A program made the translations under genes and the position numbers. A stretch of DNA of 64,000 bases from Demequina litoralis (lineage in GTDB: Bacteria > Actinomycetota > Actinomycetes > Actinomycetales > Demequinaceae): assembly GCF_030418455.1 (NCBI RefSeq), contig NZ_JAUHPW010000006.1, positions 62,001-126,000 of the forward strand. Direction: 5' to 3'. The number at the start of each line of letters is the position of its first letter. The stretch's first letter is position 1. A model generated the notes under the pieces. That model did no database searches and had not been told where the DNA came from. It worked only from the letters and a program-made list of their open reading frames with translations. This document shows positions 1 to 64,000 of this stretch, piece by piece.

Positions 1-1170
1 GAGCGCCGTCACGCTGAGGACGCGGCCGCCGCTGCTCAGCAGCGCACCACGGTGGTCCAGGCTGGTCCCGGCGTGGAGCACGTGCACGGTGTCGACCTGC
101 TCGGCCTCGTCGATGCCGGTGATGGGGTCGCCCTTGCGCGGGGCATCCGGGTAGTTCTCGGCGGCGACCACGACGGTGACCGCCGCATCGTCCCTCCACT
201 CGAGGGGCGGGAGAGCGGCAAGGCGGCCCTCGGCGGCCGCGAGCAGGACTCCGGCGAGCGGCGTCGCGAGGCGCGCGAGCACCACCTGGGTCTCGGGGTC
301 GCCGAAGCGGGCGTTGAACTCGACGACGCGCACGCCCTTGGACGTGAGCGCGAGGCCGCAGTAGAGGACACCCACGAAGGGGGTCTCGCGGCGGGCCATC
401 TCGTCGACGGTGGACTGGGCGACGGTGCGGACCACCTCGTCGACCAGGTCCGCGGGCGCCCACGGCAGCGGCGAGTAGGCGCCCATGCCGCCGGTGTTGG
501 GGCCGGCGTCGGCGTCGTACGCGCGCTTGAAGTCCTGGGCGGGCTGGAGCGGCACCACGGTCTCGCCGTCGCACAGGCAGAACAGGCTCACCTCTGGGCC
601 GTCGAGGAAGTCCTCGACCACCACGACGCCGCCGGCGTCGATGATGGCCTCGCCGTGCGCCAGGGCGGCGGCGCGGTCCTCGGTCACCACCACGCCCTTG
701 CCCGCGGCGAGCCCGTCGTCCTTGACCACGTAGGGGGCGCCGAACGCGTCGAAGGCCTCCTCGAGCGCGGCGCTCGTGGTGCACACCCGCGGCTCGGCGG
801 TGGGCACGTCCGCCGCGGCCATGACCTCCTTGGCGAAGGCCTTCGAGCCCTCGAGCATGGCGGCCTTGGCGCTCGGCCCGAAGACCGGGATCCCGGCGCC
901 GCGCACGGCGTCCGACACGCCCGCGACGAGCGGGGCCTCCGGGCCGACCACGACCAGGTCGGCCTTGACCGCGGCGGCGAGGGCCGCGACCGCGACGGGG
1001 TCCGTGGCCTCGACGCCGTGCAGGGTGACGGGCGTGCCGTCCGCGGTGCTCAGCGTGCCGATGCCCGGGTTGCCGGGGGCGGCGTGCAGCTGCGCGACGG
1101 CCGGGTCGAGGGACAGGGCGCGGGCGAGGGCGTGCTCGCGCGCGCCGGAACCGACGAGAAGGATGATCAC
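1..1170 (-). CDS. purD: Phosphoribosylamine-glycine ligase (GAR synthetase), 3' end outside window
   Basis: This enzyme joins glycine to 5-phosphoribosylamine using ATP, the second step of de novo purine synthesis, in the cytosol. The translation opens with the nucleotide-binding stretch [14 protein letters not shown]. It then shows ATP-grasp hallmarks: [15 protein letters not shown], the [12 protein letters not shown] loop and the metal-binding [10 protein letters not shown]. The start is a GTG at 1170 placed directly before IILLVGSG, where PurD proteins begin. About 390 of the usual 420 or so residues lie in the window, so the C-terminus is cut by the window edge. Identification is by family motifs and is secure. 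Confidence 0.97.
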
Positions 1171-1269
1171 GCGTGCGAGTCTAGGCGGTGCGGGGTCCGC
1201 GGGGCGCGGGCGGTCGAGCCGTGCACGGACGTGGCGCGGGCGCGGGCGTGAGCCGCGCCGAGCATGGAG

Positions 1270-1301
1270 GAGGGCCGCGCCCGGGGAAGGACGCGGCCCT
1301 C
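1270..1301 (-). terminator. Hairpin terminator of the small secreted protein gene
   Basis: GAGGGCCGCG and CGCGGCCCTC form a 10-bp perfect stem with a 12-nt loop. It starts 9 nt downstream of the stop codon of the minus-strand gene at 1310-1858. There is no U-tract, which is common for actinobacterial terminators. Confidence 0.6.
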
Positions 1302-1309
1302 GAGGGGGC

Positions 1310-1858
1310 TCAGTCGGCGACGGTGAGCACCTCGGTGTGGATGGCGTAGTAGGTGGTCTGCGGCAGACCCGTGATCGTCGCGGTCCTGCCGTCGGCCGAC
1401 CAGACGATGTCCACCCCGCTGGGGTACGGCATCCGGTCGGAGTTGAACGGGAAGTTTCCGGGGACCGGGTTGCCCGACTTGTTGACGAAGGCCGAGAAGT
1501 CGCTGTTGAACCAGGCGATATGCACCACCGGGTCGTCGACGAACTTCGCTGCGAAGAGCTTGATCGTGATGGTGGTCGTGCCGTTGCTGAGCCGGCTGAA
1601 CGAGATGTTCCCGACCGCGCTGCTGCCGTTCTTGTAGTCGTTCTTCGGGTTCCCTGCGATGAGCTGCGCACAGTTGCATCCGTACGAGTACATCGACCAG
1701 TTCTCGCCGTCGAACGGGGTGCCGCTGCCCCACCCGGTCTCCTCCTGGACGTATGGGCCGCCACAGGAGGTGGCACACGGATCGGTCGCGGAGGCGGCGG
1801 ATGCGCCCGCGAACGTGAGCGCGATGACGGCGAACAGGGTCGCCAGAATCTTCTTCAT
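1310..1858 (-). CDS. Small secreted protein of unknown function
   Basis: This encodes 182 residues with a clear Sec signal peptide: MKKIL, then a hydrophobic core (residues 6-20) and an AASA cleavage region. The mature part begins near DPCATSCGG. It has four cysteines in two close pairs (CATSC and CNC), suggesting disulfides in an extracellular protein of about 157 residues. I do not recognise a family. The ATG at 1858 was chosen because the signal peptide starts there and a GGGGGAA ribosome site lies about 7 nt upstream. The gene stands alone, between a terminator hairpin and the 628-base spacer before the ArsR-type gene. Confidence 0.75.
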
Positions 1859-2486
1859 TGAAGTTCCCCCAGTGTTTCGTCGAGGCGGCCCTCTGACGCC
1901 TCGCGGGGATCGAGTCCCATTTCGGACGGTATATCCGTTTTGTATCGTCCGCAATACGAGGAGGTTTCGCATCCACGGCACGCCTGGAGCGAGGCACCCG
2001 AATGCGCACGGTTCCGCACACGCGACGCAGCATTCTTGCGCGAGACTGCGCCGCGTGCTCGCCAGCGCGGGAAGACACCGCCCCGCCCCCGCGGCGTGCG
2101 GACGTGCATGTCGCTCTGGCGTATTTCAGGAATCGCTGGAATTGCGTGGGGGCGGGGGCGCTGGGGGGCGCCGCGCAGGACGCGCGAGCAGGCGAGCAGC
2201 GAGCTCGACGCGCGGACTCGCATGTCGCCCTGGCGTATTTCAGGAATCGCTTGAACAGCGCGCAGGGAGGGCACGTCGTCGCGAGGGCGCCACACCGAAG
2301 CCGCGCCGACCGCCGACTCCCTCGTGGTGTTGCGCGGACCCGCGAGGTCCCACGATCGCCCCTGGGGATTTCGCATCGGACCGCGATTCCCGCGCTACTT
2401 TCGGAATTGCTGAAACAGCGCGACGGCAACACGACGCGCTCCGCGACACGCCAGAAGCGGCGGCCACCGAGCATCCGGGAGCACCC
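1859..2486. other. 628-base spacer between divergent genes, with repeats
   Basis: No coding sequence is supported here. The part next to the secreted-protein gene (about 1915-1980) is clearly less GC-rich than its surroundings, for example a stretch with TATATCCG and TTTTGTATCG, as expected of a promoter region firing leftwards. The part next to the ArsR-type gene carries two near-identical 36-bp direct repeats and a diverged third copy, annotated separately. Apparent reading frames across it are low-complexity and lack ribosome sites. Confidence 0.6.
2106..2255. repeat. Two 36-bp near-identical direct repeats (possible operators)
   Basis: Copies at 2106-2141 and 2220-2255 share GCATGTCGCYCTGG, then CGTATTTCAGGAATCGC, and end in TKGAA; they lie 114 bp apart. 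A weaker copy at about 2395-2422 reads TTTCGGAATTGCTGAAAC and then AGCGCG, matching the right half of the second copy (TTTCAGGAATCGCTTGAAC, then AGCGCG). Each copy contains an imperfect palindrome of the TTCA-N9-TGAA kind, the sort of site ArsR-type dimers bind. The last copy ends about 65 bases before the ArsR-type start codon, so autoregulation is plausible but unproven. Confidence 0.6.
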
Positions 2487-2810
2487 ATGTCCGAGGACGG
2501 CCTCCACCGCACGGAACGCCTCGACGCGATCCTGACCGCCCTCGCCCACCCCGTGCGCCGCCGACTCCTGGAGCTCCTCGAGTTCGGCGCCGCCACCGCC
2601 GGGGACCTGTCAGCCTCGGCGGCGGACTCGTTCGGCATCTCGCCCGCCCGCGCGTCCCAGCACCTGAGGGTCCTCGCACACGCGGGGCTCGTCGACGTCA
2701 TGCCCGACGGCACGCACCGCTGGTACAGCCTCGCCGACGGCGCGGCCGACGACATCGCCGACTGGCTCGCGCGGCTGCGCCTCAGCCGCGCTCGTGGAGC
2801 AGGTCGTTGA
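2487..2810 (+). CDS. ArsR-family winged-helix transcriptional regulator
   Basis: This 107-residue protein is almost entirely one winged helix-turn-helix domain. It opens with the family signature [14 protein letters not shown] (residues 15-28), has the recognition helix [18 protein letters not shown] (about 53-70), and a wing ending HRWYSL. No cysteine metal-binding motif (such as CxC) is visible, so it is probably not a classic arsenic or zinc sensor. The start is the ATG at 2487. The 3' end overlaps the 3' end of convergent purA by 29 bases. The repeats just upstream may be its own operators. The regulated gene or ligand cannot be told from sequence. Confidence 0.85.
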
Positions 2811-4077
2811 TCTGGATGATCTCGTCGCGGCCCGGGCCCACGCCGATCGTGGAGATCCGGCAGCCCGAGAGCTCCTCGACCGCCTTGACGTAGTCCTGAG
2901 CGTTCTGCGGCAGGTCCGCGAAGTCGCGGCAGCCCGAGATGTCCTCCTCCCAGCCGGGGAAGGTCTCGTAGACCGGCTCGGCCGCGGCGAAGGCCGCCTG
3001 GTCGAGGGGAAGGTCCTGGTAGCGAACGCCGTCCACGTCGTAGCTCACGCACACCGGGATCTCGTCGATGCCGGTGAGGACGTCGAGCTTGGTGAGCACG
3101 ATGTCCGTGAGGCCGTTGATGCGCGACGCGTAGCGCGTGATCACCGAGTCGTACCAGCCGCAGCGGCGCGGGCGGCCGGTGGTGGTGCCGAACTCATGGC
3201 CGACGTCGCGCAGGCGGTCGCCCCACTTGTCGAGCAGCTCGGTGGGCATGGGGCCCTCGCCCACGCGGGTGGTGTACGCCTTCGCGATGCCGATGACCGA
3301 GTCGATTCGCGTCGGGCCCACGCCGGAGCCGGTGCACGCGCCGCCCGCGGTCGCGGAGGACGAGGTGACGAACGGGTAGGTGCCGTGGTCGACGTCGAGC
3401 ATGGTCGCCTGGCCGCCCTCGAATAGGACGGTCTCGCCGGCCTCGAGCGCGTTGTTGAGCACGAGCGACGTGTCGGTGACGTGCGGCGCGAGCCGGTCGC
3501 GGTACGCGAGCAGCTCGTCAGTGACCTCGTCGACGGTGATCGCGCGGCGGTTGTAGACCTTGACGAGCAGGTGGTTCTTCGCCACCAGCGCGCCCTCGAT
3601 CTTGTCGCGCAGCACCGTCTCGTCGAAGAGGTCGCCCACGCGGATGCCGAGGCGGTTGATCTTGTCGGCGTAGGCCGGGCCGATGCCGCGCCCGGTCGTG
3701 CCGATCTTGCGCTTGCCGAGGAAGCGCTCGGTGACGTTGTCGAGGGTGCGGGCGTACGGCGCGATGATGTGCGCCGCGTTCGACACGAGCAGGTCGGAGG
3801 TGTCGACGCCGCGCTCGTTGAGCGCGTCGAGCTCCTGGAACAGCACGCGCAGGTCGACGACGACGCCGTTGCCGATGACGGGCGTGCAGCCCGGGGTGAG
3901 GATGCCGGACGGCAGCAGGTGCAGCGCGAACTTCTGGTCGCCGATGACGACCGTGTGGCCCGCGTTGTTGCCGCCGTTGAACTTCACGACGTAGTCGACG
4001 CGCGAGCCGAGGAGGTCCGTCGCCTTCCCCTTGCCCTCGTCGCCCCACTGGGCTCCGACGATCACTGCTCCGGGCAT
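2782..4077 (-). CDS. purA: Adenylosuccinate synthetase
   Basis: PurA uses GTP to condense IMP with aspartate, the first committed step from IMP to AMP. At 431 residues it matches the usual family length. It begins with the invariant P-loop [11 protein letters not shown] (residues 8-18), followed by [11 protein letters not shown] with the IMP-binding residues, and later [11 protein letters not shown] and [11 protein letters not shown]. The start is the ATG at 4077, preceded by GGGGAGGG five bases upstream; an in-frame ATG at 4101 has no ribosome site and adds eight non-conserved residues. Its 3' end runs 29 bases into the convergent ArsR-type gene. Confidence 0.97.
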
Positions 4078-4199
4078 CGTGCCCTCCCCTTCGCCCGGCA
4101 TCCGGCCGGGACTTGAAATCTCGTGAGGCGCGGACGCCCCTCACAGGCTATCGGCCGATGCGCGCCGCGCCTGCAGCGCGCATCGTCCCCCGAACGTGC

Positions 4200-4235
4200 G
4201 GAGGCCCCCGCAGTCACGCGACCGCGGAGGCCTCC
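4200..4235 (-). terminator. Hairpin terminator downstream of fba
   Basis: The arms GAGGCCCCCGC and GCGGAGGCCTC pair with one mismatch around a loop of about 12 nt. The stem starts roughly 17 nt past the fba stop codon on the minus strand. It lies upstream of the purA start, so it would separate the two transcripts. Confidence 0.65.
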
Positions 4236-4251
4236 CTCACGATCAGGTGGT

Positions 4252-5271
4252 TCAGATCTTCTTGCCGGCGGAACCGAGCTGCTGGCAGGCCTCGACGACG
4301 CGGGCGGCCATGCCGGCCTCGGCGAGCTTGCCCCACGCGCGCGGGTCGTAGGCCTTCTTGTTGCCCCACTCGCCGTCGACCTTGAGGACGCCGTCGTAGT
4401 TCTTCATCATGTGGTCGACGACGGGACGCGTGTACGCGTACTGGGTGTCCGTGTCGATGTTCATCTTGATGACACCGTGCGAGACCGCGGTCGCGATCTC
4501 CTCGGCGGTCGAACCCGAGCCACCGTGGAACACGAGGTCGAACGGCTTCTCCTTGCCGAACTTCGCGGCGGCGGCGGCCTGGATGTCGCCGAGGATCTCC
4601 GGGCGCAGCTTGACGGCACCGGGCTTGTAGGCGCCGTGCACGTTGCCGAACGTCATGGCCGTCATGTAGCGGCCCTTCTCGCCCAGACCCAGCTTCTCGA
4701 TGGTGGCGATGCCGTCCTCGGGGGTCGAGTAGAGCTTGTCGTTGACCTCGGCCGAGTGGCCGTCCTCCTCGCCGCCGACGACGCCGATCTCGATCTCGAG
4801 GATCGTGTCCGCCGCCTGCGACAGCTCCAGGAGCTCCTCGGCGATCGCGAGGTTCTCGTCCATCGGCACGGACGAGCCGTCCCACATGTGCGAGTTGAAG
4901 ATCGGGCCGTTGCCGGAGGCGATCGACTCGGCCTCGAGCTTGAGCAGCGGCTTCAGCCACTCCTCGAGGTAGACCTTGTGGCAGTGGTCGGTGTGCAGCG
5001 CGATGGTGACGCCGTACTTCTCGGCGACCACGCGGGCGTACGCGGCGAGGGCGAGCGAGCCGACGACGGCGTCCTTGATGGTCGAGCCGGAGGCGTACTG
5101 GCCACCGCCCACCGAGACCTGGATGATGCCGTCGGACTCGGCCTCCGCGAAGCCCTGGATGGCGGCGGTGACGGACGAGGACGAGGTGATGTTGATCGCC
5201 GGGAACGCGTAGCCGCCGGCCTTGGCGGCGTCCAGCATCGCGGCGTACGACTCGGTGGTGGCGATAGCCAT
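4252..5271 (-). CDS. fba: Class II fructose-bisphosphate aldolase
   Basis: This zinc enzyme splits fructose-1,6-bisphosphate into dihydroxyacetone phosphate and glyceraldehyde-3-phosphate in glycolysis, and runs the reverse in gluconeogenesis. The 339 residues match the class IIa (FbaA) length. Visible landmarks are ALHTDHCHK with the catalytic Asp and zinc His, the second metal-binding region around EIEIGVVGGEEDGH, the glycine-rich phosphate loop HGGSGST and NIDTDTQYAYT. The start ATG at 5271 follows a CAGGAG ribosome site. A hairpin follows the stop codon. Confidence 0.97.
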   Translation of the reverse strand: MAIATTESYAAMLDAAKAGGYAFPAINITSSSSVTAAIQGFAEAESDGIIQVSVGGGQYASGSTIKDAVVGSLALAAYARVVAEKYGVTIALHTDHCHKVYLEEWLKPLLKLEAESIASGNGPIFNSHMWDGSSVPMDENLAIAEELLELSQAADTILEIEIGVVGGEEDGHSAEVNDKLYSTPEDGIATIEKLGLGEKGRYMTAMTFGNVHGAYKPGAVKLRPEILGDIQAAAAAKFGKEKPFDLVFHGGSGSTAEEIATAVSHGVIKMNIDTDTQYAYTRPVVDHMMKNYDGVLKVDGEWGNKKAYDPRAWGKLAEAGMAARVVEACQQLGSAGKKI

Positions 5272-5388
5272 GGGTTACTCCTGAGCTTGTGCGGATGGAA
5301 CCGCCTGCCATTCTGTCAGAAATCGATTCGTGCTGGGTGGCGAAGGTCCCAGACCTCGGCGGCCGTCCGCGCAGGTAGGGACGATGCG

Positions 5389-6720
5389 TCACGCACCGCA
5401 CGCGCGCCGCCGCCGCTCGGCGTATGCGATCTCGGCGGGGTTGGTGGCGAGCGCGGCGGCGCGCTCCCATGCGAGGCGGGCGGCGGCCGGCTCGCCCGCG
5501 CGTTCGAGCAGGTCCGCGCGGGCCGCGTGGAGCAGGTGGTAGCCGTCGAGGCCCTCGATGGCGTCGATCGCGGCGAGCCCCACGGCGGCGCCCTCGACCT
5601 CGGCGACCGCCACGGCGCGCGACAGCCTCGGCACCGGTCCGGGCGTCATGCCGATGAGGAGGTCGTAGTACCGGACGATGCGGGCCCAGTCCGTGGTCGC
5701 ACGCGTGTGCTCGGCCGCGACGAGCGCCTGCACCTGCCACGGACCCAGCCGGCGCATCGCGAGCGCGCGGCCGAGCACCGCGTAGCCCCGCGCGATCATC
5801 GCCCGGTCCCAGCGGGTGCGGTCCTGGTCGGCGAGGCGCACGAGCGCCCCCTCCTCATCGGTGCGCGCGGCCTCGCGCGAGCGGTGGAACAGCTGGAGGG
5901 CGAGCAGGCCGGCGGGCTCGGGCTCGGCGGGCAGCGCGTCGGCCGCGGCGGCGGTGAGCCGGATCGCCTGGTCCGCGAGCTCGACCCGGGTGAGCGTCCC
6001 GGCGGCGGCCGAGTGCGCGACGTAGCCCTCGTTGAAGATGAGGGCGAGCACGTCGGTGAGCACCGCGGCGCGCTCCGCCAGGTCCGCGGGGATGGTCAGC
6101 GGGATGCGCGCCGCGCGGATCTTGCGCTTGGCGCGCACGATGCGCTGCTGCACGGTCGCGTCGGGCAGCAGGAGGGCCGAGGCGATCTCCTGCGTCGTGA
6201 GCCCGCCCGCGAGGCGCAGCGTGAGCACCACCTGCGTCTCCCTGGACAGCGACGGGTGGCAGCACAGCAGCAGGAGCCGCAGCCGCTCGTCGCCGACCTC
6301 CGCATCCTCGGCCACGAGGGCCGCGGCGCGCCCGTCCGGGTCCTCCACCGCCTCGTCCCTGGCCACACCCGTCTCGAGCACGCGCGCTTGCGCCGCGACG
6401 CGCCTCCCGGCGGCCGCATCGCGCCGGAGGCGGTCGATGCCGGCGTTGCGGGCGACCACGTAGACCCAGCCGGCGGGCTCGTCGGGCGCGCCGCGCCGCG
6501 GCCAGGTCGCGGCGGCCTTCGCATACGCCTCCTGGAGGCAGTCGTGGGCCAGGTCGAGGTCGCCCAGGCGGTCGGCGAGGAGGGCGAGCAGGCGCCCGCC
6601 CTCCTCGCGGGCGACGCGGGTGAGCGCCGCATCGTCCGTCCGAGCGTTCAGAAGCCGTCCGTCGGGAAGATCGGGCGCACCTCGACGGCGCCGGTCCCGA
6701 CCGGGAGCCGCCTCGCCCAC
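5389..6720 (-). CDS. ECF sigma factor, ECF42 type with C-terminal TPR-like extension
   Basis: The N-terminal part carries sigma region 2 (about residues 45-110: LAHDCLQEAYAKAAATWP and VYVVARNAGIDRLRRD) and region 4 (about 165-215: GGLTTQEIASALLLPDATVQQRI). A long C-terminal extension of about 220 helical residues follows, as in ECF42 sigma factors (DUF6596). ECF42 genes are known to sit beside DGPF/YCII-domain genes, as here. The start is unclear. The ATG at 6720 overlaps the DGPF gene by 73 bases and adds an unconserved basic stretch. Homology begins near LNARTDD, where only a CTG codon (6651) overlapping the upstream stop codon is available. No anti-sigma factor is visible; in this group the C-terminal extension is thought to regulate activity. 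Confidence 0.85.
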   Translation of the reverse strand: MGEAAPGRDRRRRGAPDLPDGRLLNARTDDAALTRVAREEGGRLLALLADRLGDLDLAHDCLQEAYAKAAATWPRRGAPDEPAGWVYVVARNAGIDRLRRDAAAGRRVAAQARVLETGVARDEAVEDPDGRAAALVAEDAEVGDERLRLLLLCCHPSLSRETQVVLTLRLAGGLTTQEIASALLLPDATVQQRIVRAKRKIRAARIPLTIPADLAERAAVLTDVLALIFNEGYVAHSAAAGTLTRVELADQAIRLTAAAADALPAEPEPAGLLALQLFHRSREAARTDEEGALVRLADQDRTRWDRAMIARGYAVLGRALAMRRLGPWQVQALVAAEHTRATTDWARIVRYYDLLIGMTPGPVPRLSRAVAVAEVEGAAVGLAAIDAIEGLDGYHLLHAARADLLERAGEPAAARLAWERAAALATNPAEIAYAERRRRACGA

Positions 6721-7004
6721 TCGAGAGCGTCGTCGAGGGTGTCGACGTCGACCACGTAGTAGCCGCCCACGTGCTCCTTGAGCTCGGCGAACGGGCCGTC
6801 GACGAGCGTGGTCGCGCCCGCCTCGTGGCGGACGGTCGTGGCGGTCTCGGGGCCCTGGAGAGCCTCGCCCCCGCCGTAGGCGCCGGCCTCGACCATGTCC
6901 TGCGTGTACCGGGTCCAGGCGGCCATGTACTCGTCGAAGCCCTCGTCGCCGGGCTCCGGCGACGGCAGCGTGGGGTCCGAGACGATGAGAAGGAGGTACT
7001 TCAT
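6648..7004 (-). CDS. DGPF/YCII-domain protein, partner of the ECF42 sigma factor
   Basis: This 118-residue protein starts MKYLLLIVSD, typical of YCII-related proteins, and contains the family signature VDGPFAELKEHVGGYYVVD (the DGPF motif, about residues 67-85). Such proteins are regularly encoded directly upstream of ECF42 sigma factors and are thought to act in the same stress pathway, but their activity is unknown. The ATG at 7004 follows AAAGGA. Its stop codon overlaps the likely sigma-factor start region, so translation of the two is probably coupled. Confidence 0.88.
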   Translation of the reverse strand: MKYLLLIVSDPTLPSPEPGDEGFDEYMAAWTRYTQDMVEAGAYGGGEALQGPETATTVRHEAGATTLVDGPFAELKEHVGGYYVVDVDTLDDALEWARRLPVGTGAVEVRPIFPTDGF

Positions 7005-7103
7005 GTCGGTGTCCTTTGCGTCGATGAGCCCGGGCACCTCCCGAGTCTCACCCCGACGACGCAGCGGACGCAACGGATCGACATCCGACGGCGCAGGAAT
7101 CCG

Positions 7104-7760
7104 TCAGCCGACGTGCCCCTCGGCGATGTCGCCGTGCTGGCGGACCCAGGCGTGCATCGCGATCGCGGCGGCGGCGCCGGCGTTGATCGACCGCGTCGAG
7201 CCGTACTGGCCGATCGCGAGCGTCGCCGTCGCGACCTCCCGCACGGCGTCGGACAGCCCCACGGACTCCTGCCCGAACACCAGCACGCACGCACGCGGCA
7301 GGGCGTACGTCTCGAGCGGCACGGAGCCGGGCAGGTTGTCGATCCCGATGACCGGCAGCCCCTCGCCGGTCGCCCATGCGGCGAGATCCTCGACGGTCGG
7401 GTGGTGCCGGATGTGCTGGTAGCGGTCCGTGACCATGGCGCCGCGGCGGTTCCACCGGCGGTTGCCCACGATGTGCACCTCGCGCGCGAGGAACGCGTTC
7501 GCGGTGCGCACGACGGACCCGATGTTGAGGTCGTGCTGCCAGTTCTCGATGGCGACGTGGAACGGGTGCCGGCGCTCGTCGAGGTCCGCGACGATCGCGT
7601 CGTGGCGCCAGTAGCGGTAGCGGTCGACCACGTTGCGGCGGTCGCCGTGCGCGAGCAGCTCGGGGTCGTAGCGCGCATCGGACGGCCACGCCCCCTCCCA
7701 CGGGCCGAGTCCGTGCGCCGGTTCCTGATCGCCGGCGCGCGCCGGCTCGTGCGCGGTCAT
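7104..7760 (-). CDS. SpoU/TrmH-family RNA 2'-O-methyltransferase
   Basis: This 218-residue protein is a SPOUT-class methyltransferase that would use S-adenosylmethionine to methylate a ribose 2'-hydroxyl in tRNA or rRNA. Motif 1 is NIGSVVRTANAF (about residues 78-89), motif 2 is LVFGQESVGLS (about 163-173), and motif 3 is a variant, SINAGAAAAIAMH, in place of the usual SLNVSVA form. The target RNA cannot be inferred. The ATG overlaps the stop codon of the ABC permease gene by four bases (ATGA), so it is translated from the exporter transcript. Confidence 0.85.
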   Translation of the reverse strand: MTAHEPARAGDQEPAHGLGPWEGAWPSDARYDPELLAHGDRRNVVDRYRYWRHDAIVADLDERRHPFHVAIENWQHDLNIGSVVRTANAFLAREVHIVGNRRWNRRGAMVTDRYQHIRHHPTVEDLAAWATGEGLPVIGIDNLPGSVPLETYALPRACVLVFGQESVGLSDAVREVATATLAIGQYGSTRSINAGAAAAIAMHAWVRQHGDIAEGHVG

Positions 7761-8968
7761 GCCCGGCCGCCGGCGGCCCACGCGCCTCCCAGCCGCGTAC
7801 GCGCGGAGGTGTTGAGCACCGAGCCCGCATACAGGCGCGCGCCCACAGCGATCAGGGCCACGGCGGTCGCGGCCACGATCCCCACCGCGACCCACGGCTC
7901 CCAGACCGCGGCGTCGCCGGTGGCGACCCGCGCGGGCATCATCAGCGGCGCGGTGAGCGGGAAGTACGACAGCGCGACGCGCAGCGGGCCCTCGTCGCGG
8001 ATGAGGATCGCGGTGAAGAACGGCGCCATCACAGCGAGCTGCATGTAGAGGGTGGTCGACTGCAGCTCCTCGACGCGGGAGGCGAGCGAGCCCGCGACGG
8101 CCCACAGGCACGCGAGCATGAGGAACCCGAGCACGAAGAACGCGAGGAACCATCCGCTCACGCCGAGCACCTGCGTCACGATGTCACCCTTCCCGATCGC
8201 CTGCGCGCCCAGGAGCCCCGCGCCGACGATGAGCACCACCTGGCCGAGCGCCATCGCGGCGTTGCCGAGCACCTTGCCGGCGAGCAGCCAGCGCACCGGC
8301 ACCGCCGCGACCAGGATCTCGACGACGCGCGAGGACTTCTCCTCGACCACGGACTGGGCGATCGAGGCGCCGAAGGTGAGCACGGTGAAGTAGAAGAGGA
8401 AGCCGAAGATGATGATCACCAGCTCGGGCGGCACCGGCTGCTGCGGCTTCGGTTCGAGGAGGTCGACCCGCGGAGCTTCCGGCGAGGTGAGCGCGGCGAC
8501 CTGGTCGGCGGACAGCCCCGCGTCGGTAGCGACGGCCTGCGCGGTCACTGCGGACGATGCGGCGGCGATCAGCTCCTCGAGGTCGCCCGGCACGCTCTCC
8601 TGGGCGGTGATGACGACGGCCCCTCCCGCATCCAGCGTGAGCGCGGCATCGATCTCGGGATCCTCCAGCGCGGCGATGGGGTCGGTGCGGCCGGCGACAT
8701 CGGCGGCGATGGTCAGGTCTGCCGACGGCAGGCCCTGCACGTCCGCCGCGCCGAGCTTCGCCGCGGCCTCGGCGACGGGCCGGGCCTGCTCCGAGGTCGC
8801 GACCGTGTACTCGGGGGAGTCCCCGTCCAGCATGACCGGCACGACTACCGCGAGCACGATCACCGCGATGAACACCGCCGTCGAGGCCAGGAAGCCCTTG
8901 TCGCGGAGCTTGACGGCGATCTCGCGGTCGGCGACCAGCCGGACCAGCCCGGAGCGCGACGCCGTCAT
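7757..8968 (-). CDS. ABC-2 type transporter permease (NatB-like)
   Basis: This 403-residue membrane protein has one N-terminal helix (about residues 27-48), a large extracellular loop of about 120 residues rich in Ala and Asp, and a C-terminal block of about six helices beginning LVIIIFGFLFYFTVLTFG. The motif SVVEEKSSRVVEIL between the first helices of that block is characteristic of NatB/ABC-2 permeases. With the ATPase encoded just upstream, overlapping by four bases, it would form an exporter of unknown substrate (sodium or a toxic compound by analogy with NatAB). Confidence 0.9.
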   Translation of the reverse strand: MTASRSGLVRLVADREIAVKLRDKGFLASTAVFIAVIVLAVVVPVMLDGDSPEYTVATSEQARPVAEAAAKLGAADVQGLPSADLTIAADVAGRTDPIAALEDPEIDAALTLDAGGAVVITAQESVPGDLEELIAAASSAVTAQAVATDAGLSADQVAALTSPEAPRVDLLEPKPQQPVPPELVIIIFGFLFYFTVLTFGASIAQSVVEEKSSRVVEILVAAVPVRWLLAGKVLGNAAMALGQVVLIVGAGLLGAQAIGKGDIVTQVLGVSGWFLAFFVLGFLMLACLWAVAGSLASRVEELQSTTLYMQLAVMAPFFTAILIRDEGPLRVALSYFPLTAPLMMPARVATGDAAVWEPWVAVGIVAATAVALIAVGARLYAGSVLNTSARTRLGGAWAAGGRA

Positions 8969-9861
8969 CGAACCACCTCCGCGAACAGCTCGGTGAGCGA
9001 GGGGACGGTGCGCGAGAAGTGCTCGACCGGGCCGGCGGCCTGCGCGGCGGCGAGCAGCGCCTGCGGGTCGGCCGAGCCGTCGAGGTCGACGAGGGTGCCC
9101 TGCGGCCCCGACCCGACGACGGTCATGCCGGCAAGCGCGGGCCTCCACGCGTCGATGCCGCCCACCTCCACGCGGTAGCGGCGGCCGGCGCGCTGCTCGC
9201 GGAGGGCGCGCGCGTCGCCGGACGCGACGACGCGTCCCTGGTGGATGAGCACCAGGTCGTCGCACAGTCGCTCCACGAGGTCGAGCTGATGGCTCGAGAA
9301 CAGCACGGGCACGCCCGCCTCGGCCCGCTCCCGCAGGCGTGCCGCCATCGCGTCCATGGCGATCGGGTCGAGTCCCGAGAAGGGCTCGTCGAGGATGAGC
9401 AGGTCGGGTTCGTGGATGAGCGCGGCGGCCACCTGGACGCGCTGCTGGTTGCCTAGCGAGAGCGTATGGAGAAGGTCGTCGCGGCGCTCCGTCAGATCGA
9501 GCGCGTCGAGCAGCGCTTCCGCGCGCGCCACGGCCTCCGCCTTGCCGACGCCGAGCACACGCGCGAGGTAGACGAGCTGCTCGGCCACCTTCATCTTCGG
9601 GTACAGCCCGCGCTCCTCCGGCATGTAGCCGATGCGGCGCCGCACCTCGAGGGTCATGGCCGCGCCGCCGAAGGTCACGTCGCCCGCGTCCGGGCGCATC
9701 ACCCCGACGATCGCGCGCATCGTGGTGGTCTTGCCGGCGCCGTTCGCGCCGACGAAGCCGGTGAGGCGTCCGGGGCGCACCTCGAAGGTCACGCCGTCGA
9801 GCGCGCGGCGGTCGCCGAAGTCGTGGGTCAGGCCGTGGACGGCGAGGGTCGCGTCGGTCAC
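8965..9861 (-). CDS. ABC transporter ATP-binding protein (NatA-like)
   Basis: The 298-residue protein has a complete nucleotide-binding domain: Walker A GANGAGKTTT (about residues 36-45), signature LSLGNQQRVQVAAAL, Walker B DLLILDEPF and switch His in FSSHQLDLVE. A C-terminal domain of about 80 residues resembles DUF4162, found in ATPases that work with ABC-2 permeases. The GTG at 9861 is chosen because homology begins at TDATLAVHGL. Its stop overlaps the permease start (ATGA). It lies 19 bases downstream of the DUF2786 gene, so the two may share a transcript. Confidence 0.93.
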   Translation of the reverse strand: MTDATLAVHGLTHDFGDRRALDGVTFEVRPGRLTGFVGANGAGKTTTMRAIVGVMRPDAGDVTFGGAAMTLEVRRRIGYMPEERGLYPKMKVAEQLVYLARVLGVGKAEAVARAEALLDALDLTERRDDLLHTLSLGNQQRVQVAAALIHEPDLLILDEPFSGLDPIAMDAMAARLRERAEAGVPVLFSSHQLDLVERLCDDLVLIHQGRVVASGDARALREQRAGRRYRVEVGGIDAWRPALAGMTVVGSGPQGTLVDLDGSADPQALLAAAQAAGPVEHFSRTVPSLTELFAEVVR

Positions 9862-9880
9862 GCGAGCGACGCTACCAACG

Positions 9881-10576
9881 TCACGCCCCCAGCTCGCGCC
9901 GCTCCGCCTCGTCCACCTTCCGGCCGAGCGAGATGTCCGCGCGCTGTCCCGCCTCGGCGCCCTCGCCCCACCCCTCCCACGACCGGAGCACGCGACGCCG
10001 GGCCGACCGCAGGTTCGGGAACATCTCGTGGTACGCGGCCTCGACCTGCTGGGCCCGGTCGAGCAGCACCACCGCGGAGCCGGTGCCCTCCTCCTCCGCC
10101 TCGCGCAGCGCCCCGGCGTAGAAGTCCCGGAGGCGCTCCGTGACCGTGCTTGTGAACGACCAGGCGAACGCCTTCTTGCGCGACTGTGAGCCGCCGTAGA
10201 CATCCATCTCGAGGCGCATCGCGGGGAGCAGCGTGTCCACGAGCGCCGCGACCATCGCGAGGTCCGCGGCGAAGCCGACCGCGGTGACGCGACGGCCGCC
10301 GTGGATGACCGACCGGCACGAGAACACCCTGGCGATCCCGCAGACCAGGATGATCTGGTCCTTGACGTAGGGCGCCTCGAAGTCGAACTTCCGCGTGGTG
10401 GGCGTCTCGGCCTGCTCGCGGCTCATGCGCGCGCCGGCCTCGTCGATCGCGTAGCGGACCATCAGCTTCTCGGCACGCTTGCGCGCGAGGTCGCGCTCGG
10501 CCGGGTAGGGCGAGCCGCCGTCCGCGACGCGCAGCAGCGTCTGGATCTGGTCGAGGATGGCGTCAGGAGCGGTCAC
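9881..10576 (-). CDS. DUF2786 domain protein
   Basis: This 231-residue soluble protein shows the DUF2786 layout. It has an N-terminal helix pair (AILDQIQTLLRVAD, then AERDLARKRAEKLMVRYAID, residues 6-45) and a C-terminal domain around GIARVFSCRSVIHGGRRVTAVGF. The biochemical function of the family is unknown. A GTG start at 10576 gives a protein beginning MTAPDAILDQI, right for the family. It lies between purT (21 bases upstream) and the ABC exporter genes (19 bases downstream), all on the minus strand, so a joint transcript is likely. Confidence 0.82.
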   Translation of the reverse strand: MTAPDAILDQIQTLLRVADGGSPYPAERDLARKRAEKLMVRYAIDEAGARMSREQAETPTTRKFDFEAPYVKDQIILVCGIARVFSCRSVIHGGRRVTAVGFAADLAMVAALVDTLLPAMRLEMDVYGGSQSRKKAFAWSFTSTVTERLRDFYAGALREAEEEGTGSAVVLLDRAQQVEAAYHEMFPNLRSARRRVLRSWEGWGEGAEAGQRADISLGRKVDEAERRELGA

Positions 10577-10597
10577 CCGACCAGGGTCGCACCGCCG

Positions 10598-11803
<1,206 letters not shown>

Positions 11804-11825
11804 GCGCTCATCCTCCCAGCGATGG

Positions 11826-11877
11826 GCCGGGACCGTCGCCGGGAGGACGATGCGCGGGCGATGGAGGCGGTCCCGGC
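11826..11877 (-). terminator. Inverted repeat after the lemA operon
   Basis: GCCGGGACCG (11826-11835) and CGGTCCCGGC (11868-11877) pair perfectly over 10 bp. The long loop of about 32 nt contains one copy of the iterated 10-mer GGACGATGCG. The element begins immediately after the stop codon of the gene at 11878-12591. The large loop makes this a weaker terminator call. Confidence 0.4.
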
Positions 11878-12591
11878 TCACCGCCCGTAGTCGGCGAGCA
11901 CGAACGGCGGGATGGTGCCGGTGAGCGCCTCCAGCCGTTCGAGGGTCCCGTCGAGGGTGCGCAGGTCCGGGTAGCCGGGGCGCACGACGGCGACGAACCG
12001 ACCCTCGATCACGAGCGTCGCGCCCGCCCACGCGGGCCGCAGCAGCTCCTCGATGACGTGCGGCGCGAGGATCGCGTGCGCGTAGGCGTCGTCGCGGGCG
12101 CTCACCCGCCACCGCTGGTTGAACGCGTGCGACTCCGTGTCGACGTCGCCCCAGCCCAGCCCGGTGAGGACCCGCTGGAGCGCATCGTCCGGCGCGAAGC
12201 GCAGCGCGGGCAGCGAGCGCGGCAGCGTCACCCACACCACCTGGAAGTCCTCGCGGCGGGTCTTGCGCCGCCCCTTGGAGTCGCGCGAGTGGTCGACGAC
12301 GACGTAGCGGAAGGCCTGGAACGGGCGGCCGCCGCGGGATCCGGTGATGACCTCGCGCGCCTCGCGCTCGTCCCCCATGCCGAACGGCCTGGTGCCGAGG
12401 AGCTCCGCCAGGGCGTCGTCGCGCGCGGTCCAGCTCCAGCCGCGGGAGGCGACCCAGGCCCGGATGCGTGCGAGCCGGGCCTGCTGGGCCCGCTGGTAGG
12501 CGATGGCGCCGGCGATCACGACCCCGGCGCCCATCGCCGCGACGGCGAGGAAGAGGGCGAGGCTGCCGGCGTCGCCCAGCTCGACCGCCAC
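11878..12591 (-). CDS. Membrane-anchored protein of unknown function, downstream of lemA
   Basis: The protein has 237 residues with one N-terminal membrane helix ([21 protein letters not shown], about residues 11-31), then a soluble domain. The domain contains [15 protein letters not shown]. That motif and its flanks match the protein encoded at 13211-14119 (ESHEFNARWRVMARD), so the two are paralogs on either side of lemA. No catalytic motif is recognised. The GTG at 12591 lies 8 bases past the lemA stop, so it is translated in the same operon. Confidence 0.78.
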
Positions 12592-12596
12592 GGCCG

Positions 12597-13154
12597 CTAG
12601 AACTGCACGTTGGGCGCCTGGCGCGCGACGTCCTCGGTCTCGAAGTACTCCTCGCGGTGGAAGCCGAACATCGAGGCGATGAGCACCGTCGGGAAGGTCT
12701 CGATGCGGGTGTTGAGGCTGCGGACGTTCGCGTTGTAGAACCGGCGGCCCGCCGCGATGCGGTCCTCGGTGTTGGTGAGCTCCTGCTGGAGCTGCATGAA
12801 GTTCTGGTTGGCCTTGAGGTCCGGGTAGGCCTCGGCGACCGCGAACAGGCGGCCGAGCGCCTGCGTGAGGACGTTCTCCTGCGCGGCCTGCTCGGCGGGC
12901 GAGGAGCCCGGAGCGGCGGCGATGGTGCGCGCCTGGGTGACCGCCTCGAGCGTCTCTCGCTCGTGCTTGGCGTAGCCCTTGACGGTCTCGACGAGGTTGG
13001 GGATGAGGTCGTGCCGGCGCTGCAGCTCGACGTCGATCTGACGCCACGCCTCCTGCACGAGGTTCCTGAGCCGGACCAGCCCGTTGTAGGCCGTGATCGC
13101 CCACAGCACGATGAGCACGAGGATCACGCCGAGCGCGATGAGGAACCATTCCAT
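12597..13154 (-). CDS. lemA: LemA family protein
   Basis: This 185-residue protein has an N-terminal membrane helix (residues 3-22) and then the LemA helical core with its family signature [22 protein letters not shown] (about 23-44), [17 protein letters not shown] and [18 protein letters not shown]. LemA proteins are membrane-anchored helical bundles of uncertain role, often encoded beside envelope proteases or TPM-domain proteins. Here its neighbours are instead two paralogous membrane-anchored proteins. The ATG at 13154 follows CAGGAGAG. Confidence 0.95.
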
Positions 13155-13210
13155 GTGTCTCTCCTGACGTCTGTGGCGACTCTAGCGGGGCGGGCCGGAG
13201 CCCGACAGGG

Positions 13211-14119
13211 TCACGCGCGGGGCGGTTCCGCCTCGGGCTCGCCGTCGGGCGAGCTCCAGCGCTGCGCCTCGTCGCTGCCGATGCCGGTGTAGCGGCGCGA
13301 GTTCAGCACTCCGGGGGTGGTTGCCCACGCGGGCCCCGTGAGCGGCGCGTCCGGGTCGGCCATCGCGGCCCCCTGCTCCCGGAAGCGGCGGACGACGTGG
13401 TCGGGGATGCGGCGCGCGACCCCCGCGACCACGTCCAGCCGCTTCGCGAGCGTGTCGACGCCCTCGCGGCCGGAGGTCCACATCAGCACCGCACCGCCGT
13501 CGATGCGCAGCGCGCGGCCCTCGACGTCCGGGGCGAGCAGGCGCTCGATCATCCGGGGATCGATGACGTCGTGGCCGTACCGGCGGTCGCGGGCCATCAC
13601 CCGCCAGCGCGCGTTGAACTCGTGGGACTCCACCTCGATATCGGTGCCTCCGAAGGCCTGCGCGAGCTGGTGGCCCAGGTGCTCGGGCACGATGTCGAGG
13701 CGCGGCAGGCGCACCGGCAGCTCCGCGAGCGTCACCTGGAACACCTGGGCGGAGGACCGTTCGCCGTCCGCCTGCTGCTCCACCACGTGCGTGTACGTCG
13801 CGCATTCGATGCCGCCGTACCTGCCTTCGAGGACGTCCTCCTGGCGCACGCTGGAGCCGCGCAGGTCGAACGGCGTCCCCGAGAAGCGCAGCGAGTACTT
13901 CGCGGTGCGCGGCGTGTGCGACCAGCCGTGCTCGATCGCGAAGCGGGCGGCCTCGCCTCGATGGCGCGCGTGCTCGAGGTACTCCCAGATCGCGAGCGCC
14001 GCCACGGCGGCGCCGACGAGCAGCAGGATCCATGCCGCCTGGCCGCCGAAGACGTAGGCGAGGACGCCGAGCGTCACGAGCGCGCCGGTGCCCAGGCGCA
14101 TCGACGTGATCCCTCGCAT
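13211..14119 (-). CDS. Membrane-anchored paralog of the 11878-12591 protein
   Basis: The protein has about 302 residues. Two closely spaced hydrophobic segments near the N-terminus (within about residues 8-45) are followed by a soluble domain with QVTLAELPVRLPRLDIVPE, then ESHEFNARWRVMARD, RMIERLL and a hydrophilic C-tail. The central 110 residues align with the protein encoded on the other side of lemA. Possible starts are GTG 14128, ATG 14119 and ATG 14101; I take 14119 for its AGGGTGG ribosome site. It is probably co-transcribed from pyrE through to 11878. Confidence 0.78.
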   Translation of the reverse strand: MRGITSMRLGTGALVTLGVLAYVFGGQAAWILLLVGAAVAALAIWEYLEHARHRGEAARFAIEHGWSHTPRTAKYSLRFSGTPFDLRGSSVRQEDVLEGRYGGIECATYTHVVEQQADGERSSAQVFQVTLAELPVRLPRLDIVPEHLGHQLAQAFGGTDIEVESHEFNARWRVMARDRRYGHDVIDPRMIERLLAPDVEGRALRIDGGAVLMWTSGREGVDTLAKRLDVVAGVARRIPDHVVRRFREQGAAMADPDAPLTGPAWATTPGVLNSRRYTGIGSDEAQRWSSPDGEPEAEPPRA

Positions 14120-14164
14120 GGCCGCCACCCTAGCGAGGGGCGCGCGGCGCGTGAAGGGTGCCGC

Positions 14165-14731
14165 TCAGGACAGCCCGAGGTCCTCGAGACCGTAGAGGTA
14201 GAGGTACGGCAGGCCCTCGGCCTCGATCTTCTCCTTGGCGCCGGTGTCGCGGTCGACGATCACGGCGACGGCGACGACCTCGGCCCCGGCCTCGCGCAGC
14301 GCCTCGACCGCGGTCAGCACCGAGCCGCCCGTGGTGGAGGTGTCCTCGACGGCGACCACCTTGCGGCCCGCGACGTCCGGCCCCTCGATGCGGCGCTGGA
14401 GCCCGTGCGCCTTGGACTCCTTGCGCACCACGAACGAGTCGAGGTCGAGCCCGCGCGACGCGGCGGCGTGCATGAGGGCGGTGGCGACGGGGTCGGCGCC
14501 CAGCGTCAGCCCGCCCACGGCGTCGACGTCGGCCGGGCCGAAGCCGGCCTCCTCGAGCGCGTCGAGCAGGACGTGACCCACGAGCGGCGCGGCACGGTGG
14601 TGCAGCGTGATGCGGCGCAGGTCGACGTAGTAGTCCGCCTCCTTGCCCGAGGCGAGGGTGATGCGGCCGTGCACGACGGCCAGCTCCTTGATGAGGTCGC
14701 GCAGCTGCTCGCGCGGGGTGCCGGTGGTCAT
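14165..14731 (-). CDS. pyrE: Orotate phosphoribosyltransferase
   Basis: PyrE transfers ribose-5-phosphate from PRPP to orotate, giving OMP in pyrimidine synthesis. The 188-residue protein shows ITLASGKEADYYVDLR near the N-terminus and the PRPP-binding loop VVAVEDTSTTGGSV (about residues 113-126). The catalytic Lys-rich loop FVVRKESKAHG is intact. The ATG at 14731 gives the standard N-terminus; upstream in-frame codons encode no conserved sequence. It heads a minus-strand group with the lemA cluster, 45 bases apart. Confidence 0.95.
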   Translation of the reverse strand: MTTGTPREQLRDLIKELAVVHGRITLASGKEADYYVDLRRITLHHRAAPLVGHVLLDALEEAGFGPADVDAVGGLTLGADPVATALMHAAASRGLDLDSFVVRKESKAHGLQRRIEGPDVAGRKVVAVEDTSTTGGSVLTAVEALREAGAEVVAVAVIVDRDTGAKEKIEAEGLPYLYLYGLEDLGLS

Positions 14732-14887
14732 GGCGTCCAGGGTAGCCGGGGACGATGCGGTCCTTCGGCCCCGTGCACCCATCCACGCCGCCCGCCCGGC
14801 AGCCGGAGCCGTGGATGCGTGTGGCCGTTCACATCACACCCCTCTGGTGGAGGAGCGACCCATGTGCGTGGACAGGCGCACGCGGGA

Positions 14888-15652
14888 TCAGCCCCGCTGT
14901 TGGCTGCGGCGGCCGCGCGTGAGGCGCTTGGGCACCACCCGGAGCACCGCGCCGGCGACGGCGTAGCCGGGCGACGGGGTCACGACGGTCTGGCCGCGGC
15001 GCACGGCGGCGAGCGCGGACCGGACCACGGGCTCCGGGTCGAGCCAGACCGGGTCCGGGAACTCGTGACGCACGTGCGACAGCGCGTCCGAGTCGTGGAA
15101 CCGTGTGCGGACCAGGCCGGGCAGGACGGCCGTGGCGGTCACGCCGGTGCCGTCGAGCTGGCCCGCGAGCGCCTGGGTGAACTCGACCGCCCAGCGCTTG
15201 TGCGCGGCGTACGTGGTGTCGCCCAGGTGCGCCGCGACCGAGGCGACGTTGAGGATCGCGCCGTGCCCGCGCTCCACCATGCCGGGGACGGCGGCGTGCG
15301 CGAGCCGCAGCGGCGCGGTGACGTGGATGTCGAGCAGCGCCTTCTCGTGACGCCAGCTCGAGTCCGCGAAGCGCTCCCCGATGCCGAAGCCCGCGTTGTT
15401 GACCAGGAGGCTGACGGGACGCTCATCCGCCTGGAGGCGCGCCGCGACCGCGCTGCGGCCCTTCTCCGTGGTGAGGTCGGCGGGAAGGATCTCGGCGTGG
15501 CGGCCGGTCGCCCCCTCGAGCAGCCGCGCCACCTCGCCCAGGCGGTCGCGCGAGCGCGCGACCAGCACCACGTCGTGGCCCGCGGTGGCGAGCTGCCACG
15601 CGAACTCCTCGCCGAGCCCGGCGGAGGCTCCCGTCAACAGTGCGATGGCCAT
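14888..15652 (-). CDS. Short-chain dehydrogenase/reductase
   Basis: This 254-residue classical SDR has the cofactor loop TGASAGLG (residues 7-14), the NNAG motif (about 87-90), the catalytic serine region NVASVAAHLG and the active-site YAAHK (Y-x3-K). The basic residues after the first strand (ARSRDR) suggest preference for NADP(H). The substrate is unknown. The last 30 residues (VVPKRLTRGRRSQQRG) are basic. The gene stands alone, with a divergent start to xthA 44 bases away. Confidence 0.9.
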   Translation of the reverse strand: MAIALLTGASAGLGEEFAWQLATAGHDVVLVARSRDRLGEVARLLEGATGRHAEILPADLTTEKGRSAVAARLQADERPVSLLVNNAGFGIGERFADSSWRHEKALLDIHVTAPLRLAHAAVPGMVERGHGAILNVASVAAHLGDTTYAAHKRWAVEFTQALAGQLDGTGVTATAVLPGLVRTRFHDSDALSHVRHEFPDPVWLDPEPVVRSALAAVRRGQTVVTPSPGYAVAGAVLRVVPKRLTRGRRSQQRG

Positions 15653-15696
15653 GCGACGAGGCTACCGGCGCATCGTCCGCCGGTAGTTTGGTGCCC

Positions 15697-16485
15697 ATGC
15701 GCCTCGCCACCTGGAACGTGAACTCCATCCGTGCCCGCGTCGACCGTGTGGTCGACTGGCTCGAGCGGTCCGACACGGACGTGCTCGCCATGCAGGAGAT
15801 CAAGTGCAAGCCCGAGCAGTTCCCGCGGGAGGCCTTCGAGGCGGCGGGCTACGAGCTCGCGATCCACGGGCTCAACCAGTGGAACGGCGTCGCGATCGCC
15901 TCGCGCGTGGGCCTGACCGACGTGGAGACGTCGTTCCCCGAGCAGCCCGGCTTCGCCAAGACGGGCGACCCGGTGGTCGAGGCGCGCGCCCTGGGCGCCA
16001 CCGCCGGCGGTGTCCGCGTGTGGAGCCTGTACGTGCCCAACGGACGCGGCCTCGCGGACCCGCACTACACGTACAAGCTCGACTTCCTGGCGCGCCTGCG
16101 CGAGGCCGCCGCGACCTGGGCGGACACCCCCACGGCGCTCGTGGGCGACTTCAACGTCGCGCCGCTCGCGACCGACATCTGGTCGGAGGAGGACTCCGAG
16201 GCCGTCACCCACGTCACCCCCGAGGCGCGTGCCGCGTTCCACGCGTTCGAGGACGCGGGCTACGCCGAGCTGTCCCGGCGGTTCATCCCCGCCGAGCGCA
16301 CGTACACGTTCTGGGACTACAAGGCGCTGCGCTTCCCCAAGGGCGAGGGCATGCGCATCGACTTCGTCTACGCGTCCGCCCCCCTGGCGGAGCGCGCGAC
16401 CGGCGCGACGATCGTGCGCGACGAACGCAAGGGCAAGGGCGCCTCGGACCACGTCCCGGTCGTGGTCGAGCTCGCAGACGCGTGA
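15697..16485 (+). CDS. xthA: Exodeoxyribonuclease III (AP endonuclease)
   Basis: This enzyme cleaves DNA 5' to abasic sites in base-excision repair and degrades 3' ends. The 262 residues cover the whole endonuclease/exonuclease/phosphatase fold: TWNVNSIRAR at the start, metal-binding QEIK (about 34-37), YVPNGRG, GDFNVAP with the catalytic Asp-Asn pair, and the terminal SDHVPVVVEL. The ATG at 15697 is the only start consistent with the family N-terminus. Its stop codon overlaps the start of the next gene (TGATG). Confidence 0.97.
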   Translation: MRLATWNVNSIRARVDRVVDWLERSDTDVLAMQEIKCKPEQFPREAFEAAGYELAIHGLNQWNGVAIASRVGLTDVETSFPEQPGFAKTGDPVVEARALGATAGGVRVWSLYVPNGRGLADPHYTYKLDFLARLREAAATWADTPTALVGDFNVAPLATDIWSEEDSEAVTHVTPEARAAFHAFEDAGYAELSRRFIPAERTYTFWDYKALRFPKGEGMRIDFVYASAPLAERATGATIVRDERKGKGASDHVPVVVELADA

Positions 16486-17096
16486 TGCCCGGCGAGGGCT
16501 TCGCGCCGCCGCCGGCGGTGGGCGAAAGGCCCGCCGCGCCCGCAGACGTCCCCGCGCCTCACGCACCGGTCCCGCCCCCGCCACGGCCGCATCGTCCCGG
16601 CCGGGGGGCACGGCTCGCGTGGATGGTGGGCGGCGCGGCGGCGGTCGCGATCGCGGGCGGCGTGATCGCCGACGTCGCCCTCGAGTCGCGCGCCGCGGCG
16701 CTCGCCCCGGCGCACCGCGGTGACACGGGCGGGCTCGGCTCGATCGCGGTGGTCGCAGGCCTGTGCCTCGAGGAGCCGCCCGCGGCCGGGCCGTCGGTCG
16801 GGCGGGTGACCGCGGTCGCATGCGCGGCGCCGCACCTGGCGGAGACCGTCGCGGACCTCGCCTTCACCGAGGACGCCTGGCCGGGCGCGGACGTGATCGC
16901 GGAACGCGCGCTGGAGCACTGCGCGGCGCGCGTGGCCCGCCTCGTGCCGGACCACCTCGCGGACGGGCTCGAGTGGCGCGTCTGGGCGCCGTCGGCGTCG
17001 ACCTGGGACGCCGGCGACCGGCGCGCGGTATGCGTCGTGGCCTCCGAGGACCCGCTCGTCGGGTCGCTCGAGCGGGGGGACGCCGCTCGCGCGTGA
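16485..17096 (+). CDS. Septum_form-domain membrane protein
   Basis: The 203-residue protein has a Pro-rich cytoplasmic N-terminus (residues 1-40), one membrane helix (LAWMVGGAAAVAIAGGVIADV, about 44-64) and an extracytoplasmic domain with conserved cysteines. The end WDAGDRRAVCVVAS is typical of the actinobacterial Septum_form family, linked to septum formation only by name and context. The ATG overlaps the xthA stop codon. The convergent gene at 17106-17534 encodes a lipoprotein with the same domain (WDEGDRLAVCAVYA). Confidence 0.75.
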   Translation: MPGEGFAPPPAVGERPAAPADVPAPHAPVPPPPRPHRPGRGARLAWMVGGAAAVAIAGGVIADVALESRAAALAPAHRGDTGGLGSIAVVAGLCLEEPPAAGPSVGRVTAVACAAPHLAETVADLAFTEDAWPGADVIAERALEHCAARVARLVPDHLADGLEWRVWAPSASTWDAGDRRAVCVVASEDPLVGSLERGDAARA

Positions 17097-17105
17097 GCGC
17101 CTGAA

Positions 17106-17534
17106 TCAGGCCGCGTCGGCCAGCGTGCCCTCGAACGCGACGGGCTCGCCCGAGTCCGGGTCCGGCGCGTAGACCGCGCAGACCGCGAGGCGGTCGCCCT
17201 CGTCCCACGCGTCCGCGAGCGGGTAGGTGTAGAAGACGTCGAGAGACGACGTCCGGTACGGCTCGCCGACGTACGCCTCGAAGCGGTCGACGCAGGCCTC
17301 CTCCACCTCGACGATCACGGCGTCCTCGTCGTAGGCGCCGGCGTCGAGGTCGAAGGCCGCGTACACCTCGGCCTCGTGCACGCCGGCGCAGTCGACCACG
17401 GGCACGTTGCCGAACGAGCCGTCGGTGCCGGAGATGGTGAGGCAGTCCCCGACCGCGAGCTCCTGGCGCTCGGAATCGGAGCAGCCGGCGAGCAGCAGCA
17501 CGGCGACGGCGGCGAGGACGATCGGTCGGCGCAT
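17106..17534 (-). CDS. Septum_form-domain lipoprotein
   Basis: This 142-residue protein has a lipoprotein signal peptide ending in the lipobox LLAGC (Cys 18), so it should be anchored to the outer face of the membrane. The rest is an acidic Septum_form-like domain with four cysteines: DCLTI, VDCAG, EACVDRF and VCAVYA. It is a shorter relative of the protein encoded convergently at 16485-17096, only 9 bases away. The ATG at 17534 starts the signal peptide. Function is unknown. Confidence 0.82.
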   Translation of the reverse strand: MRRPIVLAAVAVLLLAGCSDSERQELAVGDCLTISGTDGSFGNVPVVDCAGVHEAEVYAAFDLDAGAYDEDAVIVEVEEACVDRFEAYVGEPYRTSSLDVFYTYPLADAWDEGDRLAVCAVYAPDPDSGEPVAFEGTLADAA

Positions 17535-17551
17535 GGGTGCGACAGTACCGG

Positions 17552-18091
17552 TCAGCCGAGCAGGCGGCCCCGCGCGGAGATGGCGGCGAGCACGGCCGGC
17601 TCGCCCTGCTCGATGAGCCACTGCAGCAGGCTTGCCGGGGCCGATGGGTTCGCGGCGATCGCGGGCCGCAGCTCGGGGCGCGCGTACGCGAGCTCCGACA
17701 GCTCCGCGGCGGTCGCGTACGGGCTCGCGGCGAGCAGCCGCTCCGCCCCGGCGCCCGCGGCGCCGAACGGGACGGCGGGTCCGGGGGTCATCGTCGCGGC
17801 CGCCGCGGCGGGCGCTTCGGCGGCATGGGGCGAGGCGTGGAGCAGCCGGCGCACGATGACGAAGATCACGGCGACCGGCACGAGCGGCAGCGCGAGCACC
17901 ACGGCGGGAACCGACAGGTCGAGCGCGTACTCGGCGAGGAGCGCGAACGAGATGAAGGTGACGGCGCCGACGAGGAAGATGATCCTCGAGCCGGCGGTCA
18001 GGGCCACACGAGGGTGGAGAGAGGCGATGACGACGAGTGCGAGCATTCCCCCCGTGACGACGAGAGCCACAGACTCCGTCGACCAGCCCAT
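17552..18091 (-). CDS. Membrane protein with C-terminal variant leucine-rich repeats
   Basis: This 179-residue protein has three or so membrane helices in its first 85 residues (VALVVTGGMLALVVIASL, then IIFLVGAVTFISFALLAEY, then VPAVVLALPLVPVAVIFVIV). A cytoplasmic tail follows that looks like variant leucine-rich repeats (LAASPYATAAELSELA, ANPSAPASLLQWL). Such repeats usually mediate protein contacts. The ATG at 18091 follows GGAGAGGGG; a GTG three bases upstream is possible. It is transcribed towards the lipoprotein gene 17 bases away. Confidence 0.7.
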   Translation of the reverse strand: MGWSTESVALVVTGGMLALVVIASLHPRVALTAGSRIIFLVGAVTFISFALLAEYALDLSVPAVVLALPLVPVAVIFVIVRRLLHASPHAAEAPAAAAATMTPGPAVPFGAAGAGAERLLAASPYATAAELSELAYARPELRPAIAANPSAPASLLQWLIEQGEPAVLAAISARGRLLG

Positions 18092-18257
18092 CACCCGAAC
18101 CCCTCTCCACCTCCCGCGTGAACCTCGCTACGAGGCTCCCGTGACGCGGGGCCCGCGACAAGCCCCCATTTATGGGGGCAGGCGCCTGAATCGCGTCCGC
18201 TTCCAGGGATGTCACCGCGTTTTCGACTAGAATCCCGTGCCAGGAAAGGGGACAGCC

Positions 18258-18908
18258 ATGACCGCCGCGAAGGAGCGCCGGGTCATCGCACTCGTCGAGG
18301 ACCACGCGCTCATCTCCATCGGCTTCCGCGACCTTGTCGAGGGGGCGCAGGATCTCGAGCTCGCCGGGCTGGTCGAGAGCGTCGACGCGCTCCCCGGGCT
18401 CGGCCGCACGCTCGACCTCGTCGTGCTCGATCTGCGCCTCGCGGACGGGTCGACCCCGGAGGCCAACATCGCCGCCATCCACGCGATGGGCCCCCACGTG
18501 CTCATCTACACCGGCGGCGAGGACCGCCGGCTCATCCAGTCGGCGGCGCGCGCGGGCGCACTCGGGCTCATCCGCAAGTCCTCCGAGCCGGACGTGCTGC
18601 TCGACGCGATCCGGACCGCCGCCGCGGGCCAGGAGGTCTTCGGCACCGACTGGGCGGCCGCGATCGACTCGGACGACTCGCTCGCGGACGCCCGCCTCAG
18701 CGCACGCGAGCGGGAGATCCTCTCGCTCTACGCCTCGGGCCTCACCGCGTACTCGGTGGCCCGTCACCTGGGCGTCTCACGCGAGACCGTGGCGGACTAC
18801 GTGAGCCGCATCCGACGCAAGTACGCGGACGCGGGCCGCCCCGCCCAGTCCCGCGTCGACCTCTACAAGCGGGCTCTCGAGGACGGGCTGCTTGAAGGCC
18901 CGCAGTGA
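18258..18908 (+). CDS. NarL/LuxR-type response regulator
   Basis: The 216-residue protein has a receiver domain with acidic pocket VEDHALIS (residues 13-20), phospho-acceptor Asp58 in VVLDLRLADGS and conserved Lys in GLIRKSSEP. A LuxR-type helix-turn-helix follows (LSAREREILSLYASGLTAYSVARHLGVSRETV, about 155-186). The ATG at 18258 has an AAAGGGG ribosome site. It overlaps the histidine kinase gene, so the two form an operon and should be a pair. The HTH targets are unknown. Confidence 0.93.
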   Translation: MTAAKERRVIALVEDHALISIGFRDLVEGAQDLELAGLVESVDALPGLGRTLDLVVLDLRLADGSTPEANIAAIHAMGPHVLIYTGGEDRRLIQSAARAGALGLIRKSSEPDVLLDAIRTAAAGQEVFGTDWAAAIDSDDSLADARLSAREREILSLYASGLTAYSVARHLGVSRETVADYVSRIRRKYADAGRPAQSRVDLYKRALEDGLLEGPQ

Positions 18909-20094
18909 GCACGGTCCCGGCGTGAACGGCGCCGCGAGACCGGCCCGGGAGCGCATCCAGCGCACGCTGCTGCTCGCCGTCGGCATCGGCGCGGTCATCT
19001 TCGGTGCGCTGCTGGCCGGCGGATCGAGCGGCTTCCTCCGGCAGATCGACCAGCTGCACACCCCGTTCGGGATCCTCGTCGTGCTGGTCGGCGTGGTGGT
19101 GCCGGCGCTCTACACCGTGCTGTCCCGCGTGCTCCCCATCCGGCCTCTGCTCCTCATCGCCGGCACCACGTCGATGGTGTTCATGGCGATCCAGATCGCG
19201 TGGCCGCTGCTCATGAAGGAGCCGCTCCTCGCGGACGACGCGACCCCGTGGACCCAGGGCATCAACGCGATCCACGCGACCGCCGCCGCGATCGCGTGGC
19301 CGCGCGTCGCGGGCTGGGTGTACCCGCTCGTGCAGGGTCCGGTCGTCGCCTTCACCCAGATGCAGGTGCGGGACGATGCGGCGCTCGAGGCGATCCTCGA
19401 CGGCCTGGGCGCCATCATCTACTGCCTGATCCTGTGCGGCGTGTCGATCGCGATGATCTCGGCCGGCGACCGTCAGGACTCCGCCGCCGCCCACGCCCGC
19501 GAGCAGGCCGCGCTCGAGGCGAGCCGGCGCACGCGCGAGGCCGAGCAGACCCGCATCAACGCGATCGTCCACGACGACGTCATGTCCGTGCTGCTGGCCG
19601 CATCCCGACCCACGCCGCCGGTCACGCTCGCCGAGCAGGCGCGCCACGCGATCGCCAGCGTCGAGTCGCTGGTGAGCGGGCGCACCGAGTCGCGCGACTA
19701 CGACCCTGAGGAGTTCGTCGCGGTGGTGCGTTCGACCGCCGCGACCGTGGATGCGTCGGTCCCGGTCCGCTACGCGGTGGACGGGGAGGCCCCGCTCCCG
19801 GCCGGCGTGGTGGCGGCCTTCGCGGAGGCCACCGCCGAGGCGCTGCGCAACGCGCTCGGGCACGGCGGGCCGGGAGCCGAGCCGAGCGTCGAGTGCGACG
19901 TCACGGACGGGTCCGCCCGCGTGGTGGTGGCCGACCACGGGCGGGGCTTCGCCGCGGGCCGGGTGTCGCAGCGGCGGCTCGGGATCCGCGTGAGCATCCT
20001 CGAGCGCATGCGCACCGTCACCGGCGGCGATGCGGACGTGTCGTCGTCACCGGGCGTCGGCACCACCGTCGTCCTCACCTGGAGCCGCCCATGA
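18892..20094 (+). CDS. Sensor histidine kinase (partner of the NarL-type regulator)
   Basis: This membrane kinase has about 400 residues. Five or six hydrophobic helices occupy residues 24-200, followed by a short coiled linker and a His-box-like IVHDDVMSVL. The C-terminal HATPase domain shows an N-box EALRNALGHG, G-box VVADHGRGF and GVGTTVVL. The start is uncertain: TTG 18892 (with GAGGA 8 nt upstream, overlapping the regulator gene by 17 bases) or GTG 18922. Its stop overlaps the next start by four bases. The signal sensed is unknown; there is no large periplasmic domain. Confidence 0.85.
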   Translation: MKARSEHGPGVNGAARPARERIQRTLLLAVGIGAVIFGALLAGGSSGFLRQIDQLHTPFGILVVLVGVVVPALYTVLSRVLPIRPLLLIAGTTSMVFMAIQIAWPLLMKEPLLADDATPWTQGINAIHATAAAIAWPRVAGWVYPLVQGPVVAFTQMQVRDDAALEAILDGLGAIIYCLILCGVSIAMISAGDRQDSAAAHAREQAALEASRRTREAEQTRINAIVHDDVMSVLLAASRPTPPVTLAEQARHAIASVESLVSGRTESRDYDPEEFVAVVRSTAATVDASVPVRYAVDGEAPLPAGVVAAFAEATAEALRNALGHGGPGAEPSVECDVTDGSARVVVADHGRGFAAGRVSQRRLGIRVSILERMRTVTGGDADVSSSPGVGTTVVLTWSRP

Positions 20095-21137
20095 GCCTCG
20101 GCCACGCCGCGCCCCCGCAGGCCTCCCGCACCGTCGACGTGAGCCGGCTGCTCGCGCTCTCGTCGGAGGGCGCGAGCCTCATCCTCGGCATCTTCATCGT
20201 CACCAACGTCGTCTTCACGATCGCGACGATCCACACGCTCAGCGTGCGCTGGCCCGCCTACGTCGCCGCGATCATCGTGAGCGCGGCCGGGGTCCTGCTC
20301 GGGCGGCCCCATCCGGACCCGTTCCCGCTACGCGACGCGTGGCTCGTGGTGGGCACGGTCGTCGCGTCGACGCTGCTGATCTCGTGGGCGCTGCCGGCGG
20401 ACGGCTCCCCCGGTCGCGCGGCGTGGCACCTGGGGTCGAACACGTGGCTGCTGTGGTTCCTCATCCTGCGCGGCCGCACGGCCCTCGCGTGGGGCGCCGC
20501 GGCGGCGATGACCGCGATCACCGCGACATGGACGGCGACCACGGGACGCTCGGCGCTCACGGGACTGCTGATGGTCGACACGCAGCTGGGCCTGCTGGTG
20601 GTCGCGACGCTGTTCGTCACGAGCCTGCGGCGCACGGCGCGACGCATCAACGAGCTCACGGAGCGCTCGGTCGACGCGGCCGCCGCGGCCGCGACCGCGG
20701 AGGCCAGCCGCCAGGTGCGGCTCCAGCGCGCGGCGGAGGTCGCCTCGGCATCGCTGCCGCTGCTCGAGCGCGTCGCCTCGGGCGTGCCGTTGGCGGACGA
20801 CGAGCGGGCGCTCATGCGCGAGGCGGAGGCGCGGCTGCGCGACGGCGTCCGCGGGCGCGCGCTCGCCACGCCCGCGGTGCTCGACGCGGCCGCGGCGGCG
20901 CGAGCGCGCGGGGTGGACGTCACCCTGCTCGACGATCGCGGGTCCGGGCTCGGATCGGGCGACGCGATGGCCAAGGTGGACGATGCGGTGTCGGCCGCCC
21001 TCACGGCGGCCACCGGGACGGTGACGGTGCGCCTGCTGCCTCCGGACCGCGAGGAGGCCGTCACGATCGTGAGCATCGACGGCGACCGCGTCCACCGCAT
21101 CGTGCTCGATTCCGCGGGAACGACGACGGCGGTCTGA
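20091..21137 (+). CDS. Kinase-like membrane protein lacking a recognisable ATPase domain
   Basis: The protein has 348 residues. About six membrane helices (residues 25-185) are followed by a long charged helical stretch (TARRINELTERSVDAAAAAATAEASRQ style). The C-terminal domain of about 110 residues contains AAARARGVDVTLLDDRG, like the accessory part of actinobacterial sensor kinases. I see no N-box, G-box or His-box, so it is probably not catalytic. It is coupled to the kinase gene by a 4-base ATGA overlap, suggesting it works as a sensor or regulator in the same system. A strong terminator hairpin overlaps its stop codon. Confidence 0.75.
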   Translation: MSLGHAAPPQASRTVDVSRLLALSSEGASLILGIFIVTNVVFTIATIHTLSVRWPAYVAAIIVSAAGVLLGRPHPDPFPLRDAWLVVGTVVASTLLISWALPADGSPGRAAWHLGSNTWLLWFLILRGRTALAWGAAAAMTAITATWTATTGRSALTGLLMVDTQLGLLVVATLFVTSLRRTARRINELTERSVDAAAAAATAEASRQVRLQRAAEVASASLPLLERVASGVPLADDERALMREAEARLRDGVRGRALATPAVLDAAAAARARGVDVTLLDDRGSGLGSGDAMAKVDDAVSAALTAATGTVTVRLLPPDREEAVTIVSIDGDRVHRIVLDSAGTTTAV

Positions 21138-21156
21138 CCCGAGGGGTCAGACCGCC
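21128..21156. terminator. Strong hairpin, probably bidirectional terminator
   Basis: GGCGGTCTGACCC and GGGTCAGACCGCC form a perfect 13-bp stem closed by a GAG loop. It ends the two-component operon from the left and lies 22 bases past the stop codon of the minus-strand gene at 21179, so it can serve both. The left arm includes the stop codon of the 20091-21137 gene. Confidence 0.85.
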
Positions 21157-21178
21157 GCGCGTGTACGTGGGGGGACGC

Positions 21179-21568
21179 TCAGCCGAGCGCCTTGGCCTTG
21201 AGGGTCTCGAACTCCTCGGGCGTGATCGCGCCCGCGTCGAGCAGCTCCTTGGCGGCCTTGATCTCGCCGGCGGAGCCCGCCTCGGTCATGAGGCCCTTGG
21301 TGTACTCGACCTGGGCCGAGCGCATCGACTTGGCGGCCTCGACGTCGCGCTCGGCCATGCCACGGCCACGCGCGAAGATGTAGATGAGCGCGCCGAGGAT
21401 CGGCAGCAGCACCAGTGCCAGGGTCCAGAGGATCTTCCCGAACACCGAGAGCTTCTCGTCACGGAACACGTCGAAGACGAACCGGATGATGAGGAAGATG
21501 AACGAGATCCAGATGAAGAACCACAGCGACCACAGCAGGATGTTGAGGAAGTTCTCGAAGAAGTCCAT
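21179..21568 (-). CDS. Small membrane protein: PLD-nuclease N-terminal-like plus SHOCT
   Basis: The 129-residue protein has two membrane helices (ILLWSLWFFIWISFIFLIIRFVF type, residues 9-32, and ILWTLALVLLPILGALIYIFARG, about 46-67) resembling the PLDc_N domain. A SHOCT domain follows at the C-terminus (GEIKAAKELLDAGAITPEEFETLKAKAL). SHOCT is a short oligomerisation module. Function is unknown. The ATG at 21568 follows GGAAAGG. It faces the two-component operon across the shared terminator. Confidence 0.85.
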   Translation of the reverse strand: MDFFENFLNILLWSLWFFIWISFIFLIIRFVFDVFRDEKLSVFGKILWTLALVLLPILGALIYIFARGRGMAERDVEAAKSMRSAQVEYTKGLMTEAGSAGEIKAAKELLDAGAITPEEFETLKAKALG

Positions 21569-21662
21569 GGGAGTGCCTTTCCGCAGCGGGGCTCCATGCC
21601 CGGGCTGGCAATTCCCACATTAGCGGGGATGACGGTGTCCACGCAGGCCGGTAGCCGACGCG

Positions 21663-22220
21663 TCAGCGCAGCCGTCGCTCACGCCAGCGCGCGACCTCGC
21701 GGTCGACGTCCCGCAGCGGCGTCACGAGCGGCGGCCCGTCCGCGGGCCGGCAGCGCGCGGTGAGCACGCGTGCGTTGAAATCCTCGAGGACCTCGCGCAC
21801 CGACGGCTCGTCCCACAGCGCGTCGAGGCGGGCGTCGAGGGCGGCATCCTCGCGTCGCAGCAGCACCGACTCGGGTGCGAGGTCCGACAGCTGCTCCCTC
21901 TCGACCAACCCCCGGGTCCACCAGTCGGGATCGTTGCTCGTGAGGCCCGGGATCGGCTTGCCGGCGAGCGGCAGGTCGTCGAAGTCGCCGCGCTCCTGGG
22001 CCTCGACGATGCGCCGCTCGACCCACAGGTGCTGCGTGGCCGCGCGGTCCCGGCGCCGCCGCTCCGCGAGACGCTCCGCCCGCTCGCGCTCCTCCTGGTC
22101 CGCCGCCCGGCTCGCCACATCGACCCCGGGCGTCTCGCCCAGGGCGTCCTCGTCCGCCCGCTCGCGCTCGAGGGCGTAGCGGGCGGCGTCCAGCGAGGGG
22201 TCCCGCCGTGTCCAGCGCAT
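21663..22220 (-). CDS. DUF1992 (DnaJC28-like) protein
   Basis: The 185-residue soluble protein contains the DUF1992 signature WVERRIVEAQERGDFDDLPLAGKPIP (about residues 66-91) followed by DPDWWTRGLVEREQL. Related proteins include the DnaJ homolog subfamily C member 28 conserved domain; no J domain is present here. Function in bacteria is unknown. The first 60 residues are highly charged. The ATG at 22220 is used. It lies 36 bases downstream of the lipoprotein gene on the same strand. Confidence 0.85.
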   Translation of the reverse strand: MRWTRRDPSLDAARYALERERADEDALGETPGVDVASRAADQEERERAERLAERRRRDRAATQHLWVERRIVEAQERGDFDDLPLAGKPIPGLTSNDPDWWTRGLVEREQLSDLAPESVLLRREDAALDARLDALWDEPSVREVLEDFNARVLTARCRPADGPPLVTPLRDVDREVARWRERRLR

Positions 22221-22256
22221 GCGTCCATGGTCACATGGGCGCGCCCGCGCCCACCG

Positions 22257-23477
22257 CTAGGGGCCGGTCCAGACGTGGACGAGCATGCTCTCCTCGTCGA
22301 GGAGGACCAGCCCGTCGCCGAGCGGCTCCACCTCCGTCAGCTCCTCGGTGGTCCAGCAGGTGCGCCACGCGGACCCGTCGTCGGAGAAGCTGATGAAGGA
22401 CGCCTGATCCTCGCTGGGACCCGGATCGTCGACGACGCCCGTCAGCACGAAGCCGACGGATGTCCATGCGAGGTCGTGCACCGCGAACTGGCCGCGCTCC
22501 GACACGTCCACCACGAGGTTCTCCGTCCATGCGGCCCCGTCATCCGCCGAGGTCCACACGGTGACGTCCGGGATGGCATGCTCGTCCCCGCCCTCCGTGG
22601 GGGCGAGCACCGTCGCGCCGTCGCCGGACGCCAGCGGCGCGGTCCCGCAGTAGGCGAGCAGGGCGTCCGCCGGCGGCGCGCTCGCCGCGTCGACGTGCGT
22701 CCAGTCCTGCCCGTCGGGGCTCGTCCAGACCGCGACGTCGCCGTCTGTGGGCTCGCGCGACACCGTCAGCGCGAGCCACCCTGCCGCCGTCGCGGTCGCC
22801 GCGAACACCTGGCCCGGCGACAGAGGCGTCACGCTCCACGCACGCCCGTCGGCGGACGACCACGCGAAGGAGCCGAGCGCGTCGCCGGTCGCGCCGGCGA
22901 CGATGAATCCGTCGTCCCCCGCGCAGACGTCCGCGAACCACTCCACGTCCCCCGCGGGCCACGTCGATGCCGGGACCGTCTCCCAGACCCGGCCGTCGCG
23001 CGAGAAGGCGGTCACCGGGGTGGCGCCGGTGGTGCCGGTCGCGACGAAGCCCTCCGCACCCCCGGACACCGTCAGCGGGCACCCGCCGCCGAGCTCCGGC
23101 TTGCCTTCCGCACGCGTCCAGGTCAGCCCGTCCGACGACCAGTAGCCGAAGCCGGCGGGCGCCGCGAGCGCCACCACGGCGTCCCCGGACGAGGCCAGCG
23201 CGAGGGCTTCGAAGCCCGAGGCCTCGCGCAGGTCGTCCGACGTGGACCACCCCTCGCCGTCGAGGCTGGAGCACCGGCTCACGGGGAGCGGGCTGGCCAT
23301 GCTGGACGTCTCGTCCGCGTCGCCGGACCCGCCGTCGGTGCATGCGCCGACGGTCAGCACCGCGGCCGCCCCGATCAGGCCGACGAGCCGTGGCGCACCT
23401 CGCCGGCACCGGGCGCCGCCGGTCGGGGCGCGGCTCCGCGCCGCGGAACCGACCTGCGCGACCCGAGCCCTGACCAT
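22257..23477 (-). CDS. Secreted lipoprotein with Asp-box/BNR-like repeats
   Basis: The 406-residue protein has a basic N-terminus, a hydrophobic segment (LVGLIGAAAVLTVGAC) and a lipobox Cys near residue 46. The rest repeats a unit ending in S.DG..W: YWSSDGLTWT, FSRDGRVWE, WSSADGRAWS, WTSPDGQDWT, WTSADDGAAWT and FSDDGSAWR. This is the Asp-box style seen in sialidase-like beta-propellers, so a six-bladed or similar propeller is likely. Ligand unknown. The ATG at 23477 follows GGGAGG; upstream in-frame codons simply translate the tRNA-Arg gene and are rejected. Confidence 0.8.
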   Translation of the reverse strand: MVRARVAQVGSAARSRAPTGGARCRRGAPRLVGLIGAAAVLTVGACTDGGSGDADETSSMASPLPVSRCSSLDGEGWSTSDDLREASGFEALALASSGDAVVALAAPAGFGYWSSDGLTWTRAEGKPELGGGCPLTVSGGAEGFVATGTTGATPVTAFSRDGRVWETVPASTWPAGDVEWFADVCAGDDGFIVAGATGDALGSFAWSSADGRAWSVTPLSPGQVFAATATAAGWLALTVSREPTDGDVAVWTSPDGQDWTHVDAASAPPADALLAYCGTAPLASGDGATVLAPTEGGDEHAIPDVTVWTSADDGAAWTENLVVDVSERGQFAVHDLAWTSVGFVLTGVVDDPGPSEDQASFISFSDDGSAWRTCWTTEELTEVEPLGDGLVLLDEESMLVHVWTGP

Positions 23478-23663
23478 CGCCGCCTCCCGCACCGAGGCCC
23501 TCCCCTTCAGGATGCTCCGGCGGTCGGCACGATCGAGGGCCCAAGGTCCCGGCTCGCGCCGCGGACCGGCCCCGCGCACGACGGACCGGCGACGCGGCCG
23601 CGCGCGACCCTCGCCGGGAGGACTCGCGGGACGGCGGGACGATGCGGATGCCAGGAACGACGA

Positions 23664-23689
23664 AAGGCCGGACCTGACGGTCCGGCCTT
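23664..23689 (-). terminator. Rho-independent terminator of tRNA-Arg
   Basis: AAGGCCGGACC and GGTCCGGCCTT form an 11-bp perfect stem with a TGAC loop, just after the tRNA 3' end on the minus strand, followed by TTTC. This is a textbook tRNA terminator. Confidence 0.85.
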
Positions 23690-23695
23690 CGCATC

Positions 23696-23771
23696 TGGCG
23701 CGCCCGGAGGGATTCGAACCCCCAACCTTCTGATCCGTAGTCAGATGCTCTATCCGTTGAGCTACGGGCGC
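23696..23771 (-). tRNA. tRNA-Arg (anticodon ACG), CCA encoded
   Basis: On the minus strand the 7-bp acceptor GCGCCCG pairs with CGGGCGC. The D-arm AGCTCAACGGATAGAGC, the anticodon loop CTACGGA with anticodon ACG, and the T-loop GGTTCGAATCC are all standard. The discriminator is G and CCA is genome-encoded. ACG (with inosine at position 34) reads most CGN arginine codons. Confidence 0.97.
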
Positions 23772-23795
23772 GTGACCCTCGCGGGCCGAGACACA

Positions 23796-23801
23796 ACTAT
23801 A
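23796..23801 (-). promoter_or_regulatory. Probable -10 box of tRNA-Arg promoter
   Basis: TATAGT on the minus strand lies 24 bases upstream of the mature 5' end of tRNA-Arg, in a short AT-rich patch within very GC-rich DNA. No convincing -35 element is seen. Confidence 0.45.
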
Positions 23802-24017
23802 CAGGGTTCCGAGGGTGCTCCCGTACACACCGGCAGGATGGCGGGCCGCTCGACGCGGGGACGACCATCCCGCGGACACGAAACCCCTGGCTGCCCCCGC
23901 AAATCTGGACATACCACTTCACAACACCCGGTCCGCGAGGCATGATCGGGAGTGATCGGCCGAGTCATGAGGGGCTCGCACCGGTCGGGTCGCTGGGGAT
24001 CTCGGAGGGGGCCGGAG

Positions 24018-25004
24018 ATGACCGACATGTGGCAGGGACGATCGTGCCTGGTGACAGGCGGAGCGGGGTTCGGCGGCAGCCACCTGGTCTCCGAGCTGGT
24101 GAGCAGAGGGGCGCAGGTCACCGTCATCGACCGCGACCCGATCGAGGGCAAACCCCTCGAGGACATGGGTGTCGAGGACGACATCACGTTCGTGCTGGGC
24201 GACCTGCGTGACGATGCGCTCGTCCAGGATGTGGTGGCGGATGGCGAGTTCGACGTCGTCTTCCACCTCGCCGCGGACCCGATCATCATGAACAGCCTGA
24301 GCAAGCCCGCATCCGTGGTCGACGACAACGTCCGCGCCACCACGCTCGTGCTCGAGGCTTGTCGCACCGCAGGGAACGACCCCGTGTTCGTCTTCGCGTC
24401 GAGCGGCGCCTACTACGGCGACAGCTTCGAGCCCGAGCCCATCCCCGAGACCCGCGAGCCGCGGCTCGCGTCGAACCTCTACGGGCCGTCGAAGATGGCG
24501 GCGGAGATGATCGTGCGCGGGTACGGCACCACCTTCAAGATCCCGCACGCCTCGTGCCGGTTCATGAACACGTACGGACCGGGCGACCGCCATGCCTCGC
24601 GTCTGGTGCCGCGCGCGTTGTCGCAGCTGGCGGCGGGAGACGGCTACGACTTCGGGGACCGCGACGACGGCTCCACCCGGCTCGACTTCCTGTACGTGGG
24701 CGACATGGCGCGCGCCTACATGAGCGCGGCCGACTACCTCATCGCCGGGGGCGAGTCCGGGGCCTTCAACTTCGGCAACTCGACGCTGAACTCGGTGCGC
24801 GACGTCGCGGAGCGCGCGAGCCTCGCCTACGACGGCATCGCACGGGAGCCGCAGTTCCGCGGCGTGCGCACCGGCCCCCCGCGTCAGCGCCGCCTCGACG
24901 TGACCAAGGCGAGGGACGTGCTCGGATGGACCGCGTCGACTCCGCTGGACGAGGGTCTGGCGAAGACGGTCGCCTGGTTCCGGGCGGGCGTGCCCGCCTC
25001 CTGA
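24018..25004 (+). CDS. NAD-dependent epimerase/dehydratase (extended SDR)
   Basis: The 328-residue protein is an extended SDR acting on a nucleotide sugar. It has the NAD loop VTGGAGFGGSH (residues 12-22), an Asp after strand two (VIDRDP) favouring NAD, an SSGAYYG substrate loop, the catalytic YGPSK (Y-x3-K) and the late R-LDFLYVGDMARAYM segment typical of epimerases. The middle glycine motif reads GAGFGG rather than the usual GGAGFIG. The ATG at 24018 follows GGAGGGG. There are no sugar-pathway neighbours, so the exact substrate is open. Confidence 0.9.
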   Translation: MTDMWQGRSCLVTGGAGFGGSHLVSELVSRGAQVTVIDRDPIEGKPLEDMGVEDDITFVLGDLRDDALVQDVVADGEFDVVFHLAADPIIMNSLSKPASVVDDNVRATTLVLEACRTAGNDPVFVFASSGAYYGDSFEPEPIPETREPRLASNLYGPSKMAAEMIVRGYGTTFKIPHASCRFMNTYGPGDRHASRLVPRALSQLAAGDGYDFGDRDDGSTRLDFLYVGDMARAYMSAADYLIAGGESGAFNFGNSTLNSVRDVAERASLAYDGIAREPQFRGVRTGPPRQRRLDVTKARDVLGWTASTPLDEGLAKTVAWFRAGVPAS

Positions 25005-25109
25005 GCTCCCTTCCCGGCGCCGACGTCGGGTTCCCGGCCGACGACCAGCGTCCGTGCTGGCGTCGGGCTACAGTCGAAGGACCGGGACGACGGCGTTCGG
25101 GAGGCGGCG

Positions 25110-25769
25110 ATGACGCACGACACGGGCATCGAGGGACCCGCCGGAGGACGTCTCCGGCTCGAGCGGGACGAGCACGCGCTCGCGACGGCGGCGCTCGACG
25201 AGATCACGCAGCGGGGGTGGCGCGAGGGCTCCCTCGCGCGGGTCGCGGAGGCGGCCGGCATGACCCCCGCGCACGCCTCGCGGGTCTACCCGGACGAACG
25301 CGAGCTGCTCATCGACGTCCTGCGGCTGCGCGACGACCTGGGCATCGAGCTGCTCCCCGAGACGCCGCGCGACGGCCGCGGCATGCTGCAGGCCTTCATC
25401 GACATCGCCCGCTTCGGCACCGAGACGCCCGGCACGATCGAGCTGTTCGGCACGCTCGCCACGGCGGCGACCGCGCCCGAGCATCCGGGCCACGAGTACT
25501 TCCGCGCGCGCTACGCCTGGCTGCGCGGCCTCCTGGTCGACGCGCTGCGCGAGCTGGAGGAGGAGGGCGAGCTCAAGCGTCGCTGCGATCCGCAGGGCGT
25601 CGCCGCCCAGGCGATCGCGCTGCTCGACGGGCTCCAGATCCAATGGCTGCTCGACCGCGACGTGATCGACGTCGAGGGCCTGCTGCGGTCCTTCCTCGAC
25701 CGCAACCTGCACGAGCCGCTCGAGCCGGCCCGGCCCATCGTCGCTCCCCGGACGAGCGCGCCGGCCTGA
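25110..25769 (+). CDS. TetR-family transcriptional regulator
   Basis: The 219-residue protein has the N-terminal TetR helix-turn-helix (ATAALDEITQRGWREGSLARVAEAAGMTPAHASRVYPDERELL in two parts, about residues 24-68) and an all-helical ligand-binding and dimerisation domain. The recognition helix (TPAHASRVYP) is a variant of the usual S.G.LY.HF pattern. The ATG at 25110 follows GGGAGG. It is monocistronic: a perfect hairpin follows the stop. The regulated genes are not evident; the divergent or adjacent partner usual for TetR regulators is absent. Confidence 0.88.
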   Translation: MTHDTGIEGPAGGRLRLERDEHALATAALDEITQRGWREGSLARVAEAAGMTPAHASRVYPDERELLIDVLRLRDDLGIELLPETPRDGRGMLQAFIDIARFGTETPGTIELFGTLATAATAPEHPGHEYFRARYAWLRGLLVDALRELEEEGELKRRCDPQGVAAQAIALLDGLQIQWLLDRDVIDVEGLLRSFLDRNLHEPLEPARPIVAPRTSAPA

Positions 25770-25782
25770 GCCCGGACGCGCG

Positions 25783-25809
25783 GAAGGCCCCGACGGTGTC
25801 GGGGCCTTC
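25783..25809. terminator. Bidirectional hairpin terminator (TetR gene / tRNA-Ser)
   Basis: GAAGGCCCCGAC and GTCGGGGCCTTC form a perfect 12-bp stem with a GGT loop. It sits 13 bases after the TetR stop codon and 6 bases after the 3' end of tRNA-Ser(GCT) on the opposite strand. Confidence 0.85.
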
Positions 25810-25815
25810 GTGAGG

Positions 25816-25902
25816 CGGAGACGGTGGGATTCGAACCCACGGATGAGTTGCCCCATCACATCCTTAGCAGGGATGCACCTTCGGCCGCTCGGTCACGTCT
25901 CC
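25816..25902 (-). tRNA. tRNA-Ser (anticodon GCT)
   Basis: This minus-strand tRNA has acceptor GGAGACG paired with CGTCTCC, a D-arm GACCGAGCGGCC and an anticodon loop CTGCTAA with anticodon GCT. The long variable arm is typical of tRNA-Ser, and the T-loop is GGTTCGAATCC. The discriminator is G; CCA is not encoded (CCT follows). Confidence 0.96.
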
Positions 25903-25979
25903 TGGGCGCGCGGGCCGGGGACCAGGGTACCGGTCCCGCGCGGTGCCGGGCAACGCGCGCCCTGCGCGCGCCGCGGCGG

Positions 25980-26067
25980 CGGAGAGTGTGGGATTCGAAC
26001 CCACGGAGACGGGTTACGCCTCAACGGTTTTCAAGACCGTCACCTTCGGCCGCTCGGTCAACTCTCC
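25980..26067 (-). tRNA. tRNA-Ser (anticodon TGA)
   Basis: This minus-strand tRNA has acceptor GGAGAGT paired with ACTCTCC, a D-arm identical to its neighbour's, an anticodon loop CTTGAAA with anticodon TGA and a long variable arm. The discriminator is G and CCA is not encoded. It lies 77 bases upstream of tRNA-Ser(GCT), in the same orientation, and may be co-transcribed with it. Confidence 0.96.
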
Positions 26068-26087
26068 CTGCCCGGACGAGCCGGGCG

Positions 26088-26507
26088 TCAGCCATTGTGC
26101 CAGCCCGGGACCAGGCCCGGGCTCAGCACCTGCAGCTCGTAGAGCTCGGCGGCGCGCGCGAGCTCCGCGTCGTACGTGAGGATCGCGTGGATCTCGGGGT
26201 GCGCGACCGCGGCGCCGAGGTGGAGGGCGGCGAAGGGCTTGAGCACCGCGACCGCGTGCGTCGACACCGACACGTTGTGCTCGGAGAAGCGGATCACGGG
26301 GATCGAGCTGCGCACCATCTCGACCACGTCGAAGGCCTTCGCCTTCTGCTCCCGCGGGTACAGCTCGGCCGCCTGCCGCAGCTCGGTGAACCCCAGCTGC
26401 GTAGTCGCGAGCTCGTGGATGCGCGGGACCGCGAAGTCGTTGAACTCGTCGAAGTAGCGCACGCCCGGCAGGAACCGGCACAGCGCGGAGCCGTCGACGT
26501 AGATCAC
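26088..26507 (-). CDS. PIN-domain protein (VapC-like), no antitoxin partner seen
   Basis: The 139-residue protein follows the PIN fold from its first residues: MIYVDGSALCRFL with catalytic Asp5, Glu42 in FTELRQ and Asp113 in ILTYDAELARAAE. The third acidic residue, normally the Asp of a DALHLA motif, is Ala93 here (FAALHLG), so nuclease activity may be reduced or lost. VapC toxins normally follow a small antitoxin gene; the 141 bases upstream hold only hairpins. It begins with GTG at 26507 and lies directly upstream of the tRNA-Ser genes. Confidence 0.82.
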   Translation of the reverse strand: MIYVDGSALCRFLPGVRYFDEFNDFAVPRIHELATTQLGFTELRQAAELYPREQKAKAFDVVEMVRSSIPVIRFSEHNVSVSTHAVAVLKPFAALHLGAAVAHPEIHAILTYDAELARAAELYELQVLSPGLVPGWHNG

Positions 26508-26536
26508 GGTAGAAGGGTACTGCCGTACGCGCGGAC

Positions 26537-26577
26537 GCCCCGCGCATCGTCCCGTGGCGAGGGACGATGCGCGGGGC
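26537..26577. repeat. 17-bp perfect inverted repeat built from two iterated 10-mers
   Basis: Arms 26537-26553 and 26561-26577 are exact reverse complements separated by GTGGCGA. Each arm contains one copy of GGACGATGCG in opposite orientation. The element lies between the conservon terminator and the PIN gene start, so it could fold as a hairpin in a transcript from either strand. Confidence 0.9.
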
Positions 26578-26593
26578 GCCGGCGGCCGGGAAT

Positions 26594-26624
26594 GGGAGAG
26601 CCCCCGCGATGCGGGGGCTCTCCC
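26594..26624 (-). terminator. Terminator of the conservon operon
   Basis: GGGAGAGCCCCCGC and GCGGGGGCTCTCCC pair over 14 bp with a GAT loop. It starts about 25 bases past the cvnD stop codon. Confidence 0.85.
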
Positions 26625-26648
26625 TGCCTCAGCTGGGGTCGGTGGGGT

Positions 26649-27251
26649 TCAGCGGTTGCGGATGCGACGCATCGCGAGCTGGACGACCGAGATGAGCGCC
26701 TGCTTGGTGGCGGCCTTCTCGCGGGCGTCGGTGTACATGACCGGGACGTCGGCGGAGATGCCGAGCGCCTCGCGCACGTCCTCGAGGGTGTGGCGGGCCA
26801 CTCCGTCGAAGCAGTTGACGCACACGACGAACGGGATGCCGCGGCCCTCGAAGTAGTCGACCGCCGGGAAGCACTGGTCGAGGCGCTCGGTGTCGACGAG
26901 CACGACGGCGCCGATCGCGCCGCGCACCAGGTCGTCCCACATGAACAGGAAGCGGTCCTGGCCGGGCGTGCCGAACAGGTAGAGCCACAGGGAGCCCGGC
27001 AGCGCGATGCGGCCGAAGTCCATGGCGACGGTGGTGGTGGTCTTGCGGTCCGTGACGCCGCCCGCGTCGTCCACGCCGACCGAGTGCTCGGTCATCGCGG
27101 CCTCGGTGTTGAGCGGGTCGATGTCGGAGATCGAGCCGATGAAGGTCGTCTTGCCGACGGCGAAGCCGCCCGCGATGACGATCTTGACGACGGTAGGCGC
27201 GGTGGTGGCCGCCGGCGCGGCGACGGCCGCGTTAGAGGGCTGCGATGCCAT
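26649..27251 (-). CDS. cvnD: Conservon small GTPase (CvnD)
   Basis: The 200-residue protein is the Ras-like/ATP-GTP-binding member of an actinobacterial conservon. Landmarks are the P-loop IAGGFAVGKTTFIGSISD (about residues 25-42), the switch region EHSVGVDDAG, LFGTPGQDRF (G3-like, DxxG replaced by GTPGQ) and VVCVNCFDG in place of NKxD. It should switch at the membrane together with CvnA, CvnB and CvnC. The ATG at 27251 lies inside the end of cvnC (20-base overlap), so the two are translationally coupled. A strong hairpin follows. Confidence 0.95.
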   Translation of the reverse strand: MASQPSNAAVAAPAATTAPTVVKIVIAGGFAVGKTTFIGSISDIDPLNTEAAMTEHSVGVDDAGGVTDRKTTTTVAMDFGRIALPGSLWLYLFGTPGQDRFLFMWDDLVRGAIGAVVLVDTERLDQCFPAVDYFEGRGIPFVVCVNCFDGVARHTLEDVREALGISADVPVMYTDAREKAATKQALISVVQLAMRRIRNR

Positions 27252-27630
27252 CGAGGACACTCTCCAGGAGACTGAGGGACAGGCCGCCGGACGCATCGTG
27301 CGTGGTCGCGTCGTCGGCCGTGCCGCCTACGTGGATCTTCAGATAGTTGACTTCGGCAAGATCCGTCACCAGCACCCGGACCACACCCAGCGGAAGGCGG
27401 GTGTGGGCCGAGAGCTCGGCCACGGACTGGAACTGACCCTGAGCGAGCTGCAGGATCTTCTTCTTCTCCGGGGTGAGCCCGGAGGAAGCCTGGGGATCGG
27501 CCGTCGCCTCGACCAGCGCCTCCATGGGGAGGTCCTTGCTGGCGGCGCTCACGCGCCCGCCGGTCATGGCGTACGGACGGACCGTGTACGCCTCTTCCTC
27601 GCCGTCGTGCGGCATCGTGGCATCGGTCAT
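27232..27630 (-). CDS. cvnC: Conservon DUF742 protein (CvnC)
   Basis: The 132-residue protein carries DUF742: YTVRPYAMTGGRV near the N-terminus, LTPEKKKILQLAQGQFQSVAELSAH and LPLGVVRVLVTDLAEVNYLKIH, an apparent winged-helix fold. DUF742 proteins are the third member of conservons and are thought to bridge the GTPase and the roadblock protein. The start ATG at 27630 is two bases from the cvnB stop codon. Confidence 0.93.
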   Translation of the reverse strand: MTDATMPHDGEEEAYTVRPYAMTGGRVSAASKDLPMEALVEATADPQASSGLTPEKKKILQLAQGQFQSVAELSAHTRLPLGVVRVLVTDLAEVNYLKIHVGGTADDATTHDASGGLSLSLLESVLDGIAAL

Positions 27631-27632
27631 GA

Positions 27633-28073
27633 TCAGACCCGGGTCTGGCCGTCCGTCGGCAGGTTCTGCCGCATCTCGGTGATGAGCTGCGGCGTGAGGG
27701 CGTTCTCGAAGCGCGAGACGAGCAGGGTCATCTCGTAGCCGACGAGGCCCACGTCGCAGGTCGAGTCCGCCGCCACCGCGAGCACCGAGCCGTTGGAGAC
27801 GCTCATGAGGAAGAGGAACAGCTCGTCCATCTCGACGATGGACTGGCGCACCTCGCCCGCGGCGAGCTGGCGGGCCGCGCCGCGCGTGAGGCTCGACATG
27901 CCGGCCACGATCGCGGCGAGGGTGTCGCCCTCGGTGCGGTCGAGGTTCTTCGACATCGCCATGAGGAGGCCGTCGGCGCTCACCACCAGCGTGTGGCGCG
28001 TGCCGGGCACGGACTCGACGAAGTTGTCCAGGAGCCACCCGAAATTGGTGGCCTCGGTGCTGAGGGCGGTCAC
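27633..28073 (-). CDS. cvnB: Conservon roadblock/LC7 protein (CvnB)
   Basis: The 146-residue protein is a roadblock/LC7 domain: FGWLLDNFVESVPGTRHTLVVSADGLLMAMS, LAAIVAGMSSLTRGAARQL and GSVLAVAADSTCDVGLVGYEM. Such proteins bind small GTPases and act as GTPase-activating or scaffold proteins (MglB-like). It begins with GTG at 28073, 63 bases after the cvnA stop codon. Confidence 0.95.
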   Translation of the reverse strand: MTALSTEATNFGWLLDNFVESVPGTRHTLVVSADGLLMAMSKNLDRTEGDTLAAIVAGMSSLTRGAARQLAAGEVRQSIVEMDELFLFLMSVSNGSVLAVAADSTCDVGLVGYEMTLLVSRFENALTPQLITEMRQNLPTDGQTRV

Positions 28074-28136
28074 TTGTGCTCCTTGTGGGTGGTGCGGGGC
28101 CGGTGGGCCTGGGGGGTGTCGTGGGTGGTCATGGGG

Positions 28137-31100
28137 CTACTCGTTCACGGGCTGCGGGGACGAGTGGAGGTCGAGCTCGGCGGCGTCGGTGCGGGCGCGC
28201 TGCGTGCCCGAGTAGAAGCTGCTGAACCGGCTGCGGACGGCCTCCGCGTCGCGCTCCTTCGGCGACAGGGTGACCTCGTCCTCGAGCGGCTGGGCCTCGA
28301 CGGGCTGCTCCTCCGTGCGGCGACGCTTCTGCAGGCCGGCCTTGGTCTTCTCGACCTTGGGGCGGGAGGCCGACAGGGAGCTCAGCTCGGAGAACACCGC
28401 GCGCTGCAGGTCGGCGTCGTCGTCCCAGGTGCGGCCCGACGAGTGCTCGGTGTCGAGCACGGGCTCGTAGCTCGTCGCGGCGGTCTCGTCGGTGGCGGCG
28501 GCCAGCGCCGAGGCGCCGGCGGACTCCCATCCGTGCGCCTCCGCGAGGTCCTCCGGGGTGAACTGCTGCGGCTCGGGGCGGAAGAGCTGCGACTCCGGCA
28601 TGTCCGCGTAGGACGCGTCGGCCGGCTCGGGCTCGAAGGACTGCGCGCGCACGGGCTCGGGCGCCGGCTCGGGCGCCGGCTCCGGCTCGGGTGCGAGCTC
28701 GGGCGTCGGGGCGGGGGCCGCGGGCACCGGGGGCGCGTACGACCACTCGACCTCGGCGCGGGCCTCCTGCTCGCCCGGCTCGAACGCCGCGGGCTCGAAC
28801 GAGGTGGGCGTGGCCGGCGCGGCCACGGGCTCCTCGACGACCGGCTCGGGCTCGGCGGGTGCGAAGGCGGCGGGCTCGTCCTGCGGCGCGGCCGGGGCGA
28901 ACGCCGCGGGTGCGGGCTCCGGCTCGGCGGGCACGGGGGCGGCGGGGGCGAACGGTGCGCGAGCCGGCAGCGCCGCCTGCGGGGCCGTGTCGTCGTCGCG
29001 CTTGCCGCGCCCGAAGAGCCGTCCGAAGAAGCCGGACCGGCCGGACTCCTCGCCGGACGCCTGGGCGATGATGTCGTCGAGGCTCGGGTGCGCCGCCTCG
29101 GGCGCGGTGTACGGGTCCTCGAGCGCCACGTCGGACACGCCGGCGTCCTGCTCGTCCTGGGGCGCGTACGGCGCCGGCTCGAGGGCGGACTCGTGGGCGG
29201 CGGCCGCCGCGGCGAAGGCCGCGGCGTCCATCCACGGGGCGGGCTGATCCACCTGAGGCTCCGGCTCCGCCTGGGCCGCGACGGGCTCGGGCACGACGGG
29301 CTCGGCGTCCGGCTCGAGCGCGGGCTCGGCAGCGGAGGCCCACGGCGCGGGCGGGGTCCACGGGGACTCGGCGGGCTCGGGCAGGTCCACCTGGGTGACG
29401 CTCGCCCACGGCAGCGCGGGCGCGTCCTCCTCGAGCGCGGGCACCTCGTCGGCGCCGCCGTCCTCGGGCTCGAGACCCGGGATCGCGAGGGGAGCCTCGG
29501 CGTCGGGCGCGGTCTCGGGCTCGAGGGCGACCTCTGGCAGGGCCTCGGGCTCCGCCTCGAGTGCCGGAGCGGGCTCGGCAACCGGCTCGGCGGTCGTCTC
29601 CGGAGCGGGCGCAGCGAAGGCGGCGCCGTACGGCGAACGGGCGAACGGCGAGGCCGGCGTGAGGCGCTCTGCCGTCACGACGGGGATCTCGGCGGTGGCC
29701 AGCTTCGGCATCGAGAACGTGGGCAGGGCCGGCACGGCCGGCTCCTCGACGGGCTCGGGTGCCGCCTCCTCGTGCGCGACCGGCGCATCGTCCTGCGGAG
29801 CGGCGGCGGCAGCCTCGTCCTCGTCGGGGGCGAGCGCGACCGGCTCGATCACCGCGGGCTCCTCGGCCGGCTGCTCGGCCGGCGCGTCGTCGCGGTTCAT
29901 GGTCTCGGACGCCCGACGGATCGCATCGAAGGCGGCGAAGGCGCCTCCCGCGGCGCGGGTCGGCAGCGCGGGCGCCTGCTCCTCGGCGGCCTCCACGGGC
30001 TCGCCGAGAGCGTCGGCCATGACCGGGGGCACCGCCTCCGGCAGCGGCTCGGCGGGCGTGCCCTCCTGGGCGTCGCGACGGGAGTGGAAGCCGCGGAACA
30101 TCGACGCGCGCTCCTCGGGCGTCTGCGGCGCCACCTCGGCGGCCGCGACGGTCGGGGTGAAGGCCGCGGCCTCCGCGTCGAGCGCGTCCAGCTGGTCCGC
30201 GGTCGCGCGCACCGGGAGGCCGATGACCTGGGTGCGCTCCTCGGGCTTCTCGGCCGCCTCGGCGGCCGGCTCCTCCGCGCGGCGGCGACGCGTCGGCAGG
30301 CCGCCGGTCGTCGTGCCGGAGGTGAGGTCCGGGGCGATGGCCTCGGCGACCGGCGCCGCGGCGGCGTCGGCGGCGATGAGCGCCTCGATGCCCACGGGGA
30401 GCGGGATGGAGTCGTCGTCCTCGACGGGCTCGTCGGCGGCGCGTCCGGACAGGCTCGCACCCTCGACGACGGTGGTGGGGGCGTACGCCTCGACCTGGGG
30501 GGCCTCGGCGCGCGGCTCCTCGACCACCGGGGCCTGGACGGGCTCCTCGACCGCCTCGAACAGCGAGGACGGCAGCAGGACGGTCGCGACGGTGCCGCGG
30601 CCCTCGACCGAGGACACGGCGACCTGCGCGTCGAGGCGGCGGGCGATGCGGCCGACCACGAAGAGGCCGAGACGCTGGGCACCGAGGATCTCGGAGGCGG
30701 CGGACGACTGCACGCGGCTGTTCGCCTCGGCGAGCTCGGGCACGGTCATGCCGATGCCGGTGTCGACCACCTCGACGGTGAAGCCGGCCTCGGTGCGGCC
30801 GGTGCGCACGATGACGCGCGAGCCCGGGTCGGAGAACACCGTGGCGTTCTCGAGCAGCTCGGCGAACAGGTGCGCGGCGGTGAGGGCCTGGTGGCCGTGC
30901 ATCGCGGGGTCGACCACGAGGTCGAGGTCGACGCGCTCGTAGAGCTCGATCTCGGACGATGCGGTACGGATGACGTCCGACAGCGGCATGGGGCGGCGCA
31001 GGCGACGCCCGGTGTCGATGCCCGCGAGCACGAGCAGCGACTCCGAGTTGCGGCGCATCCGGGTCGCGAGGTGGTCGAGCGCGAACAGGCGCGTGAGGCG

Positions 31101-32822
31101 GTCCGGGTCGTCCTCCGTGCGCTCCATCTCGTCGATGCTCGACAGCTGGCGGTTGAGGAGCACCTGGTCGCGGCGGGCGACGTTGACGAACATCTCCGAG
31201 ATCGAGCCACGCAGGGCGGCCTGCTCACGGGCGATCTCGATGGTCGCGGCGTTGACGCCGTTGAACGCCTCCGCGAGGCGTCCCACCTCGTCCTGCGACT
31301 CGACCGAGATCTGCACCTCGGAGACGTCGACGTCCTCGCCCGGCTGCGCGACGCGCTCCACCAGGCGGGGCAGCTCCTCACGGACCGCGGTCGCCGTCGT
31401 GGTGAGGCGGCGGAGCGGGTTGACGATGCGGCGGGAGATCGCGAAGGCGATCAGCAGCGAGCCGATGACCGCGCCGATGCCGATCGCCAGAGTGATGTAC
31501 GTGGCACCGAGCGCGTTGCGGGTGTTCGCGGTGATCGCGCTCGTGGTGCGGTCCCACGCCTGGTCGCGGAGCGGGAGGTACTGCTCGAGCTCGAGCTCGA
31601 CCTTGCCTGGCCAGTCGGCGGAGCGCGCCGTGACCAGCGACGAGTCGAGCCCGGTGAGGACCGAGTTCTGGATCGTCGTGAACGACGTACCGGTGGTCGA
31701 TGCCGAGGCGCCGAAGTCGGGCACCTCGATCGGCGGCACGAGGCCCGCGCCGCGGGCCTGCGCCTCGTCGAGGGCGATCTTGGTGCGCTCCACGAGGGTA
31801 CGGGTGCCCGCGATCTCGGCGGTGACGAACGAGCCCTGGCGGATGAGGCGCTCGAACACGTCGCCCTCGTAGCGGACGCGCTCGACGAGCATGTCGAGGG
31901 CCGCGTAGGCCTGGAGCGTCGCGACGATGTTGCGGTCGGGCACCGCGAGCGCGACGGCGTCGGTGGCGCCGACGAAGGTGTCGATGACCTCCGTGTAGTA
32001 GTTGAGGATCGTCGAGGTCGACACCTGCGCGGTGCGCACGCCGGCGCGGATCTGCGGCAGCGAGTCGCGCAGCTGGCTTCCGGCGGCCACGGATGCGAGC
32101 GCCGCGGCGTTCTCGTCGGTGGCGTCGACCTCCGCGGCCGCGGCCGCGATGTCGTCGAGGCCCGCGTCGACCTTGGGGAACGTCGCGTCGAGGGCGTCGC
32201 GGTACTCGAGGCTGTCCGAGTAGAGCGAGTGGGCGTAGGCGCCCTCCTGCTCGATGGCGTACGACAGCGCCGCGAGCGGGATGCCGAGGTCGAGGGAGCC
32301 GGGCGCCGCGTCGGCGGTCGCGTCGACCGCCTCCACCGCGTCGGCGTAGGCCGCGTCCATGGTGGCGATCTCGTCGGTGGACGGCATGACGAGCCAGCCA
32401 CCCTCGGACTCGGGCGCGGAGATCTCGAGTGAGCGCGCGTCGGCGAGCATGCTCGCGTCGGATCCGCCCAGGGCTGCGTCCACGCTCGCGAGGACCGCGT
32501 CGGCGTCGTCGTCCTCGCTGCGGGCGACCGCGTCGGCGAGCGTCGCGTAACGTGCGGCGACCTCCTCGCGCGCTGCGCCCAGCTTGGTCGTGGTGTCCTG
32601 CAGGATGTGCACGAACCGCAGCGCGGCGGTGCGCTCGTCCTGAAGGTCGGCCTCCGTCTCGCGGGCCTGCCCCAGCGCGTCGATCAGCCTCTCGGCGTTC
32701 GAGTTCTCGCTGTAGTCGTTGACCGCGCTCAGGGTGATGTAGCTCACCGCCGAGACGAGGACGAGAACGGGCACCATGACGACGGCGAGGAGCTTTCCTC
32801 GAATGCCGAGCCTCTGAAGCAT
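28137..32822 (-). CDS. cvnA: Conservon sensor kinase with nitrate/nitrite-sensing domain (CvnA)
   Basis: This 1561-residue membrane kinase has TM1 (about residues 10-34), an extracellular helical nitrate/nitrite-sensing (NIT) domain up to about 435, TM2 (about 440-460), a HAMP domain and the conserved ALDHLATRMRRNSESLLVLAG helix. A HATPase domain follows (N-box AELLENATVFSDPG, VVDTGIGM, RLGLFVVGRIARRL, about 645-755). Roughly 800 residues of Ala/Pro/Glu-rich low-complexity tail make up the rest, longer than I would expect for this family. The ATG at 32822 follows GGGAGGGAAAGG. The operon continues with cvnB, cvnC and cvnD. No cytochrome P450 gene (cvnE) follows, unlike some Streptomyces conservons. 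Confidence 0.93.
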   Translation of the reverse strand: MLQRLGIRGKLLAVVMVPVLVLVSAVSYITLSAVNDYSENSNAERLIDALGQARETEADLQDERTAALRFVHILQDTTTKLGAAREEVAARYATLADAVARSEDDDADAVLASVDAALGGSDASMLADARSLEISAPESEGGWLVMPSTDEIATMDAAYADAVEAVDATADAAPGSLDLGIPLAALSYAIEQEGAYAHSLYSDSLEYRDALDATFPKVDAGLDDIAAAAAEVDATDENAAALASVAAGSQLRDSLPQIRAGVRTAQVSTSTILNYYTEVIDTFVGATDAVALAVPDRNIVATLQAYAALDMLVERVRYEGDVFERLIRQGSFVTAEIAGTRTLVERTKIALDEAQARGAGLVPPIEVPDFGASASTTGTSFTTIQNSVLTGLDSSLVTARSADWPGKVELELEQYLPLRDQAWDRTTSAITANTRNALGATYITLAIGIGAVIGSLLIAFAISRRIVNPLRRLTTTATAVREELPRLVERVAQPGEDVDVSEVQISVESQDEVGRLAEAFNGVNAATIEIAREQAALRGSISEMFVNVARRDQVLLNRQLSSIDEMERTEDDPDRLTRLFALDHLATRMRRNSESLLVLAGIDTGRRLRRPMPLSDVIRTASSEIELYERVDLDLVVDPAMHGHQALTAAHLFAELLENATVFSDPGSRVIVRTGRTEAGFTVEVVDTGIGMTVPELAEANSRVQSSAASEILGAQRLGLFVVGRIARRLDAQVAVSSVEGRGTVATVLLPSSLFEAVEEPVQAPVVEEPRAEAPQVEAYAPTTVVEGASLSGRAADEPVEDDDSIPLPVGIEALIAADAAAAPVAEAIAPDLTSGTTTGGLPTRRRRAEEPAAEAAEKPEERTQVIGLPVRATADQLDALDAEAAAFTPTVAAAEVAPQTPEERASMFRGFHSRRDAQEGTPAEPLPEAVPPVMADALGEPVEAAEEQAPALPTRAAGGAFAAFDAIRRASETMNRDDAPAEQPAEEPAVIEPVALAPDEDEAAAAAPQDDAPVAHEEAAPEPVEEPAVPALPTFSMPKLATAEIPVVTAERLTPASPFARSPYGAAFAAPAPETTAEPVAEPAPALEAEPEALPEVALEPETAPDAEAPLAIPGLEPEDGGADEVPALEEDAPALPWASVTQVDLPEPAESPWTPPAPWASAAEPALEPDAEPVVPEPVAAQAEPEPQVDQPAPWMDAAAFAAAAAAHESALEPAPYAPQDEQDAGVSDVALEDPYTAPEAAHPSLDDIIAQASGEESGRSGFFGRLFGRGKRDDDTAPQAALPARAPFAPAAPVPAEPEPAPAAFAPAAPQDEPAAFAPAEPEPVVEEPVAAPATPTSFEPAAFEPGEQEARAEVEWSYAPPVPAAPAPTPELAPEPEPAPEPAPEPVRAQSFEPEPADASYADMPESQLFRPEPQQFTPEDLAEAHGWESAGASALAAATDETAATSYEPVLDTEHSSGRTWDDDADLQRAVFSELSSLSASRPKVEKTKAGLQKRRRTEEQPVEAQPLEDEVTLSPKERDAEAVRSRFSSFYSGTQRARTDAAELDLHSSPQPVNE

Positions 32823-32995
32823 GGACCTTTCCCTCCCGAGCCGCCGCACCGGTGTGACGTCTCTGTGCGTGGAGTCAAGCGGCCGCTCCCCCGCTTTATC
32901 GGCCACACCTGGGGGAACATGAGCCATCGTCCACGCGCGATGTTTGTTGAGAGGATATGGGCGGCGCGCTATGACGGAGGAAATCGAAGAAAGTG

Positions 32996-33958
32996 ATGAA
33001 GGCCACTATCGTCACCTCGCCCGGCGGTCCCGAGGCGTTGTCCCTGGAAGATGTGCCCGCACCGGTCCCGGACGCGGGCGACGCTGTGATGCGGATCACA
33101 GCGGCCGGCGTCAACAGGGCCGACGTCCTGCAGCGCGAGGGCCGCTACCCGCCGCCCGCGGGCGCTGCGCCGTGGCCCGGGCTCGAGGCGGCGGGCGTCG
33201 TCGAGTCGGCACCCGCATCGTCCCCGTGGAGGCCCGGCGACCGGGCATGTGCGCTGCTGCCGGGCGGCGGCTACGCCGAGCGCGTCGCCGTCGACGCCTC
33301 GCTGCTGCTGCCCATCCCCCGGGGCGTCACCGACGTCGAGGCGGCCTCCCTTGTCGAGGCCGCATGCACCGTCGTGTCGAACCTCGACGCGGCGGGCGCC
33401 CGGGCGGGCGAGACGGTCCTCGTCCACGGCGGCTCGGGCGGCGTCGGGACCGCCGCCCTCCAGATCGCCAAGGCCCGCGGGCTGCGCGTCCTCACCACGG
33501 CGGGAGGGCCCGCGCGGGTGGGGCGCTGCCTCGAGCTGGGCGCGGACGCGGCCTTCGACCACCGGACGGAGGACTGGGCGGCGGGCGTGCGCGCGCTCGG
33601 CGGCGCGGACATCGTGCTCGACGTCGTCGGCGCCGCCTACCTCCCGGCGAACATCAGGGTGCTGCGCACCGGAGGCCGGCTCGTGGTCATCGGCATGCAG
33701 CGGGGCAGCCGCGGCGAGCTCGACCTGGGCGCGCTGCTGGCCAAGCGCGCGTCCGTCATCGGCACGACGCTGCGCGCGCGCCCGCTCGCCGAGCGCGCCG
33801 CCATCGTCGCCCGGGTGCGGGAGGAGGTGTGGCCGCTCGTGCCCGACCGCGTCCGTCCCCTCGTCCATGCGACGTTCCCGCTGGCCGAGGCCGCCGCCGC
33901 GCATCGTGCGCTCGAGGCGGGCGAGGTCTTCGGGAAGGTCGTGCTGACGGTCGGCTGA
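32996..33958 (+). CDS. NAD(P)H-quinone oxidoreductase, zinc-independent (PIG3-like)
   Basis: The 320-residue protein is a medium-chain dehydrogenase/reductase of the quinone oxidoreductase subfamily. It lacks the zinc-binding residues. It has GVNRADVLQREGRYPPP (typical of PIG3), a Rossmann motif VHGGSGGVGTAALQIAKA (about residues 140-157) and the C-terminal FGKVVL. It would reduce quinones one or two electrons at a time using NAD(P)H. The start ATG at 32996 is preceded by an in-frame GTG at 32993. It is divergent from the conservon across a 173-base intergenic region. Confidence 0.9.
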   Translation: MKATIVTSPGGPEALSLEDVPAPVPDAGDAVMRITAAGVNRADVLQREGRYPPPAGAAPWPGLEAAGVVESAPASSPWRPGDRACALLPGGGYAERVAVDASLLLPIPRGVTDVEAASLVEAACTVVSNLDAAGARAGETVLVHGGSGGVGTAALQIAKARGLRVLTTAGGPARVGRCLELGADAAFDHRTEDWAAGVRALGGADIVLDVVGAAYLPANIRVLRTGGRLVVIGMQRGSRGELDLGALLAKRASVIGTTLRARPLAERAAIVARVREEVWPLVPDRVRPLVHATFPLAEAAAAHRALEAGEVFGKVVLTVG

Positions 33959-33962
33959 GCGG

Positions 33963-34817
33963 CTACAGGACCGCGAGGCGGTCGGGATCGATGAGCCGGT
34001 CGAGGACCGTGAGGATGCCGTCCTCCTCGACCGAGCCGACGACCTCGTCCGCGGCCTCCTTGACGTGCTCCGGGGCGGTGCCCATCGCAGCCGAGGTGCC
34101 GGCCCACTGCAGCATGTCGATGTCGTTGTTGCCGTCGCCCGCCGCGACGGTGTGGTCCGGGTACACGCCGAGCTGGCGGCGCAGCGCCTCGAGGGCGGAG
34201 GCCTTCGACACCCCGGGCGGGGTGAGGTCGAGCCAGGCGGACCAGCCGACGGCGTAGGTGACGTCGCTGAGGCCGATGCGGTGCACCAGGCCGTCGAAGT
34301 GGGACACGTCGACGCCGGGCGCGCGGATGACGACGCGCGTCGCCTCGTCGTGGCACAGCTCGTCGAAGTCGGACACGACGCGCTGGCGGCCGATGAGCTC
34401 GCCGTCGGGGAACTCGCGGTTGACGAGGAAGCCGACGCCGAGGTCCTCGACCGCGTAGAACGCGTCGGGCAGCTCCTCGCGCACGAGCTCGAGGGCGGCA
34501 CGCGGGTTGAAGGTCACCTTCTCGACGATGTCGTAGCCGCCGGGCGAGCCCGGGTTGAGCCTGACCGTCACGGCGCCGTTCGAGCACACCGCGAAGCCGC
34601 GGCGGATGCCGAGCTGCTGCGCGACGGGCAGCATCCCCAGCACGTTGCGGCCCGTCGCGAGCACGACGTGGTTGCGGCACATGCGGGCGCGCTCGACCGC
34701 GTCGACGACGGCCGGGGAGATCTCTCCTCCCCAGTGCATGAGCGTGCCGTCGATGTCGAGGCCGACGAGACGCCAGAGGTCCGGGGACAGCGGGGGACGC
34801 ATCTCGCGGTCGTTCAT
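33963..34817 (-). CDS. HAD-superfamily hydrolase, Cof type
   Basis: This 284-residue phosphatase shows HAD motif I VGLDIDGTLM (residues 18-27), motif II LATGRN, motif III Lys in GVSKASALEAL and motif IV GDGNNDIDML. A type IIB cap between motifs II and III places it in the Cof/YidA group, which dephosphorylates sugar phosphates or other small molecules. The ATG at 34817 is used; an in-frame ATG at 34802 is also possible. It converges with the quinone oxidoreductase gene. Confidence 0.9.
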   Translation of the reverse strand: MNDREMRPPLSPDLWRLVGLDIDGTLMHWGGEISPAVVDAVERARMCRNHVVLATGRNVLGMLPVAQQLGIRRGFAVCSNGAVTVRLNPGSPGGYDIVEKVTFNPRAALELVREELPDAFYAVEDLGVGFLVNREFPDGELIGRQRVVSDFDELCHDEATRVVIRAPGVDVSHFDGLVHRIGLSDVTYAVGWSAWLDLTPPGVSKASALEALRRQLGVYPDHTVAAGDGNNDIDMLQWAGTSAAMGTAPEHVKEAADEVVGSVEEDGILTVLDRLIDPDRLAVL

Positions 34818-34893
34818 GGGTCGACCCTACGTGGTGGGCCCGCCGGGACCGGCCACGCGCGGGTGACGGTCCGGTGAACGCGCGGGCCGCGGG

Positions 34894-36165
34894 TCAGCGC
34901 ACCGGCTCCAGGCGCTCGAGGCCGCCGAGGTACGGGCGCAGGACCTCGGGCACGTGCACCGAGCCGTCGGCCTGCTGGTGGTTCTCGAGCAGCGCGACGA
35001 TCCAGCGCGTGGTGCCGATGGTGCCGTTGATGGTCGCGACCGGCGTGGTGCCGTTCTCCACCCGCTCGCGCGTGTTGAGGCGACGCGCCTGGTAAGTCGT
35101 GCAGTTCGAGGTCGACGTGACCTCCATCCAGCGCTCCTGGCTGGGCAGCCACGCCTCGCAGTCGAACTTGCGCGCGGCGCTCGAGCCGAGGTCGCCCGCG
35201 GCGGTGTCGATGACCCGGTAGGGCAGCTCGAGGGCCTGGAGCATCTCCTCCTCGATCGCGAGGAAGCGCTCGTGCTCCGCGGCGGCGTCCTCGGCGTGCG
35301 CGTACGCGAACATCTCGACCTTGTGGAACTGGTGGACGCGGATGATGCCGCGGGTGTCGCGGCCCGCCGAGCCCGCCTCGCGGCGGTAGCAGGCGCTCCA
35401 GCCGGCGTAGCGCAGGGGCCCGTCGGAGAGGTCGACGATCTCGTCCGAGTGGTAGCCGGCGAGCGCGACCTCGGAGGTGCCGACCAGGTAGAGGTCGTCG
35501 CGCTCGAGGAAGTAGATCTCGTCCGAGTGCTTGCCCAGGAAGCCGGTGCCGGCCATCGTCTCGGGCCGCACGAGCGTGGGCGTGATGGTCGGGCTGAAGC
35601 CGCGGCGGTACGCGAGGTCCATCGCCGCGTTGAGGACCGCGAGCTCGAGGCGCGCGCCGATGCCGGTGAGGAAGTAGAAGCGAGCGCCGGACACCTTGGC
35701 GCCGCGCTCCATGTCGATCGCCTTGAGGCCCTCGCCGATGGCGAGGTGGTCCTGCACCTCGACGCCCTCGGCCGCGAAGTCGCGGGGCGCGCCCACGTGG
35801 CGCAGCACCGTGAAGTCGTCCTCGCCGCCTGCGGGGACGCCGGGCTCGGGGATGTTGCCCAGCGAGCGCGCGAGCTCGACCGCGCGCGCCGCCGCCGCAT
35901 CGGCCGTCGCCTGCAGCTCCTTGACCTGGGCCGACAGCTCCTTGGTACGCGCGAGCAGCGCCTGCTTCTCCTCGCCCTGGGCCCGGGCGACGTCCTTGCC
36001 GAGCGACTTCTGCTCGGCGCGGGCGACCTCGAACTCCTTGAGCGCGGCACGGTTGGCCGCATCGGCCTCGAGCACCTGGTCCACGACCGCCGGATCGTCG
36101 CCACGGGACCGCTGGCTGTCCCTCACGACGTCGGGGTTGGCACGCAGGAGCTTGAGGTCGATCAT
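34894..36165 (-). CDS. serS: Seryl-tRNA synthetase
   Basis: SerS charges tRNA-Ser with serine using ATP. The 423 residues are normal length. An N-terminal coiled-coil arm (about residues 30-105) binds the tRNA-Ser variable arm. The class II motifs 2 ([18 protein letters not shown]) and 3 ([17 protein letters not shown]) follow. Two tRNA-Ser genes lie about 9 kb away in the same window. The ATG at 36165 is only 38 bases from the divergent start of the lipid kinase gene. Confidence 0.98.
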
Positions 36166-36203
36166 GCCTGCCAGTCTATCGACGGCGGACGTAGGCTCTC
36201 CCC

Positions 36204-37541
36204 ATGGCCCTCGAGACCACGATCGCGCTGATCGCGCTGCTGATCGCGATGAGCGCCCTGGTCCTGGCCGTGAGCGTGACGCGCCACATCGGCAAGCGCG
36301 ACCCGGTCGCCGTGCCGAGGCGGTGGCGACGCCTGCTGCTCATCAGGCCGATGCCGACGATGGACCTGGGCGCGGCGACCGAGCGGTCCGATGCGCGCGA
36401 GCGCGTGGCGTTCATCGCGAACCCCACCAAGGACGGCGTGGCGGAGCTGCGCGAGCAGGCGCTGCGCGCGTGCGCGATCCGCTACCTGCCGCAGCCGATG
36501 TGGCTCTACACGACGGCCGACGACCCCGGCACCGGCGTCACGCGCGAGGCGATCGCGGCGGGCGCGGACCTCGTGGTCGCGGTCGGCGGCGACGGCACGG
36601 TGCGGGGGGTCGCGGAGGGCTGCGCGGGGACCGACGTGCCGATGGCGATCATGCCGATGGGCACCGGCAACCTCTTCGCACGCAACCTCGACCTGCCGCT
36701 CGGCGACACCGCGGCGCTGCTCCGCACCGCCCTGGAGGGCTCGGAGCGCCGGTCCGACGTCGGCTGGCTCCAGCTGGTCCGCACCCCGGATGGCGAGCTC
36801 GAGGACGAGCGCCACATCTTCCTCGTCATCGCCGGTGCGGGGCTCGACGCGGAGATGGTGGCCGGGGCGAACGACCGCCTCAAGCAGCGCATGGGCTGGG
36901 TCGCCTACTTCTTCGCGGCGGTGCGCCACCTGGGCAAGCGCATGGAGGCGCGCATCACCGTCGACGACGGCGAGCCGGTGACGAGCCGCATGCGCACGGT
37001 GCTGCTCGCGAACGTGGGCAAGCTCCCGGCGGGCATCCAGCTCATCCCGGACGCCACGTACGACGACGGCAGCCTCGACGTCGCGACGCTCGACGCGCGC
37101 GGCGGCATCGTGGGCTGGACGGAGCTGTTCGGCACCGTGGTCGCCCAGGGCGCCGGCATCCGCGAGCCGTGGCTGCTGCGGATCTGGAAGACGTCGCGCA
37201 TCGACCACGTCCGCGGACGGACCGTCGACATCACCGTCACCGAGGCGCAGAAGGTCCAGGTCGACGGCGAGTCGCTGGGCCGTGCCACGCGCATCCGCGC
37301 CGAGGTCGACCCCGCGGCGCTCGTCCTGCGCGTGCCCCGCACGAGCGCACGCTCAGCCACCGGCGGGGACCAAGGGGAGAAGGCGGGCGCTGCGGGGGCC
37401 TCGGGGCCCTCGGGCGTGGCCGGAGTCCCGGATGCGGCGGGGCCGGGCGAGCCGACGGACTCCGCCACCGCAGACCCAGCGGATACCGCCCCTGCCGACG
37501 ACGCGAGCGACGTGCCCGCCAGGGAGCCCGCGGGTTCCTGA
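36204..37541 (+). CDS. Diacylglycerol/lipid kinase family protein with N-terminal anchor
   Basis: The 445-residue protein starts with one membrane helix (residues 6-28), then a DAGK catalytic domain: [11 protein letters not shown] (about 68), the nucleotide-binding [16 protein letters not shown] (about 126) and [16 protein letters not shown], plus the C-terminal half ending in the VQVDGESLG region. It would phosphorylate diacylglycerol or a related lipid at the inner membrane face. The final 75 residues are a low-complexity Gly/Ala/Asp/Pro tail. Its ATG is 38 bases from the serS start, so the promoters overlap. Confidence 0.9.
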
Positions 37542-37574
37542 CCGGCGGCAGCGCGACGCGGCCGCGAGCCGACG

Positions 37575-38507
37575 TCAGTGACGCCCGGAGCGCAGGCCCT
37601 GGACCCACGTGCGCGCCTCGGCGAACTCCTCCTCCGAGGTTCCCGGGGTCACGGGCGTGGGGTACCCCGACGCGGCGGGGTACGAGCCGAGGAACACCAC
37701 CACGGGGTTGGTGCGCTTGAGCCCGACGAGGGCCTCGGCGACGCGCGGCTCGTCGATGTGGCCGAGCGCGTCGACCGAGAACGAGTACTCGCCGGGGCGG
37801 TCCGAGCGCGGGCGGCTCTCGATGCGCGACAGGTTGACGCCGCGCGCCGCGAACTGCTCGAGCATCGCCAGCAGGGCGCCGGCACGGTCGTCGGGCAGAT
37901 GCACCACGAGGGTGGTCTTGTCCGCGCCCGTGGCGTGGGGCACGGCGGTGGGGCGACCCACCTTGACGAAGCGGGTCGCGGAGTGCGGGTTGTCGGCGAC
38001 GCCGGCGGCGAGGACCTCGAGGCCGAGCCGCGCGCCGAGACCGGGAGGCGCCAGCGCGGCGTCGAAGCCCGCGACGCCCTCGGCGAGCTCGCCCGCGGCG
38101 GCCGCGTTCGACGTGGCGGCCACCTGCACCGCGCCCGGCACGTGCTCGGCGAGCCAGCGCCGGCACTGCGCGAGGCCGTGCGAGTGCGCCGCGACGGCCC
38201 CGATGGACCCGACCGTCGTGCCCGGGCGCGCGACGAGCTCGAAGCTCACCGGCAGCACCACCTCGCCGAGGATGACGAGCGGGGCGCCGGTCGCGAGCGT
38301 GTCGAGCGTCGCGGTGACGCCGCCCTCGACCGTGTTCTCGATCGCGACCACCGCGAAGTCGACGTCGCCGGCGCGCACGGACGCGAGCGCCGAGAGGACG
38401 TCGATCGCGGGGACCATCTCGACCTCGTCGACGTCGACCATCGCGCGCAGGGCGGCCTCCGTGAACGTGCCGGAGGGTCCCAGATAGGCATACCGCGGCA
38501 GCGTCAC
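37575..38507 (-). CDS. pheA: Prephenate dehydratase with ACT domain
   Basis: PheA converts prephenate to phenylpyruvate in phenylalanine synthesis. The 310-residue monofunctional type shows YLGPSGTFTEAAL (residues 7-19), IENTVEGGV, the catalytic TRF in SATRFVKVG and an ACT domain with LSRIESRPRSDRPGEYSF, which binds phenylalanine for feedback inhibition. The GTG at 38507 overlaps the stop codon of the upstream glycosyltransferase gene by four bases. Confidence 0.96.
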   Translation of the reverse strand: MTLPRYAYLGPSGTFTEAALRAMVDVDEVEMVPAIDVLSALASVRAGDVDFAVVAIENTVEGGVTATLDTLATGAPLVILGEVVLPVSFELVARPGTTVGSIGAVAAHSHGLAQCRRWLAEHVPGAVQVAATSNAAAAGELAEGVAGFDAALAPPGLGARLGLEVLAAGVADNPHSATRFVKVGRPTAVPHATGADKTTLVVHLPDDRAGALLAMLEQFAARGVNLSRIESRPRSDRPGEYSFSVDALGHIDEPRVAEALVGLKRTNPVVVFLGSYPAASGYPTPVTPGTSEEEFAEARTWVQGLRSGRH

Positions 38508-39397
38508 GCGTCCTCCCTCGTCTCGGGGCCCTCGTCCGCGCCCGGTCGGAGGCGGTGGCCCACGGCGGTGCGGGCGGTGTCCACCCGGCCGCGGATGCGC
38601 CGCGCGCTCACCGCCGTCAGCACCTCACGGTACCGGTTGGCCCTGCCCATGGGGCTGCGGTCCTCGATCGAGGGACCCTTGTGCCGGATCTCGCACTCGA
38701 CCTCGGTGATGGTGAGCCCCGCGTGGAGCACGTCGAGCGTCATCGCGGGCTCGAGCCCGTTGCCGCGCGCGAGCGGCATCGACGCCTCGAGCGCCTCACG
38801 CGTGAGGCAGCGGATGCGCCCGAGCGGCTGGCGGGGCGACCAGCCGGTCGCGCGCTCGACCGCCGCCCTGGCGATCTTGGACGGCACGCCGGGCGCGACC
38901 GCCTGCGCGTCCGTCAGCGCGACGGCGAGGTCGCACACCCCCTCGAGGACCGCGGGCACGAGCGGCGCCGCCCCGATCGCGTAGTGGCCGAGGTTGGGGT
39001 CGAGCAGCAGGACGGCGCGCGGCGTGCGGCCGGGCTCGTCGCGCATCGCGATGACCGATGCGCCGGTCTCGACCGCGGCGGAGCGGCCGCGGGTGTGCGA
39101 GTGGCGGATCACGACGGCGCCGGCGCGGCGCGCGAGCTCCTGGGTGTTGTCCGTCGAGCCGTCGTCGACGACGAGCACGAGGTCGACGCCGGGGATCGCG
39201 AGCGCGGCGCGCACCGTCGCCGCGATCCGGCGGGCCTGGTCGTGCGCGACGATCAGCGCGGCGACCGACGGCCCGGGCGGCGGGGGCGCGGCGGCACGGC
39301 CGCGCGCCCGGCGCGCGCGCGCCCGGGCCAGGGCGTCGGCGGACGCCTTCCGCGGCTCGGCTCCCTCGGCTGGTGACACGAGGCCCAGCCTAGTCAC
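38504..39397 (-). CDS. Family 2 glycosyltransferase with altered DxD
   Basis: The 297-residue protein has a basic Pro/Ala-rich N-terminus and then a GT2 domain: VAALIVAHDQARRIAATV (about residue 44), LVVDDGSTDNT (about 74-84) and a long helical C-terminal part (RYREVLTAVSARRIRGRVDTART). Where canonical enzymes carry a D-x-D or DADGQ loop, this one reads LLLDPNLGHY, so the metal-binding Asp pair is incomplete. The sugar donor is unknown. The GTG at 39397 follows GGGAGG, and the gene is coupled to pheA by a GTGA overlap. Confidence 0.82.
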   Translation of the reverse strand: MTRLGLVSPAEGAEPRKASADALARARARRARGRAAAPPPPGPSVAALIVAHDQARRIAATVRAALAIPGVDLVLVVDDGSTDNTQELARRAGAVVIRHSHTRGRSAAVETGASVIAMRDEPGRTPRAVLLLDPNLGHYAIGAAPLVPAVLEGVCDLAVALTDAQAVAPGVPSKIARAAVERATGWSPRQPLGRIRCLTREALEASMPLARGNGLEPAMTLDVLHAGLTITEVECEIRHKGPSIEDRSPMGRANRYREVLTAVSARRIRGRVDTARTAVGHRLRPGADEGPETREDA

Positions 39398-39507
39398 CCG
39401 TGACCCTCCCTGGTACCACCCTTTGCCTAGGCCTTACCCGATGCTGACCGTCCCGTGACGCGCGCGAGCCCTGGCACTCGCCCCTGGCGCGTGGAAGAGT
39501 AGGCCAC

Positions 39508-41181
<1,674 letters not shown>

Positions 41182-41238
41182 CGCCGCCCGGCGTGGCGCG
41201 CATGACATCGTCACCCCTGGTCTGACAGGGTGCTCCGC

Positions 41239-42057
41239 ATGACGAACCGACTCCGCACCCTCGGCCTGGTCGCCGCGACGGCACTCGTGCTCACGGGCTG
41301 CCTCCGCGTCGAGATGTCCATCGCGCTCAACCCGGACGACACCGCCGACGGCAGCTTCCTCATGGCCATCGAGAAGGGCTCGGGCGAGGCCTTCGACGTG
41401 TCGGACGACGACCTGCTCGAGCAGTTCACGGCCGATTCCGAGGGCGACTTCGAGACCGGCACCGTCGAGCCCTACGAGGACGAGGACTACATCGGCACCC
41501 GTGTCTCGTTCGACGACGAGCCGCTGGGCTCGTTCGCCGGGGAGACGGACGACGACCTCGCGATCGTGCGCGACGGCGACGACTACGTGGTGTCCGGCTC
41601 GATGTCCGACGCGGAGGATGAGGACCTCGGCTCGCTTCCGGGCGCCGACATGGTGCTGAGCATCACGTTCCCCGGAGAGGTGAGCGAGCACAACGGCACG
41701 CTCGAGGGCACGACCGTCACGTGGGACCTCATGGACGCGCCCGAGGAGCTCGCGGCGCGGGGCTCCGCCTCGCCGCCCTCGGCGTTCCCGGTGTGGGCCT
41801 GGCCCGCGATCGGCGCGGGCGCCCTCGCGGTCGTCGCGATCGCCGTCGTGGCGGTGCTGCGCCGCCGGGGCGGCACGGACGAGAGCGCGGGGGACGATGC
41901 GGTGGTCCTTCCCGTCGAGACCGTCGAGTTCGTGCCGGGCCCGGCACCCGCGAGCACCGGCATGGACGCCCCGACCGCCGAGCTCCCCACCCCCGCGGAT
42001 ACGATCGAGACGGGGTCCGTCGAGGGCACGGACGGCGAGGAGGACCATCCGCGATGA
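41239..42057 (+). CDS. LppM-like lipoprotein with C-terminal membrane helix
   Basis: This 272-residue protein has a lipobox signal (LVLTGCLRVE, Cys 18) and an acidic extracytoplasmic domain beginning RVEMSIALNPDDTADG, resembling LppM. A C-terminal membrane helix (FPVWAWPAIGAGALAVVAIAVVAVL in part, about 184-208) leads into an acidic cytoplasmic tail. So it may be tethered both by lipid and by a helix. The ATG at 41239 was chosen over an upstream ATG in MLRM. Its stop overlaps the next gene by four bases. LppM in Mycobacterium affects phagosome blocking, but that role need not apply here. Confidence 0.8.
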   Translation: MTNRLRTLGLVAATALVLTGCLRVEMSIALNPDDTADGSFLMAIEKGSGEAFDVSDDDLLEQFTADSEGDFETGTVEPYEDEDYIGTRVSFDDEPLGSFAGETDDDLAIVRDGDDYVVSGSMSDAEDEDLGSLPGADMVLSITFPGEVSEHNGTLEGTTVTWDLMDAPEELAARGSASPPSAFPVWAWPAIGAGALAVVAIAVVAVLRRRGGTDESAGDDAVVLPVETVEFVPGPAPASTGMDAPTAELPTPADTIETGSVEGTDGEEDHPR

Positions 42058-42902
42058 GGAGGCTGGGTGCCGCGCTCGCCGTCGCGGCCGTCGCGCTCAC
42101 CGGCTGCGTGCGGGTGTCGACCGAGACGACGTTCGGCGAGGACGACACCTTCTCCCAGCACGCGGTGATCGCGATGACGTCGCAGGCGCGCATGGTGCTC
42201 GACCAGCAGCTCGGGCAGCTCGCCGACCGGCTTCCGGAAGGAGTCGAGGCACCCGACGACACCCTCGACCCCGGCGCGCTGCTCGACCCGGACGCCGTCC
42301 TCGACCAGCTTGCCCCGCTCGAGGACGCCCACCCGGGTGCGGTCGAGGTCGCCCCCTACGAGGACGAGGACGGGCTCGAGGGCGTCGAGATCTCCATCAC
42401 CGACGTTCCGTTCGACGCGCTGGACGATGCGGCGGGCGCCGCGCCCCTCACCGGCGGCACGGCCGTGACCCGCGACGGCGACGAGTACGTGGTCGAGCTC
42501 GCCACGGGTGCCGCGAGCGGCCTCGCAGCGGCGGGGGTGTCGACCGACCAGCTGGGGCTCGTCTCCGGCGCGGTCGACGTGGCGGTCTCCTTCACCTTCC
42601 CGGGCCTGGTGAGGTCCGCGAGCGCGGGCGAGGTCGAGGGCAACACCGTGATCCTCGGGCTGGCGGACCTGCTCGCGGCCGACGACATCCGCATCGTCGG
42701 CGGCGCCACCACCGAGCGGGACTGGGGCCCGCTGCTGCGCTGGGGCCTCGTCGCGCTCGGCGCGGTCGTGGTCGTCGGCGGCGCCGCGGCGCTCGTGGTC
42801 CAGGACCGTCGCCGTCGCCACCGCACCCACCTGCCGCCGCCGCGCGAGGGCGGCGAGGGCGGGCCGGGCACGCTCGACCGCGAGCCTCCGCCCGCCGCGT
42901 AG
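42054..42902 (+). CDS. LppM-like lipoprotein, paralog of the preceding gene
   Basis: The 282-residue protein has a lipobox (VALTGCVRVS, Cys 17) and a domain related to its neighbour's: RVSTETTFGEDDTF, VEVAPYEDEDGLEGVEI and VSFTFPGLVRSASAGEVEGNTVILGL. A C-terminal helix (LRWGLVALGAVVVVGGAAALVV) is followed by a short basic tail. Both genes keep the GEV.GNT/GTT motif before the membrane region, indicating duplication. The ATGA overlap shows co-translation. Function is unknown. Confidence 0.8.
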   Translation: MRRLGAALAVAAVALTGCVRVSTETTFGEDDTFSQHAVIAMTSQARMVLDQQLGQLADRLPEGVEAPDDTLDPGALLDPDAVLDQLAPLEDAHPGAVEVAPYEDEDGLEGVEISITDVPFDALDDAAGAAPLTGGTAVTRDGDEYVVELATGAASGLAAAGVSTDQLGLVSGAVDVAVSFTFPGLVRSASAGEVEGNTVILGLADLLAADDIRIVGGATTERDWGPLLRWGLVALGAVVVVGGAAALVVQDRRRRHRTHLPPPREGGEGGPGTLDREPPPAA

Positions 42903-42912
42903 CCCCGGCGGC

Positions 42913-45900
42913 TCAGCCCCGGCCGCGTCGCACGACCAGCAGGACCGCACCGGCGGCCACCAGCAGCCCCGCCAGGCCCAGCGGCCACCAGCTGCCGAAG
43001 CCGGTGCTGCTGATCACGCCCGTGGTCGGGGGTGCCGCGAACCAGTTGCGGGCCGTCACGGTGACCGTGGCGCCGGCCTCGACCGTCACGGTGGCGCTGT
43101 CGGGATCGGAACGGTCGGGGAGCACGAGCACGTCGTCGGCGCCGCCCGAGTCGGTCTCCGTCACCACGCACTCCGAGCCGGAGGCGATGGTGTCGAGCGT
43201 GGCGGTGAGCGGATCGCCGCCGCCGAGCGACACCTCGTCGTCCCACGTGACGAGCGCGCCGCCGGGCTGGTCGAGCGTGCACACGACGGAGAACACGAAC
43301 GGGCCCGAGCCGAGCTCGTCGGCGCCGGGACCGGCGACCGTCTTCTCGATGACGAGCTCGCCCGCCTCGAACGTGTTGGTGAAGGTCACCGAGTTCTCGC
43401 CGTCCGGCACGAGCTCCACCCAGCCGCCGGTGCCGTAGGTCACCGACGAGATGTCGCCCATCGTCGACACGACGAGCGTGTCGACCGCGCCCGCGCCGTC
43501 GAGCTCGGTGACGGTGCACTCCGCGCCCGCCGGCAGGCCGTCGATGGTCCACGTCTCGCCGCCGGACACCTGCCCGATCATCGGCTGCCCGGGACCGTAG
43601 CCGTCGCCCCAGACCTCCTCGCCGAGGAAGGTGCACTCGACGCCCATGGTGAACGGCCCGTAGTCCGGCATGTCGCCGTCGGAGTCGAGCGCGTCGGACT
43701 CGACGATCTTGGTGACCTCGAGGCTCGCGAGCTGGTAGTCGTTCGTGACGAACACCTCGTCGTCGACGCCGACCACCGCCTCGCCCGGCACGATCGTGCT
43801 GGACGTCTGTCCGGCGTCCTCCTCGGTGACGATGCACTCGGCGCCGTACGGGATCTCGTCCTGGATGATCACCGAGTAGCCGTTACCGGGGCCGAGCGTG
43901 AAGCTCTCCTCGAACACCGTCTCCCCGTCGACGGTGCAGACGACGGTGACGTCGAAGGCGTCCGGCGCGTAGTCGTGGCCCGGGCCCGTGATGCGCTTGC
44001 GGATCGCGAGGTCACCGGTGAGGAACGAGTTGGTGGCGGTGACGTCGACGCTCTCGTCGGCGCCGATGGTGACCGTGTCGGGCGTCACCTCGACCTCGTC
44101 GGCACCCGCCGCATCGGTCTCCGTGATGACGCATTCGGAGCCTGCCGCGATGTCGTCGATCGTGAGCACGGTGGCGTCGGGGTAGGCGAGCTCCACCTGC
44201 CCGTCCCACGTGACCAGGTCGCCGCCCGCCTGCGGCAGCGTGCACACCACGTCGAAGACGAAGGGTCCCCAACCGACGAGGTCGGCCCCCGGCCCGTCGA
44301 CGATCTTCGTGAGCGTGAGGCTGCCGACCTCGTAGGCGTTGGTGACGAGCGCGGTGTTGTCGTCGGGCTCGAGCACGAGGTCGCCCTCGCTGCCGTCGAT
44401 CACCTCGGGCTCGCCGTCGCCCGCCGTGACGGTCACGGTGACGCTCGCCGCCCCCGAGGTCTCCGTCTCGGTGACGGTGCACTCCGCGCCGGCGGGCAGA
44501 CCGTCGACCGCGAAGGTGTCGCCGTCGCTGAGCGTGGCGTCCATGGGGTTGTCGACGTCGTAGCCGTCGCCCCACACCTCCTCGCCGAGGAACGTGCAGC
44601 GCACCTCGACGTCGAACGGCCCGTACTCGATCGGGTTGCCGTCCGCGTCGACCGCGTCCGACTCGACGAGCTTCGTCACCTCCAGGCCCGCGAGCTGGTA
44701 GTCGTTCGTGACGTCGATCGCGCCGTCCTCGCCGATGACCGCCTCGCCCGGCACCGTCGTCATCGTCGTCTGGCCCGCGTCCTCCTCGGTGACGACGCAC
44801 TCCGCGCCGTACGGGATCTCGTCGACGATCTCGACGGTGTACCCGTTGCCGCCGTCGAGCGTGTACGTCTCCTCGAAGACGGTGCCGCCGTCGGCGGTGC
44901 ACGTGACGGTCACGACGAACTCGTCGGGCGCGTAGCCGGCCCCCGGTCCCGTCACCGCCTTGGTGATGACGAGGTTGCCGGTGTCGAAGCCGTTCGTGGC
45001 CGTCACGTCGACGGTGGCCCCCGGCTCGATGACGATCTCGCCCGGATCCACCTCCACGGTGTCGGCGCCGGCGGAGTCCGTCTCCGTCACCGTGCAGGTC
45101 GAGCCGGCCGCGATGTCGGTGATGGTCTCCGAGGAGAACGTCGGGTAGGTGAGCGAGATCTCGCCCTCCCAGGTGACGATGTCGCCCTCCGGCTGCGGGA
45201 GGGTGCACACCACGTCGAACAGGAACGGCCCCGCTCCGACCAGGTCCGCGCCGGGGCCCGTGACGAGCTTGGTCAGGCGCAGGTCTCCCACGTCGAAGGT
45301 GTTGGTGACGAGGGCGGTGTTGCCGTCGCCCTCCCCGTCGGGCGCGAGGATGATCGTGCCCGCGTCGCCATCGTTCTCGACGGGATCGTCGTCGCCCGCG
45401 GTCGTGGTGACCGTGATGGACGACGCCCCCGCCGTGCCCGTCTCGGTGACCGTGCACTCCGCTCCGGCGGGCAGCCCGTCGACCGCGAAGCTCTCGCCGT
45501 CGCTCAGGGTGGCGTCCATGGGGTTGTCGGCGTCGTAGCCGGTGCCCCACACCTCGTCGCCGAGGAAGGTGCAGCGCACCTCGATGTCGAAGGGACCGAA
45601 CTCGATGGGGTTCCCGTCCGCGTCGACCGCGTCGGACTCGACCGCCTTCGTGACCTCCAGGCCGGCGAGGTCGTAGGTGTTCTCGATCGTCACCCGGCCG
45701 ACCACCGCATCATCCTCCCGCCCGACGGTGCCCTCGGTGATGACGGACGAGGTCTCGCCCGCACCCTCCTCCGAGATGGTGCACTCCGATCCGTACGGCA
45801 GGTCGTCGATCGTGACGACCTCGCCGACCGGCACGGTGAACGTCTCGTCGTAGACGGTCTCGCCCACCGAGGTGCAGACCACCGTGACCGTCACCTCGTC

Positions 45901-48900
45901 CGGCGCGAACTCGACGCCGTCACCCGTGACCTCCTTGAGCACCTCGAGCGGGCCCGTGGCGAGGATGACGCCCACCCGGTTGCCCTCGGTCGGGAGCAGC
46001 TCGCCCCCGGACGTCGTCACGCCGCCGGTGGCGACCGAGTTGTAGGCGACCGTGTCCGCGCCCGGGGTCTCGGACAGCGCGGGCGTCTGCGTCTGCATGT
46101 CGAGCGTGATGTACTCGCCGGGCTGCAGCGGCTCGTCGAAGACGATGTCGTACTGCAGCGCCGTCACCGTGCTGAGGTCGGCGATGTCGTCGATGGGTAC
46201 CCAGGCGCCGTCGGGGCACGGCGTCGCCGGCGTGAGGTCGTCGGTGCAGATCGGGTCGTCGGTGGTGCCGTACACCTCGACCGTCGCGGCGGGGCCGCCG
46301 TACGCGACGAGCGCGTCGACGAGGAGCGGATCCCACTGCGAGCCGCGGTCGGTCGTGTTGATCGCGCCGGTGTCGCCCACGGTCGGCAGCAGGTCGATCG
46401 CGACCACGCGGTCCAGCGGCACGGTGCCCGTGTTCTGGAGCAGCATCCGCCAGGTCTCGGTGTCCCCGGGCGCGGTGATGGGCGTGCAGTTCGGACCGTA
46501 GAAGTCCTCGAGGTACGGCTCGCAGTCGGCCGGCTCGACACCGAGGAGGTCGTCGTCCGCCTTGACGAGCTTGCCTGAGCGCAGCGCGCCCGCGATGCCG
46601 AGCTCGACCGTGGTGTCGGCCTGGCACTCGCCCGTCTCCTCGTCGAACGTGCCGTCGCACTCGTCGAAGGGACGCTCGCCCACGATGCCGAAGCTGTTCG
46701 TCATCGGCACCTCGGCCGCGACGCCCGGACGCGGGAAGAGCGTGATGGTGATCGTGTAGGTCTGCCCCACCTCGAGCACCGTGCCGGGCGGGAACGTGAA
46801 CTCGATCTCCGAGCCGTCACCGGACACCGTCGCGGTGACGTCGGCGGGGTCCGTCGGCATCGGCAGCCCGGTCGCCGGATCGGGGGCCGCGCCGGTGAGG
46901 CCGTAGGAGTACGGGTCGTCGTCGCCGAGCGCGAACTCGAGCATCGGGCCGTCCTCGTCGGTGGGGAGGCGGTCGGTGATGACCGGGTCGATGATCGGCC
47001 AGTCGCCCGTGTTGGTGATGGTGAGCACGAAGTCGGTGGTGCTGCCGGGCGGGATGGTGCCCGTCGGGTCCTTCTCCACGGACACCGCGGTGGTCGCATG
47101 CTCGTACAGCACGGAGGCGGTGTCGTCCTCGGACTGGACGGTGAGGAGCGGGTTGCCGCTCGCGTCCTCGAGGTACGAGCTCACGATGCCGTCGATCGTG
47201 TTGGTCGAGCGGCCCGGCTCGGTCTCGCCGGGCGCCGGGTCGTTGCCCGCCATGTCGGTGGGCACCTCGCCGCCGGTGAGCAGCTCGTCGCGCCGCTGCA
47301 CGATGATGGGGATCTGCTGGTTGGGCGCCTCCGAGTTCTCCCACTGCGTGCCGTCCTCGCGCGTGTACGTGATGCGGATGCCCTGGACATCCTCCGGGTC
47401 GACCCCCGCGGGGAGCGCCGGGACGGGGCCGGGCTCGCCGTCCACCCAGTCCGCGCCGGTGACCACGACCTCGCCGTCGACCTCGGTGAACGTGCCGCCC
47501 GTGAGCACGTCGATCTGCACCTGGTCGATCGGATCGTCGAAGGAGAAGTCGCCGAAGCCGACAAACTCGTACGCGTTCCAGAAGGTCTCGTCCGTGTCCC
47601 GGATCTGCATCATGCCGATGCGGGCGGAACCGCTGGGGTGCGCCGTCAGCAGCATCCCGAACTGGCTCTGGTCGGGCTCGGTCTGCGAGAAGCCGTCCTG
47701 GGTCCAGTCGCTGCCGTCCAGCGGGCCGAACTGCTTCTCGACCGTGAGGCCCAGGTCGAGGCCGGTGATGTCGATGGTCGCCGTGTCGTCCACCGTGGGA
47801 GGGTCGGGCTGGACCTCGGGGTCGCGGCCCGCATCGTCCACCGTGGCCGTGGCCCCGTTGGGGATGGTGAGGACGTCGGGCTCGAGCGGCGCCTCGATGT
47901 CCTCGCCCGTGGTGCGGTTGGTCGCCCTCAGCTGGAGGTCGAACACGAGCACGGCCTGCGCGTCGGGCTCGATGCGGCCCTCGTAGTCGATCGACAGGCC
48001 GACCACGTTCAGCAGGTCCGCGCGCGGGATCGACGTGAGGGGCGTGGCGTCGTCGGGGTCCCCGGGGGTCGACGAGATCACGGTGGTGGTGTCCGCGACG
48101 CCGTCGCCGTTGCTGTCGACGTCGAGCGTCATGGTCCACGACTCGGTGCCGTCGGGCACCTGCATGCTCACGAAGCCGGTGAGGTTGAAGAAGTCGAACG
48201 GGCTCGTGCCCGCCGAGCTGGGGTCCTCGAGGACGAGGTGGTCGATGCGGGCCTGCGTGAGGTTGTCCGCCGTCAGCGTGACGCGGCCCGACGGGTAGTC
48301 CTCGGGCGCGGTGCCCGCCGGCGGGTCGCCGAGCGGGCCGCCGGTCCACTGCTTGTCGAGGCCCACGTTGAGCGGCACGTCGACGATCGCGATGACGTCG
48401 GAGTCCTCGTCCGTGTAGGTCTCGTCGTCGATCACCGCGGTGGCGCCCGCATCGTCCCGGATGAGCGCCTCGCCTTCGACCGGGTCGCCCTCGTTGTAGG
48501 AGTCGTGGCCGGTGACCGGGCTGCCGTCCGAGCGGCGGTCGTCGCGGATCTGGAAGTTGAGGGTGATGGGACGCGACTCGTCGAAGGTGCGCGCGACGCC
48601 GGATCCGGCCGGGGGCGCCGTCGGGTCGGTGGTGGTGAGACGGGCCGAGCCCTCGACGAACACGAGCCGCACGCCGATCGTGTCCGCCTGCTCCGCGGCG
48701 GTCAGCGTGTACCCCGGGAAGGTGCCGTCGCACGCGTCGGGGCACGGGTCGTTGGTGGCGTCGACCCAGCCCTGCCCCTCGCGGTACAGCTCGACGGCCG
48801 CCACCTGGTCCCACTGCATCAGGGGGTCGGTGGCGGTGGTGATCGGGTCGATCGAGACGAGGTCGAAGGCCTCGTAGAAGGACTCCGCGATCGGCGTGCC

Positions 48901-51231
48901 CGCGGGGTCGGGGATGTCGGAGATGGTCATCGAGTCGACGCCCGAGACACCGCCGGTGCCCCACAGGAGCTCGGCCTGGATGATGTCGCCGGTACGCGCG
49001 GCGACCACCTGCTGGATGATGTCCTTCTCGACGTACTCCTCCGTGCCGCCGTTGCCGTTGCCGCCCGAGTCGGGGTCGATCGGCAGGATCTCCACCTCGT
49101 CGCAGCCCTCGTCGGACAGCGCCGGGTCGGTGAGGTCGGAGGTGGCGCCCGCGGTCGCGCAGTTCTCGATGACGAGGGGCTCGTCGCCGAAGTAGTCCTC
49201 GGCGAGCTCGAAGACGATGTTCGGCTGCACCGTGGTGCCGGGCGGGAAGCCGGACTCGGAGGTCGAGTCGTAGACGAACTGGAGGCCGCCGATGTCGTCG
49301 GGCCACGGGCCCGTGTACGACCACGTCGTCGGGCCCGTGATGGGACCCGCGAGGGTCTCCCACGAGTCGCCGTCCCAGTAGTTGACGGTGAGGGTGCTGT
49401 CCGCGAGCACGGCGACCGACGCGATCTCGGTGGGGTCGAAGGCGTCCCAGAACTCGCTCGGCAGCACCGGGGTGTCGTCGGTCGCGCTGGTCGCGGGCGG
49501 GTCCTGCACCACGATCTGCCCGGCGCCGACGGTGGTCGCGTCGTCCGGGAAGGGGACCTCGGTGGGCGCGGTGGTGGTGCCGCCGGGCAGCGTCGCGACG
49601 ATCCACTCGCCGGCGTTGCCGAAGATCGTGCCGGGGATGAGGTTCTTGCCCTGCGTCGCATCGAGCAGCGCGAGGAAGGTCGAGAAGTCGTCGTCGGCCT
49701 CGTCGGTGCCCGTGACGTCCGACGGCGAGGTGCCCTCGACGCCGACGGTGTCGTCGTGCTGGGTGAGCTCGTTGGGATCGTCCGGGTCCGTGCCGAGCGT
49801 GACGTTGACGGTCGCGCTGTCGCCGGGCGGCATGTCCCCGACGAAGTCGATGGTGAAGCGCGTGACCTCGCAGCCCGCGGGAGGCGGGGGCGGCGAGCCG
49901 CCGACGGGGATGTCCTGCGCGGCGGCGTCCGTGCCCGCGCACTCGTAGACGATGGTCGCGCTCGTGGCGCCGGCGGGCCACACGAACGGGTCGGCGAAGC
50001 CCTCGAACGACATCGAGTCGTCGAAGCCGGGCGTGCCGTCGGCGGGCTCGGTGAGCGTGAGGTGCTCGAGGTTCTCCGTCCACGTGTTCTCGCCGGTGAG
50101 CTCGGCGTTGAAGTCGCTGCCGTGCGGCGCGCTGTCCGGGGTGATGGTCTTGCCCGCCTCGACCGACGGCACGTTCGGCAGCAGCGTGTACGTGTCGTCG
50201 TCGCTGTCGGTCCCGGTCTCGTCGTCGCGCGAGACCTCGCTCGTGGCGGTGTTCGTCACGGGGATCGCGGTGTCGACCGCGCCGTTGTCGCGCTGCTCGA
50301 GGCCGGCGTCGATGGTCACCGACGAGCCCGGCTGGATCAGCCCGCCGGTGGAGCTCGAGTAGGTGACCCGGAAGCCGCCCACGTTGCTCGTGTCGGCCGG
50401 GATCTCGGTGACCGGCACCCATGCGCCGTCGATGTAGAGCTCGAGCTCGGCCTGGTCCGCGTCGGGCGGATACGGCGGCCCGTAGTCGAGCGAGCTCAGG
50501 GTGAAGTAGTCGAAGGTGCCGCCCGCCGCGGCGGGGTTCGCCGGGTCCTGGACCACCATCTCGGTGACGCCCTCGTCGGACGTGTTGGTGGCCGTGAGCG
50601 AGAAGCTCGCGTCCGCGCCGGGCTCCGCGAGCGCGGACGTGGGCGCGTCGAACGCCTTGGTGATGTCGGTGGTGAGGTCCAGCGGCACGTTGGGGATGAC
50701 CGTGGCCGTGTCGGCGCACGGGGGCACCGCGTTGGGGGTCGCCGGCACGCACGTCGAGTCCGGGTTGGTCGCGTCGACGAGCGCCTCGTTGGTGAGCGGG
50801 ACCCCGTCCTCCGAGTAGGGGAGGTCGTCGACCACGACGGTGATGATGATCTCGGCGGTGTTGCCCGCCGCCATGCCGATCGAGTCCGCGGGGTCCGAGA
50901 TCGGGTCCGTGAACGTCACGTTCACGTTCTGCCCGTCGATCGACGAGGTGAAGCCCGAGTTGGACGTGACCGAGACGTTGATGGGGGTGAGCCCGGCGGG
51001 AAGCGCGTCGTTCAGCTGCGCGTTGGTGCAGCCCTGGGCGAACGTCGTGCACTGGATGTTGATGTTGAAGTCGAACGTCTGGCCCGGCACCACCTCGGTC
51101 TCGCTCGCCGTCTTGGTGATCGACAGCTGCGCGGCGGGCTCGGCGGCGGCGACGGTGGCGCCGGCGACGATGCCGAGGCTCGCGAGCAGGATCACCAGCA
51201 GAGCAGACAATCCCCGACGACGTGTGGGCAC
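42913..51231 (-). CDS. Giant repeat-rich surface protein (DUF11/DUF5979 type)
   Basis: This protein has about 2772 residues. A Sec signal peptide (GLSALLVILLASLGIVAGATVAAA) is followed by roughly 1700 residues of DUF11-like and related beta-sandwich repeats (LSITKTASETEVVPGQTF, VPLDLTTDITKAF, VPLNVGLDKQW, and others). Then come nine DUF5979-like modules of about 105-110 residues, ordered A-B-C three times. Each module has a Cys pair in a VxCT ... ECxVTE frame. The C-terminus has PPTTG (about 2735-2739), then a membrane helix and VRRGRG, resembling a sortase signal with a non-canonical motif. The GTG at 51231 follows GGGAGG; upstream GTGs (51261, 51279) are possible. It is probably a cell-wall adhesin or fimbria-like subunit. 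Confidence 0.85.
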   Translation of the reverse strand: MPTRRRGLSALLVILLASLGIVAGATVAAAEPAAQLSITKTASETEVVPGQTFDFNINIQCTTFAQGCTNAQLNDALPAGLTPINVSVTSNSGFTSSIDGQNVNVTFTDPISDPADSIGMAAGNTAEIIITVVVDDLPYSEDGVPLTNEALVDATNPDSTCVPATPNAVPPCADTATVIPNVPLDLTTDITKAFDAPTSALAEPGADASFSLTATNTSDEGVTEMVVQDPANPAAAGGTFDYFTLSSLDYGPPYPPDADQAELELYIDGAWVPVTEIPADTSNVGGFRVTYSSSTGGLIQPGSSVTIDAGLEQRDNGAVDTAIPVTNTATSEVSRDDETGTDSDDDTYTLLPNVPSVEAGKTITPDSAPHGSDFNAELTGENTWTENLEHLTLTEPADGTPGFDDSMSFEGFADPFVWPAGATSATIVYECAGTDAAAQDIPVGGSPPPPPAGCEVTRFTIDFVGDMPPGDSATVNVTLGTDPDDPNELTQHDDTVGVEGTSPSDVTGTDEADDDFSTFLALLDATQGKNLIPGTIFGNAGEWIVATLPGGTTTAPTEVPFPDDATTVGAGQIVVQDPPATSATDDTPVLPSEFWDAFDPTEIASVAVLADSTLTVNYWDGDSWETLAGPITGPTTWSYTGPWPDDIGGLQFVYDSTSESGFPPGTTVQPNIVFELAEDYFGDEPLVIENCATAGATSDLTDPALSDEGCDEVEILPIDPDSGGNGNGGTEEYVEKDIIQQVVAARTGDIIQAELLWGTGGVSGVDSMTISDIPDPAGTPIAESFYEAFDLVSIDPITTATDPLMQWDQVAAVELYREGQGWVDATNDPCPDACDGTFPGYTLTAAEQADTIGVRLVFVEGSARLTTTDPTAPPAGSGVARTFDESRPITLNFQIRDDRRSDGSPVTGHDSYNEGDPVEGEALIRDDAGATAVIDDETYTDEDSDVIAIVDVPLNVGLDKQWTGGPLGDPPAGTAPEDYPSGRVTLTADNLTQARIDHLVLEDPSSAGTSPFDFFNLTGFVSMQVPDGTESWTMTLDVDSNGDGVADTTTVISSTPGDPDDATPLTSIPRADLLNVVGLSIDYEGRIEPDAQAVLVFDLQLRATNRTTGEDIEAPLEPDVLTIPNGATATVDDAGRDPEVQPDPPTVDDTATIDITGLDLGLTVEKQFGPLDGSDWTQDGFSQTEPDQSQFGMLLTAHPSGSARIGMMQIRDTDETFWNAYEFVGFGDFSFDDPIDQVQIDVLTGGTFTEVDGEVVVTGADWVDGEPGPVPALPAGVDPEDVQGIRITYTREDGTQWENSEAPNQQIPIIVQRRDELLTGGEVPTDMAGNDPAPGETEPGRSTNTIDGIVSSYLEDASGNPLLTVQSEDDTASVLYEHATTAVSVEKDPTGTIPPGSTTDFVLTITNTGDWPIIDPVITDRLPTDEDGPMLEFALGDDDPYSYGLTGAAPDPATGLPMPTDPADVTATVSGDGSEIEFTFPPGTVLEVGQTYTITITLFPRPGVAAEVPMTNSFGIVGERPFDECDGTFDEETGECQADTTVELGIAGALRSGKLVKADDDLLGVEPADCEPYLEDFYGPNCTPITAPGDTETWRMLLQNTGTVPLDRVVAIDLLPTVGDTGAINTTDRGSQWDPLLVDALVAYGGPAATVEVYGTTDDPICTDDLTPATPCPDGAWVPIDDIADLSTVTALQYDIVFDEPLQPGEYITLDMQTQTPALSETPGADTVAYNSVATGGVTTSGGELLPTEGNRVGVILATGPLEVLKEVTGDGVEFAPDEVTVTVVCTSVGETVYDETFTVPVGEVVTIDDLPYGSECTISEEGAGETSSVITEGTVGREDDAVVGRVTIENTYDLAGLEVTKAVESDAVDADGNPIEFGPFDIEVRCTFLGDEVWGTGYDADNPMDATLSDGESFAVDGLPAGAECTVTETGTAGASSITVTTTAGDDDPVENDGDAGTIILAPDGEGDGNTALVTNTFDVGDLRLTKLVTGPGADLVGAGPFLFDVVCTLPQPEGDIVTWEGEISLTYPTFSSETITDIAAGSTCTVTETDSAGADTVEVDPGEIVIEPGATVDVTATNGFDTGNLVITKAVTGPGAGYAPDEFVVTVTCTADGGTVFEETYTLDGGNGYTVEIVDEIPYGAECVVTEEDAGQTTMTTVPGEAVIGEDGAIDVTNDYQLAGLEVTKLVESDAVDADGNPIEYGPFDVEVRCTFLGEEVWGDGYDVDNPMDATLSDGDTFAVDGLPAGAECTVTETETSGAASVTVTVTAGDGEPEVIDGSEGDLVLEPDDNTALVTNAYEVGSLTLTKIVDGPGADLVGWGPFVFDVVCTLPQAGGDLVTWDGQVELAYPDATVLTIDDIAAGSECVITETDAAGADEVEVTPDTVTIGADESVDVTATNSFLTGDLAIRKRITGPGHDYAPDAFDVTVVCTVDGETVFEESFTLGPGNGYSVIIQDEIPYGAECIVTEEDAGQTSSTIVPGEAVVGVDDEVFVTNDYQLASLEVTKIVESDALDSDGDMPDYGPFTMGVECTFLGEEVWGDGYGPGQPMIGQVSGGETWTIDGLPAGAECTVTELDGAGAVDTLVVSTMGDISSVTYGTGGWVELVPDGENSVTFTNTFEAGELVIEKTVAGPGADELGSGPFVFSVVCTLDQPGGALVTWDDEVSLGGGDPLTATLDTIASGSECVVTETDSGGADDVLVLPDRSDPDSATVTVEAGATVTVTARNWFAAPPTTGVISSTGFGSWWPLGLAGLLVAAGAVLLVVRRGRG
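43036..45948 (-). repeat. Three tandem ~970-bp supermodules in the surface protein gene
   Basis: Corresponding leucine codons (LEVLKEV, LVITKAV, LAIRKRI) fall at 45948, 44973 and 44010, so the periods are 975 and 963 bases, with a third supermodule of about 975 bases ending near 43036. Each contains modules starting with a 'ApDEf/APDAF' A type, a 'ESDAvDaDGnP' B type and a 'GPGADLvG.GPF' C type. The DNA is still visibly similar between copies, so unequal recombination could change the copy number. Confidence 0.85.
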
Positions 51232-51365
51232 GAGACCTCCCGAGCGATGTCCTCGCCGCACCCACCGGCGCGCGCGCACCTTTCGTCACGTTAACCCCAT
51301 CTGTCACATCTGGCGAGAGTTGTGCCCGAATCGTGCTCCGGCGCCCGGGATGGGAGCATTTCCAG

Positions 51366-52637
51366 GTGCTCGACAACTACCGCGTGATCCTCGCGCATCC
51401 CGGAGCGAAGGCCTTCGCGGCGGCCGGCCTGCTCGCCCGGCTGCCCATCTCGATGTTCAACATCTCGGTGATCCTCATGGTCCAGCTGCAGTACGACAGC
51501 TACGCCATGGCCGGCCGCGTGGCGGCGGTGGGGACGCTCGTGTGGGCCGCGCAGACCGTGCCGACCGCGCGGCTCGTCGACCGCATCGGCCAGCGCCGCG
51601 CGATGATCCCGCTCACGCTGGTCTTCGTCCTGGGCGCCGTCGGCGCGATCGTCACCGCGATGTCCGAGGGGCCCGAGTGGCTGCTGTGGCTCACCGTCGC
51701 GGTCGCGTCGATCCAGGGCCCGCTCGGGTCGCTCACGCGCGCCCGCTGGTCGCATCTGCTCGACACGGACCGCGACATCCACACCGCGTTCTCGCTCGAG
51801 GGTGCGCTCGACGAGGTGCTCTTCGTGTCCGGACCGGCCCTCGCGACGATCCTCGCGACCCTCGTGTGGCCGCCGCTCGGGGTGGTCGTGTGCCTCGCCG
51901 GCCTCGTGATCGGGATGGCCATCCTGCTCGCGCAGACGGGCACGGAGCCGGAGCCTCGCGCGGGCGGCTCGGCGGGCTCGCTCGGTCTGCGCCTGCCGGC
52001 CGCCGTCATCGCGGTGTCGCTCGTGACGGTGGGCATCGGGGCGATGTTCGGCGCCTTCGACATCTCGGTGGTCGCGTTCGCGGACGAGGCCGGCCGCCAG
52101 ACGCTGTCGGGCATCGTCATAGCGATCGTCTCCGCGGGCTCGCTGCTGGGTGGCCTCTACTACGGGTCCCGCCACTGGCACGCCCCGCTGTGGAAGCGCA
52201 CCGTGGTGACGGCGCTGCTCATGACCGTCGGCTTCGGCTCCCTCGCGCTCGCGCCGAACGTGTGGTGGCTCGCGGGGCTCGGCCTGCTGGCCGGTCTCAC
52301 CATCGCGCCGACGCTCACCAACGCGGACACCGTGGTGCAGCGGGTGGTGCGCCGGGACCAGATCACCGAGGGCATGGCGTGGCTGCGCATCGGCATGGGC
52401 GTGGGCGTCGCGTTCGGAGCGTGGCTCGCGGGCGGCCTCATCGAGACCAGCGGCTCGCGGGCCGGCCTCGGGATGAGCGCCGCGGGCGCGGGGCTCGCGC
52501 TCGTCCTCGTGCTCGCGAGCGCCGGCGTGCTGCGTCGCAGCACCGAGCGCGGCGACGCGGCGGGGCTGCCCGATGCGCCCCCGCCGTCGGAGCGCGAGGA
52601 GGCCGTCGAGCAGCCCCCGACACCGCCCCACGTCTGA
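51366..52637 (+). CDS. Major facilitator superfamily transporter
   Basis: The 423-residue protein has about 12 membrane helices in two halves, with the MFS loop RLVDRIGQRRAMIPL after helix 2 (about residues 71-85) and a hydrophilic Glu/Pro-rich C-terminal tail (about 35 residues). The direction and substrate are unknown; a drug or sugar efflux role is possible. The GTG at 51366 follows GGGAG; an upstream GTG at 51333 is less likely. It is divergent from the giant surface protein gene. Confidence 0.85.
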   Translation: MLDNYRVILAHPGAKAFAAAGLLARLPISMFNISVILMVQLQYDSYAMAGRVAAVGTLVWAAQTVPTARLVDRIGQRRAMIPLTLVFVLGAVGAIVTAMSEGPEWLLWLTVAVASIQGPLGSLTRARWSHLLDTDRDIHTAFSLEGALDEVLFVSGPALATILATLVWPPLGVVVCLAGLVIGMAILLAQTGTEPEPRAGGSAGSLGLRLPAAVIAVSLVTVGIGAMFGAFDISVVAFADEAGRQTLSGIVIAIVSAGSLLGGLYYGSRHWHAPLWKRTVVTALLMTVGFGSLALAPNVWWLAGLGLLAGLTIAPTLTNADTVVQRVVRRDQITEGMAWLRIGMGVGVAFGAWLAGGLIETSGSRAGLGMSAAGAGLALVLVLASAGVLRRSTERGDAAGLPDAPPPSEREEAVEQPPTPPHV

Positions 52638-52662
52638 TCCGCCACCGGATGCCGGAAACGAC

Positions 52663-52676
52663 GGGACCTAGGTCCC
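52663..52676. promoter_or_regulatory. 14-bp perfect palindrome resembling a DevR/DosR box
   Basis: GGGACCTAGGTCCC is a perfect palindrome. It is close to the GGGAC-N4-GTCCC core of the actinobacterial DevR/DosR (dormancy, hypoxia) operator. It is nested in a wider interrupted palindrome, GCCGGAA (52651-52657) and TTCCGGC (52683-52689). It sits 26 bases after the MFS stop codon and 219 bases before the VanZ-RDD gene. Confidence 0.4.
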
Positions 52677-52807
52677 CTCCGGTTCCGGCGGACGGCCGAT
52701 ACCGTCGGAGACACAAGGTTTTCGCGATGGCACAGAGGCCATCCGATGAGAATCGTGGCTCGGGCGTCCATCCGGGGACTTGGCCGCCCGAGCCGCACCC
52801 CTTCCGT

Positions 52808-52846
52808 GCGTCGGCGTCCCGCTCCCTCCCCCTGGGACGCCGACGC
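52808..52846. terminator. 13-bp inverted repeat, terminator or attenuator
   Basis: GCGTCGGCGTCCC and GGGACGCCGACGC form a perfect 13-bp stem with a 13-nt loop. It lies between the MFS gene and the VanZ-RDD gene, about 49 bases before the latter's start. It could end MFS transcripts or act as a leader structure for the next gene. No U-tract. Confidence 0.5.
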
Positions 52847-52894
52847 CGGATATTCCCCCCTCCACCAGGCGCATCGTCGCCCTAGGGTGGATCC

Positions 52895-54022
52895 ATGGGT
52901 CCGGACCTCACCGTCGACACCCTCGTCACCGCGGTGCTCACGGTCGCCGTCCTCCCGCTCGCGATGCTTCCCACGCTCGGCCTCGTCGTGCGCCGCTTCG
53001 GGCGCCTCGCCCCCTGGCCGCTCCTCAGCGCTCTCGGGCTGGTGGCCTCCGCGAGCGCGCTCGCCGCCTTCACCGTCTTCCCGCTGCCGCGGCCGGGTCA
53101 GCTCGCGTGCGAGGGCGGCACCGTCGAGGCGGGCTGGCAGCTCATCCCCCTCGGCTCGGTCGCGCCGATCCTGCGCGACGTGGGCGAGGCGGGCCTCCTC
53201 GGCGCGCTCACCGGCTTCGCCTTCCTCCAGGTCGCGCTCAACGTCGCGCTGTTCGTGCCGTACGGCTTCTTCCTCCACCAGGCCACGCGGTGGCGCGCGG
53301 CCGCCGTCGTCGGCGCGGCGGCCGGCACCTCGCTGCTCATCGAGCTGGTCCAGGGCACCGCGGTGCTCGGCCTCTACCCGTGCCCCTACCGGACGTTCGA
53401 CGTCGACGACCTGCTCGCCAACACGCTCGGCGGCGCGCTCGGCATGCTGCTGTCCCGCGCCGTCGCGCGCCGCCCGTTCGCCACCCCCGCGGCCGTTCCC
53501 GACCTCGCGCCGCCCTCCGTGCTGCGGCGCGCCCTCGCCCTCGCGGTCGACCTGCTCGCCGTCACCACGGCGTCCTTCGCGGCCACCGTCGCGATCGTGC
53601 TGACACTCGCCGACGGAGGGTCGCTCGCGGACGCGCAGGCCCGCATCGACCATCCCGCCCTCACGATCGGCGTCAACCTCGCCGCGGGCGCGGCCGTGAT
53701 CCTCGCCCCGTCGCTCCTCGCGCGGGAGGGCACCACCCCGGGCCAGCTCCTCCTCAACATCGCGCCGGTCGACGTCGACGACGGCGGGCGTCCTCGGGCG
53801 GGGAGGCTGGTGTCCCGCTGGGCCGTGCGCTGGGCGCCGTGGGCGATCATCCCCTCGCTGCTGCCCGTCATGCTCGTCGCCGAGCTGCTGTCCGTGCTCG
53901 CCCGCCGCGACCGCCGCTCGCTCAGCGACCTCACCTCCGCCACCACGATGCGCACGCGTCCGGCGCTCGCCGCCGCCCGCGCCGCATCGTCCCGGCACGA
54001 TGCGGCCGGGGACCCGTCCTAG
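52895..54022 (+). CDS. VanZ-RDD fusion membrane protein
   Basis: The 375-residue protein has an N-terminal VanZ-like domain of about five helices (residues 5-190) with the conserved LNVALFVPYGFFL and the charged EL.QG.......YRTFDVDDLLANTLGGALG. A C-terminal RDD-like domain follows (LRRALALAVDLLAV ... TTPGQLLLNI ... RWAVRWAPWAIIPSLL). VanZ-RDD fusions are known in Actinobacteria but the function is not. The last ten codons include a perfect hairpin. Its end overlaps the end of the convergent kinase gene by four bases. Confidence 0.88.
   Translation: MGPDLTVDTLVTAVLTVAVLPLAMLPTLGLVVRRFGRLAPWPLLSALGLVASASALAAFTVFPLPRPGQLACEGGTVEAGWQLIPLGSVAPILRDVGEAGLLGALTGFAFLQVALNVALFVPYGFFLHQATRWRAAAVVGAAAGTSLLIELVQGTAVLGLYPCPYRTFDVDDLLANTLGGALGMLLSRAVARRPFATPAAVPDLAPPSVLRRALALAVDLLAVTTASFAATVAIVLTLADGGSLADAQARIDHPALTIGVNLAAGAAVILAPSLLAREGTTPGQLLLNIAPVDVDDGGRPRAGRLVSRWAVRWAPWAIIPSLLPVMLVAELLSVLARRDRRSLSDLTSATTMRTRPALAAARAASSRHDAAGDPS
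53981..54006. repeat. 10-bp inverted repeat containing the iterated 10-mer
   Basis: GCCGCATCGT and ACGATGCGGC pair perfectly around CCCGGC. The left arm is part of one iterated GGACGATGCG copy. It lies inside the VanZ-RDD coding end and about 13 bases downstream of the stop codon of the convergent kinase gene, so it could act as that gene's terminator. Confidence 0.7.
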
Positions 54023-55218
54023 GCAGCCTGCTCGTCGTGACGCGCGGGCAGCGAGACGCGCACGCCGAGCCCGCCCTCGTCGCCGGGCCACGCGTCGACG
54101 ACGCCCTCGTGGACGCGGGCGACCCGCGCGACGATCGGCAGGCCCAGGCCGTGGCCCGCGATCTCGGAGCGCTGGTCGCCGCGCGAGAAGCGCTCGAACA
54201 GCGCGGGGATGTCCGCCGCCGCGAGCGCGGGTCCCGCGTTGGACACCTCGACGAACGCGCGACCCGCATCGGTCCGCACGCGGCACCGCACCCAGGGGTC
54301 GGCGTCCCGGTTGTAGCGCAGCGCGTTGTCGACGAGGTTCGCGAGCATCCGCTCGAGGAGCACCGGGTCGCCGAGCACGGGCGCGTCGGCGATGTCGAGG
54401 TCGATCGCGATGCCCGCCGCCGTCGCGCGCGGCGAGGCCGCGGACACCACCTCCGCGGCGATATCCGCGAGGTCGACCGGCTCGCGGGTGTGGATGACGT
54501 CGTCGGCGCGGGCGAGCGTGAGCAGGCTCGTCATGAGCGAGTCGGCGCGTCCCACCTGCTGCTCGACCTCCTCGGCGAGCTCGCGCGCCTGCTTCGACGG
54601 ACGCGACGACGACAGCACGTTGTCCGCGGACGCCCGCAGCACCGCGAGGGGCGTGCGCAGCTCGTGCGAGGCATCCGCGGCGAAGCGCTGCCGCGCGTCG
54701 AAGGCGGCCTCGAGACGTCCGAGCATGCCGTTGAACGCGCGCCGCAGGCGTCCGAACTCGTCGTCCGGGCCGTCCTCGGGCAGCCTCCGGTCGAGCGTGC
54801 GTTCCGACAGCGTGCTCGCCGCGTGCGAGATCTCGTCGACCGGGCGCAGCACCCGGCCCGCGAGCCACCACGCCAGCGCCACGGCCACGAGCGCGGACAG
54901 CGCGAACGCGAGCAGCGAGCGCTGGAGCAGGTCGTCGAGCACGCGCTGGCGCGCCTCGAGGGCGATGCTGTCGAGCACCTGGCCCACCGCATCGTCCGGC
55001 CGCCCACCCGGCACCGGGGTCGGGCTGGGCGTCGCGGGCACCGTGATCCCCTGCTCCGCGAGCGCCTCCTCGAGGAGCTGCTGGCGGTCGGCACGCTGGG
55101 CCTCGGGGGTGGTCGCGCTCGCGACGAAGAGGTAGGCCGTGGTGACGAGGACGCCCGCGAGCACCACGAACAGCAGCGCGAACAGCGCGGTGAGCTTCGT
55201 GCGGATGGTGACCCTCAT
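54019..55218 (-). CDS. Sensor histidine kinase (partner of the OmpR-type regulator)
   Basis: The 399-residue membrane kinase has TM1 (about 10-32), a periplasmic region of about 70 residues with a Pro-rich segment and TM2 (about 105-124). A HAMP domain follows, then H-box FAADASHELRTPLAVLRASA, N-box LANLVDNALRYN and G-box GHGLGLPIV. This is a classical HisKA/HATPase kinase. The ATG at 55218 overlaps the regulator stop codon by four bases. The signal is unknown. Confidence 0.95.
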   Translation of the reverse strand: MRVTIRTKLTALFALLFVVLAGVLVTTAYLFVASATTPEAQRADRQQLLEEALAEQGITVPATPSPTPVPGGRPDDAVGQVLDSIALEARQRVLDDLLQRSLLAFALSALVAVALAWWLAGRVLRPVDEISHAASTLSERTLDRRLPEDGPDDEFGRLRRAFNGMLGRLEAAFDARQRFAADASHELRTPLAVLRASADNVLSSSRPSKQARELAEEVEQQVGRADSLMTSLLTLARADDVIHTREPVDLADIAAEVVSAASPRATAAGIAIDLDIADAPVLGDPVLLERMLANLVDNALRYNRDADPWVRCRVRTDAGRAFVEVSNAGPALAAADIPALFERFSRGDQRSEIAGHGLGLPIVARVARVHEGVVDAWPGDEGGLGVRVSLPARHDEQAA

Positions 55219-55886
55219 GCGTCGTCCCCCCAACGGAGCACGTAGCCCACGCCCTTGACGGTCTCGATGAGGGCCGGCTCGCCGAGCTTGCGGCGCAGCG
55301 TCACCATCGTCACGCGCACCGAGTTGGTGAGCGGGTCCGCGTACTCGTCCCACACCTTCTCGAGCAGCGTCTCGGCGGACACGACCCGGCCGGGGTGGGC
55401 GGCGAGCACCTCGAGCACGCCGAACTCCTTGGGCGAGAGCGTGATCGCGCGTCCGTCGCGCTCGACGACGTGCTCGTCGGGGCGGATCTCCAGCCCGCCG
55501 ACACGCACGTGGGGGCGCGGGGCCGCTCCGGCACGGCGGCCGAGGGTGCGGACGCGCGCCGCGAGCTCGGCCATCGCGAACGGCTTCGCGAGGTAGTCGT
55601 CGGCGCCGAGCCCCAGCCCCTCCAGGATGTCCTCGAGACGGCCCGCGGCCGTGAGCATGAGGATGCGAGGCGGCTCGGGCGCGGCGGACAGCGCCCGGCA
55701 CACCTCGTCGCCGGGCACGCGCGGGAGGTCGCGGTCGAGCACGACGACGTCGTACGGGTTCACCGCTGCCTTGGCGAGCGCCTCCTCGCCGTCGCGCGCC
55801 ACGTCCACCGCGAAGCCGGACCTGCGCAGGCCGGTCGCGACCTCACGTGCGAGGACGGCATGGTCCTCGACGACGAGCACCCTCAC
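55215..55886 (-). CDS. OmpR-family response regulator
   Basis: The 223-residue protein has a receiver domain (VEDHAVLAREVA with acidic residues 8-9, phospho-acceptor Asp in VVVLDRDLPRVPG, about residue 51, and conserved Lys in DDYLAKPFAM). A winged-helix Trans_reg_C domain follows (SPKEFGVLEVLAAHPGRVV ... ETVKGVGYVLRW). It starts with GTG at 55886 and is coupled to the kinase gene. Targets are unknown. Confidence 0.96.
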   Translation of the reverse strand: MRVLVVEDHAVLAREVATGLRRSGFAVDVARDGEEALAKAAVNPYDVVVLDRDLPRVPGDEVCRALSAAPEPPRILMLTAAGRLEDILEGLGLGADDYLAKPFAMAELAARVRTLGRRAGAAPRPHVRVGGLEIRPDEHVVERDGRAITLSPKEFGVLEVLAAHPGRVVSAETLLEKVWDEYADPLTNSVRVTMVTLRRKLGEPALIETVKGVGYVLRWGDDA

Positions 55887-56000
55887 GCCCGGCCTCCCTT
55901 CATCCGCGGGCCGTCCGGCGCACCCACGGGGGCGCGTGCGCCGGACGGCCGGGACAGCCTAGGCGCAGCCGGATTCGGCCAGCATAAGGATCGGACGAGG

Positions 56001-57092
56001 CTACGGTCCTCCGGCGTCGACCTCGACGGGGTCGCCGCCCACCGTGAGCCGGTAGACGCGCTCGTTGGCGCCCTTGCGGCACACCGCCTGCAGCTCGCCC
56101 GGGTCGCGGTAGGTGCCGGGCACGTAGGTGCCCGGCGCGGGCAGGCACAGCTGGGCCGGCAGGCTCGCCGCCGCGAGCCGCCACTCGTCCTTCACCAGGT
56201 CCACCACCACCCACGTGCCCGCGCCCGTGGAGCCAGGGTTGCGGCCCGAGTCGTCGAGCTGCTGCGCGAGGTAGACCGCCGTGGTGCCGCCCTTGCTGGT
56301 CCACACCTCCACGCCCGGGTCGGCCTGCGCGTCGACGGCCCCCTCCTCGACGAGGGTGTCGAGGACCCGCTGCGACGCGAAGGCACGGAACTGCGCATCG
56401 TCCTCGCGCACGAACAGCGACTGCAGGACGCCGGAGCCGGAGTAGCCGGCCCAGAGGGTGCCGCCGCCGTCGAACGGCCCGAACGGCTCGACGTCGTAGA
56501 CGTTGCCCTGCCGGTCGCGCTGGAGGCTCGGGACCTCGCCGTCGCCCCAGGCGTCGAGCACGAACCCGGTGTCGAGCTCGACCTGCACCACCTGGAAGCC
56601 GTCGCCCTCGCCCTGGCGCGCGGTCCACGCGAGGCGTGCGTCGATGTCGGACTCGAGCACGGTGACGGCGACGTCGGTGCGCAGGTCGAACAGCTTGAGG
56701 AGGTCGCCGTCGGGGGCGGCGAGGTACAGCGCCTGCGCCGTGCCGCCGGGTCGCCAGGTGTCGCCGCCGGCGCTGTGCACCTCGACCGCCCACGACTCGT
56801 CGATGCACTCCCACGTCGCGTCGGTCATCCTGCGGGCCTGGGGAAGGCCCTCGGGCTCGTCCTTGAGGTAGCCCGGGCGCTGCTTCTTCCTGAGCGACTC
56901 CCAGACGCACCCGTCGACCTCGGCGGCGGTGGCCGAGGCGCTGGACGACGGGCTCGCGGAGGCGGCCGGCGCGGCTGTACGCCCGTCCTCGGGGAAGAGC
57001 ACGGGGGAGACCGTGAGGTAGGTGCCGTAGAGCAGGCCCGCGCCCACAAGGACGCCCGCGGACGCCCCGAGCACCTGACCCCAGCGCGACAT
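56001..57092 (-). CDS. Membrane-anchored protein of unknown function
   Basis: The 363-residue protein has one N-terminal membrane helix (VLGASAGVLVGAGLLYGTYLTV, about residues 8-29) and a Ser/Ala-rich linker (about 38-57). The extracytoplasmic domain is beta-rich and contains three or four conserved-looking cysteines (DGCVWESL, TWECIDES, LCLPAPG, AVCRKG). I recognise no family. The ATG at 57092 has an excellent ribosome site (AGGAGG, 5-6 bases upstream). It lies between the two-component system and the ATP-grasp gene, on the regulator's strand but 114 bases away. Confidence 0.75.
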   Translation of the reverse strand: MSRWGQVLGASAGVLVGAGLLYGTYLTVSPVLFPEDGRTAAPAASASPSSSASATAAEVDGCVWESLRKKQRPGYLKDEPEGLPQARRMTDATWECIDESWAVEVHSAGGDTWRPGGTAQALYLAAPDGDLLKLFDLRTDVAVTVLESDIDARLAWTARQGEGDGFQVVQVELDTGFVLDAWGDGEVPSLQRDRQGNVYDVEPFGPFDGGGTLWAGYSGSGVLQSLFVREDDAQFRAFASQRVLDTLVEEGAVDAQADPGVEVWTSKGGTTAVYLAQQLDDSGRNPGSTGAGTWVVVDLVKDEWRLAAASLPAQLCLPAPGTYVPGTYRDPGELQAVCRKGANERVYRLTVGGDPVEVDAGGP

Positions 57093-57170
57093 CGCCACCT
57101 CCTGACCGTGAGGGTAGCCGGGTGCGCCCGCGCGCGGGGGCCGTCCACGCCGGACGCTAGGTTGTCGAGC

Positions 57171-58031
57171 ATGACCGCCCGGATCGCCATCGTCACCACG
57201 CTCGAGCTCTCCGTCCCCGACGCGGACGAGGACCTCCTGCTGCCGCACCTGCCGGAGGCGGCCCTCGTCGCGTGGGACGACCCGGAGGTGGACTGGAGCG
57301 CGTACGACGTCGCGATCCTCCGCAGCACCTGGAACTACCACGACCGGCTCGAGGAGTTCCTCGCGTGGGCGCGCGCCGCATCGTCCGTCACGCGCCTGCT
57401 CAACCCGGTCGACACGGTCGCGTGGAACACCGACAAGCGCTACCTGGGGGACCTCGCGGCCGCGGGCTTCCCGACGGTGCCGACCACGTTCGTCGCTCCC
57501 GGCGAGCGGCCGGACGATGCGGTGGTCGCCCTGGACGGGCACCTCGTGGTGAAGCCGTCGGTGGGGGCAGGCTCGAACGGCGCACGGCTGTTCGACGGCG
57601 ACGAGGCGGGCGCCCGGGCGCACGTGGAGGCGCTGCACGCGCAGGGCAAGGTCGCGATGCTGCAGCCCTACCTCGCGGAGGTCGACACCGCCGGCGAGAC
57701 CGCGCTGGTCTACCTGGGTGGACGCTTCTCCCACGCCGCCCGCAAGGCCGCCATCCTGTCCGCGGACATGTCGTGGGAGACGGGCCTCTACGCGGACGAG
57801 AAGGTGGCGGGCACCACCGCGAGCGAGGCCGAGCGCGACCTCGCCGACCGCATCGTCGCCGCGCTGCCGGGCCTGGGCCACCCCGACCTCGCCTACGTGC
57901 GCGTCGACCTGCTGCCCACCGCCGACGGACCGGTGGTGCTCGAGCTCGAGCTCACCGAGCCGAGCCTGTTCCTCGCGCTCGGCGAGGGCGCGCCGGAGCG
58001 CGCGGCCGAGGCCTTCCGCGCGCTGCTCTGA
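57171..58031 (+). CDS. ATP-grasp superfamily protein
   Basis: The 286-residue protein has the layout of an ATP-grasp ligase. LVVKPSVGAGSNGARLF carries the conserved Lys and Gly loop (about residues 125-141), and YVRVDLLPTADGPVVLELELTEPSLFL has the metal-binding Glu pair and EP motif. The N-terminal ILRSTWNYHDRLEEFLAW resembles the glutathione-synthetase/DcsG-like proteins found widely in Actinobacteria. The substrates are unknown. The ATG at 57171 is used. No partner biosynthesis gene is nearby. Confidence 0.85.
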   Translation: MTARIAIVTTLELSVPDADEDLLLPHLPEAALVAWDDPEVDWSAYDVAILRSTWNYHDRLEEFLAWARAASSVTRLLNPVDTVAWNTDKRYLGDLAAAGFPTVPTTFVAPGERPDDAVVALDGHLVVKPSVGAGSNGARLFDGDEAGARAHVEALHAQGKVAMLQPYLAEVDTAGETALVYLGGRFSHAARKAAILSADMSWETGLYADEKVAGTTASEAERDLADRIVAALPGLGHPDLAYVRVDLLPTADGPVVLELELTEPSLFLALGEGAPERAAEAFRALL

Positions 58032-58171
58032 CCCCGGTGACCCCTCCACGCGCCCGAGGCACTCCTCCACCCTCGCGCGGGAGTGTCCTCGGCGTGTCGC
58101 GCTGCGGACGCCCGAGATCCGGGGCTCGGCGGACCGCTTGTGTGGAGGGGTCATCCATCCCTTACCCTTGA

Positions 58172-58289
58172 CCCTCGAGGGGAGTACTTCTCAAGCCCCG
58201 TTCCGGTCAGTACGAGATCTCCGTGGATCCTCCCGGGCGGGCGCCGCACCAGCGGCGAAGGAGACCTCAGGAGCTTGTCGTACCTGAGG
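58172..58289 (+). promoter_or_regulatory. yybP-ykoY-type (manganese) riboswitch upstream of terC
   Basis: The leader holds the class hallmarks GAGGGGAGTA (58177-58186) and GGAGACCTC (58260-58268), which face each other across P1 (GAGG with CCTC). The middle holds GCCGC and GCGGC helices (58230s-58255). yybP-ykoY riboswitches bind Mn2+ and often precede TerC-family genes. CCTCAGG (58265-58271), part of the P1 3' strand, is also complementary to CCTGAGG (58283-58289), which overlaps the terC ribosome site. Thus P1 formation with metal would expose the ribosome site, while the metal-free form would sequester it: translational ON control. Confidence 0.8.
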
Positions 58290-58295
58290 AGACCC

Positions 58296-59348
58296 ATGTC
58301 CCCGCTCGTCCTCGAGACGCCGGCCGCCGACGCCGCGCTCACCACCATCGCCACCCCGGCGCTGTGGATCGGCACGATCCTGGCCGTCATCGGCCTGCTG
58401 ATCTTCGACTTCATCGTCACGCGGAAGCCGCACGAGGTGTCCTTCAAGGAGGCGCTCGGCTGGACCGCGTTCTACATCGCGATCCCGCTCGCGTTCGGCG
58501 CGTGGGTGTGGGCCGCCCACGGCCACGACATCGGCGTGAAGTACTACACCGGCTACATCGTCGAGAAGTCCCTGTCCGTCGACAACCTCTTCGTCTTCAT
58601 CCTCATCCTCAGCGCCTTCGCGGTGCCGCGGATCCTCCAGCAGCGCGTGCTCCTCATCGGCGTGGCCGGCGCGATCGTGCTGCGCGGCATCTTCATCGCG
58701 CTCGGCGCGGGCCTCATCGCCACGTTCGACTGGACCTTCCTGCTCTTCGGCGCGATCCTGCTCGCCACCGCGATCAAGGTCTTCCGCGACGCGCGCAGCG
58801 AGGAGGACGAGGAGATCGACCCCGAGCAGATGCGCATCGTCCGGGTCATGAGCCGCTTCTTCCCCGTCACCGGCGAGTACGAGGGCACGAAGGCCACCGT
58901 GATCCGCAACGGCCGGCGCGCGCTCACCCCGCTCGCGCTCGTGATGGCGGCCATCATCTTCACCGACATCGTGTTCGCGGTCGACTCGGTGCCCGCCGTC
59001 TACGGCATCACCGCGGACCCCTACCTCGTCTTCGCGACCAACGCCTTCGCCCTGCTGGGCCTGCGCGCGCTGTACTTCGTGCTCGAGGGCGCGCTGTCCA
59101 AGCTCGTGCACCTGGGCTACGGGCTGTCGATCATCCTCGCGTTCATCGGCGTCAAGCTGGTGCTCCACTGGGCGCACGGCGTGTGGCCTGGCGTCCCGAC
59201 GGTGCCGACCACGCTGTCGCTGGTCGTCATCGTCGGCGTGCTCGCCGTCACCACGGTCACCAGCCTGCGCGCCTCCAAGCGGATCGAGGCCGAGAAGGCG
59301 GCCGCGGAGGCCGCGCCGCACGCGGGGCTGGTCGACCCGACCCGCTGA
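58296..59348 (+). CDS. TerC-family integral membrane protein
   Basis: The 350-residue protein has about nine membrane helices and the conserved acidic motifs of TerC: EKSLSVDNLFVFILILSAF (about residues 89-107) and MAAIIFTDIVFAVDSVPAV (about 218-236). Members of this family export manganese or help load metals into exported proteins. The ATG at 58296 follows GAGGAG. Its leader is a yybP-ykoY-type riboswitch, which supports a manganese-related role. Confidence 0.95.
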   Translation: MSPLVLETPAADAALTTIATPALWIGTILAVIGLLIFDFIVTRKPHEVSFKEALGWTAFYIAIPLAFGAWVWAAHGHDIGVKYYTGYIVEKSLSVDNLFVFILILSAFAVPRILQQRVLLIGVAGAIVLRGIFIALGAGLIATFDWTFLLFGAILLATAIKVFRDARSEEDEEIDPEQMRIVRVMSRFFPVTGEYEGTKATVIRNGRRALTPLALVMAAIIFTDIVFAVDSVPAVYGITADPYLVFATNAFALLGLRALYFVLEGALSKLVHLGYGLSIILAFIGVKLVLHWAHGVWPGVPTVPTTLSLVVIVGVLAVTTVTSLRASKRIEAEKAAAEAAPHAGLVDPTR

Positions 59349-59394
59349 CCGCCCGCGCCGTCCGAGCCCTCCGAGCGGTCCGCGCGCCCGTGCC

Positions 59395-59694
59395 TCAGCG
59401 CCGGCGCGCGGGCAGCGCCGCGGCGGTCTCCGCGACCAGCCGCTGGAGCAGCGCGGGCTCCTCGACCGTCTCCGCGACGACGATCCGATGCGCCTTCGCA
59501 CCCGGGTACGGCGCGCCCTCGGGGAGCCCGTCGGTCGCCGCGGTGGGCTTGAGGAACAGCACGTCGTCACAGATGACGCCCACGAACGTCTCGTCGCAGT
59601 AGAGCCCGTGCTCGCCGAACATCGCCCGGGCGCGCACGGGCAGCGGCTCCAGCTGCTCGAGCAGGTGGTCGACCGTCGCCCGCGAGGTGCTCAT
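59395..59694 (-). CDS. TfoX/Sxy N-terminal domain protein
   Basis: This 99-residue protein matches the TfoX N-terminal domain: RARAMFGEHGLYCDETFVGVICDDVLFLKP (in two parts, residues 21-50) and a helical C-terminal end. TfoX/Sxy regulates competence with CRP in Gammaproteobacteria; stand-alone N-terminal domains are widespread and of unknown function. The ATG at 59694 is used. It ends 47 bases from the terC gene, convergent. Confidence 0.87.
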   Translation of the reverse strand: MSTSRATVDHLLEQLEPLPVRARAMFGEHGLYCDETFVGVICDDVLFLKPTAATDGLPEGAPYPGAKAHRIVVAETVEEPALLQRLVAETAAALPARRR

Positions 59695-59765
59695 GGGCCC
59701 CACGCTACGCTCGGCGCGGGAAGCCCCGGCGCGGTGCGCGCGTTGTCGAACCCGGAGGTGCATCG

Positions 59766-59930
59766 ATGAGACGCAGGTTCGGACGCTGGATGTTCATGGC
59801 GATCGCGATCCCGGTCGCCGCATGGGCGCTGGGGGCGATCGCGGACAAGGTCGAGGAGCGCAACGGCCCCGACTCGAAGGCCGCCAAGGGGCTGCGCGTC
59901 GGGAAGCAGGTGCTCCGGCCCGGCTCCTGA
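59766..59930 (+). CDS. Small membrane protein, 54 residues
   Basis: The ATG at 59766 follows a near-ideal ribosome site (CGGAGGTG). The product begins MRRRFGRWM, has a short hydrophobic helix (FMAIAIPVAAWALGAIA, residues 10-26) and a charged tail ending LRPGS. Third-position GC is high, as expected of a real gene. No family is recognised. It lies between the TfoX-like and SRPBCC genes. Confidence 0.7.
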   Translation: MRRRFGRWMFMAIAIPVAAWALGAIADKVEERNGPDSKAAKGLRVGKQVLRPGS

Positions 59931-60035
59931 CCCGTACCGGACCCGGACGATGCGGGGCTCCGGTTGACGCGCGACCCTCCTGCTATCAGGCTGAGGGCAG
60001 GACGGGCCGCGCGCCCGACGACCCTGGGGAGCGTG

Positions 60036-60506
60036 ATGGACATCTCGTTCGAGGCGCCCGCCGATCCTCCCGTGCTCGTGTCGACCGCGAGGCTGGCGTT
60101 CCCCCTCCCGCGCGTGTGGACCGCCGTGACCGAGCCGCTCTACGTGCAGCAGTGGTGGGCGCCCCACGGCTACGTCAACCGCAGCGTCGACATGGACGTC
60201 GAGCCCGGCGGCTCGTGGCGCGTGGTGCAGTCGGACCCCGAGGGCAACACCTTCAGCTTCTACGGCCGCTACGACCGCGTCGAGCCGCAGTCCCAGCTCA
60301 CCTACACGTTCATCTCGGAGCTCTTCCCCGACGTGCTCACGTGGATGCGGATCGACATGGGCGAGACGCCCGCGGGCACGATGCTCGTGACGAGCCACAT
60401 GTTCCCCGACGACTACCACCGCACCGGCTACCTCAACCTCGGCGGCGTCGCGCGCATGCGCGAGTCGGCGGAACGGCTCGAGGCGCTGCTGCGGTCTATG
60501 GCCTGA
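60036..60506 (+). CDS. SRPBCC (AHSA1-type) protein
   Basis: The 156-residue protein has the START/Bet v1-like AHSA1 layout: FPLPRVWTAVTEPLYVQQWWAPHGY (in two parts, residues 23-47), DVEPGGSWRVV and a C-terminal helix HRTGYLNLGGVARMRESAERLEALL. Such proteins bind hydrophobic ligands or act as Hsp90 activator-like. The ligand is unknown. The ATG at 60036 follows GGGGAG. It is 26 bases upstream of the aminotransferase gene. Confidence 0.88.
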   Translation: MDISFEAPADPPVLVSTARLAFPLPRVWTAVTEPLYVQQWWAPHGYVNRSVDMDVEPGGSWRVVQSDPEGNTFSFYGRYDRVEPQSQLTYTFISELFPDVLTWMRIDMGETPAGTMLVTSHMFPDDYHRTGYLNLGGVARMRESAERLEALLRSMA

Positions 60507-60532
60507 CCCGCCGCTCGGCTAGTGTCGGGCTC

Positions 60533-61702
60533 ATGACCGCGGACCCGTTCATCGTCCCGCTCGAGCGCCTGCGGCGCCGCACCTCGGCGAAGTGGCGCCA
60601 CTACGAGCCCGACGTCCTGCCGCTGTGGGTCGCGGAGATGGACGTCGACCTCGCGGACCCGATCCGCGAGGCCCTCGAGGAGGCCGTGCGCGAGGGCGAC
60701 ATGGGCTACGCGGGCTCGACCCCGTACGTCGCGGCCTTCGCGGGCTTCGCCCGCCGCACGTGGGCCTGGGACGTCGACGAGTCGCGCACCCTGCCGGTCG
60801 CGAGCGTGATCCAGGGCTACGTGGACGCGCTCGTCGAGCTCACCGACGCGGGCGGCGAGGTGATCGTCAACCCGCCGGTCTACCCGCCGTTCTTCCTCTA
60901 CCTGCGCCAGGCGGAGCGCGAGATCCGCGAGGCGCCGCTGGGCGCGGACCTGCGGCTCGACCTCGACGCGATCGAGCGCGCCATGGCGGAGGCGACCTCG
61001 GGCGGGCGCCGCGCGGCGTACCTGCTGTGCAACCCCCACAACCCGGGCGGCACGGTCCACACCCGCGAGGAGCTGACCGCGGTGGCGGAGCTGTCGCACC
61101 GCTACGGCGTGCCGGTGGTGTCCGACGAGATCCACGCGCCGATCGTCTTCCCCGGCGCCACGTTCGTGCCGTACCTCGAGGTGGACCCCGCGGGCCTCGC
61201 GCTGCACGCGGCCTCCAAGGCGTGGAACCTCGCGGCCATCCCGGCGGCCGTGCTCGTCGGCGGCCCCGACGCGACGGCGCTCGACACGTACCGCTCGGGC
61301 AAGCACCACGGGCCCACGCAGCTCGGCGTGATCGCGCAGACGGCCGCCTACGCGCACGGCGGGGACTGGCTCGAGGGCATGCTCGCCGCCCTCGACCGCA
61401 ACCGCATGCTCGTGCGCGACCTCGTCGCGGAGCACCTGCCCGGCGTGCGCTACACGGTGCCCGAGGGCACCTACCTCACGTGGCTCGACTTCGGGCAGCT
61501 CCTCGGGGACGAGCCGGCCTACGCGCTCATCGACCACGGTCGCGTCGCGCTCAACAACGGCCCGTACTTCGGCACGGGCGGCGCGGGGCACGCGCGGCTC
61601 AACATCGCGACGTCGCCGGAGATCCTCGAGAAGGCGGTGCGACGCATCGCGACGGGCATCGAGCGGGCTCAGGACGCGGGCTTGTCCCAGGTGAGCGTGT
61701 AG
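60533..61702 (+). CDS. MalY/PatB-type C-S beta-lyase (PLP enzyme)
   Basis: The 389-residue fold-type I PLP enzyme shows the MalY/PatB start (PLWVAEMDVDLADPI), YLLCNPHNPGGTV, the cofactor Asp-x-Ile-His region VVSDEIHAPIVFPG and the PLP lysine in ALHAASKAWNLA. MalY/PatB enzymes cleave cystathionine or related thioethers, giving pyruvate, ammonia and a thiol. The ATG at 60533 is used. Its 3' end overlaps the convergent methyltransferase by 34 bases. Confidence 0.92.
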   Translation: MTADPFIVPLERLRRRTSAKWRHYEPDVLPLWVAEMDVDLADPIREALEEAVREGDMGYAGSTPYVAAFAGFARRTWAWDVDESRTLPVASVIQGYVDALVELTDAGGEVIVNPPVYPPFFLYLRQAEREIREAPLGADLRLDLDAIERAMAEATSGGRRAAYLLCNPHNPGGTVHTREELTAVAELSHRYGVPVVSDEIHAPIVFPGATFVPYLEVDPAGLALHAASKAWNLAAIPAAVLVGGPDATALDTYRSGKHHGPTQLGVIAQTAAYAHGGDWLEGMLAALDRNRMLVRDLVAEHLPGVRYTVPEGTYLTWLDFGQLLGDEPAYALIDHGRVALNNGPYFGTGGAGHARLNIATSPEILEKAVRRIATGIERAQDAGLSQVSV

Positions 61703-62340
61703 CGCCACAGCAGCTCGCGGCGGTACTCGGAGCCCGGCAGCACCCGCTCCGCCGCCTCCCGCACGTCGCGGAACGAGTGCGCCGCGGGCCAGCGGCAGTC
61801 GCAGCCGTGGTCCCAGTAGCCGCGGAACAGCCGGTGGAACTTGTCGACGAACGTGGCCCACACGTCGCGCGGGAGGTCCTGCGGCCAGTTCGCGTTCGCC
61901 ATCCCGACCACGAGCAGCCGCCCGCCCGGCGCGACCAGGTCGCGCAGACGCGTCAGCCCCTCCTCGAGGTCGAGGTGGTGCAGCACGGCGGACGCGGTGA
62001 CCACGTCGTAGGTCTCGAGCGGCGAGCCGAGCACGTCGCCGGCACGGTACGTGATCGACGCGGACTCGGCCGGCTCCTCCTCGGTCGAGGTGAGCAGCTC
62101 GACGGTGTGCCCCTGCGCCCGCGCGCGGGCGATCGCGGCCGGGTCGACGTCGATGCCCGTGACCTCGAGCCCCCGCGCCGCGAGGCTGCGCGCGAGGTAG
62201 CCCTCGCCGCAGCCCACGTCGAGGGCGGTGCGCGCGCCGTCCGGGATGCTCCCGAGCAGCGGCGACATGTAGTGGATGTTGTAGTTCCAGCGCTGGTGGT
62301 CGGGCCGCTCCTTCGCGGCCTGCGGCGTCTCGTCGCTCAT
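61669..62340 (-). CDS. Class I SAM-dependent methyltransferase
   Basis: The 223-residue protein has motif I ALDVGCGEGYLARSL (about residues 39-53), the acidic end of strand two VTGIDVDP and a motif-IV-like YDVVTASAVLHHL. This is the UbiE/Methyltransf_11 type. N- and C-termini carry short charged extensions. The substrate is unknown. The ATG at 62340 is used. It converges with the MalY-type gene. Confidence 0.88.
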   Translation of the reverse strand: MSDETPQAAKERPDHQRWNYNIHYMSPLLGSIPDGARTALDVGCGEGYLARSLAARGLEVTGIDVDPAAIARARAQGHTVELLTSTEEEPAESASITYRAGDVLGSPLETYDVVTASAVLHHLDLEEGLTRLRDLVAPGGRLLVVGMANANWPQDLPRDVWATFVDKFHRLFRGYWDHGCDCRWPAAHSFRDVREAAERVLPGSEYRRELLWRYTLTWDKPAS

Positions 62341-62402
62341 GACGCACCATCATCCCCCACGCGGAGGGGGACCTCGGTCCCGATCGTGGGACAATCTCCC
62401 GC

Positions 62403-62993
62403 GTGAGCGAGGGCATGACGAGGTTGGGTCGCGCGGCGGGTGCCGCCGCGCTGTCCACGTTCTCCGCGCTCGCCCTCCACGTGCTCGCCGGCGGGCATGC
62501 GCCGTCGCTGCTTGCCGTCGCGGTGCCGCTCGCCGCCTCGTTCGCCGTCGCCGCGCAGCTCGCGGGACGCCCGCTCGGCCGCTGGCGCCTCGCCGCGATC
62601 CTCGCCGCGAGCCAGCTCGCCCTTCACACGTCGTTCTCGCTCGGCGCGGTCGAGGCCCCCGCGCTGACGGGCCACGCCGGCCACGATCCGGCCGCCCTCG
62701 CGGCGGCGCTCGGCACACCCGCGGCACACGCGCACGCCGCGTCGATGCCGCTCGCGCACGTGCTCGCCGGCGCGCTCACCTTCGTCGGCATCCGCCGCGC
62801 GGGCGCGCTGCTCCGCGCGCTCGCCCGCCTCGCCGCGCTCGTGGCGCGGGCGCTGCTCGCCGGCCTCTCCCTCTCTCCGGACGATGCGCCCGCCCCGGGC
62901 CGCCGCATCGTCCCCGCGCCGCGCGCATCCGGCGCCGTCGTCTCCGCGCTGCTCGCCTCCCTCCCGAGCCGCGCGCCTCCCGTGGCCGCCTGA
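62403..62993 (+). CDS. Histidine-containing membrane protein of a copper locus
   Basis: The 196-residue protein has four or so hydrophobic helices in residues 10-150. A His-rich loop (GHAGHD, then HAHAASMPLAH, about 97-121) may bind metal. The C-terminal 45 residues are basic and Pro/Ala-rich. Proteins like this often precede PCu(A)C and Dyp-peroxidase genes in Actinobacteria, as here. The GTG at 62403 is used; ATG 62415 is possible. The C-terminal part carries an inverted pair of the iterated 10-mer. Confidence 0.7.
   Translation: MSEGMTRLGRAAGAAALSTFSALALHVLAGGHAPSLLAVAVPLAASFAVAAQLAGRPLGRWRLAAILAASQLALHTSFSLGAVEAPALTGHAGHDPAALAAALGTPAAHAHAASMPLAHVLAGALTFVGIRRAGALLRALARLAALVARALLAGLSLSPDDAPAPGRRIVPAPRASGAVVSALLASLPSRAPPVAA
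62879..62913. repeat. Inverted pair of the iterated 10-mer within coding sequence
   Basis: GGACGATGCG (62879-62888) and CGCATCGTCC (62904-62913) are exact reverse complements separated by 15 bases. They lie near the end of the membrane-protein gene, so the hairpin would form late in that transcript. Confidence 0.75.
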
Positions 62994-63082
62994 CACCCGC
63001 ATCCCCGCGCGAGGCCTCGCGCACCTTCAGGCAACCCCGTGCGCCTGCGCACCCGCGCGCGCACCCCACCCGCAGGAGAGTC

Positions 63083-63628
63083 ATGTCCATCCGTCCCCGC
63101 TTCCTCGCCACCGCCGCCGTCGCCCTCGCCGCCGCGACCGCGCTCGCCGGCTGCGCCTCCGACACCGCCTCGTCCGAGGCCGCGCTCACCGTCACCGACC
63201 CGTGGGTCAAGACCGCCGCGACGGAGGACATGATGTCCGCCGCGTTCGGCACCCTCGTCAACACGACCGACGAGGACGTCACCGTCGTCGCCGCCACCTC
63301 CGACCAGTACCCGGCGCTGGAGCTCCACGAGGTCGTCGACGGCGCCATGCAGGAGCTGGGCGACGGCATGGTGGTCCCGGCCGGCGGCGAGCTCGCCCTC
63401 GAGCCCGGCGGCTTCCACATCATGGTGATGGAACTGCCCGAGGCGATCGAGCCCGGCGACGAGGTCGACTTCACGCTCGAGCTCGCGGACGGCTCGACCG
63501 TCGGCTTCACCGCGACCGCCAAGGACTTCGACGGCGGCAACGAGGAGTACCACGACTCGGGCTCCGACGACATGGAGATGGAGATGGACATGTCCTCGGA
63601 CGCCCCCGAGGCGGAGCCGTCGCACTGA
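63083..63628 (+). CDS. PCu(A)C-type periplasmic copper chaperone (lipoprotein)
   Basis: The 181-residue protein has a lipobox (ALAGCAS, Cys 23) and a PCu(A)C domain: VTDPWVKTAATEDMMSAAF and then LHEVVDGAMQELGDG, PAGGELALEPGGFHIMVME. The His and Met residues of the last region are the copper(I) ligands of the family. A C-terminal tail rich in Met, Asp and Glu (DMEMEMDM) may bind more metal. It would shuttle copper outside the membrane. The ATG at 63083 follows GCAGGAG. The Dyp-peroxidase gene starts two bases after the stop. Confidence 0.9.
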   Translation: MSIRPRFLATAAVALAAATALAGCASDTASSEAALTVTDPWVKTAATEDMMSAAFGTLVNTTDEDVTVVAATSDQYPALELHEVVDGAMQELGDGMVVPAGGELALEPGGFHIMVMELPEAIEPGDEVDFTLELADGSTVGFTATAKDFDGGNEEYHDSGSDDMEMEMDMSSDAPEAEPSH

Positions 63629-63630
63629 TC

Positions 63631-64000
63631 ATGGGCGACACCCCGCGACGCGGCCCGAGCCGGCGGCAGCTCCTCCTCGGAGGGGCCGCCGTCGGCGCGG
63701 GCGCCGCCGCCACGCTGGGCGCCGAGCGGGCCGGGCTGCTTCCCGGCACCGGCCCCGCGGCCGACACCACCGGGGTGAACGGCGAGCGCATCGTCCCCTT
63801 CCACGGGGCGCGTCAGGCCGGCGTGACCTCGACCCCCGGCGCGTACGCGACCTACGTCGCCTTCGACCTGCTCGAGAGCACGGATCGCGACGGGATGCGC
63901 GCGTGGCTGAGCCTGCTGTCGGACGATGCGGCGCGCCTCACCCAGGGCCGCGGCGCCCTCGCCGACCTCGAGCCGGAGCTCGCCGTCCGCCCCGCGGGCC
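63631..64000 (+). CDS. Tat-exported Dyp-type peroxidase, 5' part
   Basis: Only the first 123 or so residues are in the window. The N-terminus has the twin-arginine motif SRRQLLLGG (residues 10-18), a hydrophobic stretch and then FHGARQAGVTSTPGAYATYVAFDL, the start of the Dyp-type peroxidase domain (EfeB-like). Dyp peroxidases bind heme and oxidise dyes or deferrochelatase substrates. Immediately downstream of PCu(A)C, it belongs to a copper/heme export locus. The C-terminus with the heme ligand is outside the window. Confidence 0.88.
   Translation, partial: MGDTPRRGPSRRQLLLGGAAVGAGAAATLGAERAGLLPGTGPAADTTGVNGERIVPFHGARQAGVTSTPGAYATYVAFDLLESTDRDGMRAWLSLLSDDAARLTQGRGALADLEPELAVRPAG

Follow-up and report, generated by a model that had tools for sequence, protein, structure and literature searches.

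The window analysed here, a stretch of 64,000 nucleotides of Demequina litoralis, carries on its minus strand, at positions 42913–51231, a single open frame predicted to encode a giant, probably wall-anchored surface protein of 2772 aa. In full, the open frame extends over 42913–51279 (minus strand) and encodes 2788 aa from GTG 51279; residue numbers used below refer to the 2788-aa frame, and 16 should be subtracted for a start at GTG 51231. The latter is the more probable start codon, since it is preceded by the putative ribosome-binding site GGGAGG and homology to the D. maris and D. rhizosphaerae proteins starts at VPTRRRGLSALL. The first-pass annotation had placed one gene of 8.3 kb within the same borders, which the frame bears out.

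Inspection of the sequence by eye indicates a putative signal peptide region (approximately 51127–51231, minus strand), composed of an Arg-rich start, a hydrophobic stretch and ATVAAAEPA. A putative anchor at the opposite end (42913–43032, minus strand), read by eye and by comparison within Demequina, contains an ISSTGFG sorting-like motif, followed, as in sortase substrates, by a hydrophobic stretch and the basic tail RRGRG before the stop. The canonical LPxTG (or LAxTG) motif is not present in this protein, which has ISSTG instead, and no anchor model of Pfam or NCBIfam matched it at E 0.1; the C-terminal ends encoded by 16 other Demequina genes contain [LI]xxTG[FY] in 15 cases and LPISGF in one (LPxTG in 8/16, another xxTG in seven, LPISG in one). 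The genome encodes two sortases (PF04203), neither of them within the window: the first belongs to class E (233 bits vs a cut-off of 160), the second is nearest to class F but under the cut-off (106.5 vs 166 bits), and the class C cut-off is reached by neither. The neighbour genes, among ten open frames scanned, include LppM, phosphoglucomutase and MFS genes and no pilins. The chain is very acidic (501 Asp+Glu vs 76 Lys+Arg in 2788 residues), and its great length, 18 stalk domains, and export signal and surface anchor, both read from the sequence, correspond to the layout of fibrillar adhesins.

The wall-proximal DUF5979 array

A Pfam search placed nine of nine wall-proximal modules above the curated cut-off of DUF5979 (PF19407; 50.6–65.5 bits vs 25), with an E value of 2.8e-117 over the entire protein; DUF7601, another CnaB-like family, also exceeded its cut-off (95.2 vs 27 bits), its best stretch (residues 1911–1967) overlapping module B1. 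From the N-terminal side, all on the minus strand, the array comprises modules A1 (45667–45951), B1 (45289–45666), C1 (44980–45288), A2 (44692–44979), B2 (44326–44691), C2 (44017–44325), A3 (43729–44016), B3 (43363–43728) and C3 (43033–43362); all are delimited by Pfam and alignment, A1, B1 and C1 also by an AlphaFold2 model, and C1, A2, B2 and C2, which constitute a middle stretch with an extra block, also by identity comparison. The order is thus ABCABCABC. In the multiple alignment, modules of the same letter are 46–70% (A), 54–77% (B) and 54–64% (C) identical, and modules of different letters are 30–39% identical (34–48% in pairwise alignments); the three ABC blocks have lengths of 324, 321 and 328 aa. 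Both the nine DUF5979-like modules and the (A-B-C)x3 plan proposed in the first-pass annotation therefore stand, with A, B and C belonging to one family.

AlphaFold2 modelling of the first ABC block predicted, in agreement with a repeated fold, three like domains (mean pLDDT 94.1, pTM 0.83), and in each of the three modules the model places a Lys in the first strand and an Asn in the last. Among its structural matches are 3b2m_A (Z 12.1, rmsd 4.1, 207 residues aligned), Cpa 2xic_A, residues 602–719 (Z 11.5, rmsd 2.5, 107 aligned), and Mobiluncus 5u6f (Z 11.3, rmsd 5.9, 156 aligned); a profile alignment to 5u5o (E 0.0027) keeps the register at the Lys, both Cys and the Glu. Two Cys occur in each of the nine modules, as the first reading had it, but the second (ECxVTE) lies mid-module rather than near the end, being followed by 35–55 residues that include the Asn strand. 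That reading overlooked the Lys, Glu and Asn of the CnaB isopeptide triad, invariant in 9/9 modules, and where it had offered disulfide-locked or isopeptide-like stalks, both plausible, the wording should be "probably both", because the triad is complete in all nine modules, DUF5979 is listed as a CnaB-like isopeptide family (with 4BUG Lys610-Glu680-Asn715; PMC12617251, Table 1) and the Mobiluncus domain aligns.

The pattern extends to the genus. All 133 modules from 19 Demequina loci contain the Lys, both Cys and the Glu, and the partner column, realigned with full module ends, contains 130 Asn and three Asp; with the module ends cut short, that Asn column had earlier given 24/133 gaps by hmmalign and 124/133 by pattern. 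Outside this set, 340 modules, among them those of loci L050 and L051, both from a single fragmented Demequina genome, gave 268 Asn by hmmalign and 319 by pattern with the module ends as first cut. The 133 Demequina modules have 148 Lys, 133 of which fall on the bond column. The probability that nine random Lys on 973 residues all hit the nine family positions is about 10^-21, a figure that counts only against random placement because the modules share descent.

The number of modules differs between species, being 6, 7, 8 or 9 (one genome per species), and the module orders of the relatives are ABCABC in four, ABCABCAC in one and ABCBCBC(C) in thirteen Demequina loci. Across the two closest relatives, outer-part length hardly changes and the wall-proximal array differs by three modules. 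The additional block of D. litoralis lies in the middle of the array and is partly diverged: A1, B1, A3, B3 and C3 match modules 1, 2, 4, 5 and 6 of D. maris at 88–99% identity, and the best matches of C1, A2, B2 and C2 among other modules (464 before removal of those no longer than 70 aa) are 56, 70, 84 and 65%, respectively. These identities rule out that a single ABC block was simply duplicated in tandem in recent times. Several observations count against a foreign cassette as well: the divergence of B2 (84%) barely exceeds that of B1 (88%), a tree places B2 beside module 2 of the relatives (support 0.83), and the value for C2 at fourfold sites (0.56, n 36) comes close to the lowest ones of the flanks (0.58–0.59). 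A search of 47 genomes, the window excepted, found no closer source of the middle stretch than 59% near full length and 61% partial matches. In a FastTree phylogeny of 41 modules, several other nodes of which are weak, C1 pairs with C2 (0.91), outside module 3 of the relatives (0.99). The extra block may be an import from an unsampled lineage, or it may be an old duplication lost in the sister species. The earlier suggestion of a three-domain block duplication thus survives as growth by threes within the clade, where four relatives have ABCABC, but the extra block is no fresh copy of a neighbour and, beyond the clade, it is BC that is repeated in most of the other Demequina loci examined.

The outer domains and their putative bond residues

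The part that precedes the array had been described as a long DUF11-like region; only residues 52–175 pass the Pfam cut-off for DUF11 (PF01345; 25.9 vs 24.6 bits), and the remainder does not. Judging by the sequence, the region reads as nine more domains, D1–D9, all encoded on the minus strand. D1 (50665–51126; Lys56, Asp91, Asn164) is the DUF11/CLIPPER domain with conserved residues, and no DUF11 match above the cut-off was found in D2–D9. D2 (50161–50664; Lys208, Asp245, Asn343) and D3 (49657–50160; Lys377, Glu411, Asp510), which have no Pfam match and whose borders were set from the lysines, may be called CnaA-like by residue order only; the partner position of D3, Asp510 here, is Asn in 39/43 proteins. 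The same residue order makes D8 (46582–47085; Lys1403, Asp1436, Asn1528), with a weak DUF7604 match under the cut-off, and D9 (45952–46581; Lys1570, Asp1629, Asn1747) presumably CnaA-like.

The four domains between them, which had no Pfam match, were assigned from a model together with the residues: D4 (49039–49656; Lys545, Asp593, Asn706) as an Ig-like beta sandwich, D5 (48367–49038; Lys752, Asp788, Asn929) as a beta domain, and D6 (47749–48366; Lys976, Asp1019, Asn1141) and D7 (47086–47748; Lys1182, Asp1228, Asn1360) as CnaA-like. At E 0.001, none of 33 members gave a Pfam match in D4–D7, and profile searches at E 0.01 gave no match to PDB sequences. The D4–D7 model has a mean pLDDT of 89.9; in all, AlphaFold2 predicts Ig-like folds for seven domains in two models (mean pLDDT 94 and 90). 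The closest low-rmsd matches are BcpA 3kpt_A for D7 (Z 11.2, rmsd 2.5, 132 aligned) and CLIPPER 9ifr for D6 (Z 9.9, rmsd 2.5, 120 aligned), D6 also resembling BcpA; a CnaA-like fold with Lys-Asp-Asn is clear for D6 and D7 only among the four domains folded. The single-domain matches of D4 are integrin and cohesin, and D5 has no single-domain match among those listed.

Overall, the nearest structures are CnaB-like and CnaA-like pilin or adhesin domains, with integrins ranked first for D4–D7. For the entire models, query-normalised Foldseek TM-scores are low (0.10–0.45 for ABC, 0.08–0.25 for D4–D7), as is usual for multi-domain chains. Integrin alpha chains are the top matches of D4–D7, also in Foldseek (6avq_A, Z 13.7 at rmsd 11.9), and D4 alone fits one integrin match (Z 11.1, rmsd 2.7); D4 may, by its model, be integrin-like. 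An integrin-like tip was set aside because the low-rmsd matches of D6 and D7 are CnaA-like, and the integrin matches are attributed to the general appearance that strings of Ig-like domains share.

The residue counts in the outer domains, which are no independent test because borders and partner columns were chosen from conserved residues, gave Lys in 43/43 proteins in eight domains (32 and 11 gaps in D1), partner Asn/Asp in 43/43 in all nine, and Asp/Glu in 43/43 in eight (33, seven gaps and three Pro in D1). The 43 proteins, from several genera and with the window protein included, were drawn from 64 non-duplicate loci as those with the first module beyond residue 1700 and the locus on a hand-written list; long outer parts are present in at least four of the 21 loci left out (L085, L094, L100 and L102). 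The gaps in D1 probably stem from trimming, as each outer part was made to start 1850 residues upstream of the first module.

In the window protein, 18 of the 19 Lys are domain-start lysines, and the nineteenth lies three residues after one. Taking the Lys/(Lys+Arg) share of 37 other, crudely called frames in the window (0.148) and the 57 Arg of the protein, 9.9 off-bond Lys would be expected, against the single one present. Among these frames, however, the share runs from 0 to 0.79, with values of 0–0.08 in the LppM, MFS and VanZ genes nearby, and 17 Demequina outer parts contain 229 Lys, 76 of them off the nine bond columns, so that a purge of spare Lys against wrong bonds is not claimed. 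One or two putative Cys pairs occur in 15/18 domains. The total number of Cys is odd in 6/16 other Demequina frames, taken from stop to stop; therefore, not every Cys there need be paired.

Probable nature of the protein

The protein is probably a sortase-anchored fibrillar adhesin or stalk with an isopeptide bond in every domain. The signal peptide would export the chain, and the class E sortase of the genome would most likely join it to the cell wall via the C-terminal xxTG motif. Of the 18 predicted beta-sandwich domains, the nine DUF5979 modules (CnaB-like) would then lie on the wall side and the other nine, CnaA-like or presumed to be so, would point outward; each folded domain would close its own Lys-Asn (or Lys-Asp) isopeptide bond from the first to the last strand, with a buried Glu assisting in the CnaB-like and a buried Asp/Glu in the CnaA-like domains. 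Such bonds would make a stalk resisting pulling, unfolding and proteases, with the outer domains contacting a partner, be it a cell, a particle or a surface. The DUF5979 modules, whose number differs between species by several at once, would set the reach, and length may be a selected trait.

The same cross-linked chain might instead serve as a structural coat, a sheath or a biofilm-matrix strut, giving spacing or armour with no specific partner. Neither a ligand-binding (tip) nor a thioester domain was matched in Pfam, nor a recognised adhesive domain in Pfam, NCBIfam or PDB sequences, and the strong acidity of the chain would suit a hydrated brush. However, the near-constant outer part combined with an array varying by three modules between close relatives is what a fixed tip carried by a variable stalk would give, and the outer part is present in 23/47 genomes of the family, a patchiness unusual for a coat; this explanation is considered unlikely. 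It is far less probable still that the conserved residues are family relics and that the 18 bonds largely or entirely fail to form: shared family membership could account for conservation as such, but relics would drift, whereas the Lys of the modules concentrate on the bond column, and the partner column in the 43 outer parts and 133 modules holds only Asn or Asp, the two residues that can react with Lys. Many of the nearest solved folds are pilins (Spy0128, PitA/PitB, RrgB, BcpA), as would suit a sortase-polymerised, pilin-like subunit in place of a single-chain stalk; this is very unlikely, since both sortases miss the class C cut-off and are encoded outside the window, the neighbours among the ten frames scanned include no pilins, and pilin subunits are far shorter than this protein.

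If the bonds of the proposed stalk form, the chain would contain as many as 18 isopeptide bonds and as many as 17 disulfides in about 2700 residues, in an environmental genus, offering a non-pathogen source of self-locking domains for tag/catcher chemistry and tough fibres. More tentatively, and less likely than not, the protein could represent overlooked actinobacterial giants of about 2300–3700 aa with every domain isopeptide-locked, where D4–D7, and perhaps more, are isopeptide families lacking a Pfam model, and the stalks acquire several modules at once from diverged relatives, joined at the borders of modules, while the tip remains fixed; reach and surface identity would then change in one recombination step. 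The published structure-based survey could not have covered such domains, since the AlphaFold Database has no models of chains longer than 1280 residues; if the bonds form, the protein would add isopeptide-type domains that lack a Pfam model and were invisible to a survey with this limit. With 5 to 15 modules, the stalks also form a natural series for comparing length, divergence and the exchange of modules.

Comparison with known systems

In the open-licence PMC literature, no paper on this protein was recognised; one paper that names the DUF5979 domain was found, PMC12617251. The solved DUF5979 representative, the C-terminal domain of Cpa/Spy0125 of Streptococcus pyogenes (4BUG, 2XIC), a pilus-presented adhesin according to the PDB title, shares the Pfam family, the fold and the Lys-Glu-Asn triad with the Demequina modules, but the table in PMC12617251 gives a single DUF5979 (603–718), unlike the tandem array in Demequina. 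The CnaA-like domains of CLIPPER (DUF11, 9ifr) and BcpA resemble D6 and D7 in the modelled fold and the Lys-Asp-Asn order, and differ in that D4–D7 escape the Pfam and PDB profiles at the thresholds given above. Periscope Proteins (SasG, Rib, Sgo_0707) are likewise wall-anchored tandem-domain rods in which the number of domains sets the reach, but PMC8201768 describes their domains as "highly similar", whereas Demequina modules of the same letter are 46–77% identical and their variation in number was seen between species only.

The closest parallel is probably the giant adhesin of Mobiluncus mulieris, which, according to PMC10619420, has 7651 aa and 51 Ig-like domains (PDB 5u5o, 5u6f), with an isopeptide bond and a disulfide within one domain. 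Its disulfide is printed there as Cys6887-Cys6895, eight residues apart, whereas the Cys that align with those of the Demequina modules are 28 apart. The ester-bond domains and predicted thioester of that adhesin have no Pfam match in the Demequina protein, whose chain combines nine CnaA-like or presumed CnaA-like domains with nine CnaB-like ones. Both proteins are very long tandem Ig-like chains, and one solved isopeptide domain of Mobiluncus aligns with the Demequina modules at the Lys, both Cys and the Glu; the bond chemistry and the idea of a stalk being already known, the Demequina protein changes no principle and can be regarded as a variant akin to the Mobiluncus giant adhesin.

The giant gene and its DUF5979 array

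One uninterrupted minus-strand open frame (42913–51279, 2788 aa) encodes the giant protein; the start at 51231, proposed in the first-pass annotation, is preferred, since a GGGAGG site is found there and the similarity to two sister species begins at this position. The window belongs to contig 19 of a 22-contig, 3.02 Mb genome; among named species, Demequina maris and D. rhizosphaerae are the closest relatives found. A scan of the adjoining genes, encoding an LppM-type lipoprotein, a phosphoglucomutase and an MFS transporter, indicated no tie between them and the giant gene. The LppM-domain lipoprotein gene (41230–42057, plus strand) is convergent with it, and its product is very acidic (21% Asp + Glu). 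Another open frame (28137–32927, minus strand) encodes a protein with NIT sensor, HAMP and histidine-kinase ATPase domains, which, at 1596 aa, is long for a sensor kinase.

The Pfam profile search confirmed the nine DUF5979-like modules suggested earlier, with every match above the cut-off; elsewhere in the genome, the profile found no match at E 0.001. Their ABCABCABC order holds as well. DUF7601, a related CnaB-like family, overlaps these modules. Modules A (95–96 aa), B (122–126 aa) and C (103–110 aa) alternate along the minus strand; the letters were assigned from sequence identity, which is 46–77% within and 30–39% across letters in a multiple alignment of the nine modules (34–48% across letters in pairwise alignments). 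The shared family match and these identities make A, B and C three subtypes of one fold. Structure prediction of the first block, A1-B1-C1, with 28 input sequences, gave a model with mean pLDDT 94.1 and pTM 0.83, and its structural neighbours are for the most part Gram-positive pilins and adhesins; the DUF5979 domain of Cpa (2xic_A) matches module B with a Z-score of 11.5 and an rmsd of 2.5 over 107 aligned residues. Foldseek whole-chain TM-scores by query length are low (0.10–0.45), as expected for linked domains sitting at differing angles.

Probable bond-forming residues of the modules

The first-strand Lys, a Cys, the Cys and Glu of the ECxVTE motif and the last-strand Asn are invariant in 9/9 modules; Lys, Glu and Asn constitute the CnaB-type isopeptide triad, and each module probably carries two bonds, an isopeptide and a disulfide. 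The first-pass annotation had considered disulfide-locked or isopeptide-like stalks plausible, and the residues for both predicted bonds are present throughout. Among 133 modules from 19 Demequina loci, the Lys, both Cys and the Glu are each conserved in 133/133, and the partner residue is Asn in 130 and Asp in three; in a wider set (473 modules, 64 loci), Lys is found in 457 (with 13 gaps), the two Cys in 467 and 473, and Glu in 468. In a published survey, DUF5979 appears among the CnaB-like isopeptide families, its solved example being 4BUG (PMC12617251). The variation of the partner between Asn and Asp only, together with the solved relatives, argues fairly strongly that the isopeptide bonds form.

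A profile of the nine modules also matched a Mobiluncus adhesin domain (5u5o, E 0.0027), with the Lys, both Cys and the Glu in register, and an isopeptide and a disulfide were reported in that one domain (PMC10619420). The disulfide, described there as joining strands 2 and 5, is printed as Cys6887–Cys6895, eight residues apart, whereas the 5u5o Cys pair aligned with the modules is 28 apart; the printed pair is possibly a misprint.

Outer domains D1–D9

The earlier description of a long DUF11-like region holds for one domain (aa 52–175), and Pfam searches found no further DUF11 in this part. The borders of the nine outer domains were placed by repeated domain-start lysines (residues 56, 208, 377, 545, 752, 976, 1182, 1403 and 1570); those of D2–D9 are conserved in 43/43 proteins, the window counted, and that of D1 in 32/43, with 11 gaps that probably come from sequence cutting. 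The conserved acid and partner of each domain were hand-picked following the CnaA order; the partner column so chosen contains Asn or Asp in 43/43 proteins for all nine domains, the D3 partner being Asp in the window versus Asn in 39/43 proteins.

The D4–D7 region (47080–49668, minus strand, 863 residues) occurs in several actinobacterial genera with 31–96% identity to the window (95% in D. maris, 96% in D. rhizosphaerae). None of its 33 members matched a Pfam family at E 0.001, and there was no PDB sequence match at E 0.01. The 33-row model (mean pLDDT 89.9, pTM 0.69) is predicted to be Ig-like, with D6 and D7 modelled as clearly CnaA-like (rmsd about 2.5 Å to single CnaA-like domains, including BcpA and the CLIPPER (DUF11) crystal structure 9ifr); D4 by itself is similar to a cohesin and to an integrin domain, and for the model as a whole the structural list is topped by integrins. 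Together with A1-B1-C1, folds were modelled for 7 of the 18 domains; D1 is presumed CnaA-like from its DUF11 match, and D2, D3, D8 and D9 from residue order. According to the figure 3 legend of the survey, the AlphaFold Database contains nothing above 1280 residues (PMC12617251), which places giants of this size outside the survey.

Array length, probable anchoring and predicted stalk

DUF5979 exceeds the cut-off in 25/47 genomes of the family and 85/297 of the order, and the outer part is present in 23/47 of the family; matches to the D4–D7 profile are rarer (phylum-wide, 6/296 genomes at E 0.001, of which four, including the window, match strongly). Array length changes at the species level: among 19 Demequina loci, compiled from genomes with more than two DUF5979 matches, only the window has nine modules, the other plans being ABCABC (D. 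maris, D. rhizosphaerae, D. soli and D. phytophila), ABCABCAC (D. salsinemoris), ABCBCBC (twelve loci) and ABCBCBCC (one locus); the species names were assigned from locus identity. Four Demequina genomes have shorter versions (frames of about 1900–1980 aa, one of them interrupted by a stop) and carry one or two matches each, so the range within the genus may be 1 to 9; the 26 proteins of other genera included in the outer-part comparison contain 5 to 15 modules. Length might conceivably be under selection.

The stretch C1-A2-B2-C2 (44017–45288, minus strand) occupies the site of a single C module in relatives. A1, B1, A3, B3 and C3 are 88–99% identical to D. maris modules 1, 2, 4, 5 and 6, the outer domains 88–98% and the anchor 77%; the best counterparts of C1, A2, B2 and C2 show 56%, 70%, 84% and 65% identity, so C1, A2 and C2 are diverged and B2 only slightly more so than B1. 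At fourfold-degenerate sites, C2 scores 0.56 against D. maris (n = 36) versus 0.58–0.86 for the flanks, a weak difference. The extra block may have been imported or may be an old duplication lost elsewhere; a search of the 47 genomes of the family found no close source of the C-A-B-C stretch.

The C-terminus reads ISSTGFG, followed by a hydrophobic stretch and RRGRG; the corresponding site is [LI]xxTG[FY] in 15/16 other Demequina genes (LPxTG in eight) and LPISGF in one. Two sortases are encoded in the genome, one of class E (233 bits against a cut-off of 160) and another that matches more weakly and is class F-like, neither gene falling inside the 64-kb window. A wall-linked protein is moderately likely, as is its action as an adhesin; no tip domain was recognised in it.

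The chain contains 19 Lys among its 2788 residues; all but one mark domain starts, and the remaining one sits three positions past such a lysine. The 34 Cys are distributed 0, 2 or 4 per domain, so up to 17 disulfides and 18 isopeptide bonds could form, although odd Cys totals in 6/16 other Demequina frames count against a full-pairing rule. At an assumed domain length of ~4.5–5 nm, the stalk would measure some 80–90 nm. Bonds of the same kind are already known from pilins of streptococci and from the giant adhesin of Mobiluncus; the real novelty is the outer part D4–D7, isopeptide-type domains without a family model.
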